DNA of 64,000 nucleotides from an uncultured Bacteroidia bacterium (GTDB taxonomy: Bacteria; Bacteroidota; Bacteroidia; Bacteroidales; UBA932). The stretch is taken from positions 93,939 to 157,938 of the forward strand of contig CADAND010000005.1 in NCBI GenBank assembly GCA_902789245.1. Direction: 5' to 3'. A program made the position numbers and the translations under genes. This document shows, one piece after another, positions 1-64,000 of the stretch. Numbering within the stretch: position 1 is the stretch's first letter; each line of letters begins with the position of its first letter. The notes beneath the pieces are model-generated. The model searched no databases and was not told where the DNA came from. It saw nothing but the letters and a program-made list of their open reading frames with translations.

Positions 1-792
1 TCGGCCGTCAAGGCCGAATTCCCCGACCGGCTCTTTGTCGCGGAAGTCTACCAGAAAGACAACTACCGCCGCTACCTGGACGACGTGGGCTTCGACCTGC
101 TCTACGACAAGTCCGGCCTCTACGACACCCTGCGTGCCATCTGCTGCCACGGCGCATCGGCCCGCGGCATCACCTGGAACTGGCAGTGGCTCGGCGACCT
201 GCAGCCGCATGTGCTGAACTTCCTGGAGAACCATGACGAGCAGCGGCTCGCCGCGCCTGAGTTCCTCGGCGCCGCTTCAAAAGGCTACGCCGCCCTGGCC
301 TGCTCTCTGCTGCTCAATACAGCTCCCTTCATGCTCTACTTCGGCCAGGAAGTAGGGGAGGATGGCGTCGACGGAGCCGACGGCCGCACCTCGATCTTCA
401 ACTGGAGCGACCCGCCCGAGCTGCGGGAACTGTACCGTAGCCTGCACGGCGAGGCGGAACTTGCGCCCGACGAAGCTGCCGTGCTGGCCCGCTATCGCGA
501 GTTGCTCGCCATGGCCAAACGTCCGGCCTTTGCCGAAGGCGGCACCTGGGACCTGATGTACTGCAACGAAGGCGCCCCCGGCATCAACCCGAACAGACAC
601 TATGCCTTTGTCCGCTACGCCTCCGACGAAGCCTGGCTCGTCGTCTGCAACTTCTCCGACGCCCCCGCCACGGTCCGCATCTCCCTCCCGTCGGAACTCC
701 GCAGCGCCTGCCCCATCCTCCCGGACTTCTCCACCGCGTACGCCTCCGCCACCGTCCCCGCCTGGGACGCCTCCATCATCAAACTCGCCTGA
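1..792 (+). CDS. GH13 alpha-amylase family protein, 3' part
   Basis: This is the C-terminal part, about 263 residues, of an alpha-amylase family glycoside hydrolase; the 5' end lies outside the window, and the reading frame is open from base 1. The fragment FVAEVY places the general acid Glu at bases 43-45, and FLENHDEQ (Asp at 235-237) is the fourth conserved GH13 region with the third catalytic carboxylate. After the barrel comes a small C-terminal beta domain, as usual for the family. It probably cleaves alpha-1,4-glucans or maltodextrins. Neither the N-terminus nor a signal peptide can be judged, so the cellular location is unknown. The stop is followed closely by a tandem repeat block. 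Confident at family level, not for substrate. Confidence 0.88.
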   Translation, partial: SAVKAEFPDRLFVAEVYQKDNYRRYLDDVGFDLLYDKSGLYDTLRAICCHGASARGITWNWQWLGDLQPHVLNFLENHDEQRLAAPEFLGAASKGYAALACSLLLNTAPFMLYFGQEVGEDGVDGADGRTSIFNWSDPPELRELYRSLHGEAELAPDEAAVLARYRELLAMAKRPAFAEGGTWDLMYCNEGAPGINPNRHYAFVRYASDEAWLVVCNFSDAPATVRISLPSELRSACPILPDFSTAYASATVPAWDASIIKLA

Positions 793-829
793 CCCGCCCG
801 CTCCCCAAAACTGCAAGCCGGACAGCATT

Positions 830-1070
830 GCCAGCCGGGTAAGGGAAGGTGCTGCTGTCTGGCGAGCATTTTTCTGCTCGAAGGAAATCAGTGTCAGAAA
901 CAAAACTGCCAGCCGGATAAGGGAAGGTGCTGCTGCCTGGCAAGCATTTTTCTGCTCGAAGGAAATCAGTGTTAGAAACAAAACTGCTAGCCGGATAAGG
1001 GAAGGTGCTGCTGCCTGGCGAGCATTTTTCTGCTCGCCAGACAGCAGCCACCTTCCCTCCGGCGGGATAA
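830..1070. repeat. Three 78-bp tandem repeats ending in a long inverted repeat
   Basis: Near-identical copies begin at 830, 908 and 986, so the period is 78 bp (26 codons). Each copy carries GGTGCTGCTG and a small hairpin CGAGCA-TTTTTC-TGCTCG (the middle copy has one change). The last copy does not continue into a fourth unit. It folds back instead, because bases 1036-1068 are close to the reverse complement of the start of the unit (CTGGCGAGCA paired with TGCTCGCCAG, then GGGAAGGTG with CACCTTCCC). The block sits just after the amylase gene and before the convergent ATPase operon, so it may act as a transcription terminator. Confidence 0.85.
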
Positions 1071-1115
1071 GCAAAAGGAGAAAATAACAGGCTAAAAATG
1101 AGTGAGATAACAACG

Positions 1116-1160
1116 AAAAGAAAAGTGCGAAACGCTTTTTTCGCGTTTCGCACTTTTCGC
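1116..1160 (-). terminator. Terminator of the V-type ATPase operon
   Basis: Arms AAAAGTGCGAAACG (1121-1134) and CGTTTCGCACTTTT (1144-1157) form a 14-bp perfect stem. On the minus strand the stem is followed by a T-rich stretch, just downstream of the last ATPase gene. Confidence 0.8.
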
Positions 1161-1176
1161 AAAAGCAGAATTAGGA

Positions 1177-1626
<450 letters not shown>

Positions 1627-3345
1627 TTATTCATTATTAGTCAAAGGATTGAACTTGCGGCCGCCAGCCTCGTAGCCCGCATTCTTAAAGAACTCGAGGA
1701 AATTGAGACGAAGCGGATGCACGAACGCCCCGAGGGCGCACATCGCGATATTGAGCGTATGCCCGACCAGGACCAGCAACGCGAAAAAGATCCAAAGCAC
1801 GGGGTTGGAACCGTCGCCGAGCACCATCTTGCCCATATCGTTGAAAGCCATGCCGAGCATCGAGCCGGCAAGGCCGAGCGCATACAGACGCAGATAGCTG
1901 AGCACATCGCCCATCAGACCGGTGATCATGTTGTACGTGTCCCAAAGCCCCATGCCCACATTGGCGAACTTGTTGCGCTTCGGATCGTTGAACACGAAGA
2001 TGCCGAGGGCGGAGATGACTCCCAACACGATGACGACCCACTTGGTGGCCGTGGCGTTGAGCACACCCGCGAACGACACTGCAGCGACGGCGACGCCGCC
2101 GACGATCAGCAGCGTCCAGCCCCAGGTCCCGAGGCTGGCGGCGAAGCCCTTGGTGCGCGTCGCGTGTATGGTCTTCACCACCATGGCGATGCAGATATGC
2201 AGGATACCCACGGCCAGGGCCAGGATCATGGAAGCATCGTTGCCGGCGATCTGGGCCGGGATGAAGATGCCCTTGACCGGCTCGAAGAGCGGCCACTGGG
2301 AAATGTCCATCGAGAAGAAATTGTGGAAGAGGAACCCGACCACCACCGTGCCGACGCCGAGCGTGACCACGAGCGGAGCCATGTCCTTGAAGGACGGGAC
2401 CTTCTTCAACAGCAGGCCGGCGATGACGAGCACGAGGCCGTAGCCGGCATCCCCCATACAGAATGCGAAGAACAGCAGGAAGAAGACGGAGATGAACGGC
2501 GTCGGGTCGAAACCGTCGTAGGACGGGCGTCCGTACATGTCCGTCAGCGTCTCGAACATGCGGACGAACTTGTTGTTCTTGAACTGGATAGGCGGGTTCT
2601 CCTCGGTCGTCGCCTCCTCCTTCAGGTATAAAACCCCTGCCTGGTCGAGGAAGGCGGTCACCGCCTCATCACACGCCGTCGGGGCGAAGCCCACAAGCGT
2701 GTCGATGGTGTTCTCGGCGGCGGGCACGGCGGCCGTGCCGGCGAGGTAGCGGTCGAGTTCGCCCTGCAGCTTGCGCAGGTGGTGCTGCATCTCCGGGATG
2801 TCGTCCTTCCGGCCTTCGAGGATCTTGCAGTGTTTCTCAATCTTGGCATCCTGCTCGTCGAGCAGGGCCTGAAGCTCGGAAAGCGTCTTCTGCGGGGTGG
2901 GGAGGGGCTTGACAGGGAAGCCGGCCGTGTCGCCCACGATGACGAACCACACGTGGCCGTCCTGCTCCTCCACGACCTGGATGGCATACTGCTCCTCCCA
3001 GGCGGGATCGTACTTCTTGGCGGGTACGCAGAAGAAACGGAGGCCACCGAAAGGCTCCAGCTTCGCGGCATCGTACTCTCCCCAGGGCCGGGCTTCCTCC
3101 AGCTCGCGGGCGATGGTCTCGCGCACGGCCTGGAGGCCCAGCAGCGTGTCGTCCATGCCCCGCTGGGCATAGGAGATGTCCAGCTTGAGGGTGTTGATAG
3201 TGTCGAGCAGCGACTGCGAATAGCTGTCCACCGGTTTGGCGGAACGCGTGATGTCCACGACGCCCAGCTGTTGCAGGTCGCTCAGGAACTTCTCCTTGTC
3301 CCCCTGCAGGAGGATGAAGGAGTATTGGGTCATCTTCGCAATCAT
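1627..3345 (-). CDS. ntpI: V-type ATPase subunit I (stator membrane subunit a)
   Basis: 572 residues. The N-terminal half (about 1-290) is soluble with coiled-coil segments and forms the peripheral stalk attachment. The C-terminal half holds seven or eight membrane helices. The stretch GDVLSYLRLYALGLAG carries the Arg-rich motif of the ion half-channel that faces the Glu of subunit K. It is somewhat shorter than archaeal I subunits, which is usual in Bacteroidetes. The start overlaps the end of subunit D by 4 bp, showing translational coupling. It belongs to the E-DUF2764-A-B-D-I-K operon. Confidence 0.94.
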   Translation of the reverse strand: MIAKMTQYSFILLQGDKEKFLSDLQQLGVVDITRSAKPVDSYSQSLLDTINTLKLDISYAQRGMDDTLLGLQAVRETIARELEEARPWGEYDAAKLEPFGGLRFFCVPAKKYDPAWEEQYAIQVVEEQDGHVWFVIVGDTAGFPVKPLPTPQKTLSELQALLDEQDAKIEKHCKILEGRKDDIPEMQHHLRKLQGELDRYLAGTAAVPAAENTIDTLVGFAPTACDEAVTAFLDQAGVLYLKEEATTEENPPIQFKNNKFVRMFETLTDMYGRPSYDGFDPTPFISVFFLLFFAFCMGDAGYGLVLVIAGLLLKKVPSFKDMAPLVVTLGVGTVVVGFLFHNFFSMDISQWPLFEPVKGIFIPAQIAGNDASMILALAVGILHICIAMVVKTIHATRTKGFAASLGTWGWTLLIVGGVAVAAVSFAGVLNATATKWVVIVLGVISALGIFVFNDPKRNKFANVGMGLWDTYNMITGLMGDVLSYLRLYALGLAGSMLGMAFNDMGKMVLGDGSNPVLWIFFALLVLVGHTLNIAMCALGAFVHPLRLNFLEFFKNAGYEAGGRKFNPLTNNE

Positions 3346-3947
3346 AGGCCTGCCTCCTCTTCTTCAGCGTGACGGGTCTTGACAATCTTGGACGAAGCCT
3401 TGGAGAGGTTCTCCTCATCTTCCATGTAGCGCTTGATCTTGCGGATGGCCTCCTTGTATCCGGGAATTTGCACCTTTTCGTAGAGGTTGACCTTCTGGGT
3501 CGTCTTCTTGCGGTTGAATTCGAGGATCTGGCGGCGCTGCTCGAAGATCTCAGATTCGATGCCCAGGCGGGAGAGCTCCTTGAGGATCTCGACGCCGTCG
3601 GCATACCAGGCGGGCTTGACGAAGGCGTTGAACGGCTGGAGTTCAAACTCGATGTTGTCCAGGCGCGGGGTCTTCACGCCCGCCACCTTGGTGATGCCCA
3701 GCTCTACGTCCGCGATGCGGATCAGCCCCGGGTCGAATTCGTTCCAGAGGGCGGCGAGGTGGTCATAGCGCTGCAGGGAAGCTTCCAATTCGTCGAAGAG
3801 GCGCTCGGATTCGGCCTTGGCTTCGAGCACGCTCGAACGCAGGGCCGACTCCTTGTTCTTGAGGGTCGGCAGGGCGTTCTGGCGCACCTTGAGCTGTTTG
3901 CCAAGATTCGTCAGCGAGGTCTTGTTGTATTGGAACTTAATTGCCAT
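3342..3947 (-). CDS. ntpD: V-type ATPase subunit D (central stalk)
   Basis: 201 residues, almost entirely alpha-helical with long heptad-like runs at both ends. This is the expected shape of the D subunit, whose N- and C-terminal helices form the coiled-coil axle inside the A3B3 ring. The N-terminus MAIKFQYNKTSLTNLGKQL is the typical start of Bacteroidetes D subunits. The gene overlaps subunit B by one base and subunit I by four, so the stoichiometric production of the complex is probably coupled. Confidence 0.93.
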   Translation of the reverse strand: MAIKFQYNKTSLTNLGKQLKVRQNALPTLKNKESALRSSVLEAKAESERLFDELEASLQRYDHLAALWNEFDPGLIRIADVELGITKVAGVKTPRLDNIEFELQPFNAFVKPAWYADGVEILKELSRLGIESEIFEQRRQILEFNRKKTTQKVNLYEKVQIPGYKEAIRKIKRYMEDEENLSKASSKIVKTRHAEEEEAGL

Positions 3948-5275
3948 TATTTTGCGTCAGCTTTCCAGTATTTGTCGACCAGGGCCTGTTTGATACCGGT
4001 CTCGGCCGGCGAGAAGTGCTTGGCGAAAATCTCCCAGGCGGTGTCCAGCATCTGGTCGATCGTGATGTTGACGTCGATGGACAGGATGCGGGTGGCGTAT
4101 TCCTTGGCATAGTCCAGGCAGCGGAGATCGTAGTCGGACAGGTCGAAACCGTTCTCGAGCTTGGTCTTCGCGTTCTGGGCGTCGGCATACAGACGTACGC
4201 CGGCGTTCATGATCTGGGAATGGTCCTCGCGGGTCTTCTTGCCCTGCACGAGCTGCTTGAGTCGGGACAGGGAGCGGAACGGGTCCACGATGACCTTGCC
4301 GGTGTCGGGGTCCGCGCGCAGGAACAGCTGGCCCTCGGTGATGTAGCCCGTGTTGTCCGGGATGGCGTGGGTGATGTCGCCGTCGTTCAGGGTCGTGACC
4401 GCGATGATGGTGATGGAGCCGCCGTCCGGCAGCTGGACCGCCTTCTCGTAGATCTTCGCAAGATCGGAGTAGAGCGAGCCCGGCATGGAGTCCTTGGACG
4501 GGATCTGGTCCATACGGTTGGACACGATGGAGAGGGCGTCGGCGTACAGGGTCATGTCCGTCAGCAGGACGAGCACCTTCTCGTTCTTGTCCACGGCGAA
4601 GTACTCCGCGGCGCAGAGGGCCATGTCCGGGATCAGCAGGCGCTCCACCGGCGGCTCCTCGGTCGTGTTGACGAAGGAGACGATCTTGCCCAGGGCGCCC
4701 GCCGCCTCGAATTCGTGGCGGAAGAAGAGATAGTCGTCGTTGGTCAGACCCATGCCGCCGAGGATGATCTTGTCCACGTCGGCGCGCAGGGCCACGTCGG
4801 CCATCACCTTGTTGTACGGCTGGTCCGGATCGGCGAAGAAAGGAATCTTCTGGCCGGAGACGAGGGTATTGTTGAGGTCAATGCCGGCGATGCCGGTCGG
4901 AATCAGCTCGGAAGGCTGGCGGCGTTTGTAGGGGTTGACGGACGGGCCGCCTACCTCGCGCTCTTCACCTTCGATTTCGGGACCGCCGTCGATCGGCTGG
5001 CCGTAGGCGTTGAAGAAGCGGCCGGCCAGCTGGTCGCTCACGCGCAGGGTCGGCGGCGCTCCGTGGAAGGACACCTCGGCGTTGGTCGGCACGCCTTCCG
5101 TGCCGGAGAAAACCTGCAGGGTGACGCTGTCGCCCTTGGTCTTCACGACCTGGGCGAGCTTGCCGTTCACGGTGGCCAGCTCGTCGTTGGACACATCCTT
5201 GGCGTTCAGCGTGACCGTGGCCTTGGTGATGGCCTGGAGCTGCGTATAGGTGCGTTGGAATGCTTTCGTTGCCAT
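3947..5275 (-). CDS. ntpB: V-type ATPase subunit B
   Basis: Non-catalytic nucleotide-site subunit of the A3B3 head, 442 residues. It has the beta-barrel N-terminal domain, a central RecA-like domain lacking a proper P-loop (GQKIPFFADPDQPYNK in that place, as usual for B), and a helical C-terminal domain. The segments MALCAAEYFAVDK and LLTDMTLYADALS are typical for the subunit. It lies 3 bp downstream of subunit A. Together with A it forms the ATP hydrolysing or synthesising ring. Confidence 0.95.
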   Translation of the reverse strand: MATKAFQRTYTQLQAITKATVTLNAKDVSNDELATVNGKLAQVVKTKGDSVTLQVFSGTEGVPTNAEVSFHGAPPTLRVSDQLAGRFFNAYGQPIDGGPEIEGEEREVGGPSVNPYKRRQPSELIPTGIAGIDLNNTLVSGQKIPFFADPDQPYNKVMADVALRADVDKIILGGMGLTNDDYLFFRHEFEAAGALGKIVSFVNTTEEPPVERLLIPDMALCAAEYFAVDKNEKVLVLLTDMTLYADALSIVSNRMDQIPSKDSMPGSLYSDLAKIYEKAVQLPDGGSITIIAVTTLNDGDITHAIPDNTGYITEGQLFLRADPDTGKVIVDPFRSLSRLKQLVQGKKTREDHSQIMNAGVRLYADAQNAKTKLENGFDLSDYDLRCLDYAKEYATRILSIDVNITIDQMLDTAWEIFAKHFSPAETGIKQALVDKYWKADAK

Positions 5276-5278
5276 AAT

Positions 5279-7021
5279 CTATGCGAGGTGTTTGCGGAGC
5301 TTCTGCTCGTATTCTTTGAATTCAGCGCTCTGGAACTTGGTGTAGTTCATCTGGCGCAGGTTGTTGATCAGGTCCTTGAAGAAGACGCGGCACTCGTCGA
5401 AGTTCTCGAACTCGAAGGGGCGGTCGCACAGGGAGAGGATGAGGTCGAGCATGAACTTCTGACGCTCCAGCGGGCAGAGGGCGTCGATGGAGTCGAACGC
5501 GTCCTGCTGCAGGAAGGCGAAGTCGATGAGCTCGGACTTCCAGAAGGCCTCGTGGTAGGACATCGGCACGCCGTCGTCGCCGAGGATGTTGATCTGGTCG
5601 GCCATTTCGCGGCCGCGGCGGACGTAGTTCTTGGCGCGAAGCACCTTCTCCGTCCAGCCGGGCTGGATGGTGGTGTCGAGGTATTCCTTGATCTCGGGGT
5701 ATTCCAGGTACTTGGAGTAGGAGTCGATCGGGTTGACGGCCGGGTAGCGCTTCTGGTCGGCGCGGCTCTGCTCGAGAGCGTAGAAGCAGCGGGCGGCCTT
5801 CTTGGTCGATTCGGTCACCGGCTCCTTGAGGTTGCCGCCGGCGGGGGAGACCGTACCGATAAAGGTCACGGCGCCCGTCTGGCCGTTGTTCAGCACGACC
5901 ATGCCCGCGCGGGCGTAGAAGTTGGAGATGATGGCGGACAGGTCCACCGGGAAAGCGTCCTGGCCCGGGAGTTCCTCCATACGGTTGGACATTTCGCGGA
6001 GCGCCTGGGCCCAGCGGGAGGTGGAGTCCGCCAGCAGCAGGCACTTCAGGCCCATCGAGCGGTAGTACTCACAGATGGCCATGGCCGTGTAGACGGAGGC
6101 CTCGCGGGCCGCCACAGGCATGTTGGAGGTGTTGCAGATGATGGTGGTACGCTCCATCAGCTTGCGGCCGGTGTGCGGGTCGACGAGCTCCGGGAATTCC
6201 GTGAAGATCTCGACGACCTCGTTGGCACGCTCGCCGCAGGCCGCCATCACGATCACGTCGGCGTCGCCCTGCTTGGCGATGGCGTGCTGAAGGACCGTCT
6301 TGCCGCAGCCGAACGGACCGGGAATGAAGCCGGTGCCGCCCTCGGCGATGGGATTGAAGGTGTCGATGCAGCGCACGCCCGTCTCCATGATCTTGGTCGG
6401 ACGCGGTTTCTCGCGGTAGGCCCGGACGGCCAGCTTGACCGGCCAGCGCTGGGTCATGGTCACGTTCACGTCCTCGCCGTCGGAGCCGGTGAGCACGGCG
6501 ATGGTCTGATCGACGGTGTATTCACCCGCCGGAGCGACGCTCTTGACCGTATACTCGCCCTGGAAGGCGAAGGGAACCATGATCTTGTGGGGCAGCCAGC
6601 CTTCCTTGACTTCGCCGAGCCAGTCGGCCGCGATGACGCGGTCGCCGGGTTTCGCGAGGGGCGTGAAGGCCCAGAGGGCTTTCCGGTCGAGCGGGTCGGT
6701 GTATTCGCCGCGCTTGAGGAAAACGCCCGTCATAGTCTGCAGGTTATTTTGCAGTCCGTCATAGATGCCGGAAAGCAGGCCGGGACCGAGGGTGACCTCG
6801 AGCATTTTTCCGAGGAATTCGACATCGTTGCCGTTCTTGAGTCCGCGGGTGCTTTCGAACACCTGGACCGAGGCTTTATCACCGTTTACCTTGATGACCT
6901 CGGCGAGGAGCTTCTCGCTGCCGACGGAGATGTAGCAGAGTTCATTCTCCGCCACCGGCCCGTCCACGGCCACGGTCACGAGGTTCGAGACGATGCCCGT
7001 TACCTTTCCTTTTGTACTCAT
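5279..7021 (-). CDS. ntpA: V-type ATPase catalytic subunit A
   Basis: 580 residues; catalytic subunit of the rotary ATPase head. The Walker A motif GPFGCGKTVL has its Lys at residue 241, and the family's non-homologous region lies in front of it. The Walker B region CLLLADSTSRWAQALRE and the C-terminal helical domain are intact. It starts inside the last codons of the DUF2764 gene (4-bp overlap). No gene for subunits C, F or G is present between E and K, which fits the reduced Bacteroidetes/Chlamydiae version of the operon. Confidence 0.96.
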   Translation of the reverse strand: MSTKGKVTGIVSNLVTVAVDGPVAENELCYISVGSEKLLAEVIKVNGDKASVQVFESTRGLKNGNDVEFLGKMLEVTLGPGLLSGIYDGLQNNLQTMTGVFLKRGEYTDPLDRKALWAFTPLAKPGDRVIAADWLGEVKEGWLPHKIMVPFAFQGEYTVKSVAPAGEYTVDQTIAVLTGSDGEDVNVTMTQRWPVKLAVRAYREKPRPTKIMETGVRCIDTFNPIAEGGTGFIPGPFGCGKTVLQHAIAKQGDADVIVMAACGERANEVVEIFTEFPELVDPHTGRKLMERTTIICNTSNMPVAAREASVYTAMAICEYYRSMGLKCLLLADSTSRWAQALREMSNRMEELPGQDAFPVDLSAIISNFYARAGMVVLNNGQTGAVTFIGTVSPAGGNLKEPVTESTKKAARCFYALEQSRADQKRYPAVNPIDSYSKYLEYPEIKEYLDTTIQPGWTEKVLRAKNYVRRGREMADQINILGDDGVPMSYHEAFWKSELIDFAFLQQDAFDSIDALCPLERQKFMLDLILSLCDRPFEFENFDECRVFFKDLINNLRQMNYTKFQSAEFKEYEQKLRKHLA

Positions 7022-7638
7022 ATCGTAAGTTTCTGTTTTTTGTTATCGTAGGTGGATCGGATGTCCTCGACCAGCCGGCGGAACAGCGCCCGTCCGGAGT
7101 CGGGATCGAGCTGGAGCCAGCGGTCGATGATCTTGAGCTTGGCGACGAAGCCGAGGACGACTTCGAGGTCCAGGCTGTCCAGGACGGTCAGATCATCGAT
7201 CTTTTTCCAGCGGAGCTCGTCCAGTCCGCGCTCGCGCGCCAGGATGTCGCCGCAGTTCAGGACTTCGCGCGCGGCTACCGCTTCGGGGAACTCTTCCGTC
7301 TCCTGTCCTTCCAGCTTCACCTGGTCCTGGCCTTCCTGGCGGCCCAGGGAGTCGTTGATATAGGATACGGTGAGGTTGCGCAGGTTGAGGTCGAAGCGGA
7401 ACCAGTCCCGGATGAAACGGTTGCGGTGCTGCAGGGCTTTCCGATAGAACTCCGCGTCCAGCTTCTCTGGGTCGTATCCCTCCAGGAGCTGGTCAAGCAC
7501 CGCCGCGTCGCGCGCGGACAGCTGCTCGCGGATCTCGTCGAGGAGATCCTGCGCGACCAGCTTATCCGCTTTGTCCGCCTTGTCGTCATCCGGCCGCAGG
7601 ACCGGCATGCTGGCGATGATATACGCGTAATTATCCAT
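7018..7638 (-). CDS. DUF2764 family protein, V-ATPase-associated
   Basis: 206-residue helical soluble protein starting MDNYAYIIASMPVLRPDD, the typical start of the DUF2764 family. Members occur between subunit E and subunit A genes of V-type ATPases in Bacteroidetes and Chlamydiae, exactly as here. The function is not established. Because this operon has no recognisable subunit C, and the protein is all-helical with a length not far from that of C, an inference is that it replaces subunit C as the socket between rotor and central stalk. It lies 6 bp after subunit E and overlaps A by 4 bp. Confidence 0.88.
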   Translation of the reverse strand: MDNYAYIIASMPVLRPDDDKADKADKLVAQDLLDEIREQLSARDAAVLDQLLEGYDPEKLDAEFYRKALQHRNRFIRDWFRFDLNLRNLTVSYINDSLGRQEGQDQVKLEGQETEEFPEAVAAREVLNCGDILARERGLDELRWKKIDDLTVLDSLDLEVVLGFVAKLKIIDRWLQLDPDSGRALFRRLVEDIRSTYDNKKQKLTI

Positions 7639-7644
7639 AAGAAA

Positions 7645-8250
7645 TTAACCGAAGAGGAGCTTGCGGGTCACGGGACGCAGGTATTCTGCGATCAGCGCGC
7701 GGAAGGTTTCATCCGTCAGGCTGACAAACCAGCTGCCGTCCTTGGGGCCGATGGAGAAGCCCCCGGCCACTTTCTTGCTGAACTCGGCTTTCGGAGCGCT
7801 GCCCAGGGCCTTGGCCAGGGCACCGGCGACCCAGGGCTCGAGTTCCTGCTGCAGGGATGCGGGCAGGACCAGGGCGAGGTCGGCCGATTCGCTGGTGCTG
7901 AAGCGCTCGGCGACGGTCGTGATGATTTTCTTAAGGAAGTTGGGATCGGCGAGGGATTTGTTGATGCTGTCGGCGCTGATGGCGCCAACGAGCAGGTCTT
8001 CGATATCCTTCTTGGTGGCCTGCAGGCACTGGGCAGAGGCCATCTTGACGTCGGAGGCAGTCTTCTCGCGAAGGTCGTCGGCCTGCTTGCCGGCGGCGGC
8101 GACGATCTCTTCGGCTTGTTTGCGGGCGGCGGCGACGATGCCTTCGGCTTCGGTACGCGCGCGCGCAAGCAGTTGCTCACCTTCTTCTTTACCTTTGGAA
8201 AGTCCCTCGTTGTAGAGTCTTTCCGTGAGTTCCTGTAATTTATTGGACAT
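7645..8250 (-). CDS. ntpE: V-type ATPase subunit E (peripheral stalk)
   Basis: 201 residues. The N-terminal half (about 1-80) is a charged, Ala-rich long helix with heptad pattern, the part that would pair with a partner helix in the peripheral stalk. The C-terminal half is a globular alpha/beta domain that binds the top of the A3B3 ring. It is the first gene of the operon and has a good promoter upstream. No separate G/H partner helix gene is visible nearby, so the partner is unknown in this organism. Confidence 0.9.
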   Translation of the reverse strand: MSNKLQELTERLYNEGLSKGKEEGEQLLARARTEAEGIVAAARKQAEEIVAAAGKQADDLREKTASDVKMASAQCLQATKKDIEDLLVGAISADSINKSLADPNFLKKIITTVAERFSTSESADLALVLPASLQQELEPWVAGALAKALGSAPKAEFSKKVAGGFSIGPKDGSWFVSLTDETFRALIAEYLRPVTRKLLFG

Positions 8251-8295
8251 ATCCTATGCTAGTTATTAGTCGGTTTTTCGTCTTGGAGGCGTTTA

Positions 8296-8327
8296 CAAAT
8301 CTATAAAATATTCCGCCAAAGAGCAAA
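8296..8327 (-). promoter_or_regulatory. Promoter of the V-ATPase operon
   Basis: On the minus strand a -33 box TTTG (324-327 of this kilobase, i.e. 8324-8327) is separated by 20 bp from TAGATTTG (8296-8303), matching the Bacteroidetes consensus TTTG-N19-21-TAnnTTTG. The start codon of subunit E lies 45 bp downstream. Confidence 0.75.
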
Positions 8328-8366
8328 GAAAAACCGGCTTTTCGGAGGAAAAAGCCGGTTTTTTAT
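8328..8366 (-). terminator. Terminator of the decarboxylase operon
   Basis: The stem AAAAACCGGCTTTT / AAAAAGCCGGTTTTTT with loop CGGAGG lies directly downstream of the beta-subunit gene. On the minus strand it ends in a run of T. It abuts the -33 box of the ATPase promoter. Confidence 0.85.
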
Positions 8367-8385
8367 AGAAACTGAATTATTCGTG

Positions 8386-9546
8386 TTAGCCGAGGAAGCC
8401 CAGCAGGATACCCGCCGCAACGGCAGAACCGATAACGCCGGCGACATTGGGCGCCATGGCGTGGGTGAGCAGGTGGTTGGAGGGATCCGCCTCGAGGCCG
8501 ACCTGTTCGGACACACGGGCCGCATCCGGCACGGCGGACACGCCGGCGTTGCCGATAAGCGGGTTGATCTTCTTGCCTTCTTTGAGGAAAAGATTCATGA
8601 ATTTCGTGAAGAGCACGCCGAAGGTGGTGGCGATCACGAAGGAGGCAAGACCGAGGCCGAAGATGAGGATGGAACGGCTGTTGAGGAAGACGTCCGCCTG
8701 CGTGGATGCGCCCACGGTCACGCCGATGAGCGTCGTCACGACATCGATCAGCGGACCGCTGGCCGTGGCGGCGAGGCGCTTGGTCACGCCGCTTTCCTTG
8801 AGCAGGTTGCCGAAGAAGAGCATGCCGAGCAGCGGCAGGCCGGAGGGGACGATGAATGCGGTGCAGAGGAAACCGACGATCGGGAAGATGATCTTCTCGC
8901 GCTGGCTCACGACGCGCGGCTTGTTCATGCGGATCACGCGCTCCTTCTTGGTGGTCAGGAGCAGCATGATGGGCTTCTGGATCACAGGGACGAGGGCCAT
9001 GTAGGAGTAGGCCGACACGGCGATGGCGCCCATCAGTTCCGGAGCCAGCTTGGAGCTCAGGAAGATGGCCGTCGGGCCGTCCGCGCCGCCGATGATGCCG
9101 ATGGCTCCCGCCTCATTGGGGGCGAAGCCGAGCACCAGCGAGAGCAGGTAGGCGCCGAAGATGCCCATCTGCGCCGCGGCACCGATCAAGATCAGGCGCG
9201 GCTGCGAGATCAGGGCGCTGAAGTCCGTCATGGCTCCGATGCCCAGGAAGATGAGCGGCGGATACCAGCCGTTCTTCACGCCGTGGTAGAGAATATTCAG
9301 AACGGAGTTCTCTTCGTAGATGCCGATCTTGAGGCCCATGCCGGTCTCAGGATCGAAGAAGAGCGGGATGTTGCCGATGATGATACCGAATCCGATCGGC
9401 ACGAGCAGAAGCGGCTCCCAGTGCTTGACAATACCCAGCGTGATGAAGACCAGACCGATGAAGATCATGATCAGGTGCGCCGGGGTGCAGTTCGCGAAGC
9501 CCGTGAACTGCCAGAACTGCTGGAGACTGTCTAAAACGTTTTCCAT
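8386..9546 (-). CDS. mmdB: Na+-translocating decarboxylase beta subunit (MmdB/OadB)
   Basis: Membrane subunit of a biotin-dependent sodium pump, 386 residues with about ten hydrophobic segments. The segment GIIGGADGPTAIFLSSKLAP contains the conserved GGADGPT of the family, whose Asp takes part in Na+ and proton movement. The protein decarboxylates the carboxy-biotin delivered by the carrier protein and couples this to Na+ export. The start overlaps the stop of the biotin carrier gene by one base. The accompanying carboxyltransferase points to methylmalonyl-CoA as the substrate, as in other Bacteroidales making propionate; oxaloacetate is less likely. Confidence 0.93.
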   Translation of the reverse strand: MENVLDSLQQFWQFTGFANCTPAHLIMIFIGLVFITLGIVKHWEPLLLVPIGFGIIIGNIPLFFDPETGMGLKIGIYEENSVLNILYHGVKNGWYPPLIFLGIGAMTDFSALISQPRLILIGAAAQMGIFGAYLLSLVLGFAPNEAGAIGIIGGADGPTAIFLSSKLAPELMGAIAVSAYSYMALVPVIQKPIMLLLTTKKERVIRMNKPRVVSQREKIIFPIVGFLCTAFIVPSGLPLLGMLFFGNLLKESGVTKRLAATASGPLIDVVTTLIGVTVGASTQADVFLNSRSILIFGLGLASFVIATTFGVLFTKFMNLFLKEGKKINPLIGNAGVSAVPDAARVSEQVGLEADPSNHLLTHAMAPNVAGVIGSAVAAGILLGFLG

Positions 9547-9974
9547 TAAGCGATCGTTACGATGTCAGCACCTTCGAGGACGGAGTCGCCTTGCTTGACA
9601 TGGACGGCGGCGATGGTGCCGTCGCACTCGGCGAGGATCTCGTTCTCCATCTTCATGGCCTCGATGACGGCGACCTTCTGGCCGCGCTTGACGGCCTGGC
9701 CCTCCTTCACGTCAACGGAAATGATGACGCCCGGGAGCGGGGAGCCGATTTTTTTACCGCTGCCGGCTGCAGGTGCAGCGGCGGGGGCGGCGGGAGCGGC
9801 TGCTGCAGCGGGAGCTGCGGCCGGGGCGGCAGCGGCGGGAGCGGCTGCGACTTCGTTTTCGAGTTCGACTTGATAATTGACGCCGTTGACGGTCACATCG
9901 GCGAGTTTGCCTTCAATACCATTGACGGTCACATCGTACTGGTTGCCGCCAATCTTGAACTTGTATGCTTTCAT
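9546..9974 (-). CDS. mmdC: Biotin carboxyl carrier subunit (MmdC-like)
   Basis: 142 residues. An N-terminal beta region (1-40) leads to an Ala/Pro-rich swinging linker (about 43-71) and then a biotinyl domain (75-142). The biotinylation motif EAMKMEN puts the modified Lys at residue 108. The flexible linker carries the biotin between the carboxyltransferase (alpha) and the membrane pump (beta). The gene overlaps both neighbours, which shows tight coupling within the decarboxylase operon. Confidence 0.93.
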   Translation of the reverse strand: MKAYKFKIGGNQYDVTVNGIEGKLADVTVNGVNYQVELENEVAAAPAAAAPAAAPAAAAAPAAPAAAPAAGSGKKIGSPLPGVIISVDVKEGQAVKRGQKVAVIEAMKMENEILAECDGTIAAVHVKQGDSVLEGADIVTIA

Positions 9975-10387
9975 TTGCGGGGTGTTTTTCTGAAATTGAA
10001 CTGTCTGTCGTCCCAGGCGGACGGGGTGCGCCGGAGGGTGATGAAGCCCGGCTCGAGGTCGTGGACGCTCTCCGAGAGGTACAGGTGCAGGGCCGTGGCG
10101 ATGGCCGCCTCGGTCTCGCCGCCCGCCTCTGCGTTCAGCGCCATGGCGATGGCGGCTGCCACTTCACCGGATGGCGCGCCCTTGGAGGCCTTGGGGGCAC
10201 GGGGCTTGCGCTTGAACTTGCCGGAGAAGAGGTTGCCGGAGAAATTGTAGATGAAGTAGAGGACGATGAGCGCGGAGAAGACGACGCTCACGCTGATGAT
10301 CGTGAGGGTCCATCCGTGCGGATCGATCTCGGCCATCCGGTCTCCGCCGGCGGTGAGGGGGAGGAGACTATAAAGGAAGGTTGTCAT
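9971..10387 (-). CDS. OadG-like small membrane subunit of the decarboxylase
   Basis: 138 residues with one membrane helix (about residues 27-50) followed by a basic and then Ala-rich cytoplasmic part, the layout of the gamma/delta assembly subunit that anchors the carboxyltransferase to the beta subunit. The first ATG at 10387 overlaps the alpha gene by 20 bp. An alternative ATG at 10336 (MAEIDPHGW) has GGAG eight bases upstream and no overlap, so the start is uncertain. Sequence similarity in this family is low, and the call rests on size, topology and position. Confidence 0.72.
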
Positions 10388-11930
10388 GCTTCTTCGCGGG
10401 GATTTCCTGTCGTTTGCCTTCGAGGGTGGCGAGGGCGCGGATCACGCGGAAACGCGTGTTGCGCGGCTCGATGACGTCCTCGATATAGCCCTTCTGCGCA
10501 GCCTGGTAAGGGTTGCAGAAGAGGTCGTTGTATTCCTGCTTGCGGGCTTCGGCGATCTCGGCCTGCTTGGCGGGATCGGTCTCGGCCTTCAGCTCTTTGC
10601 CATAGAGGATGCCCACGGCGCCCTCGGCGCCCATCACGGCGATGTTGGCCGTCGGCCAGGCATAGTTGACGTCGCCGCGGAGCTGCTTGCAGCTCATCAC
10701 GATGTGAGCGCCGCCGTAGCTCTTGCGCAGGGTGACGGTGACCTTGGGGACCGTGGCCTCGCCATAGGCGAAGAGGAGCTTGGCGCCGTTGGTGATGATG
10801 GCGCCGTATTCCTGCTGCGTGCCGGGCAGGAAGCCCGGGACGTCCACGAGGGTCACGAGGGGAATGTTGAACGCGTCGCAGAAGCGTACGAAGCGGGCGC
10901 CCTTGCGGGAAGCGTTGATATCCAGCACGCCGGCGAGGACGCCGGGCTGGTTGGCCACGATGCCCACGCTGCGGCCGCCCATGTGGGCGAAGCCGACGAT
11001 GATGTTCTTCGCAAAGTCCTTGTGGACTTCGAAGAAGTCGCCGTCATCCACGATGCTGCGGATCACGCCGTACATGTCGTATGCCTTGTTGGGGTTGTCG
11101 GGGACGATATCGTTGAGTGCGTCGTCCACGCGGCCGACGGGGTCCTGGGTGGGACGCTCGGGGGCGGTGGAGAGATTGTTCTGCGGGAGGTAGGACAGCA
11201 GCTTCTTGATATTGGCGATGCCTTCCTCCTCGGACGCTGCGCTGAAGTGCGCCACGCCGGACTTGGCGGCATGCACCGCGGCGCCGCCGAGGCTCTCCTG
11301 GTCCACGTCCTCGCCCGTGACGGACTTGACGACCGCGGGGCCGGTGAGGAACATGTAGGAAGTGTTCTGCACCATCAGGGTGAAGTCGGTCAGGGCGGGG
11401 GAATACACCGCACCGCCGGCGCAGGGGCCGAAGATGCCGCTGATCTGCGGCACCACGCCGCTGGCAAGGATGTTGCGCTCGAAGATCTCGCCGTAGCCGG
11501 CCAGTGCGTCGATCCCTTCCTGGATGCGGGCGCCGCCTGAATCGTTGAGGCCGATCACCGGTGCGCCGACGCGCACGGCCATATCCATGACCTTGCAGAT
11601 CTTTTCAGACATCGTCTTGCTCAGGGAACCGCCGTTGACGGTGAAATCCTGGGCGAACACGAAGACGAGGCGGCCGTCGATGGTACCCTGTCCGGTCACG
11701 ACGCCGTCGCCGTCCGGATGGGACGCATCCATGCCGAAGTTGGTGCAGCGGTGCTGCACGAACATGTCGAATTCTTCGAAACTGCCCGGATCCAGGAGCT
11801 TCTCGAGCCGCTCGCGGGCGGTGAGCTTGCCCTTCTGGTGCTGGGCGTCGATACGTGCCTGGCCGCCGCCGAGTTTCGCCGTGGCGCGGCGCTCGACCAG
11901 TTCTTGGATTTTATCTTGCTGGAAACTCAT
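10368..11930 (-). CDS. mmdA: Methylmalonyl-CoA decarboxylase alpha subunit (carboxyltransferase)
   Basis: 520 residues from the start [15 protein letters not shown]; the open frame extends 96 bp further upstream, but that part is low-complexity and contains the promoter. It has the two crotonase-like halves of acyl-CoA carboxyltransferases, with GGARIQEG in the N-half, [17 protein letters not shown] and, in the C-half, [15 protein letters not shown] and [11 protein letters not shown]. It moves CO2 from the acyl-CoA to biotin on the carrier subunit. First gene of a four-gene Na+-pump operon. The homologous propionyl-CoA carboxylase beta subunit cannot be excluded from this gene alone, but the beta-pump partner decides in favour of the decarboxylase. 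Confidence 0.92.
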
Positions 11931-11952
11931 AATTCGGTAATACAAAATCGGA

Positions 11953-11960
11953 CAAATATA
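11953..11960 (-). promoter_or_regulatory. -7 box of the decarboxylase operon
   Basis: TATATTTG on the minus strand, 22 bp upstream of the alpha-subunit ATG. The expected -33 position holds TTTC instead of TTTG. Confidence 0.55.
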
Positions 11961-11976
11961 GAGAATAATCTTTGAA

Positions 11977-12016
11977 AAAAGAAAAAAAAGAGCCGCGTTG
12001 TGCGGCTCTTTTTTCT
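11977..12016 (-). terminator. Terminator of the esterase gene
   Basis: AAAAAAGAGCCGC and GCGGCTCTTTTTT form a 13-bp stem with loop GTTGT, followed by T-rich sequence on the minus strand. Confidence 0.85.
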
Positions 12017-12035
12017 GTCTAATCAAGGTTCCGTG

Positions 12036-13553
12036 CTATTTCTTGCTTTCTTTCATCTTGTTACTGGCCCATTCGATGAAATACTTCATGTTCGGACCGT
12101 CCGTGTGGCCGCCGGCGTGCTGGCGCCAGGCCAGTTCGCCGTCCAGAAGCCCCGTGAGCACCGGCGGCATCTGCTCCTTGCGGTAGTCGTTGGACAGGCC
12201 GAGGTCCTTGGCTCCGAGCAGTTTGAACACTTCGCCGGCGGCGATGGCCGCCTGCCAGCTGCCGTACTGGTCGAGCCACAGGGCATCGCCCTGCTCGGGG
12301 ACGCCGTAGCTGATGAAGACCAGGCGCGGTGCGCAGAGTGCGATGAGCTCGTGGGAGTCCACCGGCAGCATGTCGGCGTTCCAGGCGCCCGTCCTGGACT
12401 CGATGGCGTCATATTTAATATAGTTGCCTGCCATCCAGTGATACTCGCCGGAGTTGGAGAGATTCTCCAGGCCTTCGCCGAAGATGCGGCGGTGCAGCGT
12501 GGCGCCGCCCTTGCCGGAGGATCCGATCAGGCCCATGTAGAAACGCTCCTCGAAGGCGAGGGTGACCAGGGCGGCCTTGCCGTAGCGGGACACGCCCTCG
12601 ATGCCGACGTGCTTGGCGTCGACGTCCGGGTCGGTCTCGAGATAGTCCAGGCCGCGGGCGGCGCCCCAGGCCCAGGCGCGCAGGGACCCCCAGTCGTCCG
12701 GCTTGCGCGGCTGGCCCTTGTTGACCAGACCGATGATGCCGCGGGTGAGCCCGGCGCCGTTGTCCGCCTGGATGCTGGACGGGTCGATCATGGCGTAGCC
12801 CCAGCCGGCGGCGAGCAGCTGCTGGTTGGACGGCGGATCCTGACCCGGGGCGAGCTGCTGCGGGCGGGCGAAGGCTGCAAAGGGATTGGCCGGCTCGAAA
12901 GGCTGCCAGGCCGGATATTTCTTCATCAGGGCGGCCGTCTCCGGATCGTTCTCCAGCAGGCGGCGCAGGACCTTGTTGATGACGGCCATGTCGGCTCCGC
13001 CGGGCTTGACCGGGTTCGGGAGGTTCGCGGCGCCGAACATCATCAGCACCGGGACCGGACCCTCGGCGTTCGCCGGCGTCACGACGACCATCTTGATGTC
13101 CACGTTGATGGACGGGCAGGCGCTGTTGTCCACGTGGCCGACGAGCTGTTTGGCCTTGGCGCGGATCATGCCGACCATCTCGACCTCTTCCGCCTCGACC
13201 GTCCAGGTGACGGACGGAACGTTCTCCGGGACGCGGCCGTAGACCTCGCGCTCGAAGCCTTCGACGATCTCGGGCCGGCGGACTTCCCACCACTGCTTTG
13301 CGGTCGTCACCTTCTTGCCTTTGTCGGTCTTGAGGATCTCGGGCAGCACCGGGTAAGGATTGGCCTTGCTCTCATCATAATTGGCGGCGAAAGGGCTCTT
13401 CTCGTCGGCGTCGAAACCGCGCCGGATGGATTTGATCCCGAGCTGGTCGAGCATGTTCTGGTGGTCCTGTTCGGCCGTGAAAGTGACCGGCTCCTGGGCG
13501 TAGGATGCCATGCAGAACAGGCAGGCGGTGATAAAAAGGAGTGTCTTTTTCAT
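12036..13553 (-). CDS. CE15-like glucuronoyl esterase, secreted
   Basis: 505 residues with a signal peptide (cleavage likely after MASYAQ, residue 20). The alpha/beta-hydrolase nucleophile is Ser322 in EGVSRYGKAAL, close to the G-C-S-R-x-G-K signature of 4-O-methyl-glucuronoyl methylesterases; here Val replaces the usual Cys. His483 in HAGGHTDGPN is the probable catalytic His. Such enzymes cut the ester between glucuronoxylan and lignin. The gene stands alone, but the window has a GH43/GH8 xylan cassette at 34.8 kb. The acetyl-xylan-esterase-like name used for many relatives would also fit; the exact substrate is inference. Confidence 0.82.
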   Translation of the reverse strand: MKKTLLFITACLFCMASYAQEPVTFTAEQDHQNMLDQLGIKSIRRGFDADEKSPFAANYDESKANPYPVLPEILKTDKGKKVTTAKQWWEVRRPEIVEGFEREVYGRVPENVPSVTWTVEAEEVEMVGMIRAKAKQLVGHVDNSACPSINVDIKMVVVTPANAEGPVPVLMMFGAANLPNPVKPGGADMAVINKVLRRLLENDPETAALMKKYPAWQPFEPANPFAAFARPQQLAPGQDPPSNQQLLAAGWGYAMIDPSSIQADNGAGLTRGIIGLVNKGQPRKPDDWGSLRAWAWGAARGLDYLETDPDVDAKHVGIEGVSRYGKAALVTLAFEERFYMGLIGSSGKGGATLHRRIFGEGLENLSNSGEYHWMAGNYIKYDAIESRTGAWNADMLPVDSHELIALCAPRLVFISYGVPEQGDALWLDQYGSWQAAIAAGEVFKLLGAKDLGLSNDYRKEQMPPVLTGLLDGELAWRQHAGGHTDGPNMKYFIEWASNKMKESKK

Positions 13554-13678
13554 ATGGTATGTTTCAAAACGTCCCCTAAGTTAGCGATTTCTCCCTAAAA
13601 ACGAATGGATGTCATTTCGTATCCGGGAAGAAAAATGTTTTATTTTGGGGAAAGCCGATGCTTTTCCGAAAAAATGAC

Positions 13679-13686
13679 TATCTTTG
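13679..13686 (+). promoter_or_regulatory. -7 box of the tRNA gene
   Basis: TATCTTTG, ending 19 bp before the first base of the tRNA. No clear -33 box is present at the expected distance. Confidence 0.5.
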
Positions 13687-13705
13687 CAATCCCTTTCGAG
13701 AGCAT

Positions 13706-13778
13706 CTGGGTGTGGCGCAGTTGGTAGCGCACCTGGTTAGGGACCAGGAGGTCGCTTGTTCGAGTCAAGTCACCCAGA
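13706..13778 (+). tRNA. tRNA-Pro, anticodon AGG
   Basis: 73 nt with all arms: acceptor CTGGGTG/CACCCAG (7 perfect pairs), D stem GCGC/GCGC with loop AGTTGGTA, anticodon stem CCTGG/CCAGG, loop TTAGGGA, T stem GCTTG/CAAGT around TTCGAGT. The anticodon is AGG at 13739-13741, followed by G37. C1-G72 with A73 and G35/G36 are the known proline identity features. CCA is not encoded. An A34 anticodon for proline is uncommon in bacteria and would need deamination to inosine to read more than CCU. Confidence 0.93.
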
Positions 13779-13779
13779 C

Positions 13780-13811
13780 AAAAAGCCACCGCATATCGCG
13801 GTGGTTTTTTT
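13780..13811 (+). terminator. Terminator of the tRNA gene
   Basis: AAAAAGCCACCGC and GCGGTGGTTTTTTT form a stem with a short loop and a run of seven T, immediately after the tRNA. Confidence 0.85.
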
Positions 13812-13890
13812 GGTATTATGCCCCGGACAATCCGGGTGGTTCCTGAGCCTGCCGAAGGACTGACCCGGAATCTCCTCCCCTTTGCCTTTT

Positions 13891-14033
13891 CCGCCGGAAG
13901 CGGGCAGGGAGCTGGCTCCGGAGGAACTCCGTTCCGGTCGCCCTCGGCGCCCTCCACTCCGGCCCCTCCCCCTGCCCGAGTCCGGGGGTGGACACGTCCT
14001 CCGGAGCCAGTCCCTGCCCGCTCTGCCCGGCGG
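13891..14033. repeat. Inverted-repeat element with 25-bp arms
   Basis: Arms at 13900-13925 and 13997-14021 (ends GCGGGCAGGGA and TCCCTGCCCGC; inner parts CTGGCTCCGGAGGA and TCCTCCGGAGCCAG) pair perfectly except for one unpaired base. A second stem CCGCCGG/CCGGCGG lies outside. Size and design are like the element at 58594-58722, but the sequence is different. No open reading frame of its own; a MITE-like element is one explanation. Confidence 0.8.
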
Positions 14034-14055
14034 CGTCCCTTCCCAGTTCTGCCCG

Positions 14056-14135
14056 ACCTGTCATCCTGAGCGCAGCGAAGGATCTCGTCATGCCCGACAC
14101 CCCTCCGTCATGCCCGACCTGATCGGGCATCTCAG
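14056..14135. repeat. Dispersed palindromic repeat, intergenic copy
   Basis: GTCATCCTGAGCGCAGCGAAG is followed by GTCATGCCCGAC and by a hairpin ATGCCCGA-CCTGA-TCGGGCAT. Related sequences recur at 24.3-24.5, 43.98-44.01, 57.57-57.65, 58.33-58.46 and 60.46-60.55 kb. Here it lies between genes. Confidence 0.85.
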
Positions 14136-14154
14136 GCTCCAACCGACGAAGTCG

Positions 14155-14217
14155 GATTCCGTAACAGAAAAAGCCCTAAAACAGTTACGGAATCACGATT
14201 TTGCGATTCCGTAACTG
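14155..14217. repeat. Three copies of a 13-bp motif, two as a hairpin
   Basis: GATTCCGTAACAG (14155), CAGTTACGGAATC (14182, inverted) and GATTCCGTAACTG (14205). The last two form a perfect 13-bp stem with a 10-nt loop ACGATTTTGC. The element lies downstream of the minus-strand lipoprotein gene but lacks a T run, so it is not a typical terminator. Confidence 0.8.
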
Positions 14218-14287
14218 TAAATGCCCGTTTTCTGTTCCCGATTACGGCACTCCGCTTCCCCGGGGCGGTGGCATGCGCCGGGGTCAA

Positions 14288-14851
14288 TTATTCCTCTTCG
14301 GCGTCCTTGCCGAGCAGCTGGAGGTAGCCGGGGATGGCGCGGCCGCCGGCTTTGTGGAGGTCCTTGCGATCTTCGGCCAGGGTGATGACCTCGAAAGCCG
14401 GGGTGACGCTTGCGCAGGCGTCCTGGAATTCCGAATAGTGGCTGTCGGAGACGGCCTTTCCGGTGAAGACGTAATCGTAGTAGGCGATTTCGTCCAGGCG
14501 CTCTTCCATGCCTGCTCTGAGGCTGTCCAGCCCGTTCATGATCTCGCAGGTGCGCAAGATGGCGTCCGAATGGCGCTTGGCGTTCTTCGGCTTGTTCTGC
14601 GAGAGGTATTCCTGGTAGAGTTTGGTCTCCTGCTGGAGCTTGAGCTCATAGACTTTCTGCCGCCGCTCGAACTCCGTCCGGAAGGTGGTGGAATCGATCT
14701 TTTCGATGCGGTATAGCTGGAAGCTGCCTTCTTCTCCCTGGAGAATATAGGCCTCCAGGGCCTCCTGGAGCGGATCGGGTGCCTGCTCCCTGCATCCCGG
14801 CATCAGGATGCAGAGCAGCGGCAGAATCAAAAGTCCGGTGAGCTTTCTCAT
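14288..14851 (-). CDS. Hypothetical lipoprotein
   Basis: 187 residues with a lipoprotein signal, LMPGC (Cys20), so it is probably attached to a membrane on the periplasmic side. The mature part is highly charged and helical (residues 35-140 with coiled-coil character), with no motif I recognise. It lies 9 bp after the DUF4301 gene and is the last member of the recF-DUF721-pdxB-DUF4301 operon. Its function is unknown; nothing in the context ties it to the neighbours' enzymology. Confidence 0.75.
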   Translation of the reverse strand: MRKLTGLLILPLLCILMPGCREQAPDPLQEALEAYILQGEEGSFQLYRIEKIDSTTFRTEFERRQKVYELKLQQETKLYQEYLSQNKPKNAKRHSDAILRTCEIMNGLDSLRAGMEERLDEIAYYDYVFTGKAVSDSHYSEFQDACASVTPAFEVITLAEDRKDLHKAGGRAIPGYLQLLGKDAEEE

Positions 14852-14860
14852 GATAATAAT

Positions 14861-16354
14861 CTATTGATGTGCGTCGCGCAGGAGGTCGAGGACGACCTTG
14901 ACCGGGTTGAAGGTCTCGATCGGGACTTCGACGAAGAGCGTGTTCCAGTCGGACATCGAGCCGTTCCACAGGCCGGGCAGCTCGAGGGCGCGGAGTTCGC
15001 GTCCCTGATAGCTCTTGGAGCTGATCAGGCCGGTCTCTTCGTCCACATAGTCCAGCAGGTTGAACTTGCTGCCGTCATGGCGGCGCAGGCAGCAGACCAG
15101 GTCCACCGGGTTGAAGTGCGTGGCGGAGTTGAGCGCGGCGACGGCCGCAGGGTCGTCGGGATTGATCTGCGCACCCTCAAGGATCTGCAGGGAAGTGGCG
15201 CCGTCCTTGTCACGGATAATGAAGGGACCGCCGCCCGGCTCGCCAAGGTTCTTGACCATGCCGCAGACGCGGATGGGACGGTCAAGTTTGGCGCGCAGCA
15301 TCTCGGCGCGGTCGCGGCTGTCCTTGGGCTCCGGCAACTCGATGCGCAGCTCGTCGTGGAGGAATTCCTCGATCTCGTTGCAGAGCTGCTGGCACTCCGG
15401 CGTGGCGAAGGGATCGTCCTGGACGACATTGTAAACCGGGATATAGGAAGCGTCTGCAATTTCCTTGCGTATCTGCGTGAGCTGGTCCAGCGCGTAGATG
15501 TAGCCGTGGATGCGGTCGCGCAGTTCCAGCGCGCGGCCCATCAGGACCTTCTTCCAGCGGTAGGTCGTGGGCTGCATGCGCTCCACGCAGACGTTGTCGA
15601 TATTCTTGATGGACACGAGCTCCGCGTCCAGCTCGTTCAGATTATAAATCAGGGCGCCGTGGCCCGCCGGGCGGGTCAGGATGCTGCCGTCTTCCTTGAG
15701 GAAGGGCTTGCCCTCGGCGTCCACCGCCAGGGTGTCGGTCTCCTTGGCCTGGTAGGTGAACGTGATGTTGTACTTTACGCCGTAGCGCTGCTCGTAGTCC
15801 GCGCGGATTTCCTCCACGGCGGCCTCGAAGAGGGGCCGGTGCTCCGGGGAGATGGTGACGACGAGGTCCACGCTGCCGTCGGCGTTGCGCATGTAGGCCT
15901 GGCCTTCGACGAAGTGCTCCGCCAGGGCGGTGCGCGTCTCGTCGGCGTAGCGGTGGAATTTCAGCACGCCCTTCGGCTTGGTGCCGTAGGCGAGCCCTGC
16001 GTCGGTGAGGAGCTTGCGGGCGGTGTCGACGGGGTCGAAAGGTGCCTTCCCGAAGACCTCAGGGGAATAGAAAGCGAATTTCTCCAGGTTGGCGGCCAGC
16101 TTCTCCGTGGCCGCGTTGGGGGCGTCGATGCCCGCGAAGATGTCCTTGAACATGCGGGAGGCGGCGCCGGAGGCGGGCACGAACTTGCAGCGGCCGTGCA
16201 CGGTGGCCTGCTCGGCATAGCGGACGGCGGCGTCCTGGGCGGCTTCGTCCAGCACCTCGATTCCATTGCCCGGGATGGCGGGCGCGACGATCTTCAGCCA
16301 GGGGAAGCCCTTGCGGAAGCGCTCGATTTGAGCATTCATAGTGGTTTTGTCCAT
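14861..16354 (-). CDS. DUF4301 family protein
   Basis: 497 residues, cytosolic, beginning with the family's pattern of an ASGAASRMFKD loop at about residues 62-72, which looks like a nucleotide- or phosphate-binding turn similar to that of sugar nucleotidyltransferases. Further conserved stretches are RPAGHGALIYNLNEL and MVKNLGEPGGGPF. DUF4301 proteins occur mainly in Bacteroidetes; I know of no proven function, and a nucleotidyltransferase-like role is only an inference from the loop. The gene follows pdxB by 24 bp. Confidence 0.83.
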   Translation of the reverse strand: MDKTTMNAQIERFRKGFPWLKIVAPAIPGNGIEVLDEAAQDAAVRYAEQATVHGRCKFVPASGAASRMFKDIFAGIDAPNAATEKLAANLEKFAFYSPEVFGKAPFDPVDTARKLLTDAGLAYGTKPKGVLKFHRYADETRTALAEHFVEGQAYMRNADGSVDLVVTISPEHRPLFEAAVEEIRADYEQRYGVKYNITFTYQAKETDTLAVDAEGKPFLKEDGSILTRPAGHGALIYNLNELDAELVSIKNIDNVCVERMQPTTYRWKKVLMGRALELRDRIHGYIYALDQLTQIRKEIADASYIPVYNVVQDDPFATPECQQLCNEIEEFLHDELRIELPEPKDSRDRAEMLRAKLDRPIRVCGMVKNLGEPGGGPFIIRDKDGATSLQILEGAQINPDDPAAVAALNSATHFNPVDLVCCLRRHDGSKFNLLDYVDEETGLISSKSYQGRELRALELPGLWNGSMSDWNTLFVEVPIETFNPVKVVLDLLRDAHQ

Positions 16355-16378
16355 GTGTTATTGTGTTTTATGTGGTTG

Positions 16379-17413
16379 TTAAAAGTAGAATTCCCGGCGG
16401 TATCGGTAGTTGACGCGAAGCTCGTTGAACCGGTCCGGATTCATCCGGAACATGAAATCGTCCGTGAAGATCGGATAATTGTACTGGATGACCGAGGCGA
16501 TCTGGCCCTGGGTCTTGTCGTGGGCGTCAATCTTGACGGCCTGGTATTCCAGGATTTCCGTGGTTGGGAAGAACTCATATAGTTCCTTCAGCGAGAAGAA
16601 GCGCGCGACGGCACGGATGGCTAGCGACGTGCCGATCTGCTTGCCCTGCAGGGTGTAGCCGGCGATGTGCGGGGTGGCGATGTCCACGAGGTCCATCAAT
16701 TTGCGGTTGACATTGGGCTCGTGGCACCAGGCGTCGAGGGCCACGGGGCCGAGGCGGGGGATGGCCCGGAGGAGGTCCTTCTCCACGACGAGCTCGCCCT
16801 GGGCGGCATTGATGAAGAAGGCGCCGGGCTTCATCCTGGCGAAGAAATGGGCGTTGGCCATGCCGCGCGTGGTGGCGTTGACGGGGATGTGCATCGTGAT
16901 GACGTCGGACCCTTCCAGGACCGTGTCCAGGTCGTGGAATTCCGTGTGCCATTCCTTCTCGGCCCGGAGCGGGTCATAGCGGAGCGTCTTGAATCCCAGC
17001 GCGAGGGCGGTCTCCTCGACGCGGGAGCCGGCGGAGCCCAGGCCGATGATGCCGATCGTCGCGCCCTCGATGGGGATGCTCTTGCGGGAGGCGGTCCCGA
17101 AGAGGGCGGAGAAGACGTAGTTCGTCACGCCGCCCGCGTTGCAGCCGGAGGCGTTCTGGACGTAGATCCCGTGCTCCTTGCACCACGACTGGTCGATGTT
17201 GTCCATGCTGGCCGTGGCCGTGGCGATGAGCTTGACGGCCGTCCCTTTCAGCAGGGAGGCGTTGCAGCGCGTGCGGGTGCGGATGACGAGGGCGTCGGCA
17301 TCCAGCAGGTCTTTCCGGACGATCTCCGGTCCGTCCTTGTAGATCACCTCCGCGCCGTAGGGCTCGAAGACGCCTTCAATAAAGGGTATGGCGCGGTCTA
17401 TGACAAATTTCAT
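16379..17413 (-). CDS. pdxB: Erythronate-4-phosphate dehydrogenase (PdxB)
   Basis: 344 residues; oxidises 4-phosphoerythronate in the deoxyxylulose-dependent route to pyridoxal phosphate. It has the 2-hydroxyacid dehydrogenase fold with NAD-binding loop GLGSAG (124-129), the Glu-Pro pair in CHEPNVN, and the catalytic His in ATPHIAGYTLQGK. The motif that normally reads N-x-x-R-G (Arg208 in E. coli PdxB) reads NAAQG here, with Gln205 encoded by CAG. The loss of this Arg is unusual. The gene starts within the DUF721 stop (4-bp overlap). Confidence 0.88.
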   Translation of the reverse strand: MKFVIDRAIPFIEGVFEPYGAEVIYKDGPEIVRKDLLDADALVIRTRTRCNASLLKGTAVKLIATATASMDNIDQSWCKEHGIYVQNASGCNAGGVTNYVFSALFGTASRKSIPIEGATIGIIGLGSAGSRVEETALALGFKTLRYDPLRAEKEWHTEFHDLDTVLEGSDVITMHIPVNATTRGMANAHFFARMKPGAFFINAAQGELVVEKDLLRAIPRLGPVALDAWCHEPNVNRKLMDLVDIATPHIAGYTLQGKQIGTSLAIRAVARFFSLKELYEFFPTTEILEYQAVKIDAHDKTQGQIASVIQYNYPIFTDDFMFRMNPDRFNELRVNYRYRREFYF

Positions 17414-17736
17414 TTCAAAATCAATTCTTTGACGATGGTCTCGTCGGCATCGACCCGGGTGTACAGCTCATCCTGCGCGAGCAGGGCGTTGACCTTGGCG
17501 AGCAGGGTGTCGCGCTGGAAGGTCAGCTGGCTGCGCACCACGGAGGAGTCCACGGTGATATAAAGTTTTCCATCCCGGAAGAAGCGGCGTATCGTGTAGC
17601 GGCCGGCGCCGGAAGCGGCGTCCCAGGCCGCGAAGATGCGCTGGGTGTTGAGTCCGGATGTGAGTTTGCTTGCGCGGAGGTATTCGTGGATCAGCTCGGA
17701 CAGGGGAAGGGCGGTCTTGCGTGCGACTCTACTCAT
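17410..17736 (-). CDS. DUF721 (DciA-like) protein
   Basis: 108 residues. The segment LRASKLTSGLNTQRIFAAWD and the later beta-rich part (KLYITVDSSVVRSQLTFQR) are the typical DUF721 pattern. The family includes DciA, which helps load the replicative helicase in bacteria that lack DnaC. It overlaps recF by 8 bp, a widespread neighbourhood for DUF721 genes. A role in replication initiation is inference from family and context. Confidence 0.85.
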   Translation of the reverse strand: MSRVARKTALPLSELIHEYLRASKLTSGLNTQRIFAAWDAASGAGRYTIRRFFRDGKLYITVDSSVVRSQLTFQRDTLLAKVNALLAQDELYTRVDADETIVKELILK

Positions 17737-18832
17737 TGACGGGAGTGAAGACGCCTCCTTTCGCCTCGAAATAGCTGCGGTCCGCGGTGAGCGTGTCCAC
17801 GATGGATTCCGTGCGGACCTTGTTGGAGTCGGACAGGAAAATCTGGCCGAACTCCTTGTCCGCCACCAGGCGGAGCAGGTTGCCGACCCGGTTCATGTCC
17901 AGCTTGTCGAAGAGGTCATCCAGCAGCATGATGGGCGGATAGCCGTAGGCCGATTTCATGACCTCGTACTGGGCGAATTTGAGGGCCACGAGGAATGACT
18001 TCTGCTGCCCCTGCGAGCCGCAGCGGCGGATCGGGTGCCCGTCCATCGTGAAGAGGAAATCGTCGCGCTGGACGCCCGCCGAGGTGAACTTGAGCACCAG
18101 GTCGCGGTCGCGGTGCGCGCGAAGGGTCTCCCGCAGGTCGCCTTTCTGCAGGTCGGAGCGGTACTCGATGCCCACCTGCTCACGGCCGCCGGAGATCTCG
18201 GCGTAGTACTGCTGCACGACCGGAACGAGCCGCTCGCAGAAGGCGCTGCGCCGCTCGTAGATGGGCGCGGCCAGGGCGGAGAGCTGCTCGTCGAAGGTGC
18301 CGAGCAGCGCCTCGTCGGCGATCCCGGCCTTGAGCAGCTTGTTGCGCTGCAGGAGCAGGCGGTTGTATTGCTGGACGTCAGAGAGGTACGGTTGCTCCAT
18401 CTGCGAGAGCACGGCGTTTGCGAATTTGCGCCGCTCCTCGCCGGCCTCGCTCACCATGGCCGTGTCGGCGGGGGAGACCATCACGATGGGCAGCACGCCG
18501 ATGTGCTCGGAGATGCGTTCGTAGGGCTTGTCGTCGCGGCGGACGCTCTTCTGGCCGCCGTCCTGGACGCGGATGCTGAAACGGGCGGCGGTGCCGCCCG
18601 GCAGGGCATAGGTGCCGGACAGGGCGAAGGCGGAAGTGCCGTAGCGGAAGTTGAAGCGGTCGGAGGCCGAGAAGGCGCTCTTGGTCATCGACAGATACCA
18701 GATCGCGTCAAGCAGATTGGTCTTGCCCTCGCCGTTTCCGCCGCTGATGCAGTTGATGTTGGGAGAGAAGGCGAGCTCCTGCAATTGGATGTTGCGGAAG
18801 TCCTGGATGACGATTTTCTGAAGCGTGGCCAT
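17729..18832 (-). CDS. recF: DNA replication and repair protein RecF
   Basis: 367 residues from MATLQKIVIQDFRNIQ; an upstream in-frame ATG at 18892 is less likely because it would lie before the promoter. The Walker A loop is GGNGEGKTNLLDAIWYLS, the ABC-type signature CGSQGQQKSFLVALK and Walker B PIMLLDDLFDKLD. RecF binds single-strand gaps and helps to load RecA. First gene of the recF-DUF721-pdxB-DUF4301-lipoprotein operon, divergent from the TPR gene. Its -7 box is only six bases from the ATG. Confidence 0.95.
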   Translation of the reverse strand: MATLQKIVIQDFRNIQLQELAFSPNINCISGGNGEGKTNLLDAIWYLSMTKSAFSASDRFNFRYGTSAFALSGTYALPGGTAARFSIRVQDGGQKSVRRDDKPYERISEHIGVLPIVMVSPADTAMVSEAGEERRKFANAVLSQMEQPYLSDVQQYNRLLLQRNKLLKAGIADEALLGTFDEQLSALAAPIYERRSAFCERLVPVVQQYYAEISGGREQVGIEYRSDLQKGDLRETLRAHRDRDLVLKFTSAGVQRDDFLFTMDGHPIRRCGSQGQQKSFLVALKFAQYEVMKSAYGYPPIMLLDDLFDKLDMNRVGNLLRLVADKEFGQIFLSDSNKVRTESIVDTLTADRSYFEAKGGVFTPVNE

Positions 18833-18834
18833 GT

Positions 18835-18866
18835 CTTGCAAAGTTAAAGTATTTTTTCTAATTTTG
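18835..18866 (+). promoter_or_regulatory. Promoter of the TPR-yebC genes
   Basis: CTTG (18835-18838), 20 bp, TAATTTTG (18859-18866), matching the Bacteroidetes consensus apart from the first T. It overlaps the divergent recF promoter, so the two may interfere. Confidence 0.6.
18839..18846 (-). promoter_or_regulatory. -7 box of recF, very close to the start codon
   Basis: TAACTTTG on the minus strand ends six bases before the recF ATG. Transcription from it would start at or next to the start codon. Confidence 0.55.
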
Positions 18867-18904
18867 CGGGCTAAAAATAAACGAGTAATCAAAATAATTC
18901 TTAT

Positions 18905-19582
18905 ATGGCTCAGAAAAATCTGAATGAAAAAGAAGCCCAGCGGCAGGAGAACATCGAGCAGACCGTTTCCGCCACCGAGCAGTTCTTCAACGAAAACAAA
19001 AAGACCATCTGGTGCTGCGTGATTGCGCTGCTGGTGATTGGTCTCGGCATCCTCGCCTACAACAAGTTCATCTACCAGCCCAAGTGCGTCGAGGCGATGC
19101 AGCAGTGCTATCCCGCCGAGATGAGCTTCCAGGCCGGTGAGTACGAGCTTGCGCTCAACGGGGACGGCAACAACCTCGGTTTCGCCGACATCATCGCCGA
19201 TTATGGTGCCAAGGCCGGCAAGGCCGTCTATCTGTATGCCGGCATCTGCGAGCTTGAGCTTGGCAACAACGAGGAAGCCCTCTCCTACCTGAAGAAGTAC
19301 AACGGCAAGGAGCCCGTTCTCGCCGCCCGCGCCAAGTCCTGCGAAGGTGACGCCTACGTCGCCCTCGGCGACTACGAGGCCGCCGTGCGCAGCTACAAGG
19401 CTGCCGTGAACGTCGCTGACAACGTCTTCGCCGCCGGCTATCTCCTCAAGGAAGGCTCCGCCCTCGAGGCGCTGGGCCGCAAGGAGGAAGCCCTGGCCTG
19501 CTACAAGACCATCGAGGAGAAGTATCCGCAGTCCCTCGAAGCTTACGATATCGCCAAATACATCGCCGGAGTCGCTGAATAA
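18905..19582 (+). CDS. Membrane-anchored TPR protein
   Basis: 225 residues. A charged N-terminus (1-36) is followed by one membrane helix (about 37-57, CCVIALLVIGLGILAYNKFI) and then a soluble region with at least three TPR-like helix pairs (for example ALGDYEAAVRSYKAAV and ALGRKEEALACYKTIEEKYP). The layout recalls YfgM-type chaperone-network proteins, although orientation and function are inferred. Next to recF in many Bacteroidetes. It is followed 2 bp later by yebC. Confidence 0.82.
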   Translation: MAQKNLNEKEAQRQENIEQTVSATEQFFNENKKTIWCCVIALLVIGLGILAYNKFIYQPKCVEAMQQCYPAEMSFQAGEYELALNGDGNNLGFADIIADYGAKAGKAVYLYAGICELELGNNEEALSYLKKYNGKEPVLAARAKSCEGDAYVALGDYEAAVRSYKAAVNVADNVFAAGYLLKEGSALEALGRKEEALACYKTIEEKYPQSLEAYDIAKYIAGVAE

Positions 19583-19584
19583 TT

Positions 19585-20337
19585 ATGGGAAGAGCATTTG
19601 AATTCCGCAAGGAGCGCAAACTGAAGCGCTGGGGCCACATGGCCCGTACCTTTACCAAACTGGGCAAGGAAATCACCATCGCCGTCAAGCAGGGCGGTCC
19701 CGACGTGACCGGCAACCCGCGCCTTCGCGCCCTCATGGCTGAAGCCCGTTCCGAGCAGATGCCCAAGGAGAACATCGAGCGCGCCATCAAGAAGGCGACC
19801 GAGAGCAAGCAGGGCGACTTCAAGGAGATCATCTACGAAGGCTTCGGCCCGCACGGCATCGCCTACCTCGTGGAGGCTGCCACGGACAACAATACCCGCA
19901 CCGTGGCCAACGTCCGCAGTTACTTCAACAAGTGCGGCGGTTCGTTGGGAACGACCGGTTCCGTGAGCTTCATGTTCGACCGCAAGTGCACCTTCCGCGT
20001 CAAGGAGAAGGAGGGCGTCGATCTCGAGGAGCTCGAGCTCGAACTCATCGACTACGGCGTGGAAGAGCTCTTCCGCCAGGAAGAGGAAGACAAGGACGGC
20101 AACGTGACGCCGGTCATTGTGATGTACGGTGACTACAGCGCCTACGGCCAGATCCAGAAATACATTGAAGAGAACGGTTACGAACTCATCTCCGGTGGCT
20201 TCGAGCAGATCCCGAACGTGGACCTCAAGGATGTCACCGACGAGCAGCGCGCCACCCTCGACAAGCTCACCGGCATGCTCGAGGATGACGAGGATGTGAC
20301 CAATGTCTATACGACGATGAAGCCCGCCGAAGAGTAA
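19585..20337 (+). CDS. yebC: YebC/PmpR family protein
   Basis: 250 residues. The start MGRAFEFRKERKLKRWGHMA is the Bacteroidetes variant of the family's GHSKW motif. Next come MPKENIERAIKKA and EGFGPHGIAYLVEAATDN, both hallmarks. YebC-type proteins were described as DNA-binding regulators, and some members assist translation at poly-proline stretches; which applies here cannot be told. It is co-transcribed with the TPR gene and followed by a strong terminator. Confidence 0.94.
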   Translation: MGRAFEFRKERKLKRWGHMARTFTKLGKEITIAVKQGGPDVTGNPRLRALMAEARSEQMPKENIERAIKKATESKQGDFKEIIYEGFGPHGIAYLVEAATDNNTRTVANVRSYFNKCGGSLGTTGSVSFMFDRKCTFRVKEKEGVDLEELELELIDYGVEELFRQEEEDKDGNVTPVIVMYGDYSAYGQIQKYIEENGYELISGGFEQIPNVDLKDVTDEQRATLDKLTGMLEDDEDVTNVYTTMKPAEE

Positions 20338-20374
20338 TTCGGGTCATTCGTCGAAGAAAACAGGCAATTCGTCG

Positions 20375-20407
20375 AAAAACCGGACCGCGCAAGGTCCGGT
20401 TTTTTTA
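20375..20407 (+). terminator. Terminator after yebC
   Basis: AAAAACCGGACC and GGTCCGGTTTTTTT, a 12-bp stem with a six-base loop. The end of its T run overlaps a TATGTTTG box (20406-20413) that could serve the next gene. Confidence 0.87.
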
Positions 20408-20448
20408 TGTTTGCACCGTAAAACGAAACAACCAAAACCATTTTTACG

Positions 20449-21015
20449 ATGCATAAAAAACTGATTTCCCTGGTGCTCCTGCTCGCAAGCGTTGCGGGAG
20501 TGGCTTCGGCCCAGAACCGCTACGGCATCAAGTCGGGCATTCTGACCCAGAAGTCCGAAATGGGTGAAACCACCATCTATTTCGACAACTATGGCGCCCT
20601 CGAGGCCCAGAAGATGAAGATGAACTTCATGGGCAACGAGATGGAGATGTCCATCATCCGCAAGGACGGCAAGACCTACATGGTCAACGTGGCCGAGAAG
20701 CAGGTCCAGGAAATGCCTGCCGGCGGCATGATGGGCGGCAGCGACATCAACTTCCTCAATCTGACCGATGCGGTCAAGTCCGCCAACAAGATCAAGGAAG
20801 CCGGCAAGGAGACGATCCTTGGCAAGGAATGCACCAAGTACACGATGGAGGCTGAGCAGATGGGTATGACCATGAGCCAGACCGTCTGGGTCTGGAACGG
20901 TATCGCCCTGAAGTCCCTCACCGACGGCGGTCAGTTCCAGTTCGGCAACGAGGCCGTGAAACTCGAAGAGAACGTCACGATCCCCGCTTCCACCTTTGAG
21001 ATCCCGAAATTTTAA
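20449..21015 (+). CDS. Secreted DUF4412-like protein
   Basis: 188 residues with a signal peptide (cleavage probably after ASAQ, residue 23). The mature protein is beta-rich and Met-rich, with GKECTKYTMEAEQMGMTMSQTVWVWNG cut here as GKECTKYTM...TVWVWNGIALK, a pattern seen in the DUF4412 group of periplasmic proteins. No catalytic motif is visible. It stands alone between two terminators, so the genomic context gives no functional hint. Confidence 0.65.
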   Translation: MHKKLISLVLLLASVAGVASAQNRYGIKSGILTQKSEMGETTIYFDNYGALEAQKMKMNFMGNEMEMSIIRKDGKTYMVNVAEKQVQEMPAGGMMGGSDINFLNLTDAVKSANKIKEAGKETILGKECTKYTMEAEQMGMTMSQTVWVWNGIALKSLTDGGQFQFGNEAVKLEENVTIPASTFEIPKF

Positions 21016-21065
21016 TTAATAATATTTGTTATATAGGTAAAATTTAAGTTTAACTCTACGCTCCG

Positions 21066-21104
21066 AAAAAGCTGACGGGCATCCTTCACAGGGTGCCCGT
21101 CAGC
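21066..21104 (-). terminator. Terminator of the DUF2807/GntR/ABC operon
   Basis: GCTGACGGGCA (21071-21081) pairs with TGCCCGTCAGC (21094-21104). On the minus strand TTTTT follows. It lies at the end of the minus-strand operon and faces the end of the DUF4412-like gene. Confidence 0.8.
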
Positions 21105-21130
21105 CGTTGTCAGCATAGAATATTGTTTAA

Positions 21131-21868
21131 TTATTTAGGTTTCTTGACACTTCCGATGCCGCGCACCTTGGAGTCGAAGCTGGCGCACTGGAGCTCGCGG
21201 GCGTCGATGTCGCCGGCGCCGCTGATGCTCATGTTGGCCTTGCCGCTGACGCGGCCGGAGACGACCGCGTCGCCGGCGCCGGCAATGGCCACTGCCAGCT
21301 CGTCGCAGTCGATGCTGCTGATGCGGGCGTCGCCGGCACCGTTGACGTTCAGGGTGGCGTTGCCGCTCTTCAGACCGTTGATGTCGATGTCGCCGGCACC
21401 GTTAACGGTCGCGTTGAAGTCCAGGGCGGTGATGCCCTGCGGGGCGTTGAAGTCCACGGCGCCGTTGAAGGTCAGGTTCTCGAGCACGGGGCTGGAGACG
21501 TTGATCTTGACTTTCTTGAGGTTGCGGATGCGGGTGGTGGAGGTTTTGATCACCAGGGTGCCGTTCTCGTTGCGGACGGTCACGATGTCGTGGACATTGT
21601 CCGGGGCGTAGATGGACACGGCGCATTCGCCTGGCGTGTAGACCACGTCGCCGGGCAGGTTGCAGGTCAGGCTGTGGAACTCGCCGGTCACCTCGTCGCG
21701 GGTGATGTAGTTGTCGCTGGCGGTAATCTGCTCGCCGGAGGATTCTCCATTCATGGTGTAGCCGTTCTCCCGGATCTCATTCTTCAAGTCTTCGCTCATC
21801 TTGACGAAGCGGCAGGAGGGGAGGGTGAGCAGCAGGGCTGCTCCGAGGACGTATGCAATCTTTTTCAT
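21131..21868 (-). CDS. DUF2807 head-GIN domain lipoprotein
   Basis: 245 residues with a lipoprotein signal (TLPSC, Cys19). The mature part is a repetitive beta-solenoid in which GAGD recurs (NGAGDIDI, NGAGDARI, AGAGDAVV, SGAGDIDA), the signature of the DUF2807 'putative auto-transporter adhesin, head GIN' family. It is probably exposed in the envelope. It is the last gene of the ABC-GntR operon, 12 bp after the regulator. This coupling suggests a role in the envelope response controlled by the GntR protein; the actual function is unknown. Confidence 0.87.
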   Translation of the reverse strand: MKKIAYVLGAALLLTLPSCRFVKMSEDLKNEIRENGYTMNGESSGEQITASDNYITRDEVTGEFHSLTCNLPGDVVYTPGECAVSIYAPDNVHDIVTVRNENGTLVIKTSTTRIRNLKKVKINVSSPVLENLTFNGAVDFNAPQGITALDFNATVNGAGDIDINGLKSGNATLNVNGAGDARISSIDCDELAVAIAGAGDAVVSGRVSGKANMSISGAGDIDARELQCASFDSKVRGIGSVKKPK

Positions 21869-21880
21869 GTCTGTGCTTTT

Positions 21881-22219
21881 TTAGTCGATAAATTCCTTGA
21901 GGTTGATGCCGAGCAGGGCGGCGCGACTGCGGAAGATCGGGAGCTCTTCGTCGATGAACTTGCGGCGCTCCGTCTCGCGGATCACGTCGATGGCGTCGCC
22001 TGCGACGAAGAAGCCGATACCGCGCTGGTTGTAGATGACCTTGCGGTCCGTGAGGATTTCGTAGGACCTGGCCACGGTGTTCGGGTTGACCCCGATCTCC
22101 GCTCCCCATTCCCGGACCGAGGGGATGCGCCCGCCGGGTTTGAACTCCCCGGAGAGGATCCGCTCGCAGAGATTGTCCGCGATCTGGATGTAGATGGGTT
22201 TGTTACTGTCGAATTCCAT
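21881..22219 (-). CDS. GntR-family regulator (YtrA type)
   Basis: 112 residues, nearly all of it a winged helix-turn-helix (residues 10-75, with IPSVREWGAEIGVNPNTVARS as the recognition region, here cited in part: VREWGAEIGVNPNTVARSYE). The short C-terminal tail with no large effector domain is typical of the YtrA subfamily, which usually represses its own ABC transporter operon. A matching palindrome overlaps the operon leader at 23856-23877. It lies between the ABC membrane gene and the DUF2807 gene. Confidence 0.9.
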   Translation of the reverse strand: MEFDSNKPIYIQIADNLCERILSGEFKPGGRIPSVREWGAEIGVNPNTVARSYEILTDRKVIYNQRGIGFFVAGDAIDVIRETERRKFIDEELPIFRSRAALLGINLKEFID

Positions 22220-22224
22220 ATTAT

Positions 22225-23022
22225 TTAATGTTTAAGTGTGCGGAGGCGGTAATATATTCCGGCCAGGAGGCCTCCGATGATGACAGTGAAGTTGATATTG
22301 AGGAACCAGTTGATGATGCTGGCCGCTTTGATGGGATCCATGTCGTCGAAGAAGCCGATGAAGTCCGGTCCGTTGTGTCCGAAGAAGATCATTGCGATGG
22401 TGGAGAGGATGGTGCTGAAGGCAAAGAGGCAGAGGATGGTCTTGCCGACTTTGCTCTTCTTGAAGCAGAGCGCACCGAGGACAAAGGTCAGGATGCTCGA
22501 GACCCAATCCAGGAAGAGGATCAATTCCAGTTTGATGTTGAGCCCGTTTTCTGCCATGCCGTCCTTCATTCCCTGGAGAAAGTCCAGCTTGAGGACGCGG
22601 TCGCCGTAATGGTTGGGGAAGAGCAGGCTCATCAGGGCATCACTGGCGAGCTGCAGGCAGATCAGGGCGGCGGGCAGCACGATGCAGACGATTATCACCA
22701 TGGAGAGCCATTTCTCAAAGGTGGAAGCCGGGATCATCAGGAAGTTGGAGCCGGCCCGCTTCTCGGTCAGGTTGCCGTAGATCTTGGTGCCTGCGCCGAG
22801 CAGGACGATGGTGTAGGCAATGCCGAGCTGCATGAATTTGGGTATCATCTCCAGCGTCATGAAACGCTGCTGGAAGATCAGGCTGAGGAGCTGGGCGAAG
22901 GCGAACACGATGATGGGAAGCGTGCCGCAGATCAGCAGGCTGAGCGCGTAGTTGTTCTTCGCATTGCGCAGGTCGTATAGGAAATAGTTCCCGAAACGCT
23001 TGAAGTCGAAAATGTTATTCAT
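22225..23022 (-). CDS. ABC transporter membrane subunit
   Basis: 265 residues with six predicted membrane segments, probably the permease half of an ABC-2-type exporter working with the ATPase encoded just upstream (8-bp overlap). There is no recognisable substrate motif. In YtrA-type operons such transporters often respond to envelope-active compounds, but this is inference for the present case. Confidence 0.78.
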   Translation of the reverse strand: MNNIFDFKRFGNYFLYDLRNAKNNYALSLLICGTLPIIVFAFAQLLSLIFQQRFMTLEMIPKFMQLGIAYTIVLLGAGTKIYGNLTEKRAGSNFLMIPASTFEKWLSMVIIVCIVLPAALICLQLASDALMSLLFPNHYGDRVLKLDFLQGMKDGMAENGLNIKLELILFLDWVSSILTFVLGALCFKKSKVGKTILCLFAFSTILSTIAMIFFGHNGPDFIGFFDDMDPIKAASIINWFLNINFTVIIGGLLAGIYYRLRTLKH

Positions 23023-23845
23023 GGTTGAAGAGGTTTTTGACGAGATCCTTGTGCATGTGGACGGTGTTGAAAAGGGCTTCGATGTTCACCTTGCTGTCGG
23101 CTTTCTCCGTGTTGGGGAGGACCTGGATGAATCCGCCCGGCAGCTGCTCGGAGTAAAGGGCTTCCGGGCGCAGGGTCGTGCCGTAGTCGAAGAAGAGCTT
23201 CTCGGAGATCTTCTCGATGGAGGCGTTCAGCAGGACGTCGCGACGGTCCAGGATGATGATCGGGTCGATGATGTTCTCCAGATCACGCACCTGGTGGGTG
23301 GAGATGATGATGGTGGAGTCTTCGGCCGTGTACTTCATCAGGGCGGAGCGGAACTGGGCCTTGGAAGGGATGTCCAGGCCGTTGGTCGGTTCGTCCAGGT
23401 AGAGGAAACGGGTGCCGCAGGCAAGGGCGAAGGCGATGTAGGTCTTCTTGAGCTGGCCGGCGGACATGGCGTTCATCTTCTGTGTCGGGTTGACCTCGAA
23501 TTCGCCGAGGATCTTCTCGAAGGTGTCGAGGCGGAAGTTCGGCCAGAATTTGCCGCTGGCCTTGGCCCAGCCGTATGCCTTGTCGTTGATGGGTGCCACC
23601 TCGTCGGGGAGGTAATACTGATCCTGCAGGAGGGCGGGCTCGCGCTTCCAGGGGTCGCGGCCGTCCGTTTCGATGGTGCCGGTCTGCGTCTTCTTCAGGC
23701 CGCAGAGGAGGGTCAGGAGCGTCGTCTTGCCGACGCCGTTCTCGCCGAGGAGACCGTAGATCTTGCCCGGTTCCAGGTCCATGGAGATGTTCCGGAGGAC
23801 CTCATTTTTTCCATAGCTGAATGCCAGATTGTTGATGTGTATCAT
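23015..23845 (-). CDS. ABC transporter ATP-binding protein
   Basis: 276 residues. Walker A GLLGENGVGKTTLLTLLCG, signature MSAGQLKKTYIAFAL (a variant of LSGGQ), Walker B RFLYLDEPTNGLD and switch His in IIISTHQVRDLE are intact. The C-terminal 70 residues are a family-specific extension. First gene of the operon ABC ATPase, membrane subunit, GntR regulator, DUF2807 protein. The promoter and a GntR-like operator are immediately upstream. Confidence 0.93.
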   Translation of the reverse strand: MIHINNLAFSYGKNEVLRNISMDLEPGKIYGLLGENGVGKTTLLTLLCGLKKTQTGTIETDGRDPWKREPALLQDQYYLPDEVAPINDKAYGWAKASGKFWPNFRLDTFEKILGEFEVNPTQKMNAMSAGQLKKTYIAFALACGTRFLYLDEPTNGLDIPSKAQFRSALMKYTAEDSTIIISTHQVRDLENIIDPIIILDRRDVLLNASIEKISEKLFFDYGTTLRPEALYSEQLPGGFIQVLPNTEKADSKVNIEALFNTVHMHKDLVKNLFNHE

Positions 23846-23855
23846 TGCTTTTGCA

Positions 23856-23877
23856 GTGTATTAGTTCATTAGTACAC
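23856..23877. promoter_or_regulatory. Candidate GntR (YtrA-type) operator
   Basis: GTGTATTAGTTCATTAGTACAC is an imperfect 22-bp palindrome (written here as halves GTGTATTAGTT and CATTAGTACAC) lying between the -7 box and the start codon of the ABC operon. The position and the ACTAAT-type half-sites fit autorepression by the operon's own regulator. Confidence 0.6.
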
Positions 23878-23879
23878 CG

Positions 23880-23910
23880 CAAAGGTACAACAATTTTTTA
23901 AACTTCCAAA
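23880..23910 (-). promoter_or_regulatory. Promoter of the ABC-GntR operon
   Basis: On the minus strand TTTG (23907-23910), 19 bp, TACCTTTG (23880-23887): a full match to the Bacteroidetes consensus. The operator palindrome begins 2 bp downstream. Confidence 0.75.
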
Positions 23911-23994
23911 TCTTTTCGCAAAATTTTTATGCCCAATTTATCCACACCTCTTATTCGTGTGCGCGCGGGAGTGCCCTCCCGTTCACGAGGCCCC

Positions 23995-24095
23995 GGGGCA
24001 CCAGAGCCATGTTTTGCCCCCGGCAGACAAATAATCGCGTCGCCAGGGGCGCCAGTGCCATGTTTTGCCCCCGGTAGGCGAAACAATGCGTCGCC
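23995..24095. repeat. Two 51-bp tandem repeats
   Basis: Two copies beginning at 23995 and 24046, each with GCCATGTTTTGCCCCCGG and ending near GCGTCGCC, about 80% identical. They lie between the GSCFA gene end and the ABC promoter. No gene is visible here; the copy length is a multiple of three. Confidence 0.75.
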
Positions 24096-24104
24096 GAGTG
24101 GGTG

Positions 24105-25172
24105 CTAGCGCAGGGGGCGGTGGGCGGCGGCGCGACTGGCGCGCTCGGCGGCGAGGATGCGTTCGCGGTCGGCAGGGTCGGTGCAGGCGTCCAGGAAGCG
24201 TTCCCAGATGAGTTGGACGGCAGCAGGGGCGGGGTGGACGAGGTCGTCGGCGTAGAATCGGTAGTCCCGGAGTTCGTCCAGCAGGATCTCGTAGGCCGGG
24301 AAATAGTGCACGGCGGACGTAAAACCAGCGTCGCCGGTGCTGCCTGACGGCGAAAGCTCAGCCGCAGCAGGATTCGTGGCGCCGAATCCGGTTCCCGCGT
24401 CAGCGGGAAGCGAGGATGGAAGCCGAGCCGCAGGCACACCGGGACGCTTTACGTCCGCCGACCGGGATTCCGGGGCAAACCCGGATGGGAAGGGATTCCG
24501 GGTCAAGCCCGGAATGACTGTGAGGGGTCCGGAAAGGACCTGTTGTATCGCCAGATGCAAGGTGGATTTCGAGACGGTGTTGGCGTGGGCGCCCTCGCCG
24601 AGGTGGCGGATCGGCGAGACCGTGAGCAGGAAGCGCTTCTCCGGATGCGCTTCGATGATGCTGCGCAGCAGCTCCGTGCATGTTTCGACGGAGAGGAGCT
24701 CGTGCGCGAATTCGCGCGCGGGGCGCTTGAGGCAGTTGGCGACGACGGGCTGGCCGGGGCGCTCGAGGGCGCGCCAGACCCAGGCGGTGCCGAGGGTCAG
24801 GATGACGACGCCGCAGTCGCGCCAGCGGGCGGCGTCTTCCGCCAGCCGTGCGTTCGCATGCGTCAGGAACTCTTCCGCCGTAGGGCGGGCGAAGGAGGTG
24901 TGGTGCGAGAAACTGCCGATGCGCCCGGCGCCGGCGCCCATTTCCACACAGTCCTCCCGCGTGAAAGGCTCGGCGCTGTCCAGCCGCGCCACGGCCGCCG
25001 CGAGGGAGGCGGGGTTGTAGAGCGTGCCGAAGGGATTGCGGAGCACGTCGAAACCGGCGGCCTCGAGCCGCGCTCCCATCTCGTCGGCAAAGCAGCTGCC
25101 CAGGACGCAAACAGAATCGGAATGCGCAATTGTGATATTTATTTCGCAGTGGATATCGGTAAACAGTTTCAT
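24105..25172 (-). CDS. GSCFA-domain protein with in-frame repeat insertion
   Basis: 355 residues from MKLFTDIHCEINI. The family motif appears as VLGSCFADEMGARL (catalytic-type Ser in a GDSL/SGNH-like fold), and VSPIRHLGEGAHANT and HYFPAYEILLDELRDYRFYA follow; these proteins are thought to act as esterases or acyltransferases. Between the Leu-rich helix LAIQQVL and HYFPAYEI, where relatives continue directly, about 70 residues rich in Pro, Gly and Ser are inserted (bases about 24311-24530). They include VIPGLTRNPF and contain five hairpins at DNA level. The rest of the gene is intact. Whether the protein still folds is open. Confidence 0.84.
   Translation of the reverse strand: MKLFTDIHCEINITIAHSDSVCVLGSCFADEMGARLEAAGFDVLRNPFGTLYNPASLAAAVARLDSAEPFTREDCVEMGAGAGRIGSFSHHTSFARPTAEEFLTHANARLAEDAARWRDCGVVILTLGTAWVWRALERPGQPVVANCLKRPAREFAHELLSVETCTELLRSIIEAHPEKRFLLTVSPIRHLGEGAHANTVSKSTLHLAIQQVLSGPLTVIPGLTRNPFPSGFAPESRSADVKRPGVPAARLPSSLPADAGTGFGATNPAAAELSPSGSTGDAGFTSAVHYFPAYEILLDELRDYRFYADDLVHPAPAAVQLIWERFLDACTDPADRERILAAERASRAAAHRPLR
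24311..24522. repeat. Composite palindromic insertion inside the GSCFA gene
   Basis: CGGCGGACGTAAA (24311) and TTTACGTCCGCCG (24448) bound a 150-bp block with hairpins GGATTCG/CGAATCC and TTCCCGC/GCGGGAA. It is followed by two copies of the ATTCCGGG...CCCGGAAT hairpin, the second (around 24496-24516) with the sequence of the dispersed family. The total preserves the reading frame and contains no stop on the coding strand. Confidence 0.82.
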
Positions 25173-25180
25173 AATCGGGA

Positions 25181-25188
25181 CAAATTTA
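25181..25188 (-). promoter_or_regulatory. -7 box of the GSCFA gene
   Basis: TAAATTTG on the minus strand, eight bases before the ATG. Confidence 0.5.
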
Positions 25189-25189
25189 G

Positions 25190-25197
25190 TAATTTCG
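25190..25197 (+). promoter_or_regulatory. Possible -7 box of the nucleotidase gene
   Basis: TAATTTCG, one mismatch to TAnnTTTG, six bases before the ATG at 25204. It is adjacent to the divergent GSCFA box; the whole intergenic region is only 31 bp. Confidence 0.4.
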
Positions 25198-25203
25198 CGG
25201 GTT

Positions 25204-26916
25204 ATGAGACACAAACTGATTGCCATATTCTCAGTTGTACTGAGTTTGGTCACTGCCTGTGCCCCGAAAGAGCGCACCCTGCACATTGTTACGACTGGCG
25301 ATGTCCACGGATCCTGGTTCGACGAACCTTACGTCGACGGCCAGGCGAAGAAGACGAGCCTGATGTCCGTCAGCGCCTGGGTCGACAGCCTGCGGCAGGC
25401 CGTGGGCAAGCAGAACGTCCTCCTGCTGGATGCCGGAGACTGCCTGCAGGGAGACAATGCTCCCTATTACTATAATTACGTTGATACGGAGGGCGAGCAC
25501 CTGTTCGTCCAGCTGGTGGATTATATGGGGTACGACGCCGTGGCCGTAGGCAACCATGACATCGAGACCGGCCATCCCGTGTACGACAAAGTCAACGAAC
25601 AGCTGCGCGCCCGCGGCATCCCTTTCCTGGCGGCCAACGCTGTCGGCGAGGACGGCCAGCCCTATTTCGCCCCTTATAAAGTCTTCCGCCGCGGCGGCCT
25701 CAAGGTGGCCGTGATCGGCTTCACGAATGCGAACATGAAGGCATGGCTGGACGAGAAGATATGGAGCGGAATAGAATTCCAATCCCTGATCCCCTGCGCG
25801 CAGGAATGGGTGGACAAGGTCCGCGAAACGGAACACCCGGACGTGGTCGTGGTGCTGACACACTCCGGTACGGGCGAGGGGGATGGCTCCATCCTCGAAT
25901 CGCAGGGACTCGACCTGCTGGAGAGCCTGCAAGGCGTGGACGTGCTCGTCTGCTCGCATGACCATGTCCCCTTCGTCAAGGAGAAGGACGGTACCTGGCT
26001 GATCAACGGCGGCGCCCGTGCGGGCAACGTCGGGCATGCTGTTATCACGGTCTCCAAGGCCGCCGGGAAGCAGGTCGTCGGCGAGACGGTCCGCATGGAC
26101 AAGAATAAGGTGAACGAAGCGATGAAAGAGCAATTCCACCTGGCTTTCGAGGCCGTCAAGGCCTTTACCCTGCAGCCCGTGGGAGCGCTTTCGGTGGATC
26201 TTCATACGCGCGACGCATACAAAGGCATGTGCGACTATGCCGCGCTGATCCACATGGTCCAGCTGGAGGCGTCCGGCGCCCAGATTTCCTTCATGGCACC
26301 GCTGACGTTTGACGGTACGGTCGCGGCCGGACAGGTGATCTACAACGACATGTTCACGATCTATCCGTTCGAGAACCAGTTGTACGTCCTGCGGATGAAA
26401 GGGTCGGAAATCAGGGACTATCTGGAGTATTCCTACGACAACTGGATCCAAACCCCCGGGGAACACGTCCTGAGAATCTCCGATTCGCCGGATCCCAGGA
26501 CGGGGGCGCAGCATTGGTCCTTCGTTTCCCGGACCTACAATTTCGATTCAGCGGCCGGATTGGTCTATACCGTGGATCTGACAAAGCCTTTCGGGAAGCG
26601 GGTGAAGATTACCTCGCTTGCAGACGGCACCCCGTTCAAGCAGGACGAATGGTATACCGTGGCCATGACATCGTATCGTGCCAGCGGCGGAGGGGAGATT
26701 CTCCAGAAGGGAGCAGGTCTGTCGAAGGAAGAGGTTGATGAACGGATCCAGGAACGTCTTCCCGAGATCCGTGAGATGGTCTACCAGTACTTCAAAAAGC
26801 ACGGCACCGTGGGCACCCAGGACTTTGGCAACCGCGCCGTGCTCGGTGAGTGGTACTTTGTGCCGGAGAAACTCGTTGCCCCGATGTTCGAAAAGGACCT
26901 TTCGCTTATCTTCTGA
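25204..26916 (+). CDS. 5'-nucleotidase family lipoprotein
   Basis: 570 residues from MRHKLIAIFSVV with lipobox VTAC. The N-terminal metallophosphatase domain has all metal motifs: GDVHGSW, DAGDCLQGDN, VGNHDIE, LTHSGTGEG and SHDHV. The C-terminal 5'-nucleotidase domain (about residues 330-540) gives substrate specificity, with the aromatic pair region YPFENQLYV and YRASGGGEI. It hydrolyses nucleotides or related phosphate esters at the cell envelope. The end overlaps the convergent ffh gene by 11 bp. Confidence 0.93.
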   Translation: MRHKLIAIFSVVLSLVTACAPKERTLHIVTTGDVHGSWFDEPYVDGQAKKTSLMSVSAWVDSLRQAVGKQNVLLLDAGDCLQGDNAPYYYNYVDTEGEHLFVQLVDYMGYDAVAVGNHDIETGHPVYDKVNEQLRARGIPFLAANAVGEDGQPYFAPYKVFRRGGLKVAVIGFTNANMKAWLDEKIWSGIEFQSLIPCAQEWVDKVRETEHPDVVVVLTHSGTGEGDGSILESQGLDLLESLQGVDVLVCSHDHVPFVKEKDGTWLINGGARAGNVGHAVITVSKAAGKQVVGETVRMDKNKVNEAMKEQFHLAFEAVKAFTLQPVGALSVDLHTRDAYKGMCDYAALIHMVQLEASGAQISFMAPLTFDGTVAAGQVIYNDMFTIYPFENQLYVLRMKGSEIRDYLEYSYDNWIQTPGEHVLRISDSPDPRTGAQHWSFVSRTYNFDSAAGLVYTVDLTKPFGKRVKITSLADGTPFKQDEWYTVAMTSYRASGGGEILQKGAGLSKEEVDERIQERLPEIREMVYQYFKKHGTVGTQDFGNRAVLGEWYFVPEKLVAPMFEKDLSLIF

Positions 26917-28228
26917 AAGCCTTGAGTCGCTGCTGCAAAGAGCCGTCCACAGCCATCTTCATCATCTTGCGGGTCTGCTCGAATTGCTTGAGCAACTTGT
27001 TGACGTCGGCGATAGTCGTGCCTGAACCCTTTGCGATTCGCTGACGCCGGGAGCCATTGAGGCATTCCGGATGTTCCTTTTCATAAGGGGTCATGGACTG
27101 GATGATCGCTTCGGTCGACTTGAACGCGTCGTCGGGGATATCCACGTCCTTGAGCGCCTTGTCCATGCCCGGCAGCATGCCGGCCAGGTCCTTCATGTTG
27201 CCCATTTTCTGCACCTGCTTGAGCTGGTTGTAGAAATCGGCCAGTGTAAACTGATTATGAGCTATTTTCTTTTTAAGGGCGCGAGCCTCTTTTTCGTCAT
27301 ATTGCTCCTGGGCCTTCTCGACCAGCGAGACGACATCACCCATGCCCAGGATACGGTCCGCCACGCGGGCCGGATAGAAAATATCGAGCGCCTCCATCTT
27401 CTCGCCGGAACTGACGAATTTGATGGGCTTGCCGGTGACGGCCTTGATGGAGAGCGCGGCGCCGCCGCGGGTGTCGCCGTCCATCTTGGTGAGCACCACG
27501 CCGTCATAGTCGATGGCTTCGTTGAAGGCTTTGGCAGATTCGACGGCATCCTGACCGGTCATCGCATCCACGACAAAGAGCGTCTCCGTCGGAGCGACTG
27601 CCTTGTGCAGGGTGGAGATCTCCTCCATCAGCTCCTGGTCGACGGTCAGACGTCCGGCCGTATCCACGATCACGACGCTGATACCCTGGCTGCGGGCATA
27701 CTGGATGGCGTTTTTGGCCACCTTCACGGGATCCTTCTCACCGTCTTCCGAATAGACTTCGACGCCCACTTGCGTGCCGAGCGTCTTCAATTGCTCGATG
27801 GCAGCGGGACGGAAGGTGTCGCAGGCGGCCAGGAGCACTTTCATGCCGCGCTTGCTCTTGACATGCAGCGCCAGCTTGCCGCTGAAGGTAGTCTTACCGG
27901 AACCGTTCAGACCAGCCACGAGCACCACGGCCGGGCTGCCCTTGAGATTGATCTCGGCGTGCTCGGAGCCCATGAAATCGGCCAGCTCGTCGTGGACGAT
28001 CTTGACCATCATCTGCTGCGGCTTGACGGCTGTCAGCACATTGGCACCCATCGCCTTCGTCTTCACACGGTCGCAGAAGTCCTTGGCCACCTTGTAGGAG
28101 ACATCCGCATCGAGCAGCGCCCGGCGGATCTCCTTGAGCGTCTCGGCCACATTGACTTCGGTGATCTTACCTTCGCCCTTCAGGATTTTGAAGGACCGTT
28201 CCAGTCTATCGGATAAATTTTCAAACAT
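26906..28228 (-). CDS. ffh: Signal recognition particle protein Ffh
   Basis: 440 residues with N domain, GTPase G domain and M domain. GTPase motifs: GLNGSGKTTFSGKLA (Asn in place of the common Gln), DTFRPAAIEQLK, DTAGRLTVD, TKMDGDTRGGAAL. The Met-rich M domain (about 300-440) binds 4.5S RNA and signal peptides, with GSRRQRIAKGSG as the RNA-binding segment. It targets membrane proteins to FtsY and the translocon. No 4.5S RNA gene was recognised in the window. Confidence 0.96.
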   Translation of the reverse strand: MFENLSDRLERSFKILKGEGKITEVNVAETLKEIRRALLDADVSYKVAKDFCDRVKTKAMGANVLTAVKPQQMMVKIVHDELADFMGSEHAEINLKGSPAVVLVAGLNGSGKTTFSGKLALHVKSKRGMKVLLAACDTFRPAAIEQLKTLGTQVGVEVYSEDGEKDPVKVAKNAIQYARSQGISVVIVDTAGRLTVDQELMEEISTLHKAVAPTETLFVVDAMTGQDAVESAKAFNEAIDYDGVVLTKMDGDTRGGAALSIKAVTGKPIKFVSSGEKMEALDIFYPARVADRILGMGDVVSLVEKAQEQYDEKEARALKKKIAHNQFTLADFYNQLKQVQKMGNMKDLAGMLPGMDKALKDVDIPDDAFKSTEAIIQSMTPYEKEHPECLNGSRRQRIAKGSGTTIADVNKLLKQFEQTRKMMKMAVDGSLQQRLKAFRR

Positions 28229-28246
28229 AATTTACAATTAGAAGTG

Positions 28247-28254
28247 CAAAGATA
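28247..28254 (-). promoter_or_regulatory. -7 box of ffh
   Basis: TATCTTTG on the minus strand, 18 bases before the ffh ATG; no clear -33 box. Confidence 0.5.
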
Positions 28255-28262
28255 ATCAATTT

Positions 28263-28655
28263 ATGAAGATTTTATTTTGCAAAAGGAAATGGCGTTCCGG
28301 CTTTTCCGCCGGGCCGCGTTTTATGCAGCGGCAGATCCGCGACGCCGTGGAGGGTTGGGTCGAACAGAAAGGCTTCACCAAACGATTGACGAATCTGGGA
28401 CAGATTGCCGATGACATCGGCATCCCGGCGGACCAGCTGAGTCTTTATGTCCGGATCCGGAAGCAGAAATCCGTCCTGACCTGGCGCAAGGAACTACGCA
28501 TCCGGGAAGCCTGTGAGAATCTGCTGAACTACCCGGAGTTGCCGATTTCCGTGATCGGCGAAATGGTGGGGATAGACGACAAGACCAACTTCAAGCGGCA
28601 GTTCCGGCAGGTCATGGGCATGCACCCGCGCGCCTGGCGGGAAAAGCATTTATAA
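28263..28655 (+). CDS. AraC-type helix-turn-helix protein
   Basis: 130 residues, essentially one AraC/XylS DNA-binding domain. Two helix-turn-helix units can be seen: LTNLGQIADDIGIPADQLSL and LPISVIGEMVGIDDKTNFKR, the second followed by FRQVMGMHPRAWR, the conserved C-terminal signature. There is no sensor domain, so it may act as a stand-alone regulator or together with a partner. It is divergent from ffh and followed by a terminator. Target genes are unknown. Confidence 0.83.
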   Translation: MKILFCKRKWRSGFSAGPRFMQRQIRDAVEGWVEQKGFTKRLTNLGQIADDIGIPADQLSLYVRIRKQKSVLTWRKELRIREACENLLNYPELPISVIGEMVGIDDKTNFKRQFRQVMGMHPRAWREKHL

Positions 28656-28662
28656 CGATGCG

Positions 28663-28696
28663 AAAAGCGGGTCGGCTGGCGTGCCGGTCCGCTTTT
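28663..28696 (+). terminator. Terminator of the AraC-type gene
   Basis: AAAAGCGGGTCGGC and GCCGGTCCGCTTTT form a 14-bp stem with two G-T pairs. It overlaps the 3' end of the convergent CDF gene. Confidence 0.7.
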
Positions 28697-29336
28697 ATTT
28701 CCCGAAGAGCGTCCGGAGCGCGTCGCGCAGCAGGCGGAGCGTGTTGAAGAGGATGACGGCGGCGACCACGAGGCTGATGACCGGATCGATGATGTACAGG
28801 CTCGTCAGGCTGATCACGATGCCGGCGATCACGACGCCCAGCGAAAGCAGGGAGTCCGTGGCCATGTGCAGGAAGGCGGCGCGGGTGTTGATGTCGCCGC
28901 GGTGACGCATCAGCAGCCAGGCGCTCAGCCCGCTCACCAGGATGCCGAGGGCGGCCGTCCAGGACACGGTGCTGCCGTCGACCGGGGTCGCGTAGCGAAG
29001 TTTGTCGATACTCTCGCGTACGATGACGCTCACACCGAACAGCAGGATACAGGTGTTGATCAGGGCGATGATGGCGGAAATGCGCCGGGCGTCTGACGAA
29101 GCCCTGCCCGCCAGGCGGAAGCCCACCAGGGCCATGCCCAGGGCGAAAACATCCAGCATCTTGTGTCCGGCGTCGGACACGAGTCCCATGGAATGGCTGA
29201 TGCGTCCGGCCAGGAACTCCACTACCACGAAGGTGAGGTTGAGCGCAATGGAGATCCAGTAGGCGCGCCGGAGCGCGGCATTATTCTCCCCGTTCACGGG
29301 GAGTTCGTGAAAATGATGATGATGCTCTGCGTGCAT
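28695..29336 (-). CDS. CDF-type cation transporter, short form
   Basis: 213 residues from MHAEHHHHFHELP with a His-rich N-terminus and six membrane helices. The metal-site motifs of cation diffusion facilitators are both present: SDAGHKMLD in helix 2 and HMATD in helix 5. The cytoplasmic C-terminal dimerisation domain of full-length members (about 300 residues) is missing, a naturally occurring short class. Zinc is the most likely metal, exported in exchange for protons. It follows the barrel protein gene by 13 bp. Confidence 0.87.
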   Translation of the reverse strand: MHAEHHHHFHELPVNGENNAALRRAYWISIALNLTFVVVEFLAGRISHSMGLVSDAGHKMLDVFALGMALVGFRLAGRASSDARRISAIIALINTCILLFGVSVIVRESIDKLRYATPVDGSTVSWTAALGILVSGLSAWLLMRHRGDINTRAAFLHMATDSLLSLGVVIAGIVISLTSLYIIDPVISLVVAAVILFNTLRLLRDALRTLFGK

Positions 29337-29349
29337 GCTTTGTCCAGTA

Positions 29350-30054
29350 TCAGAAGTGCCAGCCCACACCCAGCGTCATTTTGTACGGGCGGGCGTAGTC
29401 GTTTTTGCTTTCGTAATTGATGATGTCAATCACACTGCCTTTGAGGCCCAGGTTGATCTGCAGGCCGCAGGCGAATTCGTAGCCCGCCTGGAAACCCAGG
29501 CCGGCGTGGCTGTCATGGAGCCAGTAGCGGGGCTTGCCGCTCGGGCTTTCCGCGCCCGGAACGACGCGGTTGTAGGGCGTTACGAAGTCTTTGTCGCCGG
29601 GACTCCAGGCGTTGAAGGTGACGTGCGTGAAAAAGCCGGCGCCCAGGCGGACATGACCCGTGCCGGCCTGCAGGGACCAGGTGGCGAAGATCGGAATGTC
29701 GATGCCCCAGAGACGCATGTCGGCCAGGTAGTTGATGGGGCTTTTGTGCCAGAATACGAATCCGAGATCCTTGTCCGTGGACACGTAGCTTCCGTTCTGC
29801 AGGCAGAGGATGGCCTGGACTTCGATGGAGAACTGTCTGGTCAGATGATAATCGATGAAGCCGCCCAGCTCGACGCCGAAGCCGGGATAGGCGGACAGGC
29901 CGGGCTCGGCGATATACATGTCCTCGCCGGCGTAGTTGGCCTGCAGCAGCACGCCGAGGCTGACAGGCCGGATCTTCAGACTGTCTGCATCCTGGGCGCG
30001 CAAGCCCGTCAGGAGGAGCGTCGAAGTGAAGAGGAGAAGTATGATCTTTTTCAT
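29350..30054 (-). CDS. Outer-membrane beta-barrel protein
   Basis: 234 residues from MKKIILLLF with signal peptide ending LRAQ. The mature part has amphipathic beta strands, alternating hydrophobic and aromatic residues and a terminal aromatic (LGVGWHF), as in PorT-like small barrels. An ATG 12 bp upstream (30066) overlaps the stop of the preceding gene by one base and could be the coupled start. The gene lies between a DUF5686 protein and a CDF transporter. Function unknown. Confidence 0.75.
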   Translation of the reverse strand: MKKIILLLFTSTLLLTGLRAQDADSLKIRPVSLGVLLQANYAGEDMYIAEPGLSAYPGFGVELGGFIDYHLTRQFSIEVQAILCLQNGSYVSTDKDLGFVFWHKSPINYLADMRLWGIDIPIFATWSLQAGTGHVRLGAGFFTHVTFNAWSPGDKDFVTPYNRVVPGAESPSGKPRYWLHDSHAGLGFQAGYEFACGLQINLGLKGSVIDIINYESKNDYARPYKMTLGVGWHF

Positions 30055-30065
30055 GGAAACGTCCA

Positions 30066-32648
30066 TTAAATGGTGATTCGTAAGGAAATTTTGATGCCGT
30101 TCTTTTCAGCTTCCGACAAGCCTTCCGTATAGCTGATGCGACGGATGTAGTCGATGCGGAGGAACTTGAAGATGTTCTCGATACCGACCGTGTATTCCAT
30201 ATACGGCATCTTGGTCATCATCTTGGTCCCGGCCGGCAGGGCATAGAGTCCTTCGGCGTTGAAGAGCGGATTGTTCTTCTCGGACAGCGAGCCGATGATG
30301 GCGCGGAACGAGACGACTTCGCGGAGCTTGAGTTTGTTCAGGAGAGGGATTCGGTTGAAGATCCAGCCCTTGAGAAAGTACGTGGCGAAGAAGTCTGCAT
30401 ACTGGTCCATCACGAACTCCATCGGCTTCATGAGGTTGAATGCATCCTTTACCAGCAGGATGGACGGGTTGGCATTGGGCATGAAGAGCTTGGGCAGCGG
30501 GACGCGGCTCCAGATGAAGCCGGTCGAGACCTGCGCGTCGATGTGGCCGAAGGAAGACAGCCAGATGCGCTTCTCGGCAGCGAATTCCGTCTTGTTGTAC
30601 AGGAACGTGTTGTCGAAGTAGCCTACCGTATGGGTCAGGCTCACGATCGGTGCGTCCTTGGCCAGGGTGATGGGCGCCTCTTTGCCGAGACGGTTGGAGA
30701 AGAGCGGCTCACCCGGGGCGAAGCGAAGTCGGATGACCCCGGAAATGTCGTTGAAGGCTTTAACGGGCGAGAGCGTCCCGTCTGCGCCGTAGCGGAAGTA
30801 TTCGAGCGTTCCCGTCGGCCAGACGCGGTCGAAACGGGCGTAGGCCGTCACGGAGAAACGGGACAGCCACTCGCGGTCGTAGCGGAGCTGGGCTCGGGCT
30901 ACGTACTGCAGCGGCTGGGGGTTCCAGGTGGACATCAAGATGTTGTCGCGGTCCAGCAGCGAGAAGCTCTGGCCCGGCGCTTCGAGGTCATAGCTGGCGG
31001 TCAGGGTGATGAGGTTCCGGAGCGGCTCGAAGGGGTGAAAATCCTTCTTCTTGAAGGTGTGGATGTAACTGACCGATCCCTTGACGCGCTTGTCCCGGAA
31101 TCCGAAGGCCACATAGCCGTTGAAGAAGTTCTGGTCGTTGAGCCGGGCGGTGGTCATGCCGCCGAGGCGCAGGCGGAGACCCTCCTGGACGTTGTAGTTG
31201 ATCATGTTCGTGACCGGACCGATGTCGAACTTGCTCTTCAGACGGTCCTGCGGGCTGGCCTGTCTGTCGGCAGGCGTGGTGGGGAAGTATTCCGAGGCCA
31301 GGGACTCGACGACGCTGGCGATGCGGCGCAGCCGGGGCACGGAATAGATGTCCGTCATGAGGCTGTCCAGGATCTTTTCCTTGCTGGTCAGGGGCGTGGG
31401 ACGCCGTTCGTTCCACCAGTCGTCCGGGCGCCACCAGTCCTTGTTGGCGATGACTTCGTCCGGCTGTCGGAGCAGGCTGTCCGGCACGGCCGTCTGCGTG
31501 AAGTCGTAGTCATGGTGGACGATCTTCTTGTGGGCATAGAGTTCACGCATCCACTTGAAGATGTAGAACTGCGCGTAGGTGTTCTTCTCCTTAGACGCCC
31601 AGGTGCCGTTCTCCGTCTTGTCGAAAGTTTCCTCGATGGCGAGGTTGCTGACGAAGTTGAGATTGATGTGGGACGGGATGCCCAGGGAGTACTTCTTGAC
31701 GGCATAGGTGCTGTCATTGACGACATAGAGATGTCCGGTGAAGCTGAAACTCTCGCTGTTGAAGGGGACGAAGGTCAGGTCGATGCACTGCACTCCGTCC
31801 ACCATCAGGGTGTCGGAGATGTAGTACTTGTAGTAGGCGGTGGCCAGCGAGCTGGAGAGCGGGCTCACGAAGCGGTTGAGCAGCACCTCCATGTTGTCTT
31901 CGAAGATGTCCGAGTCGGCGAAGATGGTCTGGATGTTGGTGCCGAGTCCGCCGGCGTCCAGCGGCTCGTCCAGGCCGAGGCTGCGGCGGCGTTCGACCCA
32001 GGTACGCGTGCGCTTGGGCTGCTTCTGGTACCAGGTCGTGGAAAGATTTTCGCGCAGGGAGACCGTCAGGACCGGCGTGTTCTTGAACTGGGCCGTATCG
32101 ACGTATTTCTCCATGAAGCGAAGCTTGTTCCAGAACTTGCTGGAGTCGAAGTTGACGTCGAACTTGTCCAGCGACAGGATGAGTTTCTCGTAATTCTCGA
32201 CCTGGTAGCCGTCCGAGGATTTGATGTGGTTCTCTTCCTTGTGGCGGATGACGTTCTTGACGAGCTCGACGGCCGGATTGCCCTTCCGGCGGTAGACCTT
32301 GTCGCGGCGGCGGCGCGGCTTGACGACCACGGCCTGGATGCCGTAGGTGTCGGGATTCATCTTGATCTTGGCGTCGCGCGTGGTGGTGTTCGGCCGGATG
32401 TTGAAGATGAAGGTTTCATAGCCCAACATCATGAAGCTGACGTTGGAATAGCTGCCGTTGGCTTCGATGGAGAAACGGCCTTCGGGATCGGTCATGGTGC
32501 CGATCTGGGTGCCCGGGAAAACGACGGACACGTAGGGGAGCGGCTCTCCTGTCTGGGCATCGGTCACGACACCGCGTACGCGAGTCTGCGCGTGGGCGCA
32601 GAAGCCCAGCAGACTGAACAGGAGAAAGATGATAATACTTCTTTTCAT
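30066..32648 (-). CDS. DUF5686 protein with carboxypeptidase-regulatory-like domain
   Basis: 860 residues. After the signal peptide (cleaved near AHAQ, residue 21) comes a CarboxypepD_reg-like domain (about 22-105, VRGVVTDAQTGEPLPYVSVV), then a long DUF5686 region and a C-terminal beta-barrel ending KISLRITI. The architecture resembles that of TonB-dependent receptors without the plug. It probably resides in the outer membrane. A cargo is not known. Co-transcribed with the small barrel gene and perhaps with the CDF gene. Confidence 0.87.
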   Translation of the reverse strand: MKRSIIIFLLFSLLGFCAHAQTRVRGVVTDAQTGEPLPYVSVVFPGTQIGTMTDPEGRFSIEANGSYSNVSFMMLGYETFIFNIRPNTTTRDAKIKMNPDTYGIQAVVVKPRRRRDKVYRRKGNPAVELVKNVIRHKEENHIKSSDGYQVENYEKLILSLDKFDVNFDSSKFWNKLRFMEKYVDTAQFKNTPVLTVSLRENLSTTWYQKQPKRTRTWVERRRSLGLDEPLDAGGLGTNIQTIFADSDIFEDNMEVLLNRFVSPLSSSLATAYYKYYISDTLMVDGVQCIDLTFVPFNSESFSFTGHLYVVNDSTYAVKKYSLGIPSHINLNFVSNLAIEETFDKTENGTWASKEKNTYAQFYIFKWMRELYAHKKIVHHDYDFTQTAVPDSLLRQPDEVIANKDWWRPDDWWNERRPTPLTSKEKILDSLMTDIYSVPRLRRIASVVESLASEYFPTTPADRQASPQDRLKSKFDIGPVTNMINYNVQEGLRLRLGGMTTARLNDQNFFNGYVAFGFRDKRVKGSVSYIHTFKKKDFHPFEPLRNLITLTASYDLEAPGQSFSLLDRDNILMSTWNPQPLQYVARAQLRYDREWLSRFSVTAYARFDRVWPTGTLEYFRYGADGTLSPVKAFNDISGVIRLRFAPGEPLFSNRLGKEAPITLAKDAPIVSLTHTVGYFDNTFLYNKTEFAAEKRIWLSSFGHIDAQVSTGFIWSRVPLPKLFMPNANPSILLVKDAFNLMKPMEFVMDQYADFFATYFLKGWIFNRIPLLNKLKLREVVSFRAIIGSLSEKNNPLFNAEGLYALPAGTKMMTKMPYMEYTVGIENIFKFLRIDYIRRISYTEGLSEAEKNGIKISLRITI

Positions 32649-32662
32649 AAATAATGGGGGCG

Positions 32663-32670
32663 CAAAGATA
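32663..32670 (-). promoter_or_regulatory. -7 box of the DUF5686 operon
   Basis: TATCTTTG on the minus strand, 14 bases before the ATG, directly beside the terminator of the P-type ATPase gene. Confidence 0.5.
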
Positions 32671-32671
32671 C

Positions 32672-32700
32672 GAAAAAAGCGGGAAAAACCCGCTTTTTCC
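32672..32700 (-). terminator. Terminator of the P-type ATPase gene
   Basis: GAAAAAGCGGG and CCCGCTTTTTTC (minus strand order) form an 11-bp stem with a five-base loop and T run. Confidence 0.8.
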
Positions 32701-32719
32701 GTGCAAAAGTCTCACAGCG

Positions 32720-34612
<1,893 letters not shown>

Positions 34613-34637
34613 ATAACGTTCTTTTTGTTTTCTGCTG

Positions 34638-34645
34638 CAAAGCTA
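34638..34645 (-). promoter_or_regulatory. -7 box of the P-type ATPase gene
   Basis: TAGCTTTG on the minus strand, 25 bases before the ATG. Confidence 0.5.
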
Positions 34646-34666
34646 GACGATTCCCTGCGCAACCGG

Positions 34667-34698
34667 GTTGCAAATGATGGAGACATTCGCTATATTTG
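34667..34698 (+). promoter_or_regulatory. Promoter of the xylan cassette
   Basis: GTTG (34667-34670), 20 bp, TATATTTG (34691-34698). The first gene starts 70 bp downstream, leaving a leader of about 60 nt. Confidence 0.65.
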
Positions 34699-34768
34699 TG
34701 TCTGCGTTCAACGGAGGTTGAAACGGCCATTCGCTTAACTGAAAACCAATTAACTATTACTAATCAAT

Positions 34769-35485
34769 ATGTCAGTATCTATTTCCCGGCGGATTTTGCT
34801 CTCCGCCCTTGCCCTGGGCCTGCTCTCGGCGCTTCCCGCACGCTCGCAGGAGCTGGACCTGTCTTACCACCACCCGGTCCTCGAGGACTATTTCGCACCG
34901 GTTTCCGCCGCGCCGGCGACGCCCGACGCGCAGGGTTTCATCCGTCGCTGGTCGCTCCTGGAGCCCATCGCCAAGCCGGAGATCCGCACCAATGCCATCT
35001 TTGACGACAGCTATCTCAACGCTGAGTTCGCCAAGGAATACTTCAAGGACCAGATGACCATCGTCCCGAAGGACGGCCAGAAGGTCAAGCTGGACAAGAA
35101 GACGAAACTGGCCTGGCACTGCTTCGACAGCCAGCGCTACAATGTGAAACTCTATCGCTTCGCCTCCTGCCTGGGCCTGCATCCCACCGAGGCGCTGTTC
35201 CTGGCCGTGACGGTCGTCAATGTCCCGGAGGACATGACGGTCCGCATGTCGGTCGGTTCCAATTCCGCTTCCAAGTGGTGGGTCAACGGCGAGGAGGTGA
35301 TCCTGCTCTCCGGCGACCGCCGCATGGTCGTGGATGACTGTGTCTCTCCCAAAATCACCCTCAAGGCCGGCCGCAACGTGATTCGCGGCGCCGTCATCAA
35401 CGGCCCCGGCATGAGCGACTTCTGCGTCCGCTTCCTGGATGGAAAGGGCCGCCCGGTCACCAACTTCACCGTCACCAACCAGTAA
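34769..35485 (+). CDS. Secreted protein with jelly-roll (carbohydrate-binding-like) domain
   Basis: 238 residues with signal peptide (cleavage near PARSQ, residue 27). The C-terminal half reads like a galactose-binding-type beta sandwich: MTVRMSVGSNSASKWWVNGE (strand plus the N-G-E turn) and ITLKAGRNVIRGAVING, as found in sugar-binding domains of glycoside hydrolases. No catalytic motif is seen. The gene is 12 bp upstream of a GH43 gene and is likely part of the same xylan-degrading operon. A binding role is inference. Confidence 0.68.
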   Translation: MSVSISRRILLSALALGLLSALPARSQELDLSYHHPVLEDYFAPVSAAPATPDAQGFIRRWSLLEPIAKPEIRTNAIFDDSYLNAEFAKEYFKDQMTIVPKDGQKVKLDKKTKLAWHCFDSQRYNVKLYRFASCLGLHPTEALFLAVTVVNVPEDMTVRMSVGSNSASKWWVNGEEVILLSGDRRMVVDDCVSPKITLKAGRNVIRGAVINGPGMSDFCVRFLDGKGRPVTNFTVTNQ

Positions 35486-35497
35486 TCCGAACGCCTT

Positions 35498-36946
35498 ATG
35501 AAAAAGATAGAATTCTCCCTGGCCGCCATTCTGCTTACGGTGCTGTTCGCCCTGCCTGCAGCCGCCCAGATCGGCAATGTCTATATCCATGACCCGTCCA
35601 CCATCGTCAAGTGCGACGGCAAGTACTACACCTTCGGCACGGGTTCCGGCGGACTGATGTCCGACGACGGCTGGACCTGGCGCGACGGCGCTGTCCGCAC
35701 GGGCGGCGGCGTGGCTCCCGACGTGATCAAGATCGGCGACCGCTATCTGGTTTCCTACAGCGCCGGCTATCCCGGCACCGAGGGCAAGGTCCGCGGCGTC
35801 GTGACCACGATGTGGACCAAGACCCTGGATCCGGAATCTCCCGATTTCGGCTACAGCGAGCCCGAGCTCGTGGCCTTCGCGGGCGACGATGAGGACTGCT
35901 GGGCCATCGACCCCGCTTTCCTGCTGGATCCGTACGGCCGCCTGTGGTGCTCCTACGGCACCTATTTCGGCGCCATCCGCATTGTCGAGCTCGACCCCGG
36001 GACCGGCAAGCGCAAGGCCGGCAACAAGGCGGTCGACATCGCGATCGACTGCGAGGCCACGGCCCTCATGTACAAGGACGGCTGGTATTACCTGCTCGGC
36101 ACCCACGGCACCTGCTGCGACGGTGTCAACTCTACCTACAACATCGTCTGCGGCCGTTCCCGCAACGTGACCGGCCCGTATCTCGACAACATGGGCCGCG
36201 ATATGCTCCAGGGCGGCGGCAAGATGGTCCTTTCTGCGGGCAACCGCGCCACGGGCCCCGGTCACTTCGGCCACTTCGTGGAAGAAGAGGGCGTGGAGAA
36301 AATGTCCTTCCACTACGAGGCGGACTACAACCGCAGCGGCCGCAGCGTGCTGGCCGTGCGCTCCCTGCTCTGGAAGAACGGCTGGCCGGTGGCCGCCGAC
36401 CCGTTCCGGGAGGGTACCTATGAGATCGAGTCCGAGCGTCGCGGCTACTCCCTGGAGCTGGCCGTCGATTTCGTGCGCCAGCAGGGTGGCATGCGGGCTT
36501 TCCGCATCGACCCGAACGAGCCTGTCGTGGAGCTGGAAGAGCAGAAACTCGAGGATGTGCAGGACCGCTGGCCCGCCGGTGAAATCGGCGTCCGTGCCGG
36601 CGACTACATGTTCCGCCCGCATCAGCGCTGGACCGTGACGGCCGTGCCCGACAAGGGCGGCTACCTCGGCGCTCCGTACTACAAGATCACCATCGCCGGC
36701 ACCGAGCGCGCCCTGGCCGCCACCGAGGACGGCGAACTGGTCGCCGTGCCGCAGTATACCGGCGCCGACGAGCAGCTCTGGCGCATCGAGCAGCTCACCG
36801 ACGGCACCTTCCGCATCATGACGAAGATCACCTGCGCATGCGGCAAGCATCAGAAGTGCCTGATGAGCACGGGCGACAGCACCGTAGCCCTGGGCGAGTA
36901 CGACTTCTCCAGCGACAACTGCAAGTGGAACTTCCGTGACAGATAG
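35498..36946 (+). CDS. GH43 glycoside hydrolase with C-terminal lectin-like domain
   Basis: 482 residues with signal peptide (cleavage near PAAAQ, residue 24). The five-bladed propeller of clan GH-F carries the catalytic base in YIHDPSTI (Asp32 region), the pKa-modulating Asp in CWAIDPAFLLDPYG and the general acid Glu in DCEATALMYKDGWYYLLG. Residues about 330-482 resemble a ricin-B/beta-trefoil module (DEQLWRIEQL). It may act as an arabinofuranosidase, xylosidase or arabinanase; the gene partners favour arabinoxylan. Middle gene of the cassette, probably secreted to the periplasm or cell surface. Confidence 0.88.
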   Translation: MKKIEFSLAAILLTVLFALPAAAQIGNVYIHDPSTIVKCDGKYYTFGTGSGGLMSDDGWTWRDGAVRTGGGVAPDVIKIGDRYLVSYSAGYPGTEGKVRGVVTTMWTKTLDPESPDFGYSEPELVAFAGDDEDCWAIDPAFLLDPYGRLWCSYGTYFGAIRIVELDPGTGKRKAGNKAVDIAIDCEATALMYKDGWYYLLGTHGTCCDGVNSTYNIVCGRSRNVTGPYLDNMGRDMLQGGGKMVLSAGNRATGPGHFGHFVEEEGVEKMSFHYEADYNRSGRSVLAVRSLLWKNGWPVAADPFREGTYEIESERRGYSLELAVDFVRQQGGMRAFRIDPNEPVVELEEQKLEDVQDRWPAGEIGVRAGDYMFRPHQRWTVTAVPDKGGYLGAPYYKITIAGTERALAATEDGELVAVPQYTGADEQLWRIEQLTDGTFRIMTKITCACGKHQKCLMSTGDSTVALGEYDFSSDNCKWNFRDR

Positions 36947-36963
36947 TACCAATTATTAGCATA

Positions 36964-38247
36964 ATGAAGAAAATCTTTATCCTTTTGGCCGCCGCCTGCA
37001 TGATGCTGTCGGCCTGCGGCCAGACCAGCCTGAAGCCCTGGACCAAGGGCGGATTCGACACGCACAAGTACCGCAACGTCTTTGCGGAGATGGGGTATTC
37101 CCAGAAGGAGATCGACGCCAAGCTGGAGTCCATCTACCAGGAGGTCTTCTGTGGACCGGACAAGGTGTATTTCGAAGTGGGTGACGACATGGGTTACATG
37201 TCCGACGTCAAGAACTTCGACGCCCGCACCGAAGGCATGTCCTACGGCATGATGGTCGCCGTGCAGCTGGACAAGAAGGACGTCTTCGACCGTCTGTTCC
37301 GCTGGGCCAAAAAGTACATGCAGTACCAGGACGGCCCGATGAAGGGCTACTTCGCCTGGAGCCTCAGCCCCGACGGCACGATCCGCGGCGCGGGTCCCGC
37401 CTCCGACGGTGAGCTCTATTTCGTGACCTCGCTGATCTTCGCCTCCAACCGCTGGGGCAATGACGGGGAGATCAACTACCTCGCCGAGGCGCAGTTCATC
37501 CTGAACTCCGCCTGGGAGAAAGATGGTTCCGAGGGCATCATGCCTTTCATCAACAAGGAGAACCACCTCATCATCTTCACCCCGGACGGCCGCGGCGTGT
37601 CCTACACCGATCCTTCCTACCACCTGCCTGCATTCTACGAGGTCTGGGCCCGCTGGGCGGACGACGGCCGCGCCGACTTCTGGCGCGAGTGTGCGAAGGC
37701 CAGCCGCGAGTACCTGCACAAGAGCATTGACCCGGAGACCGGCCTGAACCCGGACACGAACAATTTCGACGGCTCCTTCATCGAGACGCCCGCCTTCTTC
37801 GGCCGCCGCATGAAGCCGGCGTTCCGCTTCGACTCCTGGCGCGTGCCGATGAACATCGCCCTCGACTACTCCTGGGCCTGCGCCGACCGCGAGTGGCAGA
37901 CGAACTACGCCAACACCATCCAGGACTTCTTCTATTCCAAGGGGATCGACGAGTTCGCCGACCAGTACAACGTGGACGGCACCGAGGTCGACTTCGCCAT
38001 GCCGGCCGGCATGGGCGAGCTCCGCGGCACGGGCACCCGCCACTCCGTGGGCCTCGTTTCCACCCTGGCCGCCGCTACGCTGGCCGCTGACCACGAGATT
38101 GCCCGCGAGTTCGCGCAGCGCCTCTGGGACAGCGAGAACAAGCCCTACGAGGACGGCTACTTCGATGCCTACTACGACGGCCTGCTCCGCCTCTTCGCCT
38201 TCATGCATTTAAGCGGACACTATAGAGTTATTGAACCGGGCAAGTAG
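36964..38247 (+). CDS. GH8 xylanolytic enzyme (Rex-like), lipoprotein
   Basis: 427 residues with lipobox LSAC (Cys19). The (alpha/alpha)6 barrel of GH8 is seen in RTEGMSYGMMVAV (general acid Glu), YFAWSLSPDGTIRGAGPASDG (cited in part: SPDGTIRGAGPASDG) and RGVSYTDPSYHLPAFYEVW (catalytic Asp). The residue pattern is closest to reducing-end xylose-releasing exo-oligoxylanases, which trim xylo-oligosaccharides. The last 12 codons are odd: SGHYRVIEPGK is encoded with low-GC codons, and a near-identical coding tail in the genome's usual codons follows 16 bp after the stop. Confidence 0.9.
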   Translation: MKKIFILLAAACMMLSACGQTSLKPWTKGGFDTHKYRNVFAEMGYSQKEIDAKLESIYQEVFCGPDKVYFEVGDDMGYMSDVKNFDARTEGMSYGMMVAVQLDKKDVFDRLFRWAKKYMQYQDGPMKGYFAWSLSPDGTIRGAGPASDGELYFVTSLIFASNRWGNDGEINYLAEAQFILNSAWEKDGSEGIMPFINKENHLIIFTPDGRGVSYTDPSYHLPAFYEVWARWADDGRADFWRECAKASREYLHKSIDPETGLNPDTNNFDGSFIETPAFFGRRMKPAFRFDSWRVPMNIALDYSWACADREWQTNYANTIQDFFYSKGIDEFADQYNVDGTEVDFAMPAGMGELRGTGTRHSVGLVSTLAAATLAADHEIAREFAQRLWDSENKPYEDGYFDAYYDGLLRLFAFMHLSGHYRVIEPGK

Positions 38248-38300
38248 CTTAAATGCAATGGATAAGCGGACACTACCGCGTCATCGAACCCGCCAAATAA
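38205..38300 (+). repeat. Duplicated 3' end of the GH8 gene
   Basis: The gene ends at 38247 with SGHYRVIEPGK and stop. Bases 38253-38300 encode MQWISGHYRVIEPAK and stop. Ten of the last eleven residues agree, but most codons differ (TAT AGA GTT ATT versus TAC CGC GTC ATC). Both copies are preceded by ATGCA and share TAAGCGGACACTA. Confidence 0.85.
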
Positions 38301-38317
38301 GCAGGCGGACGCTATGA

Positions 38318-38364
38318 AATGAGAATTGGCGAAGGATCCCGGATCCTTCGCCAATTCTCATTTT
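38318..38364. terminator. Bidirectional terminator between GH8 and lipoprotein genes
   Basis: AAATGAGAATTGGCGAAGG and its exact complement CCTTCGCCAATTCTCATTT form a stem of about 20 bp, with A run before and T run after. It serves both converging genes. Confidence 0.9.
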
Positions 38365-38383
38365 ACAGGGGGTGACGGTATGC

Positions 38384-39172
38384 CTATTTGACTTTCGTCA
38401 TCTGGAAGGTTGCCGTGTAGGTGGTCTTGTCCTCGCGCACCCGAAGCGCTTTCCACTTCATCACACCGTTCTCGATGCTGTCGATTTCCCAGGATTCGCG
38501 CATCTCCGGCTGACCGGGGTTCTTCCAGCGCGTGCAGAGCAGCGTACCGTCGCAGAAGTATTCGGAATGTACGTTCACGTCGTCCACCCAGTTGCCTTTT
38601 TCATCCTGGCGGTAATAGCTGTAGGAGCCGTCGCTTCTGTACTCCCAGCGGTGCAGCTCGCCATCATCGTGCTCTGAACCCTCCGAGCTGGACACCCGGC
38701 CTTCCCAGGTGCCGAGGATGTCCTGGCTGTAGTCTTTGGAGACGCGTGAAAACTGCAGGGAAGACTTTGTCGGTTCCATCTTGATGCCTCCAATGGTGAC
38801 CACGCGCTTGCAGTCTGCTGCAAATTCCTGGTCGGTGATGCGGCTGACGGTCATGTCCACCGTGACCGTCACTTCCTTCGCGGGATTGTCGGTCAGCGTC
38901 ACGGTCTTGCCCGTGATGGTCACGTCGCAGGGCTTTTCGTATTGCCAATTGTCGATTACTTCTTCGTAACCGGCTCCCGACATGCTTCTGGCTGCCTTGG
39001 TGGCGGAGAGGAAGTTGATGACGGCTTTCACGTCGGTAGGTGCAGGTTTGCCGTCGGTCCCCGTTACCATCCATTTGCCGGCCAGTTGTTCGGCCAGACG
39101 CTCGTTCGTTTTGTCGCAGGAGACAAATACAATTGCCGCAAGGGCCAGGATAATAAGGAATGTGTTTCTCAT
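38384..39172 (-). CDS. Lipocalin-like lipoprotein
   Basis: 262 residues from MRNTFLIILALAAI; lipobox FVSC (Cys19). The mature protein is beta-rich with two parts, each opening with a G-x-W pattern (LAGKWMVTGTDG and ILGTWEGRVSS), the mark of lipocalin-like domains common in Bacteroidetes lipoproteins. It probably sits in the envelope. Ligand and function are unknown. The gene starts 1 bp after the GNAT stop and is thus the last gene of the redox operon transcript, unless the GNAT and this gene have their own promoter. Confidence 0.72.
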   Translation of the reverse strand: MRNTFLIILALAAIVFVSCDKTNERLAEQLAGKWMVTGTDGKPAPTDVKAVINFLSATKAARSMSGAGYEEVIDNWQYEKPCDVTITGKTVTLTDNPAKEVTVTVDMTVSRITDQEFAADCKRVVTIGGIKMEPTKSSLQFSRVSKDYSQDILGTWEGRVSSSEGSEHDDGELHRWEYRSDGSYSYYRQDEKGNWVDDVNVHSEYFCDGTLLCTRWKNPGQPEMRESWEIDSIENGVMKWKALRVREDKTTYTATFQMTKVK

Positions 39173-39173
39173 A

Positions 39174-39716
39174 TCAGTAAAAATTGATGTTGGTCTGTTT
39201 GACAGGGTCCGGATGCGAAATGAGCCGTTGGTACGCCAGACGCTCGTCGCCGGAGGCGAGGTAGATAATGCCGCAGTAGGAGAACCCGTATTTGCGGATG
39301 TTGTGCTGCATGATATGGTTGTCGCGGTGCGTGTCGATGCGGATGTTCCGGTCCCGGGCGAAGGCCCAGTCCATGATGTCCCGGAAGACGCCGTGCGAGC
39401 CCGGCCCGCTGGCGATGCGATGGATGACGTGGTAGGGAAGTGCGTCGTCCAGCCAGGCACCCTTGTAAATCTGCGCGTAAGTGGGCTCCGGCGCGGGCAG
39501 GAAGGCGAAATAGCCGATCGCCGCGCCTTTTTCTTCCAGGACAAAGCCGCAGCCCCGTTCCAGGTCGGCGGCTATGTCTTCTGCACGCGGGTATCCGTCT
39601 GCCCACTGGTGGAGGTTGCCGTCGGCGCGCATGATGCCCCTGGCCGCCTCCAGGAGGTCCAGGATGGCGGGGATGTCGGCCGTGACGGCGGGGCGGATCT
39701 GTCGCAGGGGGCTCAT
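39174..39716 (-). CDS. GNAT family acetyltransferase
   Basis: 180 residues with the GNAT core: IRPAVTADIPAILDLLEAAR at the N-terminus, the acetyl-CoA-binding turn replaced by SGPGSHGVFRDIM, and IRIDTHRDNHIMQHNIRKYG with YCGIIYL at the end. It transfers an acetyl group from acetyl-CoA to an unknown amine. The start overlaps the Hdr-like membrane gene by 4 bp, so the two are co-translated, but a functional link is not obvious. Confidence 0.87.
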   Translation of the reverse strand: MSPLRQIRPAVTADIPAILDLLEAARGIMRADGNLHQWADGYPRAEDIAADLERGCGFVLEEKGAAIGYFAFLPAPEPTYAQIYKGAWLDDALPYHVIHRIASGPGSHGVFRDIMDWAFARDRNIRIDTHRDNHIMQHNIRKYGFSYCGIIYLASGDERLAYQRLISHPDPVKQTNINFY

Positions 39717-41524
39717 CGGCAGTGTTCGTCGAGGATTTCAGCGATGTCGCGCACGGGGCGGTCGGCTTCGCGTACGAAGGTTGTCAGGCAGAGCGGGCAG
39801 CCGGTGACGATCTGGCCGGGATCGGCTGCGGTGAGGTTCTCCAAGGCGTTCTGCGTCATCGGACGGCGCTGCTCGAAGCTGAGCGAAAGGCTGCCCAGGC
39901 TGCCGCCGCAGCAGATGCTTTCGGCGTGGTGCTTGCGGGCTTCGACCAGTTCGCCGGCGGCGGCGAGCGCCGCTCGCGGCTGTTCGTAGATGCCGCAACC
40001 ACGCCCCAGCTCGCACGGATCGTGCCAGACGAGGCGGAGGCCTTCTTCGCGCTGGACGGGCAGTTTGCCGGCGGCGATGAGCTCCTGGAAGAAGGCGCTG
40101 TGGTGCACCACGCGGATGCCTTCCAGGGGGTACTCCTCTTTGAAAACGCGATAGCAGATCGGGCAGGAGAGCAGCAGGGTGTCGCAGCCGCTGGAGCGGA
40201 TGATTTCGACATTCTTGGCGATGAGTTCGCGTGCCTGCTCGGAGCGGCCGGCCATCATCAGCGGGCGGCCACAGCACAGCCCGCCGTCCGGGTCCATCAT
40301 CTTCCAGGGTACGCCCGCCTTGTCCAGCAGGGATGCGGTGGCGCGGAGGATGGAAGGCGTGAGCTGCGTCATGCAGCCCGCGAAATACAGTACGCCGCCG
40401 CTGCCCGCCACGGCTTCGGCCATGGGCCGGACGTCGAAGTCTGCGTAGGACGGCGAGAGGGCAAATTTGCGACGTTCGCGCTGGGCGACGCGCAGCTCCG
40501 GTCCCTGCACGCCCACCTGGCAGACAGCGGAGCATTTGCCGCAGAGCAGGCACTTGTCGGAGATTTCCGCGATGCGGCGCTCGTTGCCGCGTCGTAACTG
40601 GCGGTTCAGATAGACCGTGCAGTCGCGCAGGTTGGCTTTGCGCACGCTCATCGGGCAGGCGTCGATGCAGACTCCGCAGGCGGGGCAGGAATAGACTTCC
40701 AGCAGGGCGAAACCCTTGCGGGGATGGCGGATCTTGATCCCGGCATTGCGCATCGGGATCAGCAGCATCTCCGCGGGGATGTGCATGTAGCGGGTGAAGG
40801 GCAGCACGCACATGAAGATGCAGAGTGCGATGGAATAGGCCCACCAGGTCGGCAGGGCGTTGAGGTCGTTGCCCAGGAATTGCCGGAATACCCAGTTGGC
40901 GGGAATGGTCAGGAAACTGCCGCCGCTGATGTGGGCCGTGAAGCTTTCGGCCAACAGGCGCAGCGGGAAGATGGCCCACAGGGAATAGAGGCCCACCTGG
41001 TCCAGCGCGCTCAGCCGCGTGGTGCGACGCATGCCCACGATGCGCGAGGCGAAGCGCTTGATGATGGCGAGCACGATGCCGCTGAGGATCAGCAGCAGGA
41101 AGAAGTCCATCAGGAACATCAGCAGTGCGCCCTGCAGGGTCTGCTCCGTCTCGGCGACGAAGTAGTTGAAAAAGATCGGATAATAGAAGAAATGGATGCG
41201 TTGCGGCACGAAGAGCATGACCTCCAGGTGCCCCAGCACGATGATCATGAACCAGCCGAAGGCGATGCTCGAGTGCATGTAGCCGAGGACCTTGTTCCGC
41301 TTCCACAACTTCACGTGGATGAGACAGTTGAGAAAGATATCCCGGATGTTCATCCAGATGTATTTCGGGGTGATGAGCGACAGCAGGAAGCGCTTCCGGT
41401 CCGTCTTCGGCAGCTGGCAGACGACGCGGATCATGGCGACCAGGCAGTAACCCAGCACGAAGATCATCCCGATCAGGAACGGGATCACGAACGGATCGAA
41501 GCCGCTGGCAAAACGTTCCCTCAT
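39713..41524 (-). CDS. Membrane Fe-S oxidoreductase subunit (HdrE/HdrD-like fusion)
   Basis: 603 residues. The N-terminal third has five or six membrane helices like NarI/HdrE-type cytochrome b subunits. A double 4Fe-4S ferredoxin part follows (CPACGVCIDACP and CLLCGKCSAVC), then two CCG-type domains (FAGCMTQ...GLCCGRP and HDPCELGRGCG...ICCGG) as in HdrD and QmoC-like proteins. It would connect a cytosolic Hdr-like complex to menaquinone in the membrane. It follows the small ferredoxin-like gene with a 4-bp overlap. Substrate unknown; the label 'CoB-CoM' often given to relatives does not apply to bacteria. Confidence 0.85.
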   Translation of the reverse strand: MRERFASGFDPFVIPFLIGMIFVLGYCLVAMIRVVCQLPKTDRKRFLLSLITPKYIWMNIRDIFLNCLIHVKLWKRNKVLGYMHSSIAFGWFMIIVLGHLEVMLFVPQRIHFFYYPIFFNYFVAETEQTLQGALLMFLMDFFLLLILSGIVLAIIKRFASRIVGMRRTTRLSALDQVGLYSLWAIFPLRLLAESFTAHISGGSFLTIPANWVFRQFLGNDLNALPTWWAYSIALCIFMCVLPFTRYMHIPAEMLLIPMRNAGIKIRHPRKGFALLEVYSCPACGVCIDACPMSVRKANLRDCTVYLNRQLRRGNERRIAEISDKCLLCGKCSAVCQVGVQGPELRVAQRERRKFALSPSYADFDVRPMAEAVAGSGGVLYFAGCMTQLTPSILRATASLLDKAGVPWKMMDPDGGLCCGRPLMMAGRSEQARELIAKNVEIIRSSGCDTLLLSCPICYRVFKEEYPLEGIRVVHHSAFFQELIAAGKLPVQREEGLRLVWHDPCELGRGCGIYEQPRAALAAAGELVEARKHHAESICCGGSLGSLSLSFEQRRPMTQNALENLTAADPGQIVTGCPLCLTTFVREADRPVRDIAEILDEHCR

Positions 41525-41859
41525 CGCACGACCTCCCCATTTTTATCCAGCCGGCAGAGCGTCAGGATGAGCTGCCGCGTGTTGATGCCGCGCGGACAGA
41601 CCATGGTGCATTTGCCGCAAAGCATGCAGCCGGACAGCATGTTGTCGACTTCCGCGTCCCGGCCGCGCTGCAGGCCGAGCAGGACCTTGCGTACGCTCAT
41701 CCCCGTCCAGGACGCCGACGTGCAGGTGGCGCTGCAGCTGCCGCAGCCGATGCAGGTGCATGCATCCGGTACCAACTGCACGAGGCGGTCGTAGCGGCGC
41801 CGGTCCACCGTGTCGAGGTTGACGGCCGAACTGGGGGAGAGTTTGAATCCAAAGTCCAT
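41521..41859 (-). CDS. Small 4Fe-4S protein, HdrC-like
   Basis: 112 residues with two Cys clusters: CTCIGCGSCSATCTSA and CMLCGKCTMVCPRG. The first has Thr-Ser where the second has Pro after the fourth Cys, so both can still hold a 4Fe-4S centre. It probably passes electrons between the flavin subunit and the membrane subunit. It is one base downstream of the HdrA-like gene. Confidence 0.87.
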   Translation of the reverse strand: MDFGFKLSPSSAVNLDTVDRRRYDRLVQLVPDACTCIGCGSCSATCTSASWTGMSVRKVLLGLQRGRDAEVDNMLSGCMLCGKCTMVCPRGINTRQLILTLCRLDKNGEVVR

Positions 41860-42882
41860 CTAAGCGCGATTCGAGAAATATTGGTGAATGGCCAGGGCGG
41901 CGCTGCGCGCCTCGGCGAGCGTCTCCGGCACGGTCTTGGCGCCGGTGCAGGCCCCGGCGAAGAAGATGCCGGGCCGGGAGGATTCCGTGATGGCCGCGAG
42001 GTTGTCGCGGCTCTTCAGGAAGCCGTCGTCATCGACGGCGACGCCGGTATCGCGGGCGTAGCGCAGGGCGTCCGGATTACAGAGGATGCCGGCCATCAGC
42101 ACGAGCAGGTCGAGCGTGACCTTGACCGGTCTGCCGCTGAGGGTGTCCTCCGCCTTCACGACCACGCGTCCGTCGATGGCTTCGCCCACCTCGGACACGC
42201 GTCCGCGGATGAAGTGGATGCCGTGGTCGCGCTGGGCCTTGATATAGAAATCTTCGTATTTCTTGCCGAAGAGGCGCAGGTCCATGTAGAAACAGTAAAC
42301 TTCCGCGTCGGGGAATTCTTCCTTCATCTCGATGGCCTGCTTGATGGCGGTGATGCAGCAGACCTTGGAGCACTGCGTGTTGCCGGCCTTGAGGTCGCGC
42401 GAGCCCACGCAGTGGACGAATCCGACCGCTTTGGGCTGCTGGATCCGCCGGTCCTCGCGGGTGTTGAACCACCGCTCGAGGTCGCGGTTGGTGATCACGT
42501 GGTCGTAGATGCCGTAGCCGTATTCCTCCTTCTTCGACGCGTCGAAGAGGCGGAAACCGGTGGCGAACAGAACGGCCTGGCAGAGCAGCGAAGATCCGTC
42601 CGAGAGGACGATGTTGTATTCGTCCTTGAGCCGGTTGATGGCGGAAATCTCCGTGCCCAGCAGGGTCTTGATGCCTGCGGTCTGCGCCCGCAGGGGCTCG
42701 ATGACGTCCGCGGCCGGCGTCATGTCGGGGAAGAGGCGGTTCCACTGGGCGACGTGTCCGCCCGTGGTGCCCGACTTCTCGATCAGGACGGGTTTGTAGC
42801 CCAGCGCAGCGAGCTGGCGGGCGGCCTCAAGTCCGGCGATGCCGGCGCCGATGACGGCGATGACTGGTTGACGGTTGACCAT
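41860..42882 (-). CDS. HdrA/QmoA-like FAD oxidoreductase
   Basis: 340 residues. The FAD-binding Rossmann motif GAGIAGLEAARQLAALGYK lies at the N-terminus. The family signature HCVGSRD and CSKVCCITAIKQAIE (two adjacent Cys near the flavin) is present, and GILCNPDALRY and FFAGACTGAKTVPETL complete the fold. It is shorter than methanogen HdrA (about 650 residues) because the N-terminal and C-terminal ferredoxin modules are absent, so it resembles QmoA. It is the flavin core of the complex. Confidence 0.88.
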   Translation of the reverse strand: MVNRQPVIAVIGAGIAGLEAARQLAALGYKPVLIEKSGTTGGHVAQWNRLFPDMTPAADVIEPLRAQTAGIKTLLGTEISAINRLKDEYNIVLSDGSSLLCQAVLFATGFRLFDASKKEEYGYGIYDHVITNRDLERWFNTREDRRIQQPKAVGFVHCVGSRDLKAGNTQCSKVCCITAIKQAIEMKEEFPDAEVYCFYMDLRLFGKKYEDFYIKAQRDHGIHFIRGRVSEVGEAIDGRVVVKAEDTLSGRPVKVTLDLLVLMAGILCNPDALRYARDTGVAVDDDGFLKSRDNLAAITESSRPGIFFAGACTGAKTVPETLAEARSAALAIHQYFSNRA

Positions 42883-42885
42883 GGA

Positions 42886-43956
42886 TTAACAGCATTTAAG
42901 GACGGAGGGAAGTCCTGGTTTCATGATTTCCTTTTCATTCATTCCCAAGTACTTCCTGGCTGGGTCGTAGGGGATGCCGATCTTGTCGAGCAGCGGCTCC
43001 ACGGCCACCTGATGCACCTGGAGTCCGAGGTCCCAGGGATCCACGCCGAGCACGAGCCCAGCCAGCTCTTCGTAGGTGAGGACGGGGATGCCGTAGCCGT
43101 TCCGGCCGTAGGTCTTGCCCGTCTGCTCTGCGATGACGTACTGCCAGCGGTCCAGAAAGTAGGGACAGCCCGGGCAGTTGGTGATGATCGCATCCGGGTG
43201 GAAGGGCTCCATGGATTCGAATTTCTTGTGCGTATTGGATACGGAGTAGCCGCGGTTGGCCTGGACGAAATACTGACGGAAACCGAAGCCGCAGCAGTGG
43301 CGGCGCTCCGGGTAATCGATGATCTGGCCGCCCCAGGATTCGGCCATGCCGCTTAGTACGCAGGGGTACTCGGCGCCGCCGACACCCTTGTGGGGGAACA
43401 TTTTGGAATAATGGCAGCCGATGTGTTCCACAATGCGCAGGGGCTCGCCTGTGGCGCGCGATACCAGGTGGTATTTCGCCCGCTCGGCAATCTCGCCGCG
43501 CAGCTTGTACACCAGGTCGCTGGCGTGCGCAACGTATTTGGGTTTGTTGAACTCGCGCCGGCAGGCCTTCCAGAGGTGCTCGCGGATTTTCGCTTCCAGC
43601 TCCGGGAACTCCCGCCAGGTCTCCAGAATCTCGGTGTAGTTGCCGAAGGAGGTGATGCAGGAGGTCACGAGGTTGTCGTAGCCGGCCTCGGTCATCAGTG
43701 CGAACTGGCGCGCCACGACGGTCATGGCCGTCTCCTGCGGGATGGTGTCGCAGTGATAGGCGATGCCGGCGCAGGTGGTGTGGTGCTCGGATTCATAGAT
43801 GTCGCGACCGAGCAGGTCGCGGCAGATCTTGAGGAAGTATTTCTCGCTGGCCGGAAAGAAATTCTGCCGGATGCAGCTCCGGACATAGAACCAGTGGTCG
43901 TCCGGAATCTCTTTCTGGTAGTCCGCCCAGATCTTCTGTTTGCCTTGGTAAATCAT
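42886..43956 (-). CDS. HdrB-like CCG-domain protein
   Basis: 356 residues with the Cys-rich CCG pattern: HIGCHYSKMF ... HCCGFGFRQYF ... NCPGCPYFLD in the C-terminal domain. In methanogen HdrB such domains hold the noncubane 4Fe-4S clusters that act on a disulfide. The N-terminal CCG domain is degenerate (HTTCAGIAYHCD). The partner substrate is unknown here. It follows the HdrC-like gene after a 55-bp gap that contains a dispersed repeat. Confidence 0.86.
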   Translation of the reverse strand: MIYQGKQKIWADYQKEIPDDHWFYVRSCIRQNFFPASEKYFLKICRDLLGRDIYESEHHTTCAGIAYHCDTIPQETAMTVVARQFALMTEAGYDNLVTSCITSFGNYTEILETWREFPELEAKIREHLWKACRREFNKPKYVAHASDLVYKLRGEIAERAKYHLVSRATGEPLRIVEHIGCHYSKMFPHKGVGGAEYPCVLSGMAESWGGQIIDYPERRHCCGFGFRQYFVQANRGYSVSNTHKKFESMEPFHPDAIITNCPGCPYFLDRWQYVIAEQTGKTYGRNGYGIPVLTYEELAGLVLGVDPWDLGLQVHQVAVEPLLDKIGIPYDPARKYLGMNEKEIMKPGLPSVLKCC

Positions 43957-43983
43957 TTTTTTTCCGTCATTGCCGTTTTGTCG

Positions 43984-44014
43984 TCCGTCATTCCCGACCT
44001 GATCGCGAATCTCA
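43984..44014. repeat. Dispersed palindromic repeat at the end of the HdrC-like gene
   Basis: GTCATTCCCGACCTGATCGCG and GAATCTCATT resemble the family consensus GTCATTCCCGGCTTGACCGG...GAATCTC. The stop codon of the HdrC-like gene (44012-44014) lies within its end. Confidence 0.7.
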
Positions 44015-44710
44015 TTCGTTATTGAAATGCCCCGGCGAGCAATGTCTGTAAGTGTATTTCGTGTATTCCTCGAAGTCCATGCCCAACTCCTCCGCCTTGG
44101 CGCGGGAGGCCTTCTCCACGGCCTGGATGCGCTCCGTACCGCCCGTGACGTCGAAGATGGCCTGGAGCTCGTCGAGATCTTCCTGCGGGATGTGGCGCAG
44201 GACGCCGGGGCCCTTGCCTTCGTAGTTGGCGCCGAGCCGGCCGTAGACCTCCTGCTTGTTGTCCAGGATCCATTTCATGATGGGGCCGGCTTCGGGATAA
44301 TCTTCGCAGTCGATGGTGCTGGGGTGGATGCAGTAACCCGTATGTAATACGTTGCCGGTCAGGGTTTTCGTGAGCGGCCAGAGCTGGCGGCCCTTCTCCG
44401 AACAGGTGAAGTAGCCCAGCTTGGCGGAGAGGTTGCGCAGGGCCATGATGACCAGGCCCGGCGTGTTGCCGCGGGGGCAGCGCGTCGAGCAGGACATGCA
44501 CTCGCCGCAGTACCAGATGGTGTCGCTCTTGAGGAGCGCCTCAATCTCGGCTTCGTCCTTGCGCTGGACCGTGTCCACGATCTTGCGGGGGTCGTATTTA
44601 TAAAACTCGGCGGCGGGACAGATGGCCGTGCAGGTCCCGCAGTTGATGCAGGTCTTGAGCCCTTCCCGGAAGCGGTAATCCGCCATGAGTTCATCGTAAA
44701 GTTTGCCCAT
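44012..44710 (-). CDS. HdrC-like 4Fe-4S protein
   Basis: 232 residues from MGKLYDELMADYRF. Two 4Fe-4S motifs, CINCGTCTAICPAAEFY and CGECMSCSTRCPRG, sit in the N-terminal half; the rest is helical. It is the usual electron carrier next to HdrB. First gene of the minus-strand redox operon HdrC, HdrB, HdrA, small ferredoxin, membrane subunit. The -7 box is only six bases from the ATG, so the mRNA may be leaderless. Confidence 0.88.
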   Translation of the reverse strand: MGKLYDELMADYRFREGLKTCINCGTCTAICPAAEFYKYDPRKIVDTVQRKDEAEIEALLKSDTIWYCGECMSCSTRCPRGNTPGLVIMALRNLSAKLGYFTCSEKGRQLWPLTKTLTGNVLHTGYCIHPSTIDCEDYPEAGPIMKWILDNKQEVYGRLGANYEGKGPGVLRHIPQEDLDELQAIFDVTGGTERIQAVEKASRAKAEELGMDFEEYTKYTYRHCSPGHFNNE

Positions 44711-44716
44711 AGGTCG

Positions 44717-44724
44717 CAAAGGTA
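44717..44724 (-). promoter_or_regulatory. -7 box of the Hdr-like operon
   Basis: TACCTTTG on the minus strand, ending six bases before the ATG at 44710. Confidence 0.55.
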
Positions 44725-44770
44725 TAAAAAAAAGAACGAACGGGGTAGTAGGAATAAAGCAAAAAAAGAG

Positions 44771-44778
44771 TAAATTTG
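44771..44778 (+). promoter_or_regulatory. -7 box of the alarmone/antiporter operon
   Basis: TAAATTTG, 28 bases before the ATG at 44807; no good -33 box at the usual distance. Confidence 0.5.
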
Positions 44779-44806
44779 TAAAGATTTACCCCAAGTAGAT
44801 TTGCTG

Positions 44807-45868
44807 ATGGACAGACATCTCGACCCACATTGTGAAGCGATTCTCCAGGAATACCGGGACGCCCTCCCGCAGTGCAAGGCTGTCGCCAAGGAAGTGTACA
44901 ACACCCTGAGAAGTACCTTCGACCAGGCGGGGCTGCTGGTGGCAGCGATCGAGTACCGTGTCAAGACGGAGAACTCCCTGGCCGGCAAGCTCGAGCTCAA
45001 AGGCGGTAAATACAAGAGCCTGGCGGACATCACCGATATCATCGGCCTTCGCGTGATCACGTTCTATACGGACGACGTCGACAAGGTGGCGTCGGCCGTG
45101 GAGCGCCTGTTTACGGTGGATTGGGACAATTCCGTGGACAAGCGGAAAATCCACGAAATCGACAGCTTCGGCTACCTTTCCCTGCACTACATCTGCTCGA
45201 AGGAGGGATTCCCTTACCGCTTCGAGATCCAGATGCGTACGGTTCTGCAGCACGCCTGGGCCAATATGAACCACGACACGGGCTACAAGAGCGGCGTGGA
45301 GGTCCCGAAGGTGTATCTGCGCAACCTCAGCCGTCTGGCGGGCATGCTCGAACTTGTGGACGAGCAGTTCAGCCTCATCCGCAGCGAACTGACCGATTAC
45401 CGGCGCCGGGTGCGCGCGCTGGTCGCTTCCGGCAACCTGGACGACGCCCCGCTGGACGGTGACACCTTCCGGAGTTTCCTCGAGCTGAAGCCCTTCGACT
45501 CCCTGAACCGGCGCATCGCCTCCGTGAACCAGGCCGAGATCCAGGAAGTGCCGCTGATGCCTTTCCTGCCGGTGTTCAAGATGCTGGAGTGCAAGACGCT
45601 CGGCGACGTCTCCAAGATGATCCGGGACTACGGCGAGGGCGCCTACCAGATCGCCTGCTATCAGATCGGCCTGACGGACCTGGACATCATTTCCTCTTCC
45701 CTGGGCCCGCAGGATATCTGCATTGCCTGCATCCTCAAGCGCGGCGGCGGCCGGGCCGGCATCCGCAATATGTTCGACCAGCTCAACGGCCCGTCGGAGA
45801 GCAACGAGATGATGGCGGATTTCCTGACCCAGCAGGCGCAGGATCTACCTTTTATGAACCAGAAGTAA
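44807..45868 (+). CDS. RelA/SpoT-type (p)ppGpp synthetase
   Basis: 353 residues. The synthetase domain (about 48-165) has EYRVKTENSLAGKL, DIIGLRVITF, FGYLSLHY and FEIQMRTVLQHAWANMNHD, all key blocks for pyrophosphate transfer from ATP to GDP/GTP. There is no N-terminal HD hydrolase or C-terminal TGS/ACT, so it is a single-domain synthetase with an extra C-terminal region of about 180 residues that I do not recognise. The next gene (1 bp later) encodes an HD hydrolase, suggesting a paired synthesis and breakdown unit. Confidence 0.88.
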   Translation: MDRHLDPHCEAILQEYRDALPQCKAVAKEVYNTLRSTFDQAGLLVAAIEYRVKTENSLAGKLELKGGKYKSLADITDIIGLRVITFYTDDVDKVASAVERLFTVDWDNSVDKRKIHEIDSFGYLSLHYICSKEGFPYRFEIQMRTVLQHAWANMNHDTGYKSGVEVPKVYLRNLSRLAGMLELVDEQFSLIRSELTDYRRRVRALVASGNLDDAPLDGDTFRSFLELKPFDSLNRRIASVNQAEIQEVPLMPFLPVFKMLECKTLGDVSKMIRDYGEGAYQIACYQIGLTDLDIISSSLGPQDICIACILKRGGGRAGIRNMFDQLNGPSESNEMMADFLTQQAQDLPFMNQK

Positions 45869-45869
45869 G

Positions 45870-46451
45870 ATGGCAAACAAGGCATTGAATACCGAATTGC
45901 TGGACCGCGCGATTGTCTTCGCGGTCCGCGCCCACGCCGGGACGGAGCGTCGCGGCAAGGGTTTCCCCTATATTGTCCATCCGATGGAAGCGATGGAAAT
46001 CGTGGCCACGATGACGCCGGACCAGGAACTGCTGGCCGCGGCGGCGCTGCACGACACGGTGGAGGATACCGACGTGACCGTGGAGCAGATCCGCGCCGAG
46101 TTCGGCGAGCGGATCGCCAGCCTGGTGGCTGCCGAGAGCGACGCCTTTGTGGAGGGCGTCAGCGACGAGGACAGCTGGCACGACCGCAAGAAGGCGGCCA
46201 TCGAGCGTCTGGCGAAGGCGCCGCACGATGCGAAGATCGTGGCGCTGGGGGACAAACTGTCGAACATGCGCGCCATTGCGCGCGACTACGCCGTGCAGGG
46301 CAATGCCCTGTGGAACCTTTTCCACGCCAAGGACCCCAAGGACCATGCGTGGCACTACCGCGGCCTGGCGGACTCCCTTCGCGAACTGCAGGACACCTTC
46401 GCCTTCCGCGAATTTGAAGATCTGATCAATCAAGTGTTTGGAAATGAATAA
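45870..46451 (+). CDS. HD-domain hydrolase, SpoT/MESH-like
   Basis: 193 residues. The metal-binding HD pattern is that of (p)ppGpp hydrolases: AVRAHAGTERRGKGFPYIVHP, cited in part as GKGFPYIVHPMEAM, then AALHDTVEDTDVT (HD and ED pairs) and ALGDKLSNMR. It probably removes pyrophosphate from (p)ppGpp or a related alarmone. Its pairing with the synthetase recalls toxSAS toxin-antitoxin pairs, where a hydrolase detoxifies the synthetase product, or simply a split Rel enzyme. Overlaps the next gene by 8 bp if that begins at 46444. Confidence 0.88.
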   Translation: MANKALNTELLDRAIVFAVRAHAGTERRGKGFPYIVHPMEAMEIVATMTPDQELLAAAALHDTVEDTDVTVEQIRAEFGERIASLVAAESDAFVEGVSDEDSWHDRKKAAIERLAKAPHDAKIVALGDKLSNMRAIARDYAVQGNALWNLFHAKDPKDHAWHYRGLADSLRELQDTFAFREFEDLINQVFGNE

Positions 46452-47286
46452 TATGGAAGCTATTAAAATATCCCTCTCCGATTATGTCCTGGCCGGCGGC
46501 GGCGCCAACGGCGAGAGCTATAATCACAAGGACGACCCTTCTGTCATGCTGAAGCTCTACCATGCAGGCAAGATCCAGCAGCCGCTGAGCGAAATGCTGC
46601 TGGCCCGCAAGGTGTACGAGGCCGGTATCCCGTCGCCCGAGCCGGGCGAGTATGTCGTGACGGAAGACGGCCGCTACGGCATCCGCTTCCGCCGCATCGT
46701 CGGCAAGAAGTCCTACGCCCGCGCCATCGGCGAGGATCCGGCAAATGTGGAGAAGTATGCCGCCGAGTTCGCCGAGATGTGCGTGAAGCTGCATCAGACC
46801 CATGTGGATACGACGCAGTTCGAGAACGTCAAGGACCATTATCTCAAGCTTCTGGAAGCCAATCCTTTCTTCACGCCGGTGGAGAAGGACAAGCTGGGCC
46901 GCTTCATCACGGACATGCCTGATTCTGACGTGGCCAACCACGGCGACCTGCAGTACGGCAACGCCATTTTCGTCGGGGACCAGCGCTATTTCATTGATGT
47001 GGGTGATTTCTGCTACGGCGGCCCGATGCTCGATGTCTCCATGGTGTACCTGTGCAGCTGCCTGAGTGACGGAGCGTTCATTCAGGAGGCCTTCCACATG
47101 CCCAAGAGCCTGGCCGAGACGTTCTGGAGCTATTTCGCCCCCGTCTATTTCGGCTCCGACCGCCCGCTGCGCGACATCAACGAGGAGCTTGATCCCTACG
47201 CCGGCGTCAAGACCCTGATGATCGAGCGTGACACCAAGTGCCCGATGCCGGAATTCCGGGAAAAACTTGTTTCCATCCTGAAATAA
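46444..47286 (+). CDS. Aminoglycoside-phosphotransferase-like kinase
   Basis: 280 residues with the APH/choline kinase fold. Catalytic loop NHGDLQYGNAIF (H-G-D-x-x-x-x-N) and metal-binding IDVGDFCYGG are intact, and the N-lobe GGGANGESYNH resembles a nucleotide loop. Family relatives are known as TIGR02172-type putative sugar kinases. The real substrate is unknown; antibiotic resistance is not implied. An ATG at 46453 just after the HD stop is the other possible start. It lies within the alarmone/antiporter operon. Confidence 0.8.
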   Translation: MNNMEAIKISLSDYVLAGGGANGESYNHKDDPSVMLKLYHAGKIQQPLSEMLLARKVYEAGIPSPEPGEYVVTEDGRYGIRFRRIVGKKSYARAIGEDPANVEKYAAEFAEMCVKLHQTHVDTTQFENVKDHYLKLLEANPFFTPVEKDKLGRFITDMPDSDVANHGDLQYGNAIFVGDQRYFIDVGDFCYGGPMLDVSMVYLCSCLSDGAFIQEAFHMPKSLAETFWSYFAPVYFGSDRPLRDINEELDPYAGVKTLMIERDTKCPMPEFREKLVSILK

Positions 47287-47289
47287 ACG

Positions 47290-48792
47290 ATGCCCATCCT
47301 TCCCGCCATAGCCATTCACCTGGAGACCGGCAACGTCCTGCTGTTCTTCTCCTTCCTGGTCCTGGTCGCGATCCTGATTTCGCGTCTTGGCGCCAAGTTC
47401 GGCGTGCCGGCGATGCTGCTCTTCCTGCTCATCGGTATGGCCGCCGGTCCGGACGGGCTTGGGGTGGAGATCAAGAATCACGAACTGGCCGAGTTCCTCG
47501 GCCACCTCGGAATCACCTTTATCATCCTGTCGGGCGGCCTGCGGACCTCCCTGGAGGAGACGCGTCCGGTGATGGCGCGGGGCCTGATGCTTTCGACCGT
47601 GGGCCTGGCCGTGACCACGCTCGCTACCGGTTTCTTCATCTACTTGATCCTGGGCGAGCGGATCGGCGGTGCCGGCGTGACGCTGCTGGGCTGTTTTCTG
47701 CTGGCAGCCATCCTTTCCTCGACCGATTCCCCGTCCGTCTTCTCCGTGCTGCGTAGCAAGCGCCTGACCCTGCGCGAGAACCTGGACCCTGTGCTGGAGC
47801 TGGAGTCCGGCAGCAATGACCCGATGGCTTATACGCTGACGCTCGTGTTGGTGTCGGTCATCACTTCCGCCGACCATTCCGGGTTGGCAGGTAGTTCCTG
47901 GGTTTACGGGGCATTCATTATCGTCCTGACGGCCCTGTGGCAGATCCTGTCGGGTGTTGCCATCGGCTTCGGCGTCGGCTTCGGCGCCCGCTGGCTGATG
48001 CGCAGGTTCCGCCTGTCCACGGGTCCGCTCTATTCTATCCTGATTCTGATGCTGGCCATGTTCGCCAACGGACTCGCGTCCATGATTGGCGGCAACGGAC
48101 TGATGGCGCTCTATGTGGCGGCCATCATCATCGGCAATATGAAGGATCTCCCGTTCAAGCGGGATGTCCTGAAGTTTTTCGACAGCACGACCTGGATGGC
48201 ACAGCTGCTGATGTTCCTCCTGCTGGGTCTGCTGGCCCGGCCGTCGCACATGCCGGCGATGCTGTTGCCGGCCTTGCTCATCGGTGTTTTTATCATTTGT
48301 GTGGGCCGTCCGCTGGGCGTTTTCCTCAGCCTGCTGCCGTTCCGGCGCCTGTCTGTCCGGGCCCGGGCTTACATTTCCTGGGCGGGCATGAAGGGGGCCG
48401 GTCCCATCCTGTTTGCGATGAGCGCGGTGCTGGGTGGCGTCAAAGGCGGTGTGGAGATCTTCAATATCGTGTTCTGCATCACCCTGCTTTCGCTCCTGGT
48501 CCAGGGAACCCTGCTGGTGCCCGTGGCCCGGAAGCTGGATCTCTGCATCGAAGATGACCCCGAGGCGGAGACCTTCGGCATGGAAATTCCCGAGGAAATG
48601 GGCATGCTGCGCGACCACACCGTCACCGAAGAAGACCTTTCCCGCGGGCCGACATTGCGCGACCTGCACCTTCCGCACGGCATCCGTGTGGTGATGGTAC
48701 GGCGGAAAGAGAAATTTATCGTCCCGCACGGCAGCCTGGAGCTGAAGGTGGGGGATGATCTGGTTATTATCATGGGAGACACTGAAGACTGA
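47290..48792 (+). CDS. K+/H+ antiporter, CPA1 type with TrkA-C domain
   Basis: 500 residues: about 12 membrane helices (1-400) of the NhaP2/CvrA group, with ESGSNDPMAYTLTLV as the ion-binding helix, followed by a cytosolic RCK_C/TrkA_C domain (about 405-500, ending DDLVIIMGDTED). It would move K+ (or Na+) out in exchange for protons, under control of a ligand bound to the RCK_C domain. It sits between the kinase and the SpoIIE phosphatase genes and has a paralogue 2.5 kb away. Confidence 0.9.
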   Translation: MPILPAIAIHLETGNVLLFFSFLVLVAILISRLGAKFGVPAMLLFLLIGMAAGPDGLGVEIKNHELAEFLGHLGITFIILSGGLRTSLEETRPVMARGLMLSTVGLAVTTLATGFFIYLILGERIGGAGVTLLGCFLLAAILSSTDSPSVFSVLRSKRLTLRENLDPVLELESGSNDPMAYTLTLVLVSVITSADHSGLAGSSWVYGAFIIVLTALWQILSGVAIGFGVGFGARWLMRRFRLSTGPLYSILILMLAMFANGLASMIGGNGLMALYVAAIIIGNMKDLPFKRDVLKFFDSTTWMAQLLMFLLLGLLARPSHMPAMLLPALLIGVFIICVGRPLGVFLSLLPFRRLSVRARAYISWAGMKGAGPILFAMSAVLGGVKGGVEIFNIVFCITLLSLLVQGTLLVPVARKLDLCIEDDPEAETFGMEIPEEMGMLRDHTVTEEDLSRGPTLRDLHLPHGIRVVMVRRKEKFIVPHGSLELKVGDDLVIIMGDTED

Positions 48793-48797
48793 CAGCC

Positions 48798-50996
48798 ATG
48801 GATATTAGTGACAACCTCAAAACCCTTGCGCGGAAATCCGCCGGAACGGGCCTGCTGCTGATTGTCGTGGCTGCCGTCACGCTGGAAGCGACATCGCTCA
48901 TCCAGTATCTGTCCTCGCAGCGTATGCTGAAACAGGAGGCATCCCTGCGGGCGGAGAGCGAGCTGCGTGCCACGCGCAACCAGATCATGGACGTCGTGGA
49001 TCAGGCTGAGGCGGCCGTGCACAACAGTATCTGGATCGCCCGCTGGTGTCTCGACTATCCCGACAGCCTGGCCGTCGTGTCGCGCCGCATCGTGGAAGAG
49101 AATCCTTCCGTGATGGGCTCCACCATCGCCCTGGTGCCGGGCTACAACCCGAAATTGCCGCTCTTTTCCCCGTATGTCTGCCGGACGGCGGACGGGAACC
49201 TCGAGCTCAAGTCCTTGGCCACGGAAGAGTACAACTATCCGGCCCAGGAATGGTTCACCGAGCCGCTGAACTATGGATTCGGCTATTGGTCCGAGCCGTA
49301 CATCGACGAGGGTGGCGGCGAGGTCCTGATGACGACTTATTCCGTCCCGGTGGTGGATAATGACGGACATGTCGCCGCCGTGCTCACGGCCGATGTCTCG
49401 CTGGACTGGCTGACCGAACTGGTCGGCAGCGTGCGCGTCTATCCGAATGCCTTCAGCGTTCTGATCAGCCGCGAAGGAAAGATTATGGTCAGCCCCGTGG
49501 AGGAGCTGAACATGCAGCAGAACATCCGGGAGGTCGGAAAGAGCGCCAAGGATACGGCCAACTTCAACCAGCTGGCGGACGGAATGCTTTCCGGCAAGGC
49601 CGGCAACGTCTCGCTGAAACAGAGCCGCCGCGAGCGGATGTTCGTCTTCTACGCCCCGGTGGAGAAGACGGGCTGGTCGATGGCCATCGCGATCCCGGAC
49701 AGTGAAATCTACGGCGAGATCCGCCGGATGAGCATGCTGGTCACCATCCTGATGCTGGTGGGTCTGGGCATGCTGATCCTCATCCTGCGCTCGGCCGCCA
49801 AGAACCAGCTTAAGGTCTCGGCGCTCAAGGAAAAGAAGGACCGGATGGAGAACGAACTCCGGATCGGCCACAACATCCAGATGTCGATGATTCCGAAGAT
49901 CTTCCCGGCCTTCCCGGACCGGAAAGACATCGATATGTACGCCTCCATCGTCCCGGCCAAGGAAGTCGGCGGCGACCTGTATGATTTCTACATCCGGGAC
50001 GAAAAGTTGTTCTTCTGTATCGGCGACGTGAGCGGAAAGGGTGTGCCGGCCTCCCTGGTGATGGCCGTCACCCGCAGCCTCTTCCGGATGGTCTCCGCCC
50101 ATGAGAAGAGCCCGCAGCGCATCGTGACGCTGATGAATGAGTCGATGTCGGACATGAACGAGAACGAGATGTTCGTCACCTTCTTCTGCGGCGTGCTGGA
50201 TATGGTGTCGGGCCACCTGCGCTACTGCAACGCCGGACACAACCCGCCGCTGATCTATACCGACAAGATCCAGTTCCTCCCGGCGAAACCGAACCTGCCG
50301 CTGGGTATCATGCCTGGCATGTCCTTTGCCGAGCAGGAGATGGACCTGAATTACGATGACGCGCTCTACCTCTACACGGACGGCCTTTCCGAAGCCGAGA
50401 ACCTCTCTCACGAGCAGTTCGGCGAGGACCGGATGGTGTCCGTGCTGAAGACGTGTAAGAATAAAAACGCGAAAGACAATCTGGAAGTCATGCATAAGGC
50501 GGTCTCCGACTTTGTGGGCGAAGCCGATCCGAGTGACGACCTGACCATGCTGTTTATACATTACCTCAACGATATGCAACCGGACGAAACCGAACGCCAT
50601 CTGATTCTGCACAATGACATTCAGCAGATTCCGCAATTGGCAGAATTCATCGAGACGATCGCCGATGAGATTAAACTTGACCAGGGTATGGCCATGAGCC
50701 TGAACCTGGCCTTGGAAGAGGCGGTGACCAACGTCATCCTGTATGCTTACCCGGAGGGCTCCGACGGTCTTGTGGACATCGAAGCCGTCATGAGTAAGGA
50801 CAAGCTGAAATTTATCATTTCAGACAGCGGGCAGGCTTTTGACCCGACCGCTGCCCCGGAGGCCGACGTCACGCTGGGCGTGGAAGACCGGCCGATCGGC
50901 GGGCTTGGTATCTATCTGGTCCGTAATATTATGGACACGGTCAGCTATGCGCGGGCCGACGGCAAGAATGTTTTAACCCTGACTAAAAAATTATAA
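48798..50996 (+). CDS. Cache-SpoIIE phosphatase-HATPase fusion (partner-switch regulator)
   Basis: 732 residues: membrane helix (about 14-36), extracellular Cache-type sensor (about 55-300), second helix (about 308-328), coiled coil, PP2C-type SpoIIE phosphatase (360-585) and a C-terminal serine-kinase-like HATPase (605-732). Phosphatase Asp residues: VGGDLYDF, GDVSGKGVPASL, YTDGLSEAE, DDLTMLF. The HATPase boxes LALEEAVTNVILYAYP, SDSGQAFDP and GGLGIYLVRN are intact. It can thus both phosphorylate and dephosphorylate an STAS protein, encoded 14 bp downstream. The external signal is unknown. Confidence 0.9.
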   Translation: MDISDNLKTLARKSAGTGLLLIVVAAVTLEATSLIQYLSSQRMLKQEASLRAESELRATRNQIMDVVDQAEAAVHNSIWIARWCLDYPDSLAVVSRRIVEENPSVMGSTIALVPGYNPKLPLFSPYVCRTADGNLELKSLATEEYNYPAQEWFTEPLNYGFGYWSEPYIDEGGGEVLMTTYSVPVVDNDGHVAAVLTADVSLDWLTELVGSVRVYPNAFSVLISREGKIMVSPVEELNMQQNIREVGKSAKDTANFNQLADGMLSGKAGNVSLKQSRRERMFVFYAPVEKTGWSMAIAIPDSEIYGEIRRMSMLVTILMLVGLGMLILILRSAAKNQLKVSALKEKKDRMENELRIGHNIQMSMIPKIFPAFPDRKDIDMYASIVPAKEVGGDLYDFYIRDEKLFFCIGDVSGKGVPASLVMAVTRSLFRMVSAHEKSPQRIVTLMNESMSDMNENEMFVTFFCGVLDMVSGHLRYCNAGHNPPLIYTDKIQFLPAKPNLPLGIMPGMSFAEQEMDLNYDDALYLYTDGLSEAENLSHEQFGEDRMVSVLKTCKNKNAKDNLEVMHKAVSDFVGEADPSDDLTMLFIHYLNDMQPDETERHLILHNDIQQIPQLAEFIETIADEIKLDQGMAMSLNLALEEAVTNVILYAYPEGSDGLVDIEAVMSKDKLKFIISDSGQAFDPTAAPEADVTLGVEDRPIGGLGIYLVRNIMDTVSYARADGKNVLTLTKKL

Positions 50997-51010
50997 AATA
51001 CTGAAAGCAT

Positions 51011-51313
51011 ATGGAAGTTATTATCAACAAAGAGGACTCCTTGACTACCGTTCGGCTGATTGGCCGACTGGACACCCCGGCGTCTCAGGACGTCGCCCAG
51101 AATTTCGAACCCCTGATGTCGGATGCTGCCGGCACGATCGTGCTGGACTGCTCGGAGATGAGCTACATCTCCAGCTCCGGCCTGCGTATTTTCCTGTCCC
51201 TGCGCAAGGCTGCGGCTTCCCAGGGAGGCAAGGTCATCGTCAAGAGCATCTCCGACGACATTCGTCAGGTGTTCATGATGACCGGCTTCCTCAATCTCTT
51301 CGAGATTCAGTAG
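51011..51313 (+). CDS. STAS-domain anti-sigma factor antagonist
   Basis: 100 residues, a single STAS domain. The phosphorylatable Ser lies in DCSEMSYISSSGLRIFLSL, cited here as YISSSGLRIF, in the standard position. The protein is the expected target of the preceding phosphatase/kinase fusion. Its downstream partner is not evident, since no sigma factor or separate anti-sigma factor is encoded here. Last gene of a six-gene operon; it ends one base away from the convergent antiporter gene with no terminator visible. Confidence 0.9.
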   Translation: MEVIINKEDSLTTVRLIGRLDTPASQDVAQNFEPLMSDAAGTIVLDCSEMSYISSSGLRIFLSLRKAAASQGGKVIVKSISDDIRQVFMMTGFLNLFEIQ

Positions 51314-51314
51314 C

Positions 51315-52916
51315 TTAGTCCTTTTCTAACTTAAGAATCACTAATTTATCCCCGGCCGCCAGAATGGTGTCGCCTTCGGGGATAATTATTTCGTTCCCAC
51401 GTCGGATCATCATGATCAGTCCCTTGCCCGGATAGCGGGAGAGGGGCTGGCCGACGCGTCGACTGTCCACCTTGACCATCTTCTCCTGGAGATAGGTCTT
51501 CTTGTCTTCGAAGCCGCGGGCCATGATAATGACATCGTCGCCGGGCAGCAGGATGGTCTCTCCGCGTGGCAGAAGCCGTTCCTCTCCGCGGATAATCATG
51601 GTCAGCAGCATCGAGCCGGGCAGGACCAGCTCGTTGACATGCTTGCCGGCCCAGGGACCGCCCGCTTCGATGGTTATCCGTCCGAAACGCATCGGGGTGT
51701 TGTCCGAGTAGTCATTGAAGGTTTTCATCACGTCCGCGTGCCGGTCAATGATGTCCAGCTTCCGGGCCACCCAGGGGATCAGCGCCCCCTGCAGGGAGAT
51801 GGAAAGCAGGACCAGGCAGAAGGTGATGTTGAAAAAGTCGTGCTGCAGATTGCCGTAATAGACCGTGGCCATGATGGCGAACACGATGGAAGAGGCGCCG
51901 CGCAGGCCCACGAATGAGATGAAAGCCTGCTGCTTGACCGGGTATTTCCGGAAGGGCGTCAGAATGGCGAAAACGGCAGCGGGACGGGCGATCAGCAGTA
52001 TGAAGCAGTAGATGACCAGTGCCGGCAGGATGGCTTTGGCGAGCAGGGCCGGCCGTGCCAGCAGACCCAGCATGAAGAAAATGAGCACCTGCATCAGGCT
52101 GGTCACGCCGTCGAAGAAGTTGACCAGGGACTTCTTGTCCTGGAACTCCTCGTTACCCAGGATGATGCCCGCGATATAGACGCTCAGGTAGCCGTTTCCG
52201 CCGATCAGGGTAGGAACGGCGTAGGCCGCGATCGCCGTGCCGAGGATAAAGAGCGAGTCAAAGCCCTGGGTCTGGATTTTCATGTTCCGGAACCACAACG
52301 TGGCCAGTTGGGCGATAATCATCCCGCCCAGGGTGCCGAAAAGGATCTGTGCCACGATGAGCCAGGTGATGCTCCCGCCGCTGGTCGATCCGTTCATGAC
52401 GGCGAGCAGGATGCCCGTCATCATGTAGGCGGCCGGGTCGTTGCTGCCGCTTTCCACTTCCAGCATGGGCGCCGTGTAGTTCTTCAGGCCCAGCCGTTTG
52501 CTTCGCAGGATGGAGAAGACGGACGCCGCGTCCGTGGAGCCCATGACCGCACCGAAGAGCATGCTCTCGGACCATTGCCACCCCAGGACAAAATGCAGGA
52601 AGAGCCCGATTGCGCCGGCCGTCAGGACGACGCCCAGGCTGGCCAGCAGACCGGCTTCCCGGAGAACGGGCCGGACCGCCTTCCAACGTGTGCCGAATCC
52701 GCCGTAGAACATGATGAACAGCAGGGCGACGGAACAAACTTGTTCGGCAAACTCCTGATCATCGAAGTCGATGGGCCAAAGGCCTGTGCTGGAAAAGAGG
52801 ATACCCAACAGCATGAACACCAGCAGGGTCGGGATACCGATCCGCAGGGACAGGTTGTTGAGCCAGACGCATACCAGGATGACGGCGGCGATGACGATCA
52901 GGAAGAGGGTGGTCAT
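51315..52916 (-). CDS. K+/H+ antiporter, CPA1 type with TrkA-C domains
   Basis: 533 residues, second member of the family seen at 47.3 kb: about 12 helices with ESGSNDPAAYMMTGILL, then a C-terminal part of about 140 residues with two RCK_C-like halves (ending DKLVILKLEKD). Similar length and motif order, but clearly diverged from the first copy. It overlaps the NagZ-like gene by 4 bp, so it may be co-transcribed with it and with the TPP-controlled genes upstream. Confidence 0.9.
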   Translation of the reverse strand: MTTLFLIVIAAVILVCVWLNNLSLRIGIPTLLVFMLLGILFSSTGLWPIDFDDQEFAEQVCSVALLFIMFYGGFGTRWKAVRPVLREAGLLASLGVVLTAGAIGLFLHFVLGWQWSESMLFGAVMGSTDAASVFSILRSKRLGLKNYTAPMLEVESGSNDPAAYMMTGILLAVMNGSTSGGSITWLIVAQILFGTLGGMIIAQLATLWFRNMKIQTQGFDSLFILGTAIAAYAVPTLIGGNGYLSVYIAGIILGNEEFQDKKSLVNFFDGVTSLMQVLIFFMLGLLARPALLAKAILPALVIYCFILLIARPAAVFAILTPFRKYPVKQQAFISFVGLRGASSIVFAIMATVYYGNLQHDFFNITFCLVLLSISLQGALIPWVARKLDIIDRHADVMKTFNDYSDNTPMRFGRITIEAGGPWAGKHVNELVLPGSMLLTMIIRGEERLLPRGETILLPGDDVIIMARGFEDKKTYLQEKMVKVDSRRVGQPLSRYPGKGLIMMIRRGNEIIIPEGDTILAAGDKLVILKLEKD

Positions 52917-53968
52917 GCTGCAAAGATAGCAATTTTCCTCCGGAGGCTCTCCTCGATCCGGGCTTCGGAAATCACGCCCGAACGGACAGCGTCCGCGACC
53001 GCATCGAAAGCGGCGCAGTAGTCCAGCGGACAGAGCAGCAGGTCGGCGCCGGCTTGCAGGGCGCGCAGGGCGGCCTCGCCGCTGCCGAAGGCCCGGGTGA
53101 TGGCGCCCATCTCGAGCGCGTCGGTGACGACGGCGCCTTCAAATCCCAGTTCGCCCCGCAGCTTGTCCGTCAGGATGGCGGGGGAGAGGGTGGCTGGCAG
53201 TTCGGAGCCCGTCACCGCCGGTGCGGCGATGTGGGCGGCCATGACCAGCCTGGCGCCGGCCTGGATGCCCGCGCGGAAGGGAATCATTTCGCAGGCGGCG
53301 ATTTCCGCCCAGCTTTTGTGCGTGAGGGCGTAGCCGTGGTGCGTGTCGGCGAGCGTGTCCCCGTGGCCGGGGAAATGCTTCAGCGTGGCGGCGGGGCCGC
53401 CCTCCTGCAGGCCGCGTACGTAGGCGGCGACCAGCGGTGCAGCCTGCTGCGGGTCGTCGCTGAACGCGCGCGTACCGATGATGATATTGTCGGGGTTGGT
53501 ATTGACATCCGCCACGGGGGCGAAGTCGATATCGAAGCCGTATTTCTTCAGATACTGTCCGATGCTGCGCGCCGCCCGGTACGTGGCCTCCGGTCCCGCG
53601 GCCGCCAGGGCGGCGGCGCTTTCGAAGCGCGGCACGTCGAAGGCCGGATTGTTCGCCAGCCGGCTCACGCGTCCGCCTTCTTCGTCAATGCAGAGCAGGG
53701 GACTGCCCGGCAGGGTGCGAAGGTCCCGGATGAATGTGCGCAATTGATTCTCATCCTGGATGTTATGCCCGTAAAGCAGAACGCCGCCCACAGGATACTC
53801 CCGGGTGCGCGTCCGCATTCCGTCGCTCACCGCCTGGAGACGGTATTGCGGCAGTTCCGCCTCAGAATCATAGCGGATAGCCGGCTCCAGCGACTCCGGC
53901 CGGACGATGAACAGCTGCCCGACCTTTTCCCGCAGGGACATCTTTTTGAGCGTTTTCTCAGAAAGCAT
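52913..53968 (-). CDS. GH3 beta-N-acetylglucosaminidase, NagZ-like
   Basis: 351 residues, single-domain GH3. The motif KHFPGHGDTLADTHHGY holds the Asp-His dyad typical of NagZ-type enzymes, and VVTDALEMGAI has the nucleophile Asp. NagZ splits GlcNAc from anhydro-muropeptides during cell-wall recycling. No signal peptide is seen, in keeping with a cytosolic role. It lies 17 bp after the PnuT gene, in a position where thiamin genes might be expected. Confidence 0.9.
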   Translation of the reverse strand: MLSEKTLKKMSLREKVGQLFIVRPESLEPAIRYDSEAELPQYRLQAVSDGMRTRTREYPVGGVLLYGHNIQDENQLRTFIRDLRTLPGSPLLCIDEEGGRVSRLANNPAFDVPRFESAAALAAAGPEATYRAARSIGQYLKKYGFDIDFAPVADVNTNPDNIIIGTRAFSDDPQQAAPLVAAYVRGLQEGGPAATLKHFPGHGDTLADTHHGYALTHKSWAEIAACEMIPFRAGIQAGARLVMAAHIAAPAVTGSELPATLSPAILTDKLRGELGFEGAVVTDALEMGAITRAFGSGEAALRALQAGADLLLCPLDYCAAFDAVADAVRSGVISEARIEESLRRKIAIFAA

Positions 53969-53985
53969 GTCCCAAAATTACGAAA

Positions 53986-54561
53986 TTATTTTATCATCCG
54001 CAGCCACTTCCGGTAGCCGAGTACCGCGACGGCGCAGTAAATGCCGTAGATCGCGGCCTTGAAAGGGATGCCCTTGCGGACGTAGAGGATGCAGCAGACC
54101 ACGTCCACGACCAGCCACAGGAGCCACTGTTCGGCGTATTTCTGCGCCAGGGCCCACAGGGCCACGATGCTCAGCGCCGTGGTGAAGGCGTCGGCCACCG
54201 GCACGGTGGAATTGGTCCAGTGCGTGAGCATCCACCAGATCCCGAACCAAAGCAGCAGCATCGCTGCCAATGAAGGCAGGATGTGCTGCTTCTTGTATCG
54301 GGTGATCGGGCGCTCGGTGCGCTGCTGCGATTCCGCGTGCTTGAACCATTTCCATGACGCATAGCCGTACACGCCGGCCAGGCAGTAGTAGATGGCCATG
54401 CCGAAATCGGCGTACAGACCGGCCTTGAAGTAGAGCACCATGTCGATGGCTGGCATGATGATGCTCGCCAGCCAGAGCCAGATGCTGGCTTTGTACTCGA
54501 GGATCAGGTAAACCAGTCCGACGACGAATCCGAGGATGTCCAGAAAGCGCAGCGTATCCAT
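53986..54561 (-). CDS. pnuT: PnuC-family transporter, probably thiamin (PnuT)
   Basis: 191 residues with six or seven helices and the PnuC motifs YGYASWKWF and KYAEQWLLWLVVDV. PnuC relatives transport vitamins without energy input, trapping them by phosphorylation inside. Nicotinamide riboside is the classical substrate, but the TPP riboswitch and the TonB receptor 4 bp upstream point to thiamin, as in the known Bacteroides PnuT system. The thiamin pyrophosphokinase gene that often follows is absent here. Confidence 0.87.
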   Translation of the reverse strand: MDTLRFLDILGFVVGLVYLILEYKASIWLWLASIIMPAIDMVLYFKAGLYADFGMAIYYCLAGVYGYASWKWFKHAESQQRTERPITRYKKQHILPSLAAMLLLWFGIWWMLTHWTNSTVPVADAFTTALSIVALWALAQKYAEQWLLWLVVDVVCCILYVRKGIPFKAAIYGIYCAVAVLGYRKWLRMIK

Positions 54562-54565
54562 ATGC

Positions 54566-56953
54566 TCAGAATCTTAAGGTGATGTGCCCCAGCACGGTGA
54601 GCGGCGCCACCGGGATGAAGCCGATCTGGTAGTAACGGTTTTCTTCGGGGTGTCCGTAGCTGTCGCAGATGGCGCTGTACACCCAGCCGCTCTGCGCCAC
54701 GCGGGCGGAGAAGATATTGTTGAAATCCAGGCCGAAGACCACCTCCCGGAGAACCTTGCGCGGTTTGAGCCTGTAGTTCAGGGAGAGATCGGAGAGGCTG
54801 TAGGCCGGCAGGGAACGGTCTGCGTTTCCGCTGTTGTCCAGATACATCCGGCTGACGAAGCCGGTGTGCCAGACGGCCCGGAAGGCGCCGAAATGGAGGG
54901 TGGCGAAACCGTTCAGGATGGCGTCCGGCGAGTAGGCGAGCGGAGCGTCGTCGTAGTGGATCTTGCGGGTGCCGTTGTCCCAGTCCTCGACGACTTCGTC
55001 GAAGTCCAGCAGGCGGTTGCGGCTCAGCGCGGCGTTGCCCTCCAGGGTCAGCCAGCGGGTCACGTCCCAGCCTGCCGTCAGTTCGGCGCCGAGACGGTAG
55101 GAATCCGGGATATTGGTGGTCAGCGCTTCGCCGATGTCGCTCACCTCGCCGGTCTGCACCAGCTGGTCGCGGTAGCGCATGTAATAGAGGTTCACGCCGG
55201 CGTGGAAGCGCTTGCCTTCAAATTGGTAGCCGGCTTCCCAGTCGAGCAGGCGCTCGGCACGCGGGAAGGGGTATTTCCCGTTGTCCGTGAAATTGTTGCG
55301 CTCCGGCTCGCGGTGCGCCATCGCGAAGGAGGCGTAGGCCCGGTGTCCGCCGCGCTGGAAGTTGACGCCGGTCTTGGGATTGAGGAAGTCGTACTTCACG
55401 TCCACATCCAGCATGTGCTTCTGCGGCACGCCGTTGTCGTCGACGTAATACTTGTCGTTGTAGCCGTTCGTCCAGTAACTGACGTGGCGGTACTGCAGGT
55501 CTCCGAAGATGCTCCAGGCGTCGTTGATGGTGTAGGATGCCTTCAGGAAGCCGCTGGCGTCCGTCTTGCCGGCGTCGGAATCGTAGTACTTGTAGCCGTT
55601 CTCCGTCTCTCCCTGCGTGGAGGACAGGTATTTGATATAAAACTCGACATCGGGATCTCCGATGTAGGGCAGGACGCCGAAGTGATTGCCTTTGAACTGC
55701 TGTGCCGACAGGCCGCCGACCAGCTCCCAGGCTCCCTTGCGGAAGGAGATGTTCGCCACGGCGCCATAGCTGTCCTGCGAGAGGCCTTTCCGGCGGACGA
55801 AATCGCTGCGCTTGACCGTGCTGCCGTCCGGACGCTGGAAGGGCGCGATGCCGTATTTGGTCAGCTTGTTCTGGTAGCGGAATTCCTCATAGTAGCCGTA
55901 ACCGTGCGTGTAGTGCGGCGAGACGGAGAGTTTCCAGTACTCGTTGATATCCCATGCGAAGTTCAGGATGTGGTGGGTCTGCCAGAAATTGTCGGTGGTG
56001 CGGGGCCAGAGGCTGCCGTCGCGCATCCGGTAGCGCTCGAAGGAATACGTGCCGTTGTCGCCAATGATCATTCGCTCGTAGAGCGAGTTGTACAGGCCCG
56101 CGCCGGCATTCCACATGTCCCGGTAGGTCTTGATGCCGGTCTTCTCGCCGTAGGTGCCGTCCATGATGGACAGGTCGTCCGTGCCGGCCGTGACGCCGTT
56201 CCAGGCCTGGCCGGTGGTTTCGAAATTACCCAGCAGCCTGTAGGACAGTTTCCAGTTGCGGCCCAGCCAGCTCAGGCTGCCGAACCAGCTGCCGGAGCGT
56301 CCGTTGGTACCGGGCAGATAGCCGTCCGTCGTGGTCTGGTGGTAGCCGCCCTCCAGGACGAGGTGGTTCCAGAGAAGGCCCGTGGAGGCGGTGACACCCA
56401 GGTTCATCGTGTTCCAGGAACCGTAAGAGGCGTTCAGCTCGGCCGTCGGCACGAGCGAGGGAGCCTTGGTGCCGAGTGCAATGGTGCCGCCGAAGGCGCC
56501 GTCACCGTTGGTGGACGCGCCCACGCCGCGCTGGATCTGCACGCTGCCCATCAGGGACCCGTAGGAGTTCATGTTGGCCCAGAAGACCGTCTGGTCCTCC
56601 GGGGAATTGAGGGGCACGCCGTCCAGGGTGACGTTGATGCGGGAACCGCCCGCACCGCGGATGCGCATATAAGAGGTGCCGGTGCCCACACCGTTCTCGC
56701 TCCAGGCGAGGATGCCCGGCGTGCGGGCGAAGAGCATCGGCAGTTCGATGCCGGTGGCGGAGAAGTCCTGCAGCTCGGCGCGCTGGATATTGGCTACGGC
56801 GAAGGGAGCGTCCTTGGCGGCGCGCACGGCGCCGATCACGACCTCCTGCAGCTGCTCGACCTGCAGGGAATCCGGCTGCTGGGCGGCAGCCGGGAACACG
56901 CCGGTGGCTGCCAGCAAGAGCGGCATCGCGGCGTTCAGTAAACATTTGTGCAT
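54566..56953 (-). CDS. TonB-dependent receptor, probably for thiamin
   Basis: 795 residues with signal peptide (cleavage near PAAAQQ, residue 25). The plug domain (about 45-160) carries MRIRGAGGSRINVTLDGVPL, cited as GSRINVTLDGVPLN, and the remainder forms a 22-strand barrel ending in HITLRF with terminal Phe. There is no SusC-type N-terminal extension, so it belongs to the micronutrient class rather than the glycan class. TPP-riboswitch control makes thiamin or a precursor the likely cargo. It is followed by the PnuT gene. Confidence 0.9.
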   Translation of the reverse strand: MHKCLLNAAMPLLLAATGVFPAAAQQPDSLQVEQLQEVVIGAVRAAKDAPFAVANIQRAELQDFSATGIELPMLFARTPGILAWSENGVGTGTSYMRIRGAGGSRINVTLDGVPLNSPEDQTVFWANMNSYGSLMGSVQIQRGVGASTNGDGAFGGTIALGTKAPSLVPTAELNASYGSWNTMNLGVTASTGLLWNHLVLEGGYHQTTTDGYLPGTNGRSGSWFGSLSWLGRNWKLSYRLLGNFETTGQAWNGVTAGTDDLSIMDGTYGEKTGIKTYRDMWNAGAGLYNSLYERMIIGDNGTYSFERYRMRDGSLWPRTTDNFWQTHHILNFAWDINEYWKLSVSPHYTHGYGYYEEFRYQNKLTKYGIAPFQRPDGSTVKRSDFVRRKGLSQDSYGAVANISFRKGAWELVGGLSAQQFKGNHFGVLPYIGDPDVEFYIKYLSSTQGETENGYKYYDSDAGKTDASGFLKASYTINDAWSIFGDLQYRHVSYWTNGYNDKYYVDDNGVPQKHMLDVDVKYDFLNPKTGVNFQRGGHRAYASFAMAHREPERNNFTDNGKYPFPRAERLLDWEAGYQFEGKRFHAGVNLYYMRYRDQLVQTGEVSDIGEALTTNIPDSYRLGAELTAGWDVTRWLTLEGNAALSRNRLLDFDEVVEDWDNGTRKIHYDDAPLAYSPDAILNGFATLHFGAFRAVWHTGFVSRMYLDNSGNADRSLPAYSLSDLSLNYRLKPRKVLREVVFGLDFNNIFSARVAQSGWVYSAICDSYGHPEENRYYQIGFIPVAPLTVLGHITLRF

Positions 56954-57009
56954 GGTAATACCTTAATTGTAAATAAATTATACAATAAGGGGAAATGGGA
57001 AGATAGCTG

Positions 57010-57092
57010 TTTCCTACGCGGGCATTATCCCGATCAGGTATGAGGGTATCATCTCAGCCTCGGCCCCACGGGCCTCAGCACCCCTTGGTCTG
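57010..57092 (-). promoter_or_regulatory. TPP (THI-box) riboswitch
   Basis: On the minus strand the conserved blocks appear in order: GGGGTGC (57079-57085), GGCTGAGAT, ACCC, ACCTGATC (57032-57039), GGATAATGCC and GCGTAGGAA (57011-57019). This is the complete thi-box aptamer. It precedes the TonB receptor gene by about 57 bp. High thiamin pyrophosphate is expected to shut the operon off, through termination or by hiding the translation start; no clear terminator is seen between aptamer and ATG. Confidence 0.95.
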
Positions 57093-57110
57093 CACTTTGC
57101 AAACCGGGCG

Positions 57111-57118
57111 CAAAGATA
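57111..57118 (-). promoter_or_regulatory. -7 box of the thiamin operon
   Basis: TATCTTTG on the minus strand, about 20 bases before the riboswitch aptamer. Confidence 0.6.
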
Positions 57119-57131
57119 GTACTTTTTTGTA

Positions 57132-57161
57132 TTTGTACATACTGAAAAATGCTTACATTTG
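57132..57161 (+). promoter_or_regulatory. Promoter of the NtrC-type regulator
   Basis: TTTG (57132-57135), 18 bp, TACATTTG (57154-57161), ending eight bases before the ATG at 57170. If used, the upstream ATG at 57149 cannot be the start and the mRNA has almost no leader. Confidence 0.55.
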
Positions 57162-57169
57162 TCCACACT

Positions 57170-58594
57170 ATGGCATCCCGAAAAGGAAAATTACTCATTG
57201 TGGACGATAATGCCGGCATCCGCCAGGCGTTGAAAATCCTGCTGCCCCTGCATTTTGCGGAGGTGGAGGCGTTGCCTTCGCCCGTGACGCTGGTTTCCAC
57301 GCTGGAGCGCTTCCGCCCGGATGTGGTGCTGCTGGACATGAACTTCAACACGAGCATCAACACGGGCAACGAAGGGCTCTACTGGGCCGGGGAAATCAAG
57401 AAGATGGTGCCGGAAGTGGAGGTGGTGCTCTTCACAGCCTATGCCGATATCGCCCTGGCGGTGGAAGGCATGAAGCGCGGGGCGTTCGACTTCATCGTGA
57501 AGCCGTGGGACAATGAGAAATTGATTGAAGTCCTGACCGCTGCCCGGGACAAGGCCCGCAAGGCGATGGGGAGAGATTCTTCGGGCTCCACCCTCAGAAT
57601 GACAGGTGCCGGCGGTGATTGTCATTCTGAGCGAAGCGAAGAATCTATGTTCTGGGGCTCCTCGAAACCCATGCTGACCATCCGCAGGACGCTGGACAAG
57701 ATTGCGCCCACGGACGCCACGGTTCTGATCACCGGCGAGAACGGTACCGGCAAGGACGTGCTGGCGCGGGAAATCCACGCCCACAGCCTTCGGAGCGGGA
57801 AGCCGATAGTGGCCGTGGATGCGGGTGCCATCCCGGAGACGCTCTTCGAGAGCGAGCTCTTCGGCCATATCAAGGGTGCGTTTACCGACGCGCATGCAGA
57901 CCATGCGGGTAAATTTGAGCAGGCCGACGGGGGGACGCTGTTCCTCGACGAAATCGGCAATATCCCGCTGCACCTGCAGGCAAAGCTGCTGCGGGCCATC
58001 CAGAGCCGGAGCATCGTCCGGGTGGGCGGCAGTGCGCCCATCCCCGTCAATATCCGGCTGATCTGCGCCACCAACATGGACCTGGAGGCGCTGGTCCGGG
58101 AGGGCCGCTTCCGGGAAGATCTGTATTATCGTATCAATACCGTCCACATCGCCCTGCCGCCCCTGCGGGAGCGCAAGGAGGACATCGTTCCGCTCTCGCA
58201 ACTGTTCCTGGAACGCTTTGCCGGGAAGTATCACCGGCCGCTGACGGGGCTGGATGATTCGGCGAAGGCGGTGCTGGAAAGCGGCCGCTGGAGCGGCAAC
58301 ATCCGGGAGCTGCAGAACTGCATCGAGAAGGCTGTCATTCTGAGTGAAGCGGAGAATCTTACGGCCAGGGACATAGATGCCCGATCGGGGTCGGGCATGA
58401 CGGCAGGCGAGCCGGGCATGACGTCCGACGTCATTCCCGGCTCGACCGGGAATCTCCTCCGCAACACGCAGGAGGAAGAGCGCCTCGTCCGCGACGCCCT
58501 GGAGCGCAGCAACGGCAATATTTCCGCCGCCGCCAAGATGCTGGGCGTGAGCCGTCCGACGCTGTATGCAAAATTGAAAAAATACGGTTTATAG
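57170..58594 (+). CDS. Sigma-54-dependent response regulator with two repeat insertions
   Basis: 474 residues from MASRKGKLLIVDDN. The receiver domain has phospho-acceptor Asp56 (VVLLDMNF) and Lys111. The AAA+ domain shows GENGTGKD (189-196), GAFTDA (the sigma-54-contact loop, usually GAFTGA) and LFLDEIGNIPLHLQAKLLR; the C-terminal Fis-type HTH is ISAAAKMLGVSRPTLYAKLK. Two short foreign-looking stretches lie in linkers: about 135-158 (HSERSEES) and about 404-430 (VIPGSTGNLL). Both are translated palindromic repeats. The catalytic core is untouched, so the protein may be functional. It is directly followed by a histidine kinase gene and an efflux operon. Confidence 0.9.
   Translation: MASRKGKLLIVDDNAGIRQALKILLPLHFAEVEALPSPVTLVSTLERFRPDVVLLDMNFNTSINTGNEGLYWAGEIKKMVPEVEVVLFTAYADIALAVEGMKRGAFDFIVKPWDNEKLIEVLTAARDKARKAMGRDSSGSTLRMTGAGGDCHSERSEESMFWGSSKPMLTIRRTLDKIAPTDATVLITGENGTGKDVLAREIHAHSLRSGKPIVAVDAGAIPETLFESELFGHIKGAFTDAHADHAGKFEQADGGTLFLDEIGNIPLHLQAKLLRAIQSRSIVRVGGSAPIPVNIRLICATNMDLEALVREGRFREDLYYRINTVHIALPPLRERKEDIVPLSQLFLERFAGKYHRPLTGLDDSAKAVLESGRWSGNIRELQNCIEKAVILSEAENLTARDIDARSGSGMTAGEPGMTSDVIPGSTGNLLRNTQEEERLVRDALERSNGNISAAAKMLGVSRPTLYAKLKKYGL
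57570..57648. repeat. Dispersed palindromic repeat inside the regulator gene (first)
   Basis: AGATTCTTCGGGCTC...CTCAGAATGACA and GTCATTCTGAGCGAAGCGAAG (57621 on) lie head to head, separated by about 15 bp, and can form one long hairpin. Located in the receiver-AAA+ linker; frame kept. Confidence 0.85.
58333..58459. repeat. Dispersed palindromic repeats inside the regulator gene (second)
   Basis: GTCATTCTGAGTGAAGCGGAG, then GCCCGATCGGGGTCGGGC, then GTCATTCCCGGCTCGACCGG with GAATCTCCTC. The latter two lie head to head. They occupy the linker between the AAA+ and Fis domains, in frame. The first may partly be native sequence, because relatives also read KAVILSE here. Confidence 0.82.
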
Positions 58595-58722
58595 ATGGAA
58601 CAGGTGCTGCTGCCGACAACCCTTCGCAGCCTTGGGCTGCTTGTCCCTCCCACCTGCGGCGGGCCCCTCCCGCTCATGATGCCGCGGGCGGCACAGCTTG
58701 CTGGCAGCACACCTGTTCCATC
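58594..58722. repeat. 129-bp inverted-repeat element at the start of the kinase gene
   Basis: GATGGAACAGGTGCTGCTGCC (left; written as GATGGAACAGGTG plus CTGCTGCC) and GGCAGCACACCTGTTCCATC (right) pair over 20 bases with one bulge. An inner hairpin GCAGCC-TTG-GGCTGC is present. The left arm begins at the last base of the regulator's stop codon and supplies the kinase ATG. Confidence 0.83.
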
Positions 58723-59596
58723 CAAGACGCTTTTGGCAATTCTGATTGCGATTGCTTTTACCGTATTGGTTTGGTTGTTAGCGTCTTTGGTTACGAGGCG
58801 GAAGGATATCAAGAAGGTAGCCTATATGATGGATGCGCTGGAGGACGGCGAGCTGAATTTCCGCTTCCAGGAGAAAAACAGGTTCAACCGCACCCTGAAC
58901 CGCATCCGCACCATCTTCGAGAAGCAGCGCCAGGCCCACGAGCAGGATTCCTGGACCAAGCTGATCCGCGTGCTCACGCACGAGATCATGAATACGGTGT
59001 CGCCGATTGCGTCCCTTTCCGATGCGATGGCGAAGTCTGTAGACGAGAACGGACACAGCGAGCTGGATATCAAAACGGGGCTGGAGACCATCAGCGATTC
59101 ATCGAAGAATCTTATCGGCTTTGTGCAGACCTACCGTCAGCTCTCCGGTGTGGCGAAGCCGGTCCGCAAGGCCCTGGCCCTGCAGGAACTCATGGACAGC
59201 GTCATCGGCTTGAACAGCGAGTTTGCGGCCAACTGCGGTGCTACCTGCCGGTATCGGCCGGAAGAGGACGACCTGATGATTTATGCCGACGAAGGGCAGA
59301 TCTCGCAGATCCTCATCAACTTGATCAAGAACGCCCTGCAGGCAGGTGCGAAGCATATCGACATGGCTGCGAAGATGGGCAAGGATGATGAAGTGATTAT
59401 TCAGGTGGCCAATGATGGCGAGCCCATCCCCGCATCGGCCCAGGAGCAGATATTCATCCCGTTCTACACCACCAAGAAGGAAGGCTCCGGTATCGGCCTG
59501 TCCATCTCCCGCCAGATTATGCGGAACCACAACGGCACCCTTGAGCTGCTGTGCAGCGATGACCGCCAGACCGTGTTTGAGCTCCGGTTCAGGTAG
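58595..59596 (+). CDS. Sensor histidine kinase, N-terminus formed by a repeat element
   Basis: 333 residues in the longest form. Residues 1-42 are encoded by the inverted-repeat element and look unlike any kinase start. A membrane helix (about 45-66), a short linker, the H-box LTHEIMNTVSP (His129), and the N (LINLIKNALQAG), G1 and G2 (GSGIGLSISRQIM) boxes follow. Relatives next to NtrC-type regulators usually have two N-terminal helices and a PAS domain, absent here, so the sensor part may have been lost. ATG codons at 58676/58679 or later are other possible starts. Presumed partner of the preceding regulator. Confidence 0.83.
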   Translation: MEQVLLPTTLRSLGLLVPPTCGGPLPLMMPRAAQLAGSTPVPSKTLLAILIAIAFTVLVWLLASLVTRRKDIKKVAYMMDALEDGELNFRFQEKNRFNRTLNRIRTIFEKQRQAHEQDSWTKLIRVLTHEIMNTVSPIASLSDAMAKSVDENGHSELDIKTGLETISDSSKNLIGFVQTYRQLSGVAKPVRKALALQELMDSVIGLNSEFAANCGATCRYRPEEDDLMIYADEGQISQILINLIKNALQAGAKHIDMAAKMGKDDEVIIQVANDGEPIPASAQEQIFIPFYTTKKEGSGIGLSISRQIMRNHNGTLELLCSDDRQTVFELRFR

Positions 59597-59761
59597 TATC
59601 CGCGCGGAGAAACTGTAAAGTTGTAAAGCCGAGAGTGTAAAGAGTTGTAAAGTTCTTTACACTTTTTTGTTGTGCGCTCAGTTGTCTAACTTTTGATAAT
59701 CAGCATGTTGCGTGTTTTGGCACGGGGAATGTTGCGGGAGAAGGCGATTAAACGATATCCT
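59597..59761 (+). other. Leader region before tolC-like gene
   Basis: It holds the terminator described separately and an AT-rich spacer. The direct repeats GTAAAGTTGTAAAG and GTAAAGAGTTGTAAAG near 59614-59655 form part of the terminator region. No gene is seen. Confidence 0.6.
59634..59668 (+). terminator. Terminator after the kinase gene
   Basis: AGTGTAAAGA and TCTTTACACT form a 10-bp stem followed by TTTTTT. It separates the two-component pair from the efflux genes. Confidence 0.78.
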
Positions 59762-61147
59762 ATGCTGACCAAATCTAAAAGCAATTGGTTCTTTTTGGCC
59801 CTGGCGCTCGCCGTGACGGTAAGCGCCCAGGGTCAGGAACCACTGAATCTGCATGACTGCATGGAGTATGCAATCTCCAACTCTACCAAGATGCGCATCC
59901 AGCAGGCCGCTGTGGGTGACGCTCAGATCGCGCGTCGCGACGCGGCCCTCGCGCTGTTCACCCCGCAGATCACCGCGCAGACCTATGCGTACTACAACTT
60001 CGGCCGCAGCATCGACCCGCAGACGAACACCTATTTCAACACGACCTCCTTCCACAACAACTATGGCGTGAGCGCCGGTTTCGAGCTCTTCGACGGATTC
60101 AAGGCTGTGAACAACTACAAGATTTCCAAGACGGGAATGCTCATCGCCAGCTCGCAGGAAAAGCAGGTGGAAGCCGACATCTGCCTGGCGGTGATGGAGG
60201 CGTACTATAATGTGGTTTATTACAAGCGCCTGTGCGATGTGTACGAGGAGCAGTTGGCCGTGGCCGAGCAGGCGCTGGCCAAGGCCCGCCGCCAGGAAGA
60301 GCTGGGCCAGAAGGGCCACGCAGACGTGATCCAGATGGAGGCCGACCTGGCTGACCGTCAGTACGAGCTGACGAATACTCGCAACCAGTACGAAGACAAG
60401 AAGATGACCCTAGAGGACCTGATGTTCTGGCCGCTGGACGAGGAGCTGGAGATTGTGACGGATATGTCCGATCAGGTCGGACATGACGGAAGTGCCATCC
60501 CCGGCTCTTCCACCGTCATTCCCGGCTTGACCGGGAATCTCCTCGCGGACGAGATCGTCGCTTTCGCCATGGACCACAACCCTGCCGTGCAGATCGCTTC
60601 CTGGCAGGCGCAGAACGCCAAACGGGAGCTCAACACCGCCAAGTGGCAGCTGCTGCCCTCCCTGGGTCTCTATGCCGGCTGGAACACCAGCTATTATTCC
60701 TACCAGGGGGCGTCCACCGCTCCTTTCGGGGAGCAGTTCCGCAACAACGGCGGCGAGTACATCCAACTCTCCGTCTCCATCCCCATCTGGAACCGCATGA
60801 GCCGCCAGGGAGCCATTTCGCGCAAGCGCAACGCCCTCAGCAAGGCCACGGCCGAGCTGGACCAGAAGCGCCGCGACGTGGCCTCCGAGGTGCGGCGCGC
60901 CATCCAGGACCGCGACGGTTCGGCGCTCGCCTATGAGCAGGCGCAGCACAAGGCCGAGGTTCAGGCCGAGGCCTACGCGCTGAACCTCAAGAAACTCGAG
61001 CAGGGGCTCATCTCGCCGCTGGAGTTCCAGACCGCGAACAATAATTACCTCAAGGCCCAGGCCGACGAGATGAACAGCCTGTTTAGGTACCTCATCAAGC
61101 AGGCGGTAGTCCGCTATTACAATGGTGTTGAATACGTAAATCAGTAA
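59762..61147 (+). CDS. TolC-family outer-membrane efflux protein with repeat insertion
   Basis: 461 residues from MLTKSKSNWFF with signal peptide (near SAQGQ, residue 24). Long coiled-coil helices and two beta segments form the trimeric exit duct (LHDCMEYAISNSTKMRIQQ, cited in part as LHDCMEYAISN). Residues about 235-261, between EELEIVTD and ADEIVAFAMDHNPAVQI, are a translated palindromic repeat (SDQVGHDG, VIPGLTGNLL) not expected in the family; it falls at the loop between the two halves. It is followed 4 bp later by the HlyD gene. Confidence 0.88.
   Translation: MLTKSKSNWFFLALALAVTVSAQGQEPLNLHDCMEYAISNSTKMRIQQAAVGDAQIARRDAALALFTPQITAQTYAYYNFGRSIDPQTNTYFNTTSFHNNYGVSAGFELFDGFKAVNNYKISKTGMLIASSQEKQVEADICLAVMEAYYNVVYYKRLCDVYEEQLAVAEQALAKARRQEELGQKGHADVIQMEADLADRQYELTNTRNQYEDKKMTLEDLMFWPLDEELEIVTDMSDQVGHDGSAIPGSSTVIPGLTGNLLADEIVAFAMDHNPAVQIASWQAQNAKRELNTAKWQLLPSLGLYAGWNTSYYSYQGASTAPFGEQFRNNGGEYIQLSVSIPIWNRMSRQGAISRKRNALSKATAELDQKRRDVASEVRRAIQDRDGSALAYEQAQHKAEVQAEAYALNLKKLEQGLISPLEFQTANNNYLKAQADEMNSLFRYLIKQAVVRYYNGVEYVNQ
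60463..60545. repeat. Dispersed palindromic repeat inside the tolC-like gene
   Basis: TGTCCGATCAGGTCGGACA (hairpin) with TGACGG and, head to head, CCGTCATTCCCGGCTTGACC with GGGAATCTCC. About 81 bp, a multiple of three, no stop in frame. Confidence 0.88.
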
Positions 61148-61151
61148 AACT

Positions 61152-62408
61152 ATGGATAAGATCATCGAGAAGAAAACCGGTTGGCGCGTGGCGTTAACGA
61201 AGAAGGCTCTGCCGTATTGGCTGGGAGCGCTGCTGCTGGCGTTTATCGTGTATCTGATCGCCCGGCCGAACAACAAGACCCTGCGGGTGGATAAGGATAC
61301 GCTGACCGTCGCCAGCGCCGTGAGCGGGGAGTTCAACGACTATATCCGCATCAGCGGCCGCGTGCAGCCGATGACGACGATCCAGCTCTCGCCCCAGGAG
61401 GGCGGCATCGTGGAGAAAATCCTCATCGAGGAGGGCTCCCCGGTCAAGGCCGGCGACGCCATCCTGGTGCTCACCAACGACAATCTGGACATGCAGATCC
61501 TCAACGCCGAGGCTGACCTGGCCGAGAAGGAGAACATCCAGCGCAATACGCAGATCTCGATGGAGCAGCAGAAACTGGACGTCCGCCAGAATGTGCTGGA
61601 ATACAGCATCCAGGTGGAGCGCCTGCGCCGTGCCTACGAGCAGCAGAAGGCTCTCTACGAGGACAAGCTCATCGCCCGCGAGGAGTACCTGAAAGCCGAG
61701 GAGGATTACCGCCTGGCGAAGCAGAAATACGACCTGGTCCGCGAGCGGGCCGTCCAGGACAGTTTGTATCGCGGGGCCCAGATCAACCGGATGGAAGAGA
61801 GTCTGGAGAGCATGCTCCTCAACATGCAGATGATACGCAAGCGCAAATCCAACCTCATTGTGAAGGCGCCCATCGACGGCGAACTGGGCCTGCTGGATGT
61901 GGTCCTGGGCCAGAGCATCGCTGCCGGCACCAAGATCGGCCAGATCAACTCCGTTGGCACCTATAAGGTGGAGGCACAGATCGATGAGCATTATATCGAT
62001 CGCGTCGTAGATGGCCTGGAGGCCACCTTCGAACGCCAGGGCGAGACCTATTCCACCGTCATCCGCAAGGTTTATCCGGAGGTCCGTGACGGCAAGTTCA
62101 AGGCCGATTTCAAGTTCGACGGTGAGCAGCCGGACAACATCCGCTCCGGCCAGACTTACTACCTCAATCTGCAGCTGGGCCAGCCGGAAGAGGCCGTGAT
62201 TATCCCGCGCGGCACCTTCTACCAGAAGACCGGCGGAAAATGGATCTACGTCGTTAACAAAGAGGGCACCAAAGCCGTCAAAAGAGAGATCCGCATCGGC
62301 CGCCAGAATCCGCAGTACTACGAAGTGCTGGAGGGCCTCGAGCCCGGCGAAAAGGTCATCACCTCGGGGTATGACAATTACGGTGACAGTGACGTGTTGG
62401 TATTCTAA
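61152..62408 (+). CDS. HlyD-family periplasmic adaptor
   Basis: 418 residues with one N-terminal membrane helix (about 22-40), lipoyl halves QEGGIVEKILIEEGSPVKAG and KAPIDGELGLLDVVLGQSI, a long coiled-coil hairpin (about 125-230) and beta-barrel/membrane-proximal domains (EPGEKVITSGYDNYGDSDV, cited in part as GEKVITSGYDNYG). It links an inner-membrane ABC permease to the TolC-like duct. It sits between the genes of these two partners. Confidence 0.92.
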   Translation: MDKIIEKKTGWRVALTKKALPYWLGALLLAFIVYLIARPNNKTLRVDKDTLTVASAVSGEFNDYIRISGRVQPMTTIQLSPQEGGIVEKILIEEGSPVKAGDAILVLTNDNLDMQILNAEADLAEKENIQRNTQISMEQQKLDVRQNVLEYSIQVERLRRAYEQQKALYEDKLIAREEYLKAEEDYRLAKQKYDLVRERAVQDSLYRGAQINRMEESLESMLLNMQMIRKRKSNLIVKAPIDGELGLLDVVLGQSIAAGTKIGQINSVGTYKVEAQIDEHYIDRVVDGLEATFERQGETYSTVIRKVYPEVRDGKFKADFKFDGEQPDNIRSGQTYYLNLQLGQPEEAVIIPRGTFYQKTGGKWIYVVNKEGTKAVKREIRIGRQNPQYYEVLEGLEPGEKVITSGYDNYGDSDVLVF

Positions 62409-62411
62409 GCT

Positions 62412-64000
62412 ATGAAGAGTTTTTGGAATTTCCTTAAGAAGAATAAGTTATACGGGGCCATCAACCTTGTGGGCCTGACGGTGTCGATGGCATTTGTGCT
62501 CCTGTTGGCGGCGTATATCCAGCGGCAGCTGTCCACGGATTCATTCCAGAAGAATGCGGACCGGATTTATGTGATTGCCAATGAGGATAACGTGATGATG
62601 GGTTATTGGCTGGACAAGCACCTGAAGAACAATTTTCCTGAAATAGAAAAGGGATGTTGCGTGGCCAACATCGCATCGGCGGCAGCGTTCAACATTAACG
62701 GAGAACGAGTCTATGGCAGCACGATGGCTGCGGACAGTACCTTCTTTGAGATGTTCAGCTATGACCTGGTGGAAGGCAACAAGGCCGACTGGCGCGTTTC
62801 CCAGGACCGCTGTATGGTGAGCCGGGAGTTTGTCAATGCCCATTTCGGGGACAAGGATCCTATTGGCCAGGTCATAACCTTGAATGATAATTCGGATTAT
62901 CCGCTTACTGTCTGCGGCGTCTATGAAGATTTCGGGAACTCCATCCTGAAAGCTCCGGACGTACTGATGCGGGGCGAAATTATGCCCAAGATCAATTCGG
63001 CCCATAATGAAAGTATGAGCAACGCCGGAGGCGGCATCTGCTTTGTGATGGCTTATCCAGGTGCAGACCTGCAGGCCAGGCATGGCGACATCCTGGATTG
63101 GTGTGAAGAGAATTTCTGGGTGTACAAAAGCCAGTACGATAAAGTCAGGATTATTCCGCTCAGGGATATGTATTTTCTCGAAGAAGGGACCCGGGACGGA
63201 ACGGAGACCATCCAGTTTGGTAACCGCAGCTTCGTAAACCTGTTGCTGGCCATGTGCATACTGCTCCTGGCGTTTGCCGTGCTGAACTATATCAACATGA
63301 CGACGGCCCTGACGGGTTTCCGGGCAAAGGAGATGGCCACCCGGCGCCTTGTTGGTGCCGACAAGCGCAGCATCTTCCTGAAAGTGATTGCCGAGAGTAC
63401 GCTTATTTGCGGCATCTCGATGCTACTGGCCATCCTGCTGGCCGAAGCGCTCTCCCCAGCGGTCTCCCACATGTTGGAATATCAAGTGTCCATCTTCAAA
63501 GCTATTACGCCTGTCAATGTGCTGCTGGTACTGGGCTTCATCGTTGTGCTAGGGGTCCTGTCCGGCATCGTGCCAGCACTGCTGATTCAAAAGGCGCAGC
63601 CCATCGAGATTGTGCGCGGCACGCTCCGGCTCAAGACCAAGACGGTCTATAGCAAAGTAATCATCATCGTGCAGAATGTAGTGGCCATCATCATGCTGGT
63701 GAGCGCCCTTACAATGGGTCTTCAGATCCGGCATTTGGTTACGGCCGACCTGGGCTATAACACCAAGGACATCCTCGTGGTCGATAATGCCTTTGGCCAG
63801 ACCGGGCAGATTCGGCCCCTGCTGGACCGCCTTCGTGCTGAGCCCTGTGTGGAAGAAGTGGGGCAAGGTGATGGTATTCCGCTTGGCGGAACGAACAACT
63901 GGACGATGGAACTGGCGGACGGCCGCTGGGTATCGTTCCAGCAGATTCAGGGCGATGATAAATACTTCGACATCCTGGGACTGAAGGTCAAGCAGGATAA
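62412..64000 (+). CDS. MacB/FtsX-type ABC transporter permease, 5' part
   Basis: 529 residues up to the window end; the 3' end is missing. It starts MKSFWNFLKKNKLYGAINL, with a first helix at about 16-36, a large periplasmic MacB-PCD domain (about 40-265), three FtsX helices (about 278-400), then a fourth helix (about 415-440) and a second periplasmic domain. This double FtsX layout is typical of Bacteroidetes permeases of about 780 residues. It works with the HlyD adaptor and TolC-like protein; the ATPase gene must lie downstream of the window. The substrate is unknown. Confidence 0.9.
   Translation, partial: MKSFWNFLKKNKLYGAINLVGLTVSMAFVLLLAAYIQRQLSTDSFQKNADRIYVIANEDNVMMGYWLDKHLKNNFPEIEKGCCVANIASAAAFNINGERVYGSTMAADSTFFEMFSYDLVEGNKADWRVSQDRCMVSREFVNAHFGDKDPIGQVITLNDNSDYPLTVCGVYEDFGNSILKAPDVLMRGEIMPKINSAHNESMSNAGGGICFVMAYPGADLQARHGDILDWCEENFWVYKSQYDKVRIIPLRDMYFLEEGTRDGTETIQFGNRSFVNLLLAMCILLLAFAVLNYINMTTALTGFRAKEMATRRLVGADKRSIFLKVIAESTLICGISMLLAILLAEALSPAVSHMLEYQVSIFKAITPVNVLLVLGFIVVLGVLSGIVPALLIQKAQPIEIVRGTLRLKTKTVYSKVIIIVQNVVAIIMLVSALTMGLQIRHLVTADLGYNTKDILVVDNAFGQTGQIRPLLDRLRAEPCVEEVGQGDGIPLGGTNNWTMELADGRWVSFQQIQGDDKYFDILGLKVKQD

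Follow-up and report, generated by a model that had tools for sequence, protein, structure and literature searches.

Short palindromic repeats at interdomain linkers of protein-coding genes in a rumen Bacteroidales genome

Introduction

In a stretch of 64,000 nucleotides from a rumen Bacteroidales genome (the window), two genes carry short palindromic sequences inside their reading frames. By Pfam, one (57149..58594, + strand) encodes a sigma-54 response regulator with receiver, AAA+ and Fis HTH domains, and the other (59693..61147, + strand) a TolC-like outer membrane efflux protein with two stretches of the OEP family. The best-known cases of in-frame palindromes come from Rickettsia. What are the sequences seen here, and how did they come to lie within genes? 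An earlier note on this DNA had assigned three segments (57570-57648, 58333-58459 and 60463-60545), in what it counted as three proteins, to a self-spreading repeat family; the proteins are in fact two, the regulator with two sites and TolC. We conclude that the segments are very probably insertions of CGTC-type REPs, short palindromic mobile repeats, into interdomain linkers.

Results

REP units of the window

The first regulator linker contains a head-to-head pair of type A units at 57573..57604 (- strand, 23.3 bits, E 1.4e-5 in the window) and 57620..57647 (+ strand, 27.3 bits), the latter encoding HSERSEES. Type B units occupy the second linker at 58374..58402 (- strand, 33.3 bits) and 58429..58456 (+ strand, 46.4 bits, encoding VIPGSTGNL), and a head-to-head type B pair is found in TolC at 60461..60488 (- strand, 28.9 bits) and 60514..60541 (+ strand, 46.6 bits, encoding VIPGLTGNL). 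The covariance model that matched all three segments also matched the repeats at 14.06 and 43.98 kb, confirming the kinship proposed earlier: a type A unit at 14059..14086 (+ strand, 34.6 bits) and a type B unit at 14106..14133 (+ strand, 43 bits) are intergenic by gene calling, and a type B unit at 43986..44013 (+ strand, 35.3 bits) lies upstream of the start of the - strand ORF 42886-43956. One further unit (24492..24519, - strand, 31.3 bits) falls within a GSCFA-family gene.

The units of the window start with CGTC or TGTC, an unpaired tag at one end, the leading C having been set by hand in 13 rows of the model. Type B has an 8-bp stem with A and T at its first two positions and a 5-nt loop, two of the eight pairs of the type A stem are mismatched, and in a 30-nt type the stem measures 9 bp and the loop 6 nt. 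The 3-nt tail is CTC, as the search pattern demanded.

The placement at domain linkers claimed in the earlier note holds by Pfam. The first regulator site lies between Response_reg (16-129) and Sigma54 (170-334), the second between the AAA lid (340-412) and HTH_8 (443-479), and the TolC insert comes after the first OEP stretch (53-244). The frames are open at the inserts, with no stops, as had also been stated; since they are open and length-compatible, we infer that the inserts are translated as part of their host proteins.

The second segment is an insert only in part, namely at 58374-58402 and 58429-58456. Its beginning, 58333-58359, encodes a native motif, EKA(V/I)I.., which is present at that position in 63 of 64 regulator orthologs, with a gap in L089. 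The DNA over this EKAVILSE motif (58333..58360, + strand) resembles REP type A, scoring 13.7 bits (E 0.039 in the window and 0.37 in 613 kb). Because its letters match type A at 24 of 26 positions, and at 26 of 26 in the sister species L053, the DNA may have been overwritten by a REP with the native motif kept. One ortholog, L080, is alone in having extra residues just after the motif.

REPs across the genome

With the covariance model (E<=0.01), about 125 units were found across the 2.28 Mb genome; of 126 matches one, C1:76455-76475, was removed as an opposite-strand reading of another match. A generic pattern, which required both the GTC tag and the CTC tail and left other tails uncounted, gave 77 matches and its reversed form 1, the same 27-mers recurring at many places; the GAGCGAAGC type gave 19 matches against 0 for the control at <=3 mismatches. 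Among 13 hand-picked unit types, stem changes were compensatory: 15 cells were changed on both sides, compared with a mean of 4.4 after shuffling, a value reached in 0 of 500 shuffles; two of the five measures taken on this set, pairs with a double change and further pair types, were no higher than after shuffling.

The earlier note described most copies as head to head, which is correct for the three sites but not genome-wide, where single units make up 98 of the 110 clusters. Pairs are undercounted in this figure, because only 150 of 3117 candidates were scored with the model, and two of the weaker partner units of the window escaped it. With the same undercount, 3 of the 12 multi-unit clusters consist of exactly one - unit followed by one + unit. 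A motif test of the 125 units, which misses some pairs, detected an inverted head in 9 cases at the head side and in 8 at the tail side, and the reversed motif in 3.

Gene calling, done with a purpose-built Markov model seeded with homologs of four window genes, placed 32 of the 110 clusters in frame within 29 ORFs, compared with about 0.85 of the sequence called coding. Nearly all of these ORFs (28 of 29) have a Pfam family at 1e-5, and among them are the core genes for MutL, PriA, FtsK, a MurF-like protein, MetH, gyrase/topo IV A and ATP synthase gamma.

Orthologs differ at the same linkers

At the same regulator and TolC linkers, relatives, most of them MAGs, carry other REP units or none; the protein on either side is conserved and the reading frame is preserved. 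In regulator orthologs the REP model matches only at these two linkers (61 of 61 matches); in TolC orthologs 32 of 36 matches fall at one linker and the other four at residues 39-51. The neighbouring genes used for comparison had 1 match in the kinase and 0 in HlyD; this placement used 168 of 207 model matches (E up to about 0.05). Near relatives have swapped units or unrelated short linkers among the pairs listed of 471. On a tree of 64 rows built without the insert columns, presence and absence of REPs within the regulator and TolC genes, the only matches taken in, need at least 14, 11 and 8 changes, gains and losses pooled. Presence and absence alone were used, since the type labels followed a crude rule that was wrong for at least L063.

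Each alignment across a site (62, 64 and 80 of them) is one tblastn stretch and lacks a stop there. All eight stops in the regulator and TolC alignments are off-site, seven at residues 4-24 and one at TolC 214 in L104. Alignment to relatives, as the earlier note had proposed, did reveal insert-free orthologs; neither a clean target-site duplication nor a precise single insertion point was seen in them, the linker residues being replaced and not simply split. With many intragenic copies, and relatives that lack the insert, neither of the outcomes that the earlier note named as refuting its proposal occurred. The inserts appear disordered in the structure models, which is no more than a hint, as the confidence of the models is low overall (mean pLDDT 63.5 and 63.0).

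A longer element in the GSCFA linker

In the GSCFA-family gene (24105..25286, - strand; Pfam PF08885 in two stretches), the REP adjoins, in one linker, a longer Y-shaped hairpin that we call E2 (24311-24460) and that has 10 matches in its own genome. Aligned cores and folds delimit a conserved 77-nt core with two apical hairpins (24351..24427, - strand), and outer arms at 24311..24323 and 24448..24460 (- strand) form a perfect 13-nt inverted repeat. These outer arms pair but differ from locus to locus (0 of 5000 permutations).

E2 lies in frame in GSCFA, ATP synthase gamma, IspG, MurE-like, ABC-F-like and MBOAT genes. At the site that it occupies in IspG, GSCFA, MurE-like and ATP synthase genes, orthologs have different sequences, which include other repeat families, E2 in reverse orientation and a short linker. 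The GSCFA linker of 81 aa, with REP and E2, corresponds to 7 aa in G122 and 8 aa in G119, and 39 aa was also seen. In IspG the linker measures 18 aa in two species, one of which has a REP there, and 52, 52 and 56 aa with E2, which is reversed in G122. These IspG and GSCFA linkers of differing length are read through without a stop.

No Rfam 15 match to E2 was found up to E 1 (window 24200-24650), nor was it found in plasmids or phages, or in IMG/VR with one exact pattern. The listings of one open literature library contained no published description of E2 or of linker recolonisation, and E2 is new here.

Discussion

Relation to known palindromic repeats

CGTC REPs, whose listed hosts include Bacteroidetes (Di Nocera et al. 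2013, PMC3733652), are described in the available part of that paper as having an 8-9 bp stem beginning with A and T, a 4-5 nt loop and a 3-nt tail, mostly CCA. The present REPs share the CGTC/TGTC head, the 8-bp stem starting with A and T, the 5-nt loop (type B), a 3-nt tail, in-frame intragenic copies and the lack of a dedicated transposase. They differ in the tail, where CTC (required by the pattern) stands in place of the common CCA, in the two mismatched pairs that break the type A stem, and in pairs being a minority, with the undercount noted above. They also occupy the same linker in many orthologs, a situation for which the available part of the paper gives a single example, recB in two species of Xanthomonas (PMC3733652). 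By sequence, the units would fit a departing subfamily within the CGTC superfamily, in which we keep them despite few dimers because head-to-head dimers are given as a tendency and some families occur as clusters (PMC3733652, available part). The same part places RPE-4 and RPE-6 of R. conorii in this superfamily, so for the small repeats the Rickettsia comparison of the earlier note is apt beyond analogy.

Rickettsia palindromic elements resemble the present ones as in-frame, protein-tolerated palindromes in conserved genes, and E2 is near their length of 105-146 bp (PMC2229807, in part). Unlike them, E2 belongs to a rumen Bacteroidales and has outer arms that vary with the locus; the searches made turned up no known relatives of its sequence. 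Enterobacterial ERIC/RU elements (103-168 bp) are likewise small mobile repeats fused and read in frame within genes (PMC2229807, PMC2759123, in part), but the reuse of one linker by several families is absent from the part of the ERIC/RU account available to us (PMC2229807). Inverted repeats within protein-coding genes also occur in Nematomorpha mitochondria, as perfect repeats up to 284 bp (PMC6649704, in part). GTAG REPs with RAYT are similar as short dispersed palindromes; the present tag is CGTC, in contrast, and no REP-flanked RAYT gene was seen. In one open literature library, the sequence of the repeats and their peptides led to unrelated work, and the listings for in-frame or intragenic palindromes, Bacteroidetes and Bacteroidales included, show PMC3733652 and papers on other organisms (among them PMC2229807, PMC2759123, PMC5896051 and PMC6649704).

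Insertion, native sequence or working hairpin

If the linkers were ordinary fast-evolving native sequence, the repeat match would be due to chance or codon bias. This does hold for 58333-58359, and a rubrerythrin segment of the same genome that falls within the Rubrerythrin domain also scores as a REP. As a general account it is very improbable, given the excess of pattern matches over the control, the identical 27-mers and the orthologs without the sequence. The repeats might instead be kept as a working RNA hairpin (a terminator, or a determinant of mRNA stability or translation speed), with coding copies as by-products or regulators of their own genes. Stem pairing is indeed kept while letters change, and in stretches chosen around REPs the units are enriched in convergent gene gaps, 26 of 71 compared with 41 of 415 other gaps. 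The convergent bias would, however, also be expected from purging of promoter copies, and patchy presence in orthologs with swaps among unrelated families speaks against a fixed role; we regard this explanation as unlikely.

Under the insertion reading, insertion, or copy-in by template switching, would happen widely, selection would remove copies that disrupt the frame or a folded domain, and those in unstructured linkers and 3' ends of genes would survive, the linker copies being translated. A linker open to one palindrome would also be open to another, so that several palindrome families unrelated to one another (REP types A and B, E2, E4 and E5) would recolonise, trim and swap the same few linkers. 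A further-reaching version, in which linkers are shared landing zones for unrelated families, E2 inserts in a hairpin-directed manner, copying its flank inverted into a locus-tailored stem, and elements replace each other and so write new linker sequence in essential genes, is speculative and rather unlikely as a whole. The repeated presence of several kinds of palindrome in flexible protein joints suggests that selfish-looking DNA keeps rewriting the same linkers in related rumen species. This gut lineage shows in-frame palindromes in many species at once, and because sister species differ at the same linkers, palindromes as a source of new protein sequence, and their way into genes, can be tested directly; natural IspG orthologs with 18-, 52- and 56-residue linkers are material for comparison and assay.

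For the spread of the repeats, the candidate mobilisers are replication template switching at hairpins and an HUH (Y1/RAYT-like) enzyme acting in trans. Template switching, with recombination between look-alike sequences and no transposase, is quite possible, if short of probable. It would suit the in-frame REP A sequence that several species have across their native VILSE motif, the locus-specific inverted outer arms of E2, as expected from snap-back copying of the flank, and the own genome, where no match to the PF01797 transposase reaches the cut-off; against it, two Y1-like genes are present below the cut-off. A RAYT/HUH transposase in trans is conceivable but doubtful. Mobilisation by RAYT has been hypothesised for GTAG REPs (PMC3733652, available part), one of the two Y1-like genes encodes a 311-aa protein, and a strong PF01797 match (E below 1e-17, a limit set by us) occurs in 8 of 13 REP-rich genomes (>=15 matches) against 18 of the 106 others (Fisher p 0.001, kinship uncorrected). 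On the other hand, REP count ranks across the 119 genomes of the family do not differ with a strong PF01797 match (p 0.99, kinship uncorrected), and the own genome is the REP-richest of the 119, yet has no match over the cut-off; the self-spreading nature claimed earlier was accordingly not borne out. The Y1-like genes have no directly flanking REPs: the closest strong unit to the 311-aa gene is 767 bp away on the far side of its start, with another ORF in between. Within the second Y1-like frame there is a weak REP model match (18.8 bits).

Short palindromes dispersed through the genome

The earlier note had claimed repeats within three segments, 57570-57648 and 58333-58459 in linkers 1 and 2 of the sigma-54 response regulator and 60463-60545 in TolC, and a covariance model bore this out: they hold six units of one short palindrome (REP) that is dispersed through the genome. 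In the window's own genome (2.28 Mb, 28 contigs, the window lying in contig C5), the generic REP pattern gave 42 + 35 matches versus 0 + 1 for its reversed form, and the pattern of the type A variant gave 19 versus 0 for the reversed control. The stem variants covary (TTCCGGG/CCCGGAA, TGCCCGA/TCGGGCA, TCCCCGA/TCGGGGA and TTCGCCGG/CCGGCGAA). Among 13 hand-picked unit types, 15 double stem changes were counted against a shuffled mean of 4.4, and two of five measures of the covariation test were not above shuffles.

With 150 of 3117 candidates scored, the model returned at least 126 matches at E<=0.01. True REP units should be more numerous than this, and a few of the matches are look-alikes. A rubrerythrin segment (contig C2, 67854-67881; locus L182) scored 23.9 bits and is probably a native look-alike rather than a REP, as a single domain match runs through it without a break; it is a caution for REP censuses. 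After removal of one opposite-strand duplicate, the remaining 125 units grouped in 110 clusters. Among the model matches listed, 98 of these were single units, so that the head-to-head arrangement described for most copies is a minority in this list, in which pairs are undercounted.

By gene calling, 57 clusters are intergenic, 21 have coding sequence on one side only and 32 are intragenic, a share of 32/110 compared with ~0.85 of the sequence called coding. In stretches picked around REPs, 26 of 71 convergent gaps hold a REP versus 41 of 415 other gaps. The in-frame placement recognized earlier recurs genome-wide, as the 32 intragenic clusters (the rubrerythrin copy included) all lie in frame, inside 29 ORFs, 28 of which match a Pfam family at 1e-5. 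Among the hosts are MutY-like, MutL, PriA, FtsK, gyrase/topo IV A, two ECF-type sigma factors, HrpB-like (two sites), MurF-like, aspartate-semialdehyde-dehydrogenase-like, MetH, DsbD-like and ATP synthase gamma proteins, besides the regulator and TolC of the window; names past the Pfam family level are our reading. The window also contains tandem repeats at 829-1036 (78 bp, 2.7 copies) and 23995-24095 (51 bp, 2 copies).

PMC3733652 reports a CGTC REP superfamily that has Bacteroidetes among its hosts and includes Rickettsia RPE-4 and RPE-6, with intragenic in-frame copies and apparently without a dedicated transposase; the comparison with Rickettsia palindromic elements made earlier was thus apt. 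It also describes REPs at about the same site in recB of two Xanthomonas species, and its authors suggest flexible linkers as neutral sites. Our units share tag, stem and loop with this superfamily, as well as the in-frame copies; they also have a 3-nt tail, which reads CTC, as the search pattern required, where CCA is usual. Judged by its sequence, the small element is thus a new subfamily within an already described kind. Literature searches in one open library listed nothing on recolonisation at the scale seen here, on the mixture of families or on a longer element with tailored arms.

Recurrent occupation of the same linkers

A TolC search gave rumen Bacteroidales/Bacteroidia MAGs as the nearest named relatives (best 80 of 122 relatives). 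In the 80 loci of these best 80 of 122, 168 REP model hits were placed on the genes. All 61 regulator hits fell at residues 138-172 or 394-442, and 32 of 36 TolC hits at residues 255-290, the other four being at residues 39-51. The histidine kinase had one hit (70 alignments), HlyD none (68 alignments), and 70 of the 168 lay outside these four genes. By the model-hit test, the regulator sites are occupied in 23/64 and 16/64 orthologs and the TolC site in 20/80; on a tree built without the insert columns, at least 14, 11 and 8 presence/absence changes are needed at the three sites.

Alignment of the proteins upheld the insertions proposed in the earlier note, with short unrelated linkers in many orthologs lacking a REP hit (for example IDTSMPVWQIEPVATESVV) and different units in the sister species L053, which is 94% identical to the window's locus over 770 columns. 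Its TolC site encodes type A peptides (RSFAGAQDE, VIPSDSEES) versus type B in the window, and its linker 1 holds a single type A unit versus a pair. The site-spanning alignments (62, 64 and 80) are unbroken and stop-free at the site; all eight stops in the regulator and TolC alignments lie away from the sites, seven of them at residues 4-24. The inserts are low-confidence stretches in structure predictions, in models that are weak throughout. The protein linkers appear to be landing zones common to the REPs of related species.

Segment 58333-58459 stands as an insertion only in part. Its first stretch, 58333-58359, encodes EKAVILSE.., and EKA(V/I)I.. occurs at the same place in 63 of 64 orthologs (a gap in L089; extra residues just after it in L080 only), so by its conservation this stretch is a native motif and not an insert. 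Its DNA agrees with REP type A in 24 of 26 letters, and in all 26 in L053, L060 and L093, while most orthologs have other codons and G instead of A. A REP thus seems to overlie a native look-alike in some members of the clade, which may be a hint of copy-in by similarity.

REPs were also seen in the very short stretch that separates the stop of tolC from the start of hlyD in L051, L054, L078, L084, L097, L098, L107 and L129, where stem types or pairs vary by species; other species have a few bases only. In L082, a REP pair (5910-5974) lies close to the tolC start, with unrelated, differing sequence in near relatives.

A longer element with locus-specific arms

Residues ~57-105 of ATP synthase gamma, a stretch lacking from 16 aligned homologs, match other places in the own genome. 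The DNA of this longer element, E2, gave 10 matches, including window 24311-24460, a Y-shaped hairpin with locus-specific outer inverted arms that adjoins a REP in the GSCFA gene. E2 is built from a 77-nt core bearing two apical hairpins, a semi-conserved inner stem and a pair of outer arms. The letters of these arms vary by locus, yet the arms pair with each other. The mean arm score was 19.7 for true and 12.5 for mismatched pairs, with scores >=16 in 15/19 versus 49/342; none of 5000 permutations equalled this pairing over 19 loci, several of which are orthologous and thus not fully independent (the weak or truncated L256, L260 and L265 were omitted). Predicted folds of 195-198 nt stretches range from -77.8 to -106.2 kcal/mol.

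Of the 10 matches, six are intragenic (GSCFA, ATP synthase gamma, MurE-like ligase, ABC-F-like ATPase, MBOAT, GcpE/IspG), one is intergenic by gene calling and three are unclassified. Several of the host genes are essential-looking. Five of 11 relatives' genomes searched contain E2, one of them (G119) by a weak match only (E 0.003).

The content of these linkers differs between relatives. The IspG linker has 52 residues with E2 in both G120 and the own genome, 56 with reversed E2 in G122 and 18 with a REP in G121, and is short in G119 (18); the GSCFA linker measures 81 residues in the own genome, 39 in G121, 7 in G122 and 8 in G119. At the MurE-like site, E2 is present in the own genome and G122 and truncated in G129; G121 has other sequence, G120 a short REP-like palindrome and G119 a short linker. 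In ATP synthase gamma, the linker contains E2 in the own genome and E4, a further palindromic repeat family, in G122 (L278) and G129 (L279). E4 matches, overlapping and partial ones included, number 27 in the own genome, 42 in G122, 6 each in G120 and G121, 10 in G129 and 0 in G119; in the own-genome stretches examined, six of seven copies are intergenic and one is terminal. Another repeat family, E5, lies in the ABC-F-like gene of G121 (L281) and in ATP synthase gamma of G129 (L279), with 3 matches in the own genome (two weak), 2 in G120, 7 each in G121 and G122, 3 in G129 and 0 in G119.

Possible mode of spread

At the level of compared DNA, the palindromes are dispersed, in frame, recurrent in the same linkers and exchanged between close species. 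They may insert widely in the genome, with purging then removing copies; those in linkers and 3' gaps would survive, and in-frame linker copies would be translated. Copying at hairpins is favoured by the locus-specific E2 arms and by the REP that seems to overlie 58333, though neither is proof of it.

Across 119 family genomes, REP count ranks did not differ between those with and without a strong match to PF01797 (p 0.99); a strong match was found in 8/13 REP-rich genomes versus 18/106 of the rest (p 0.001, kinship uncorrected). The own genome is an exception to this link, having two PF01797 matches, both below the cut-off. These Y1/RAYT-like genes, which carry a DNHVHFILYG / DNHIHFILYG motif, are at L157:913-1848 (minus strand), encoding a 311-aa protein, and at L156:1330-1824 (minus strand), seemingly split over two frames. 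The REP nearest to the 311-aa gene lies 767 bp beyond the gene start, and the second Y1-like frame contains a weak REP model hit (18.8 bits).
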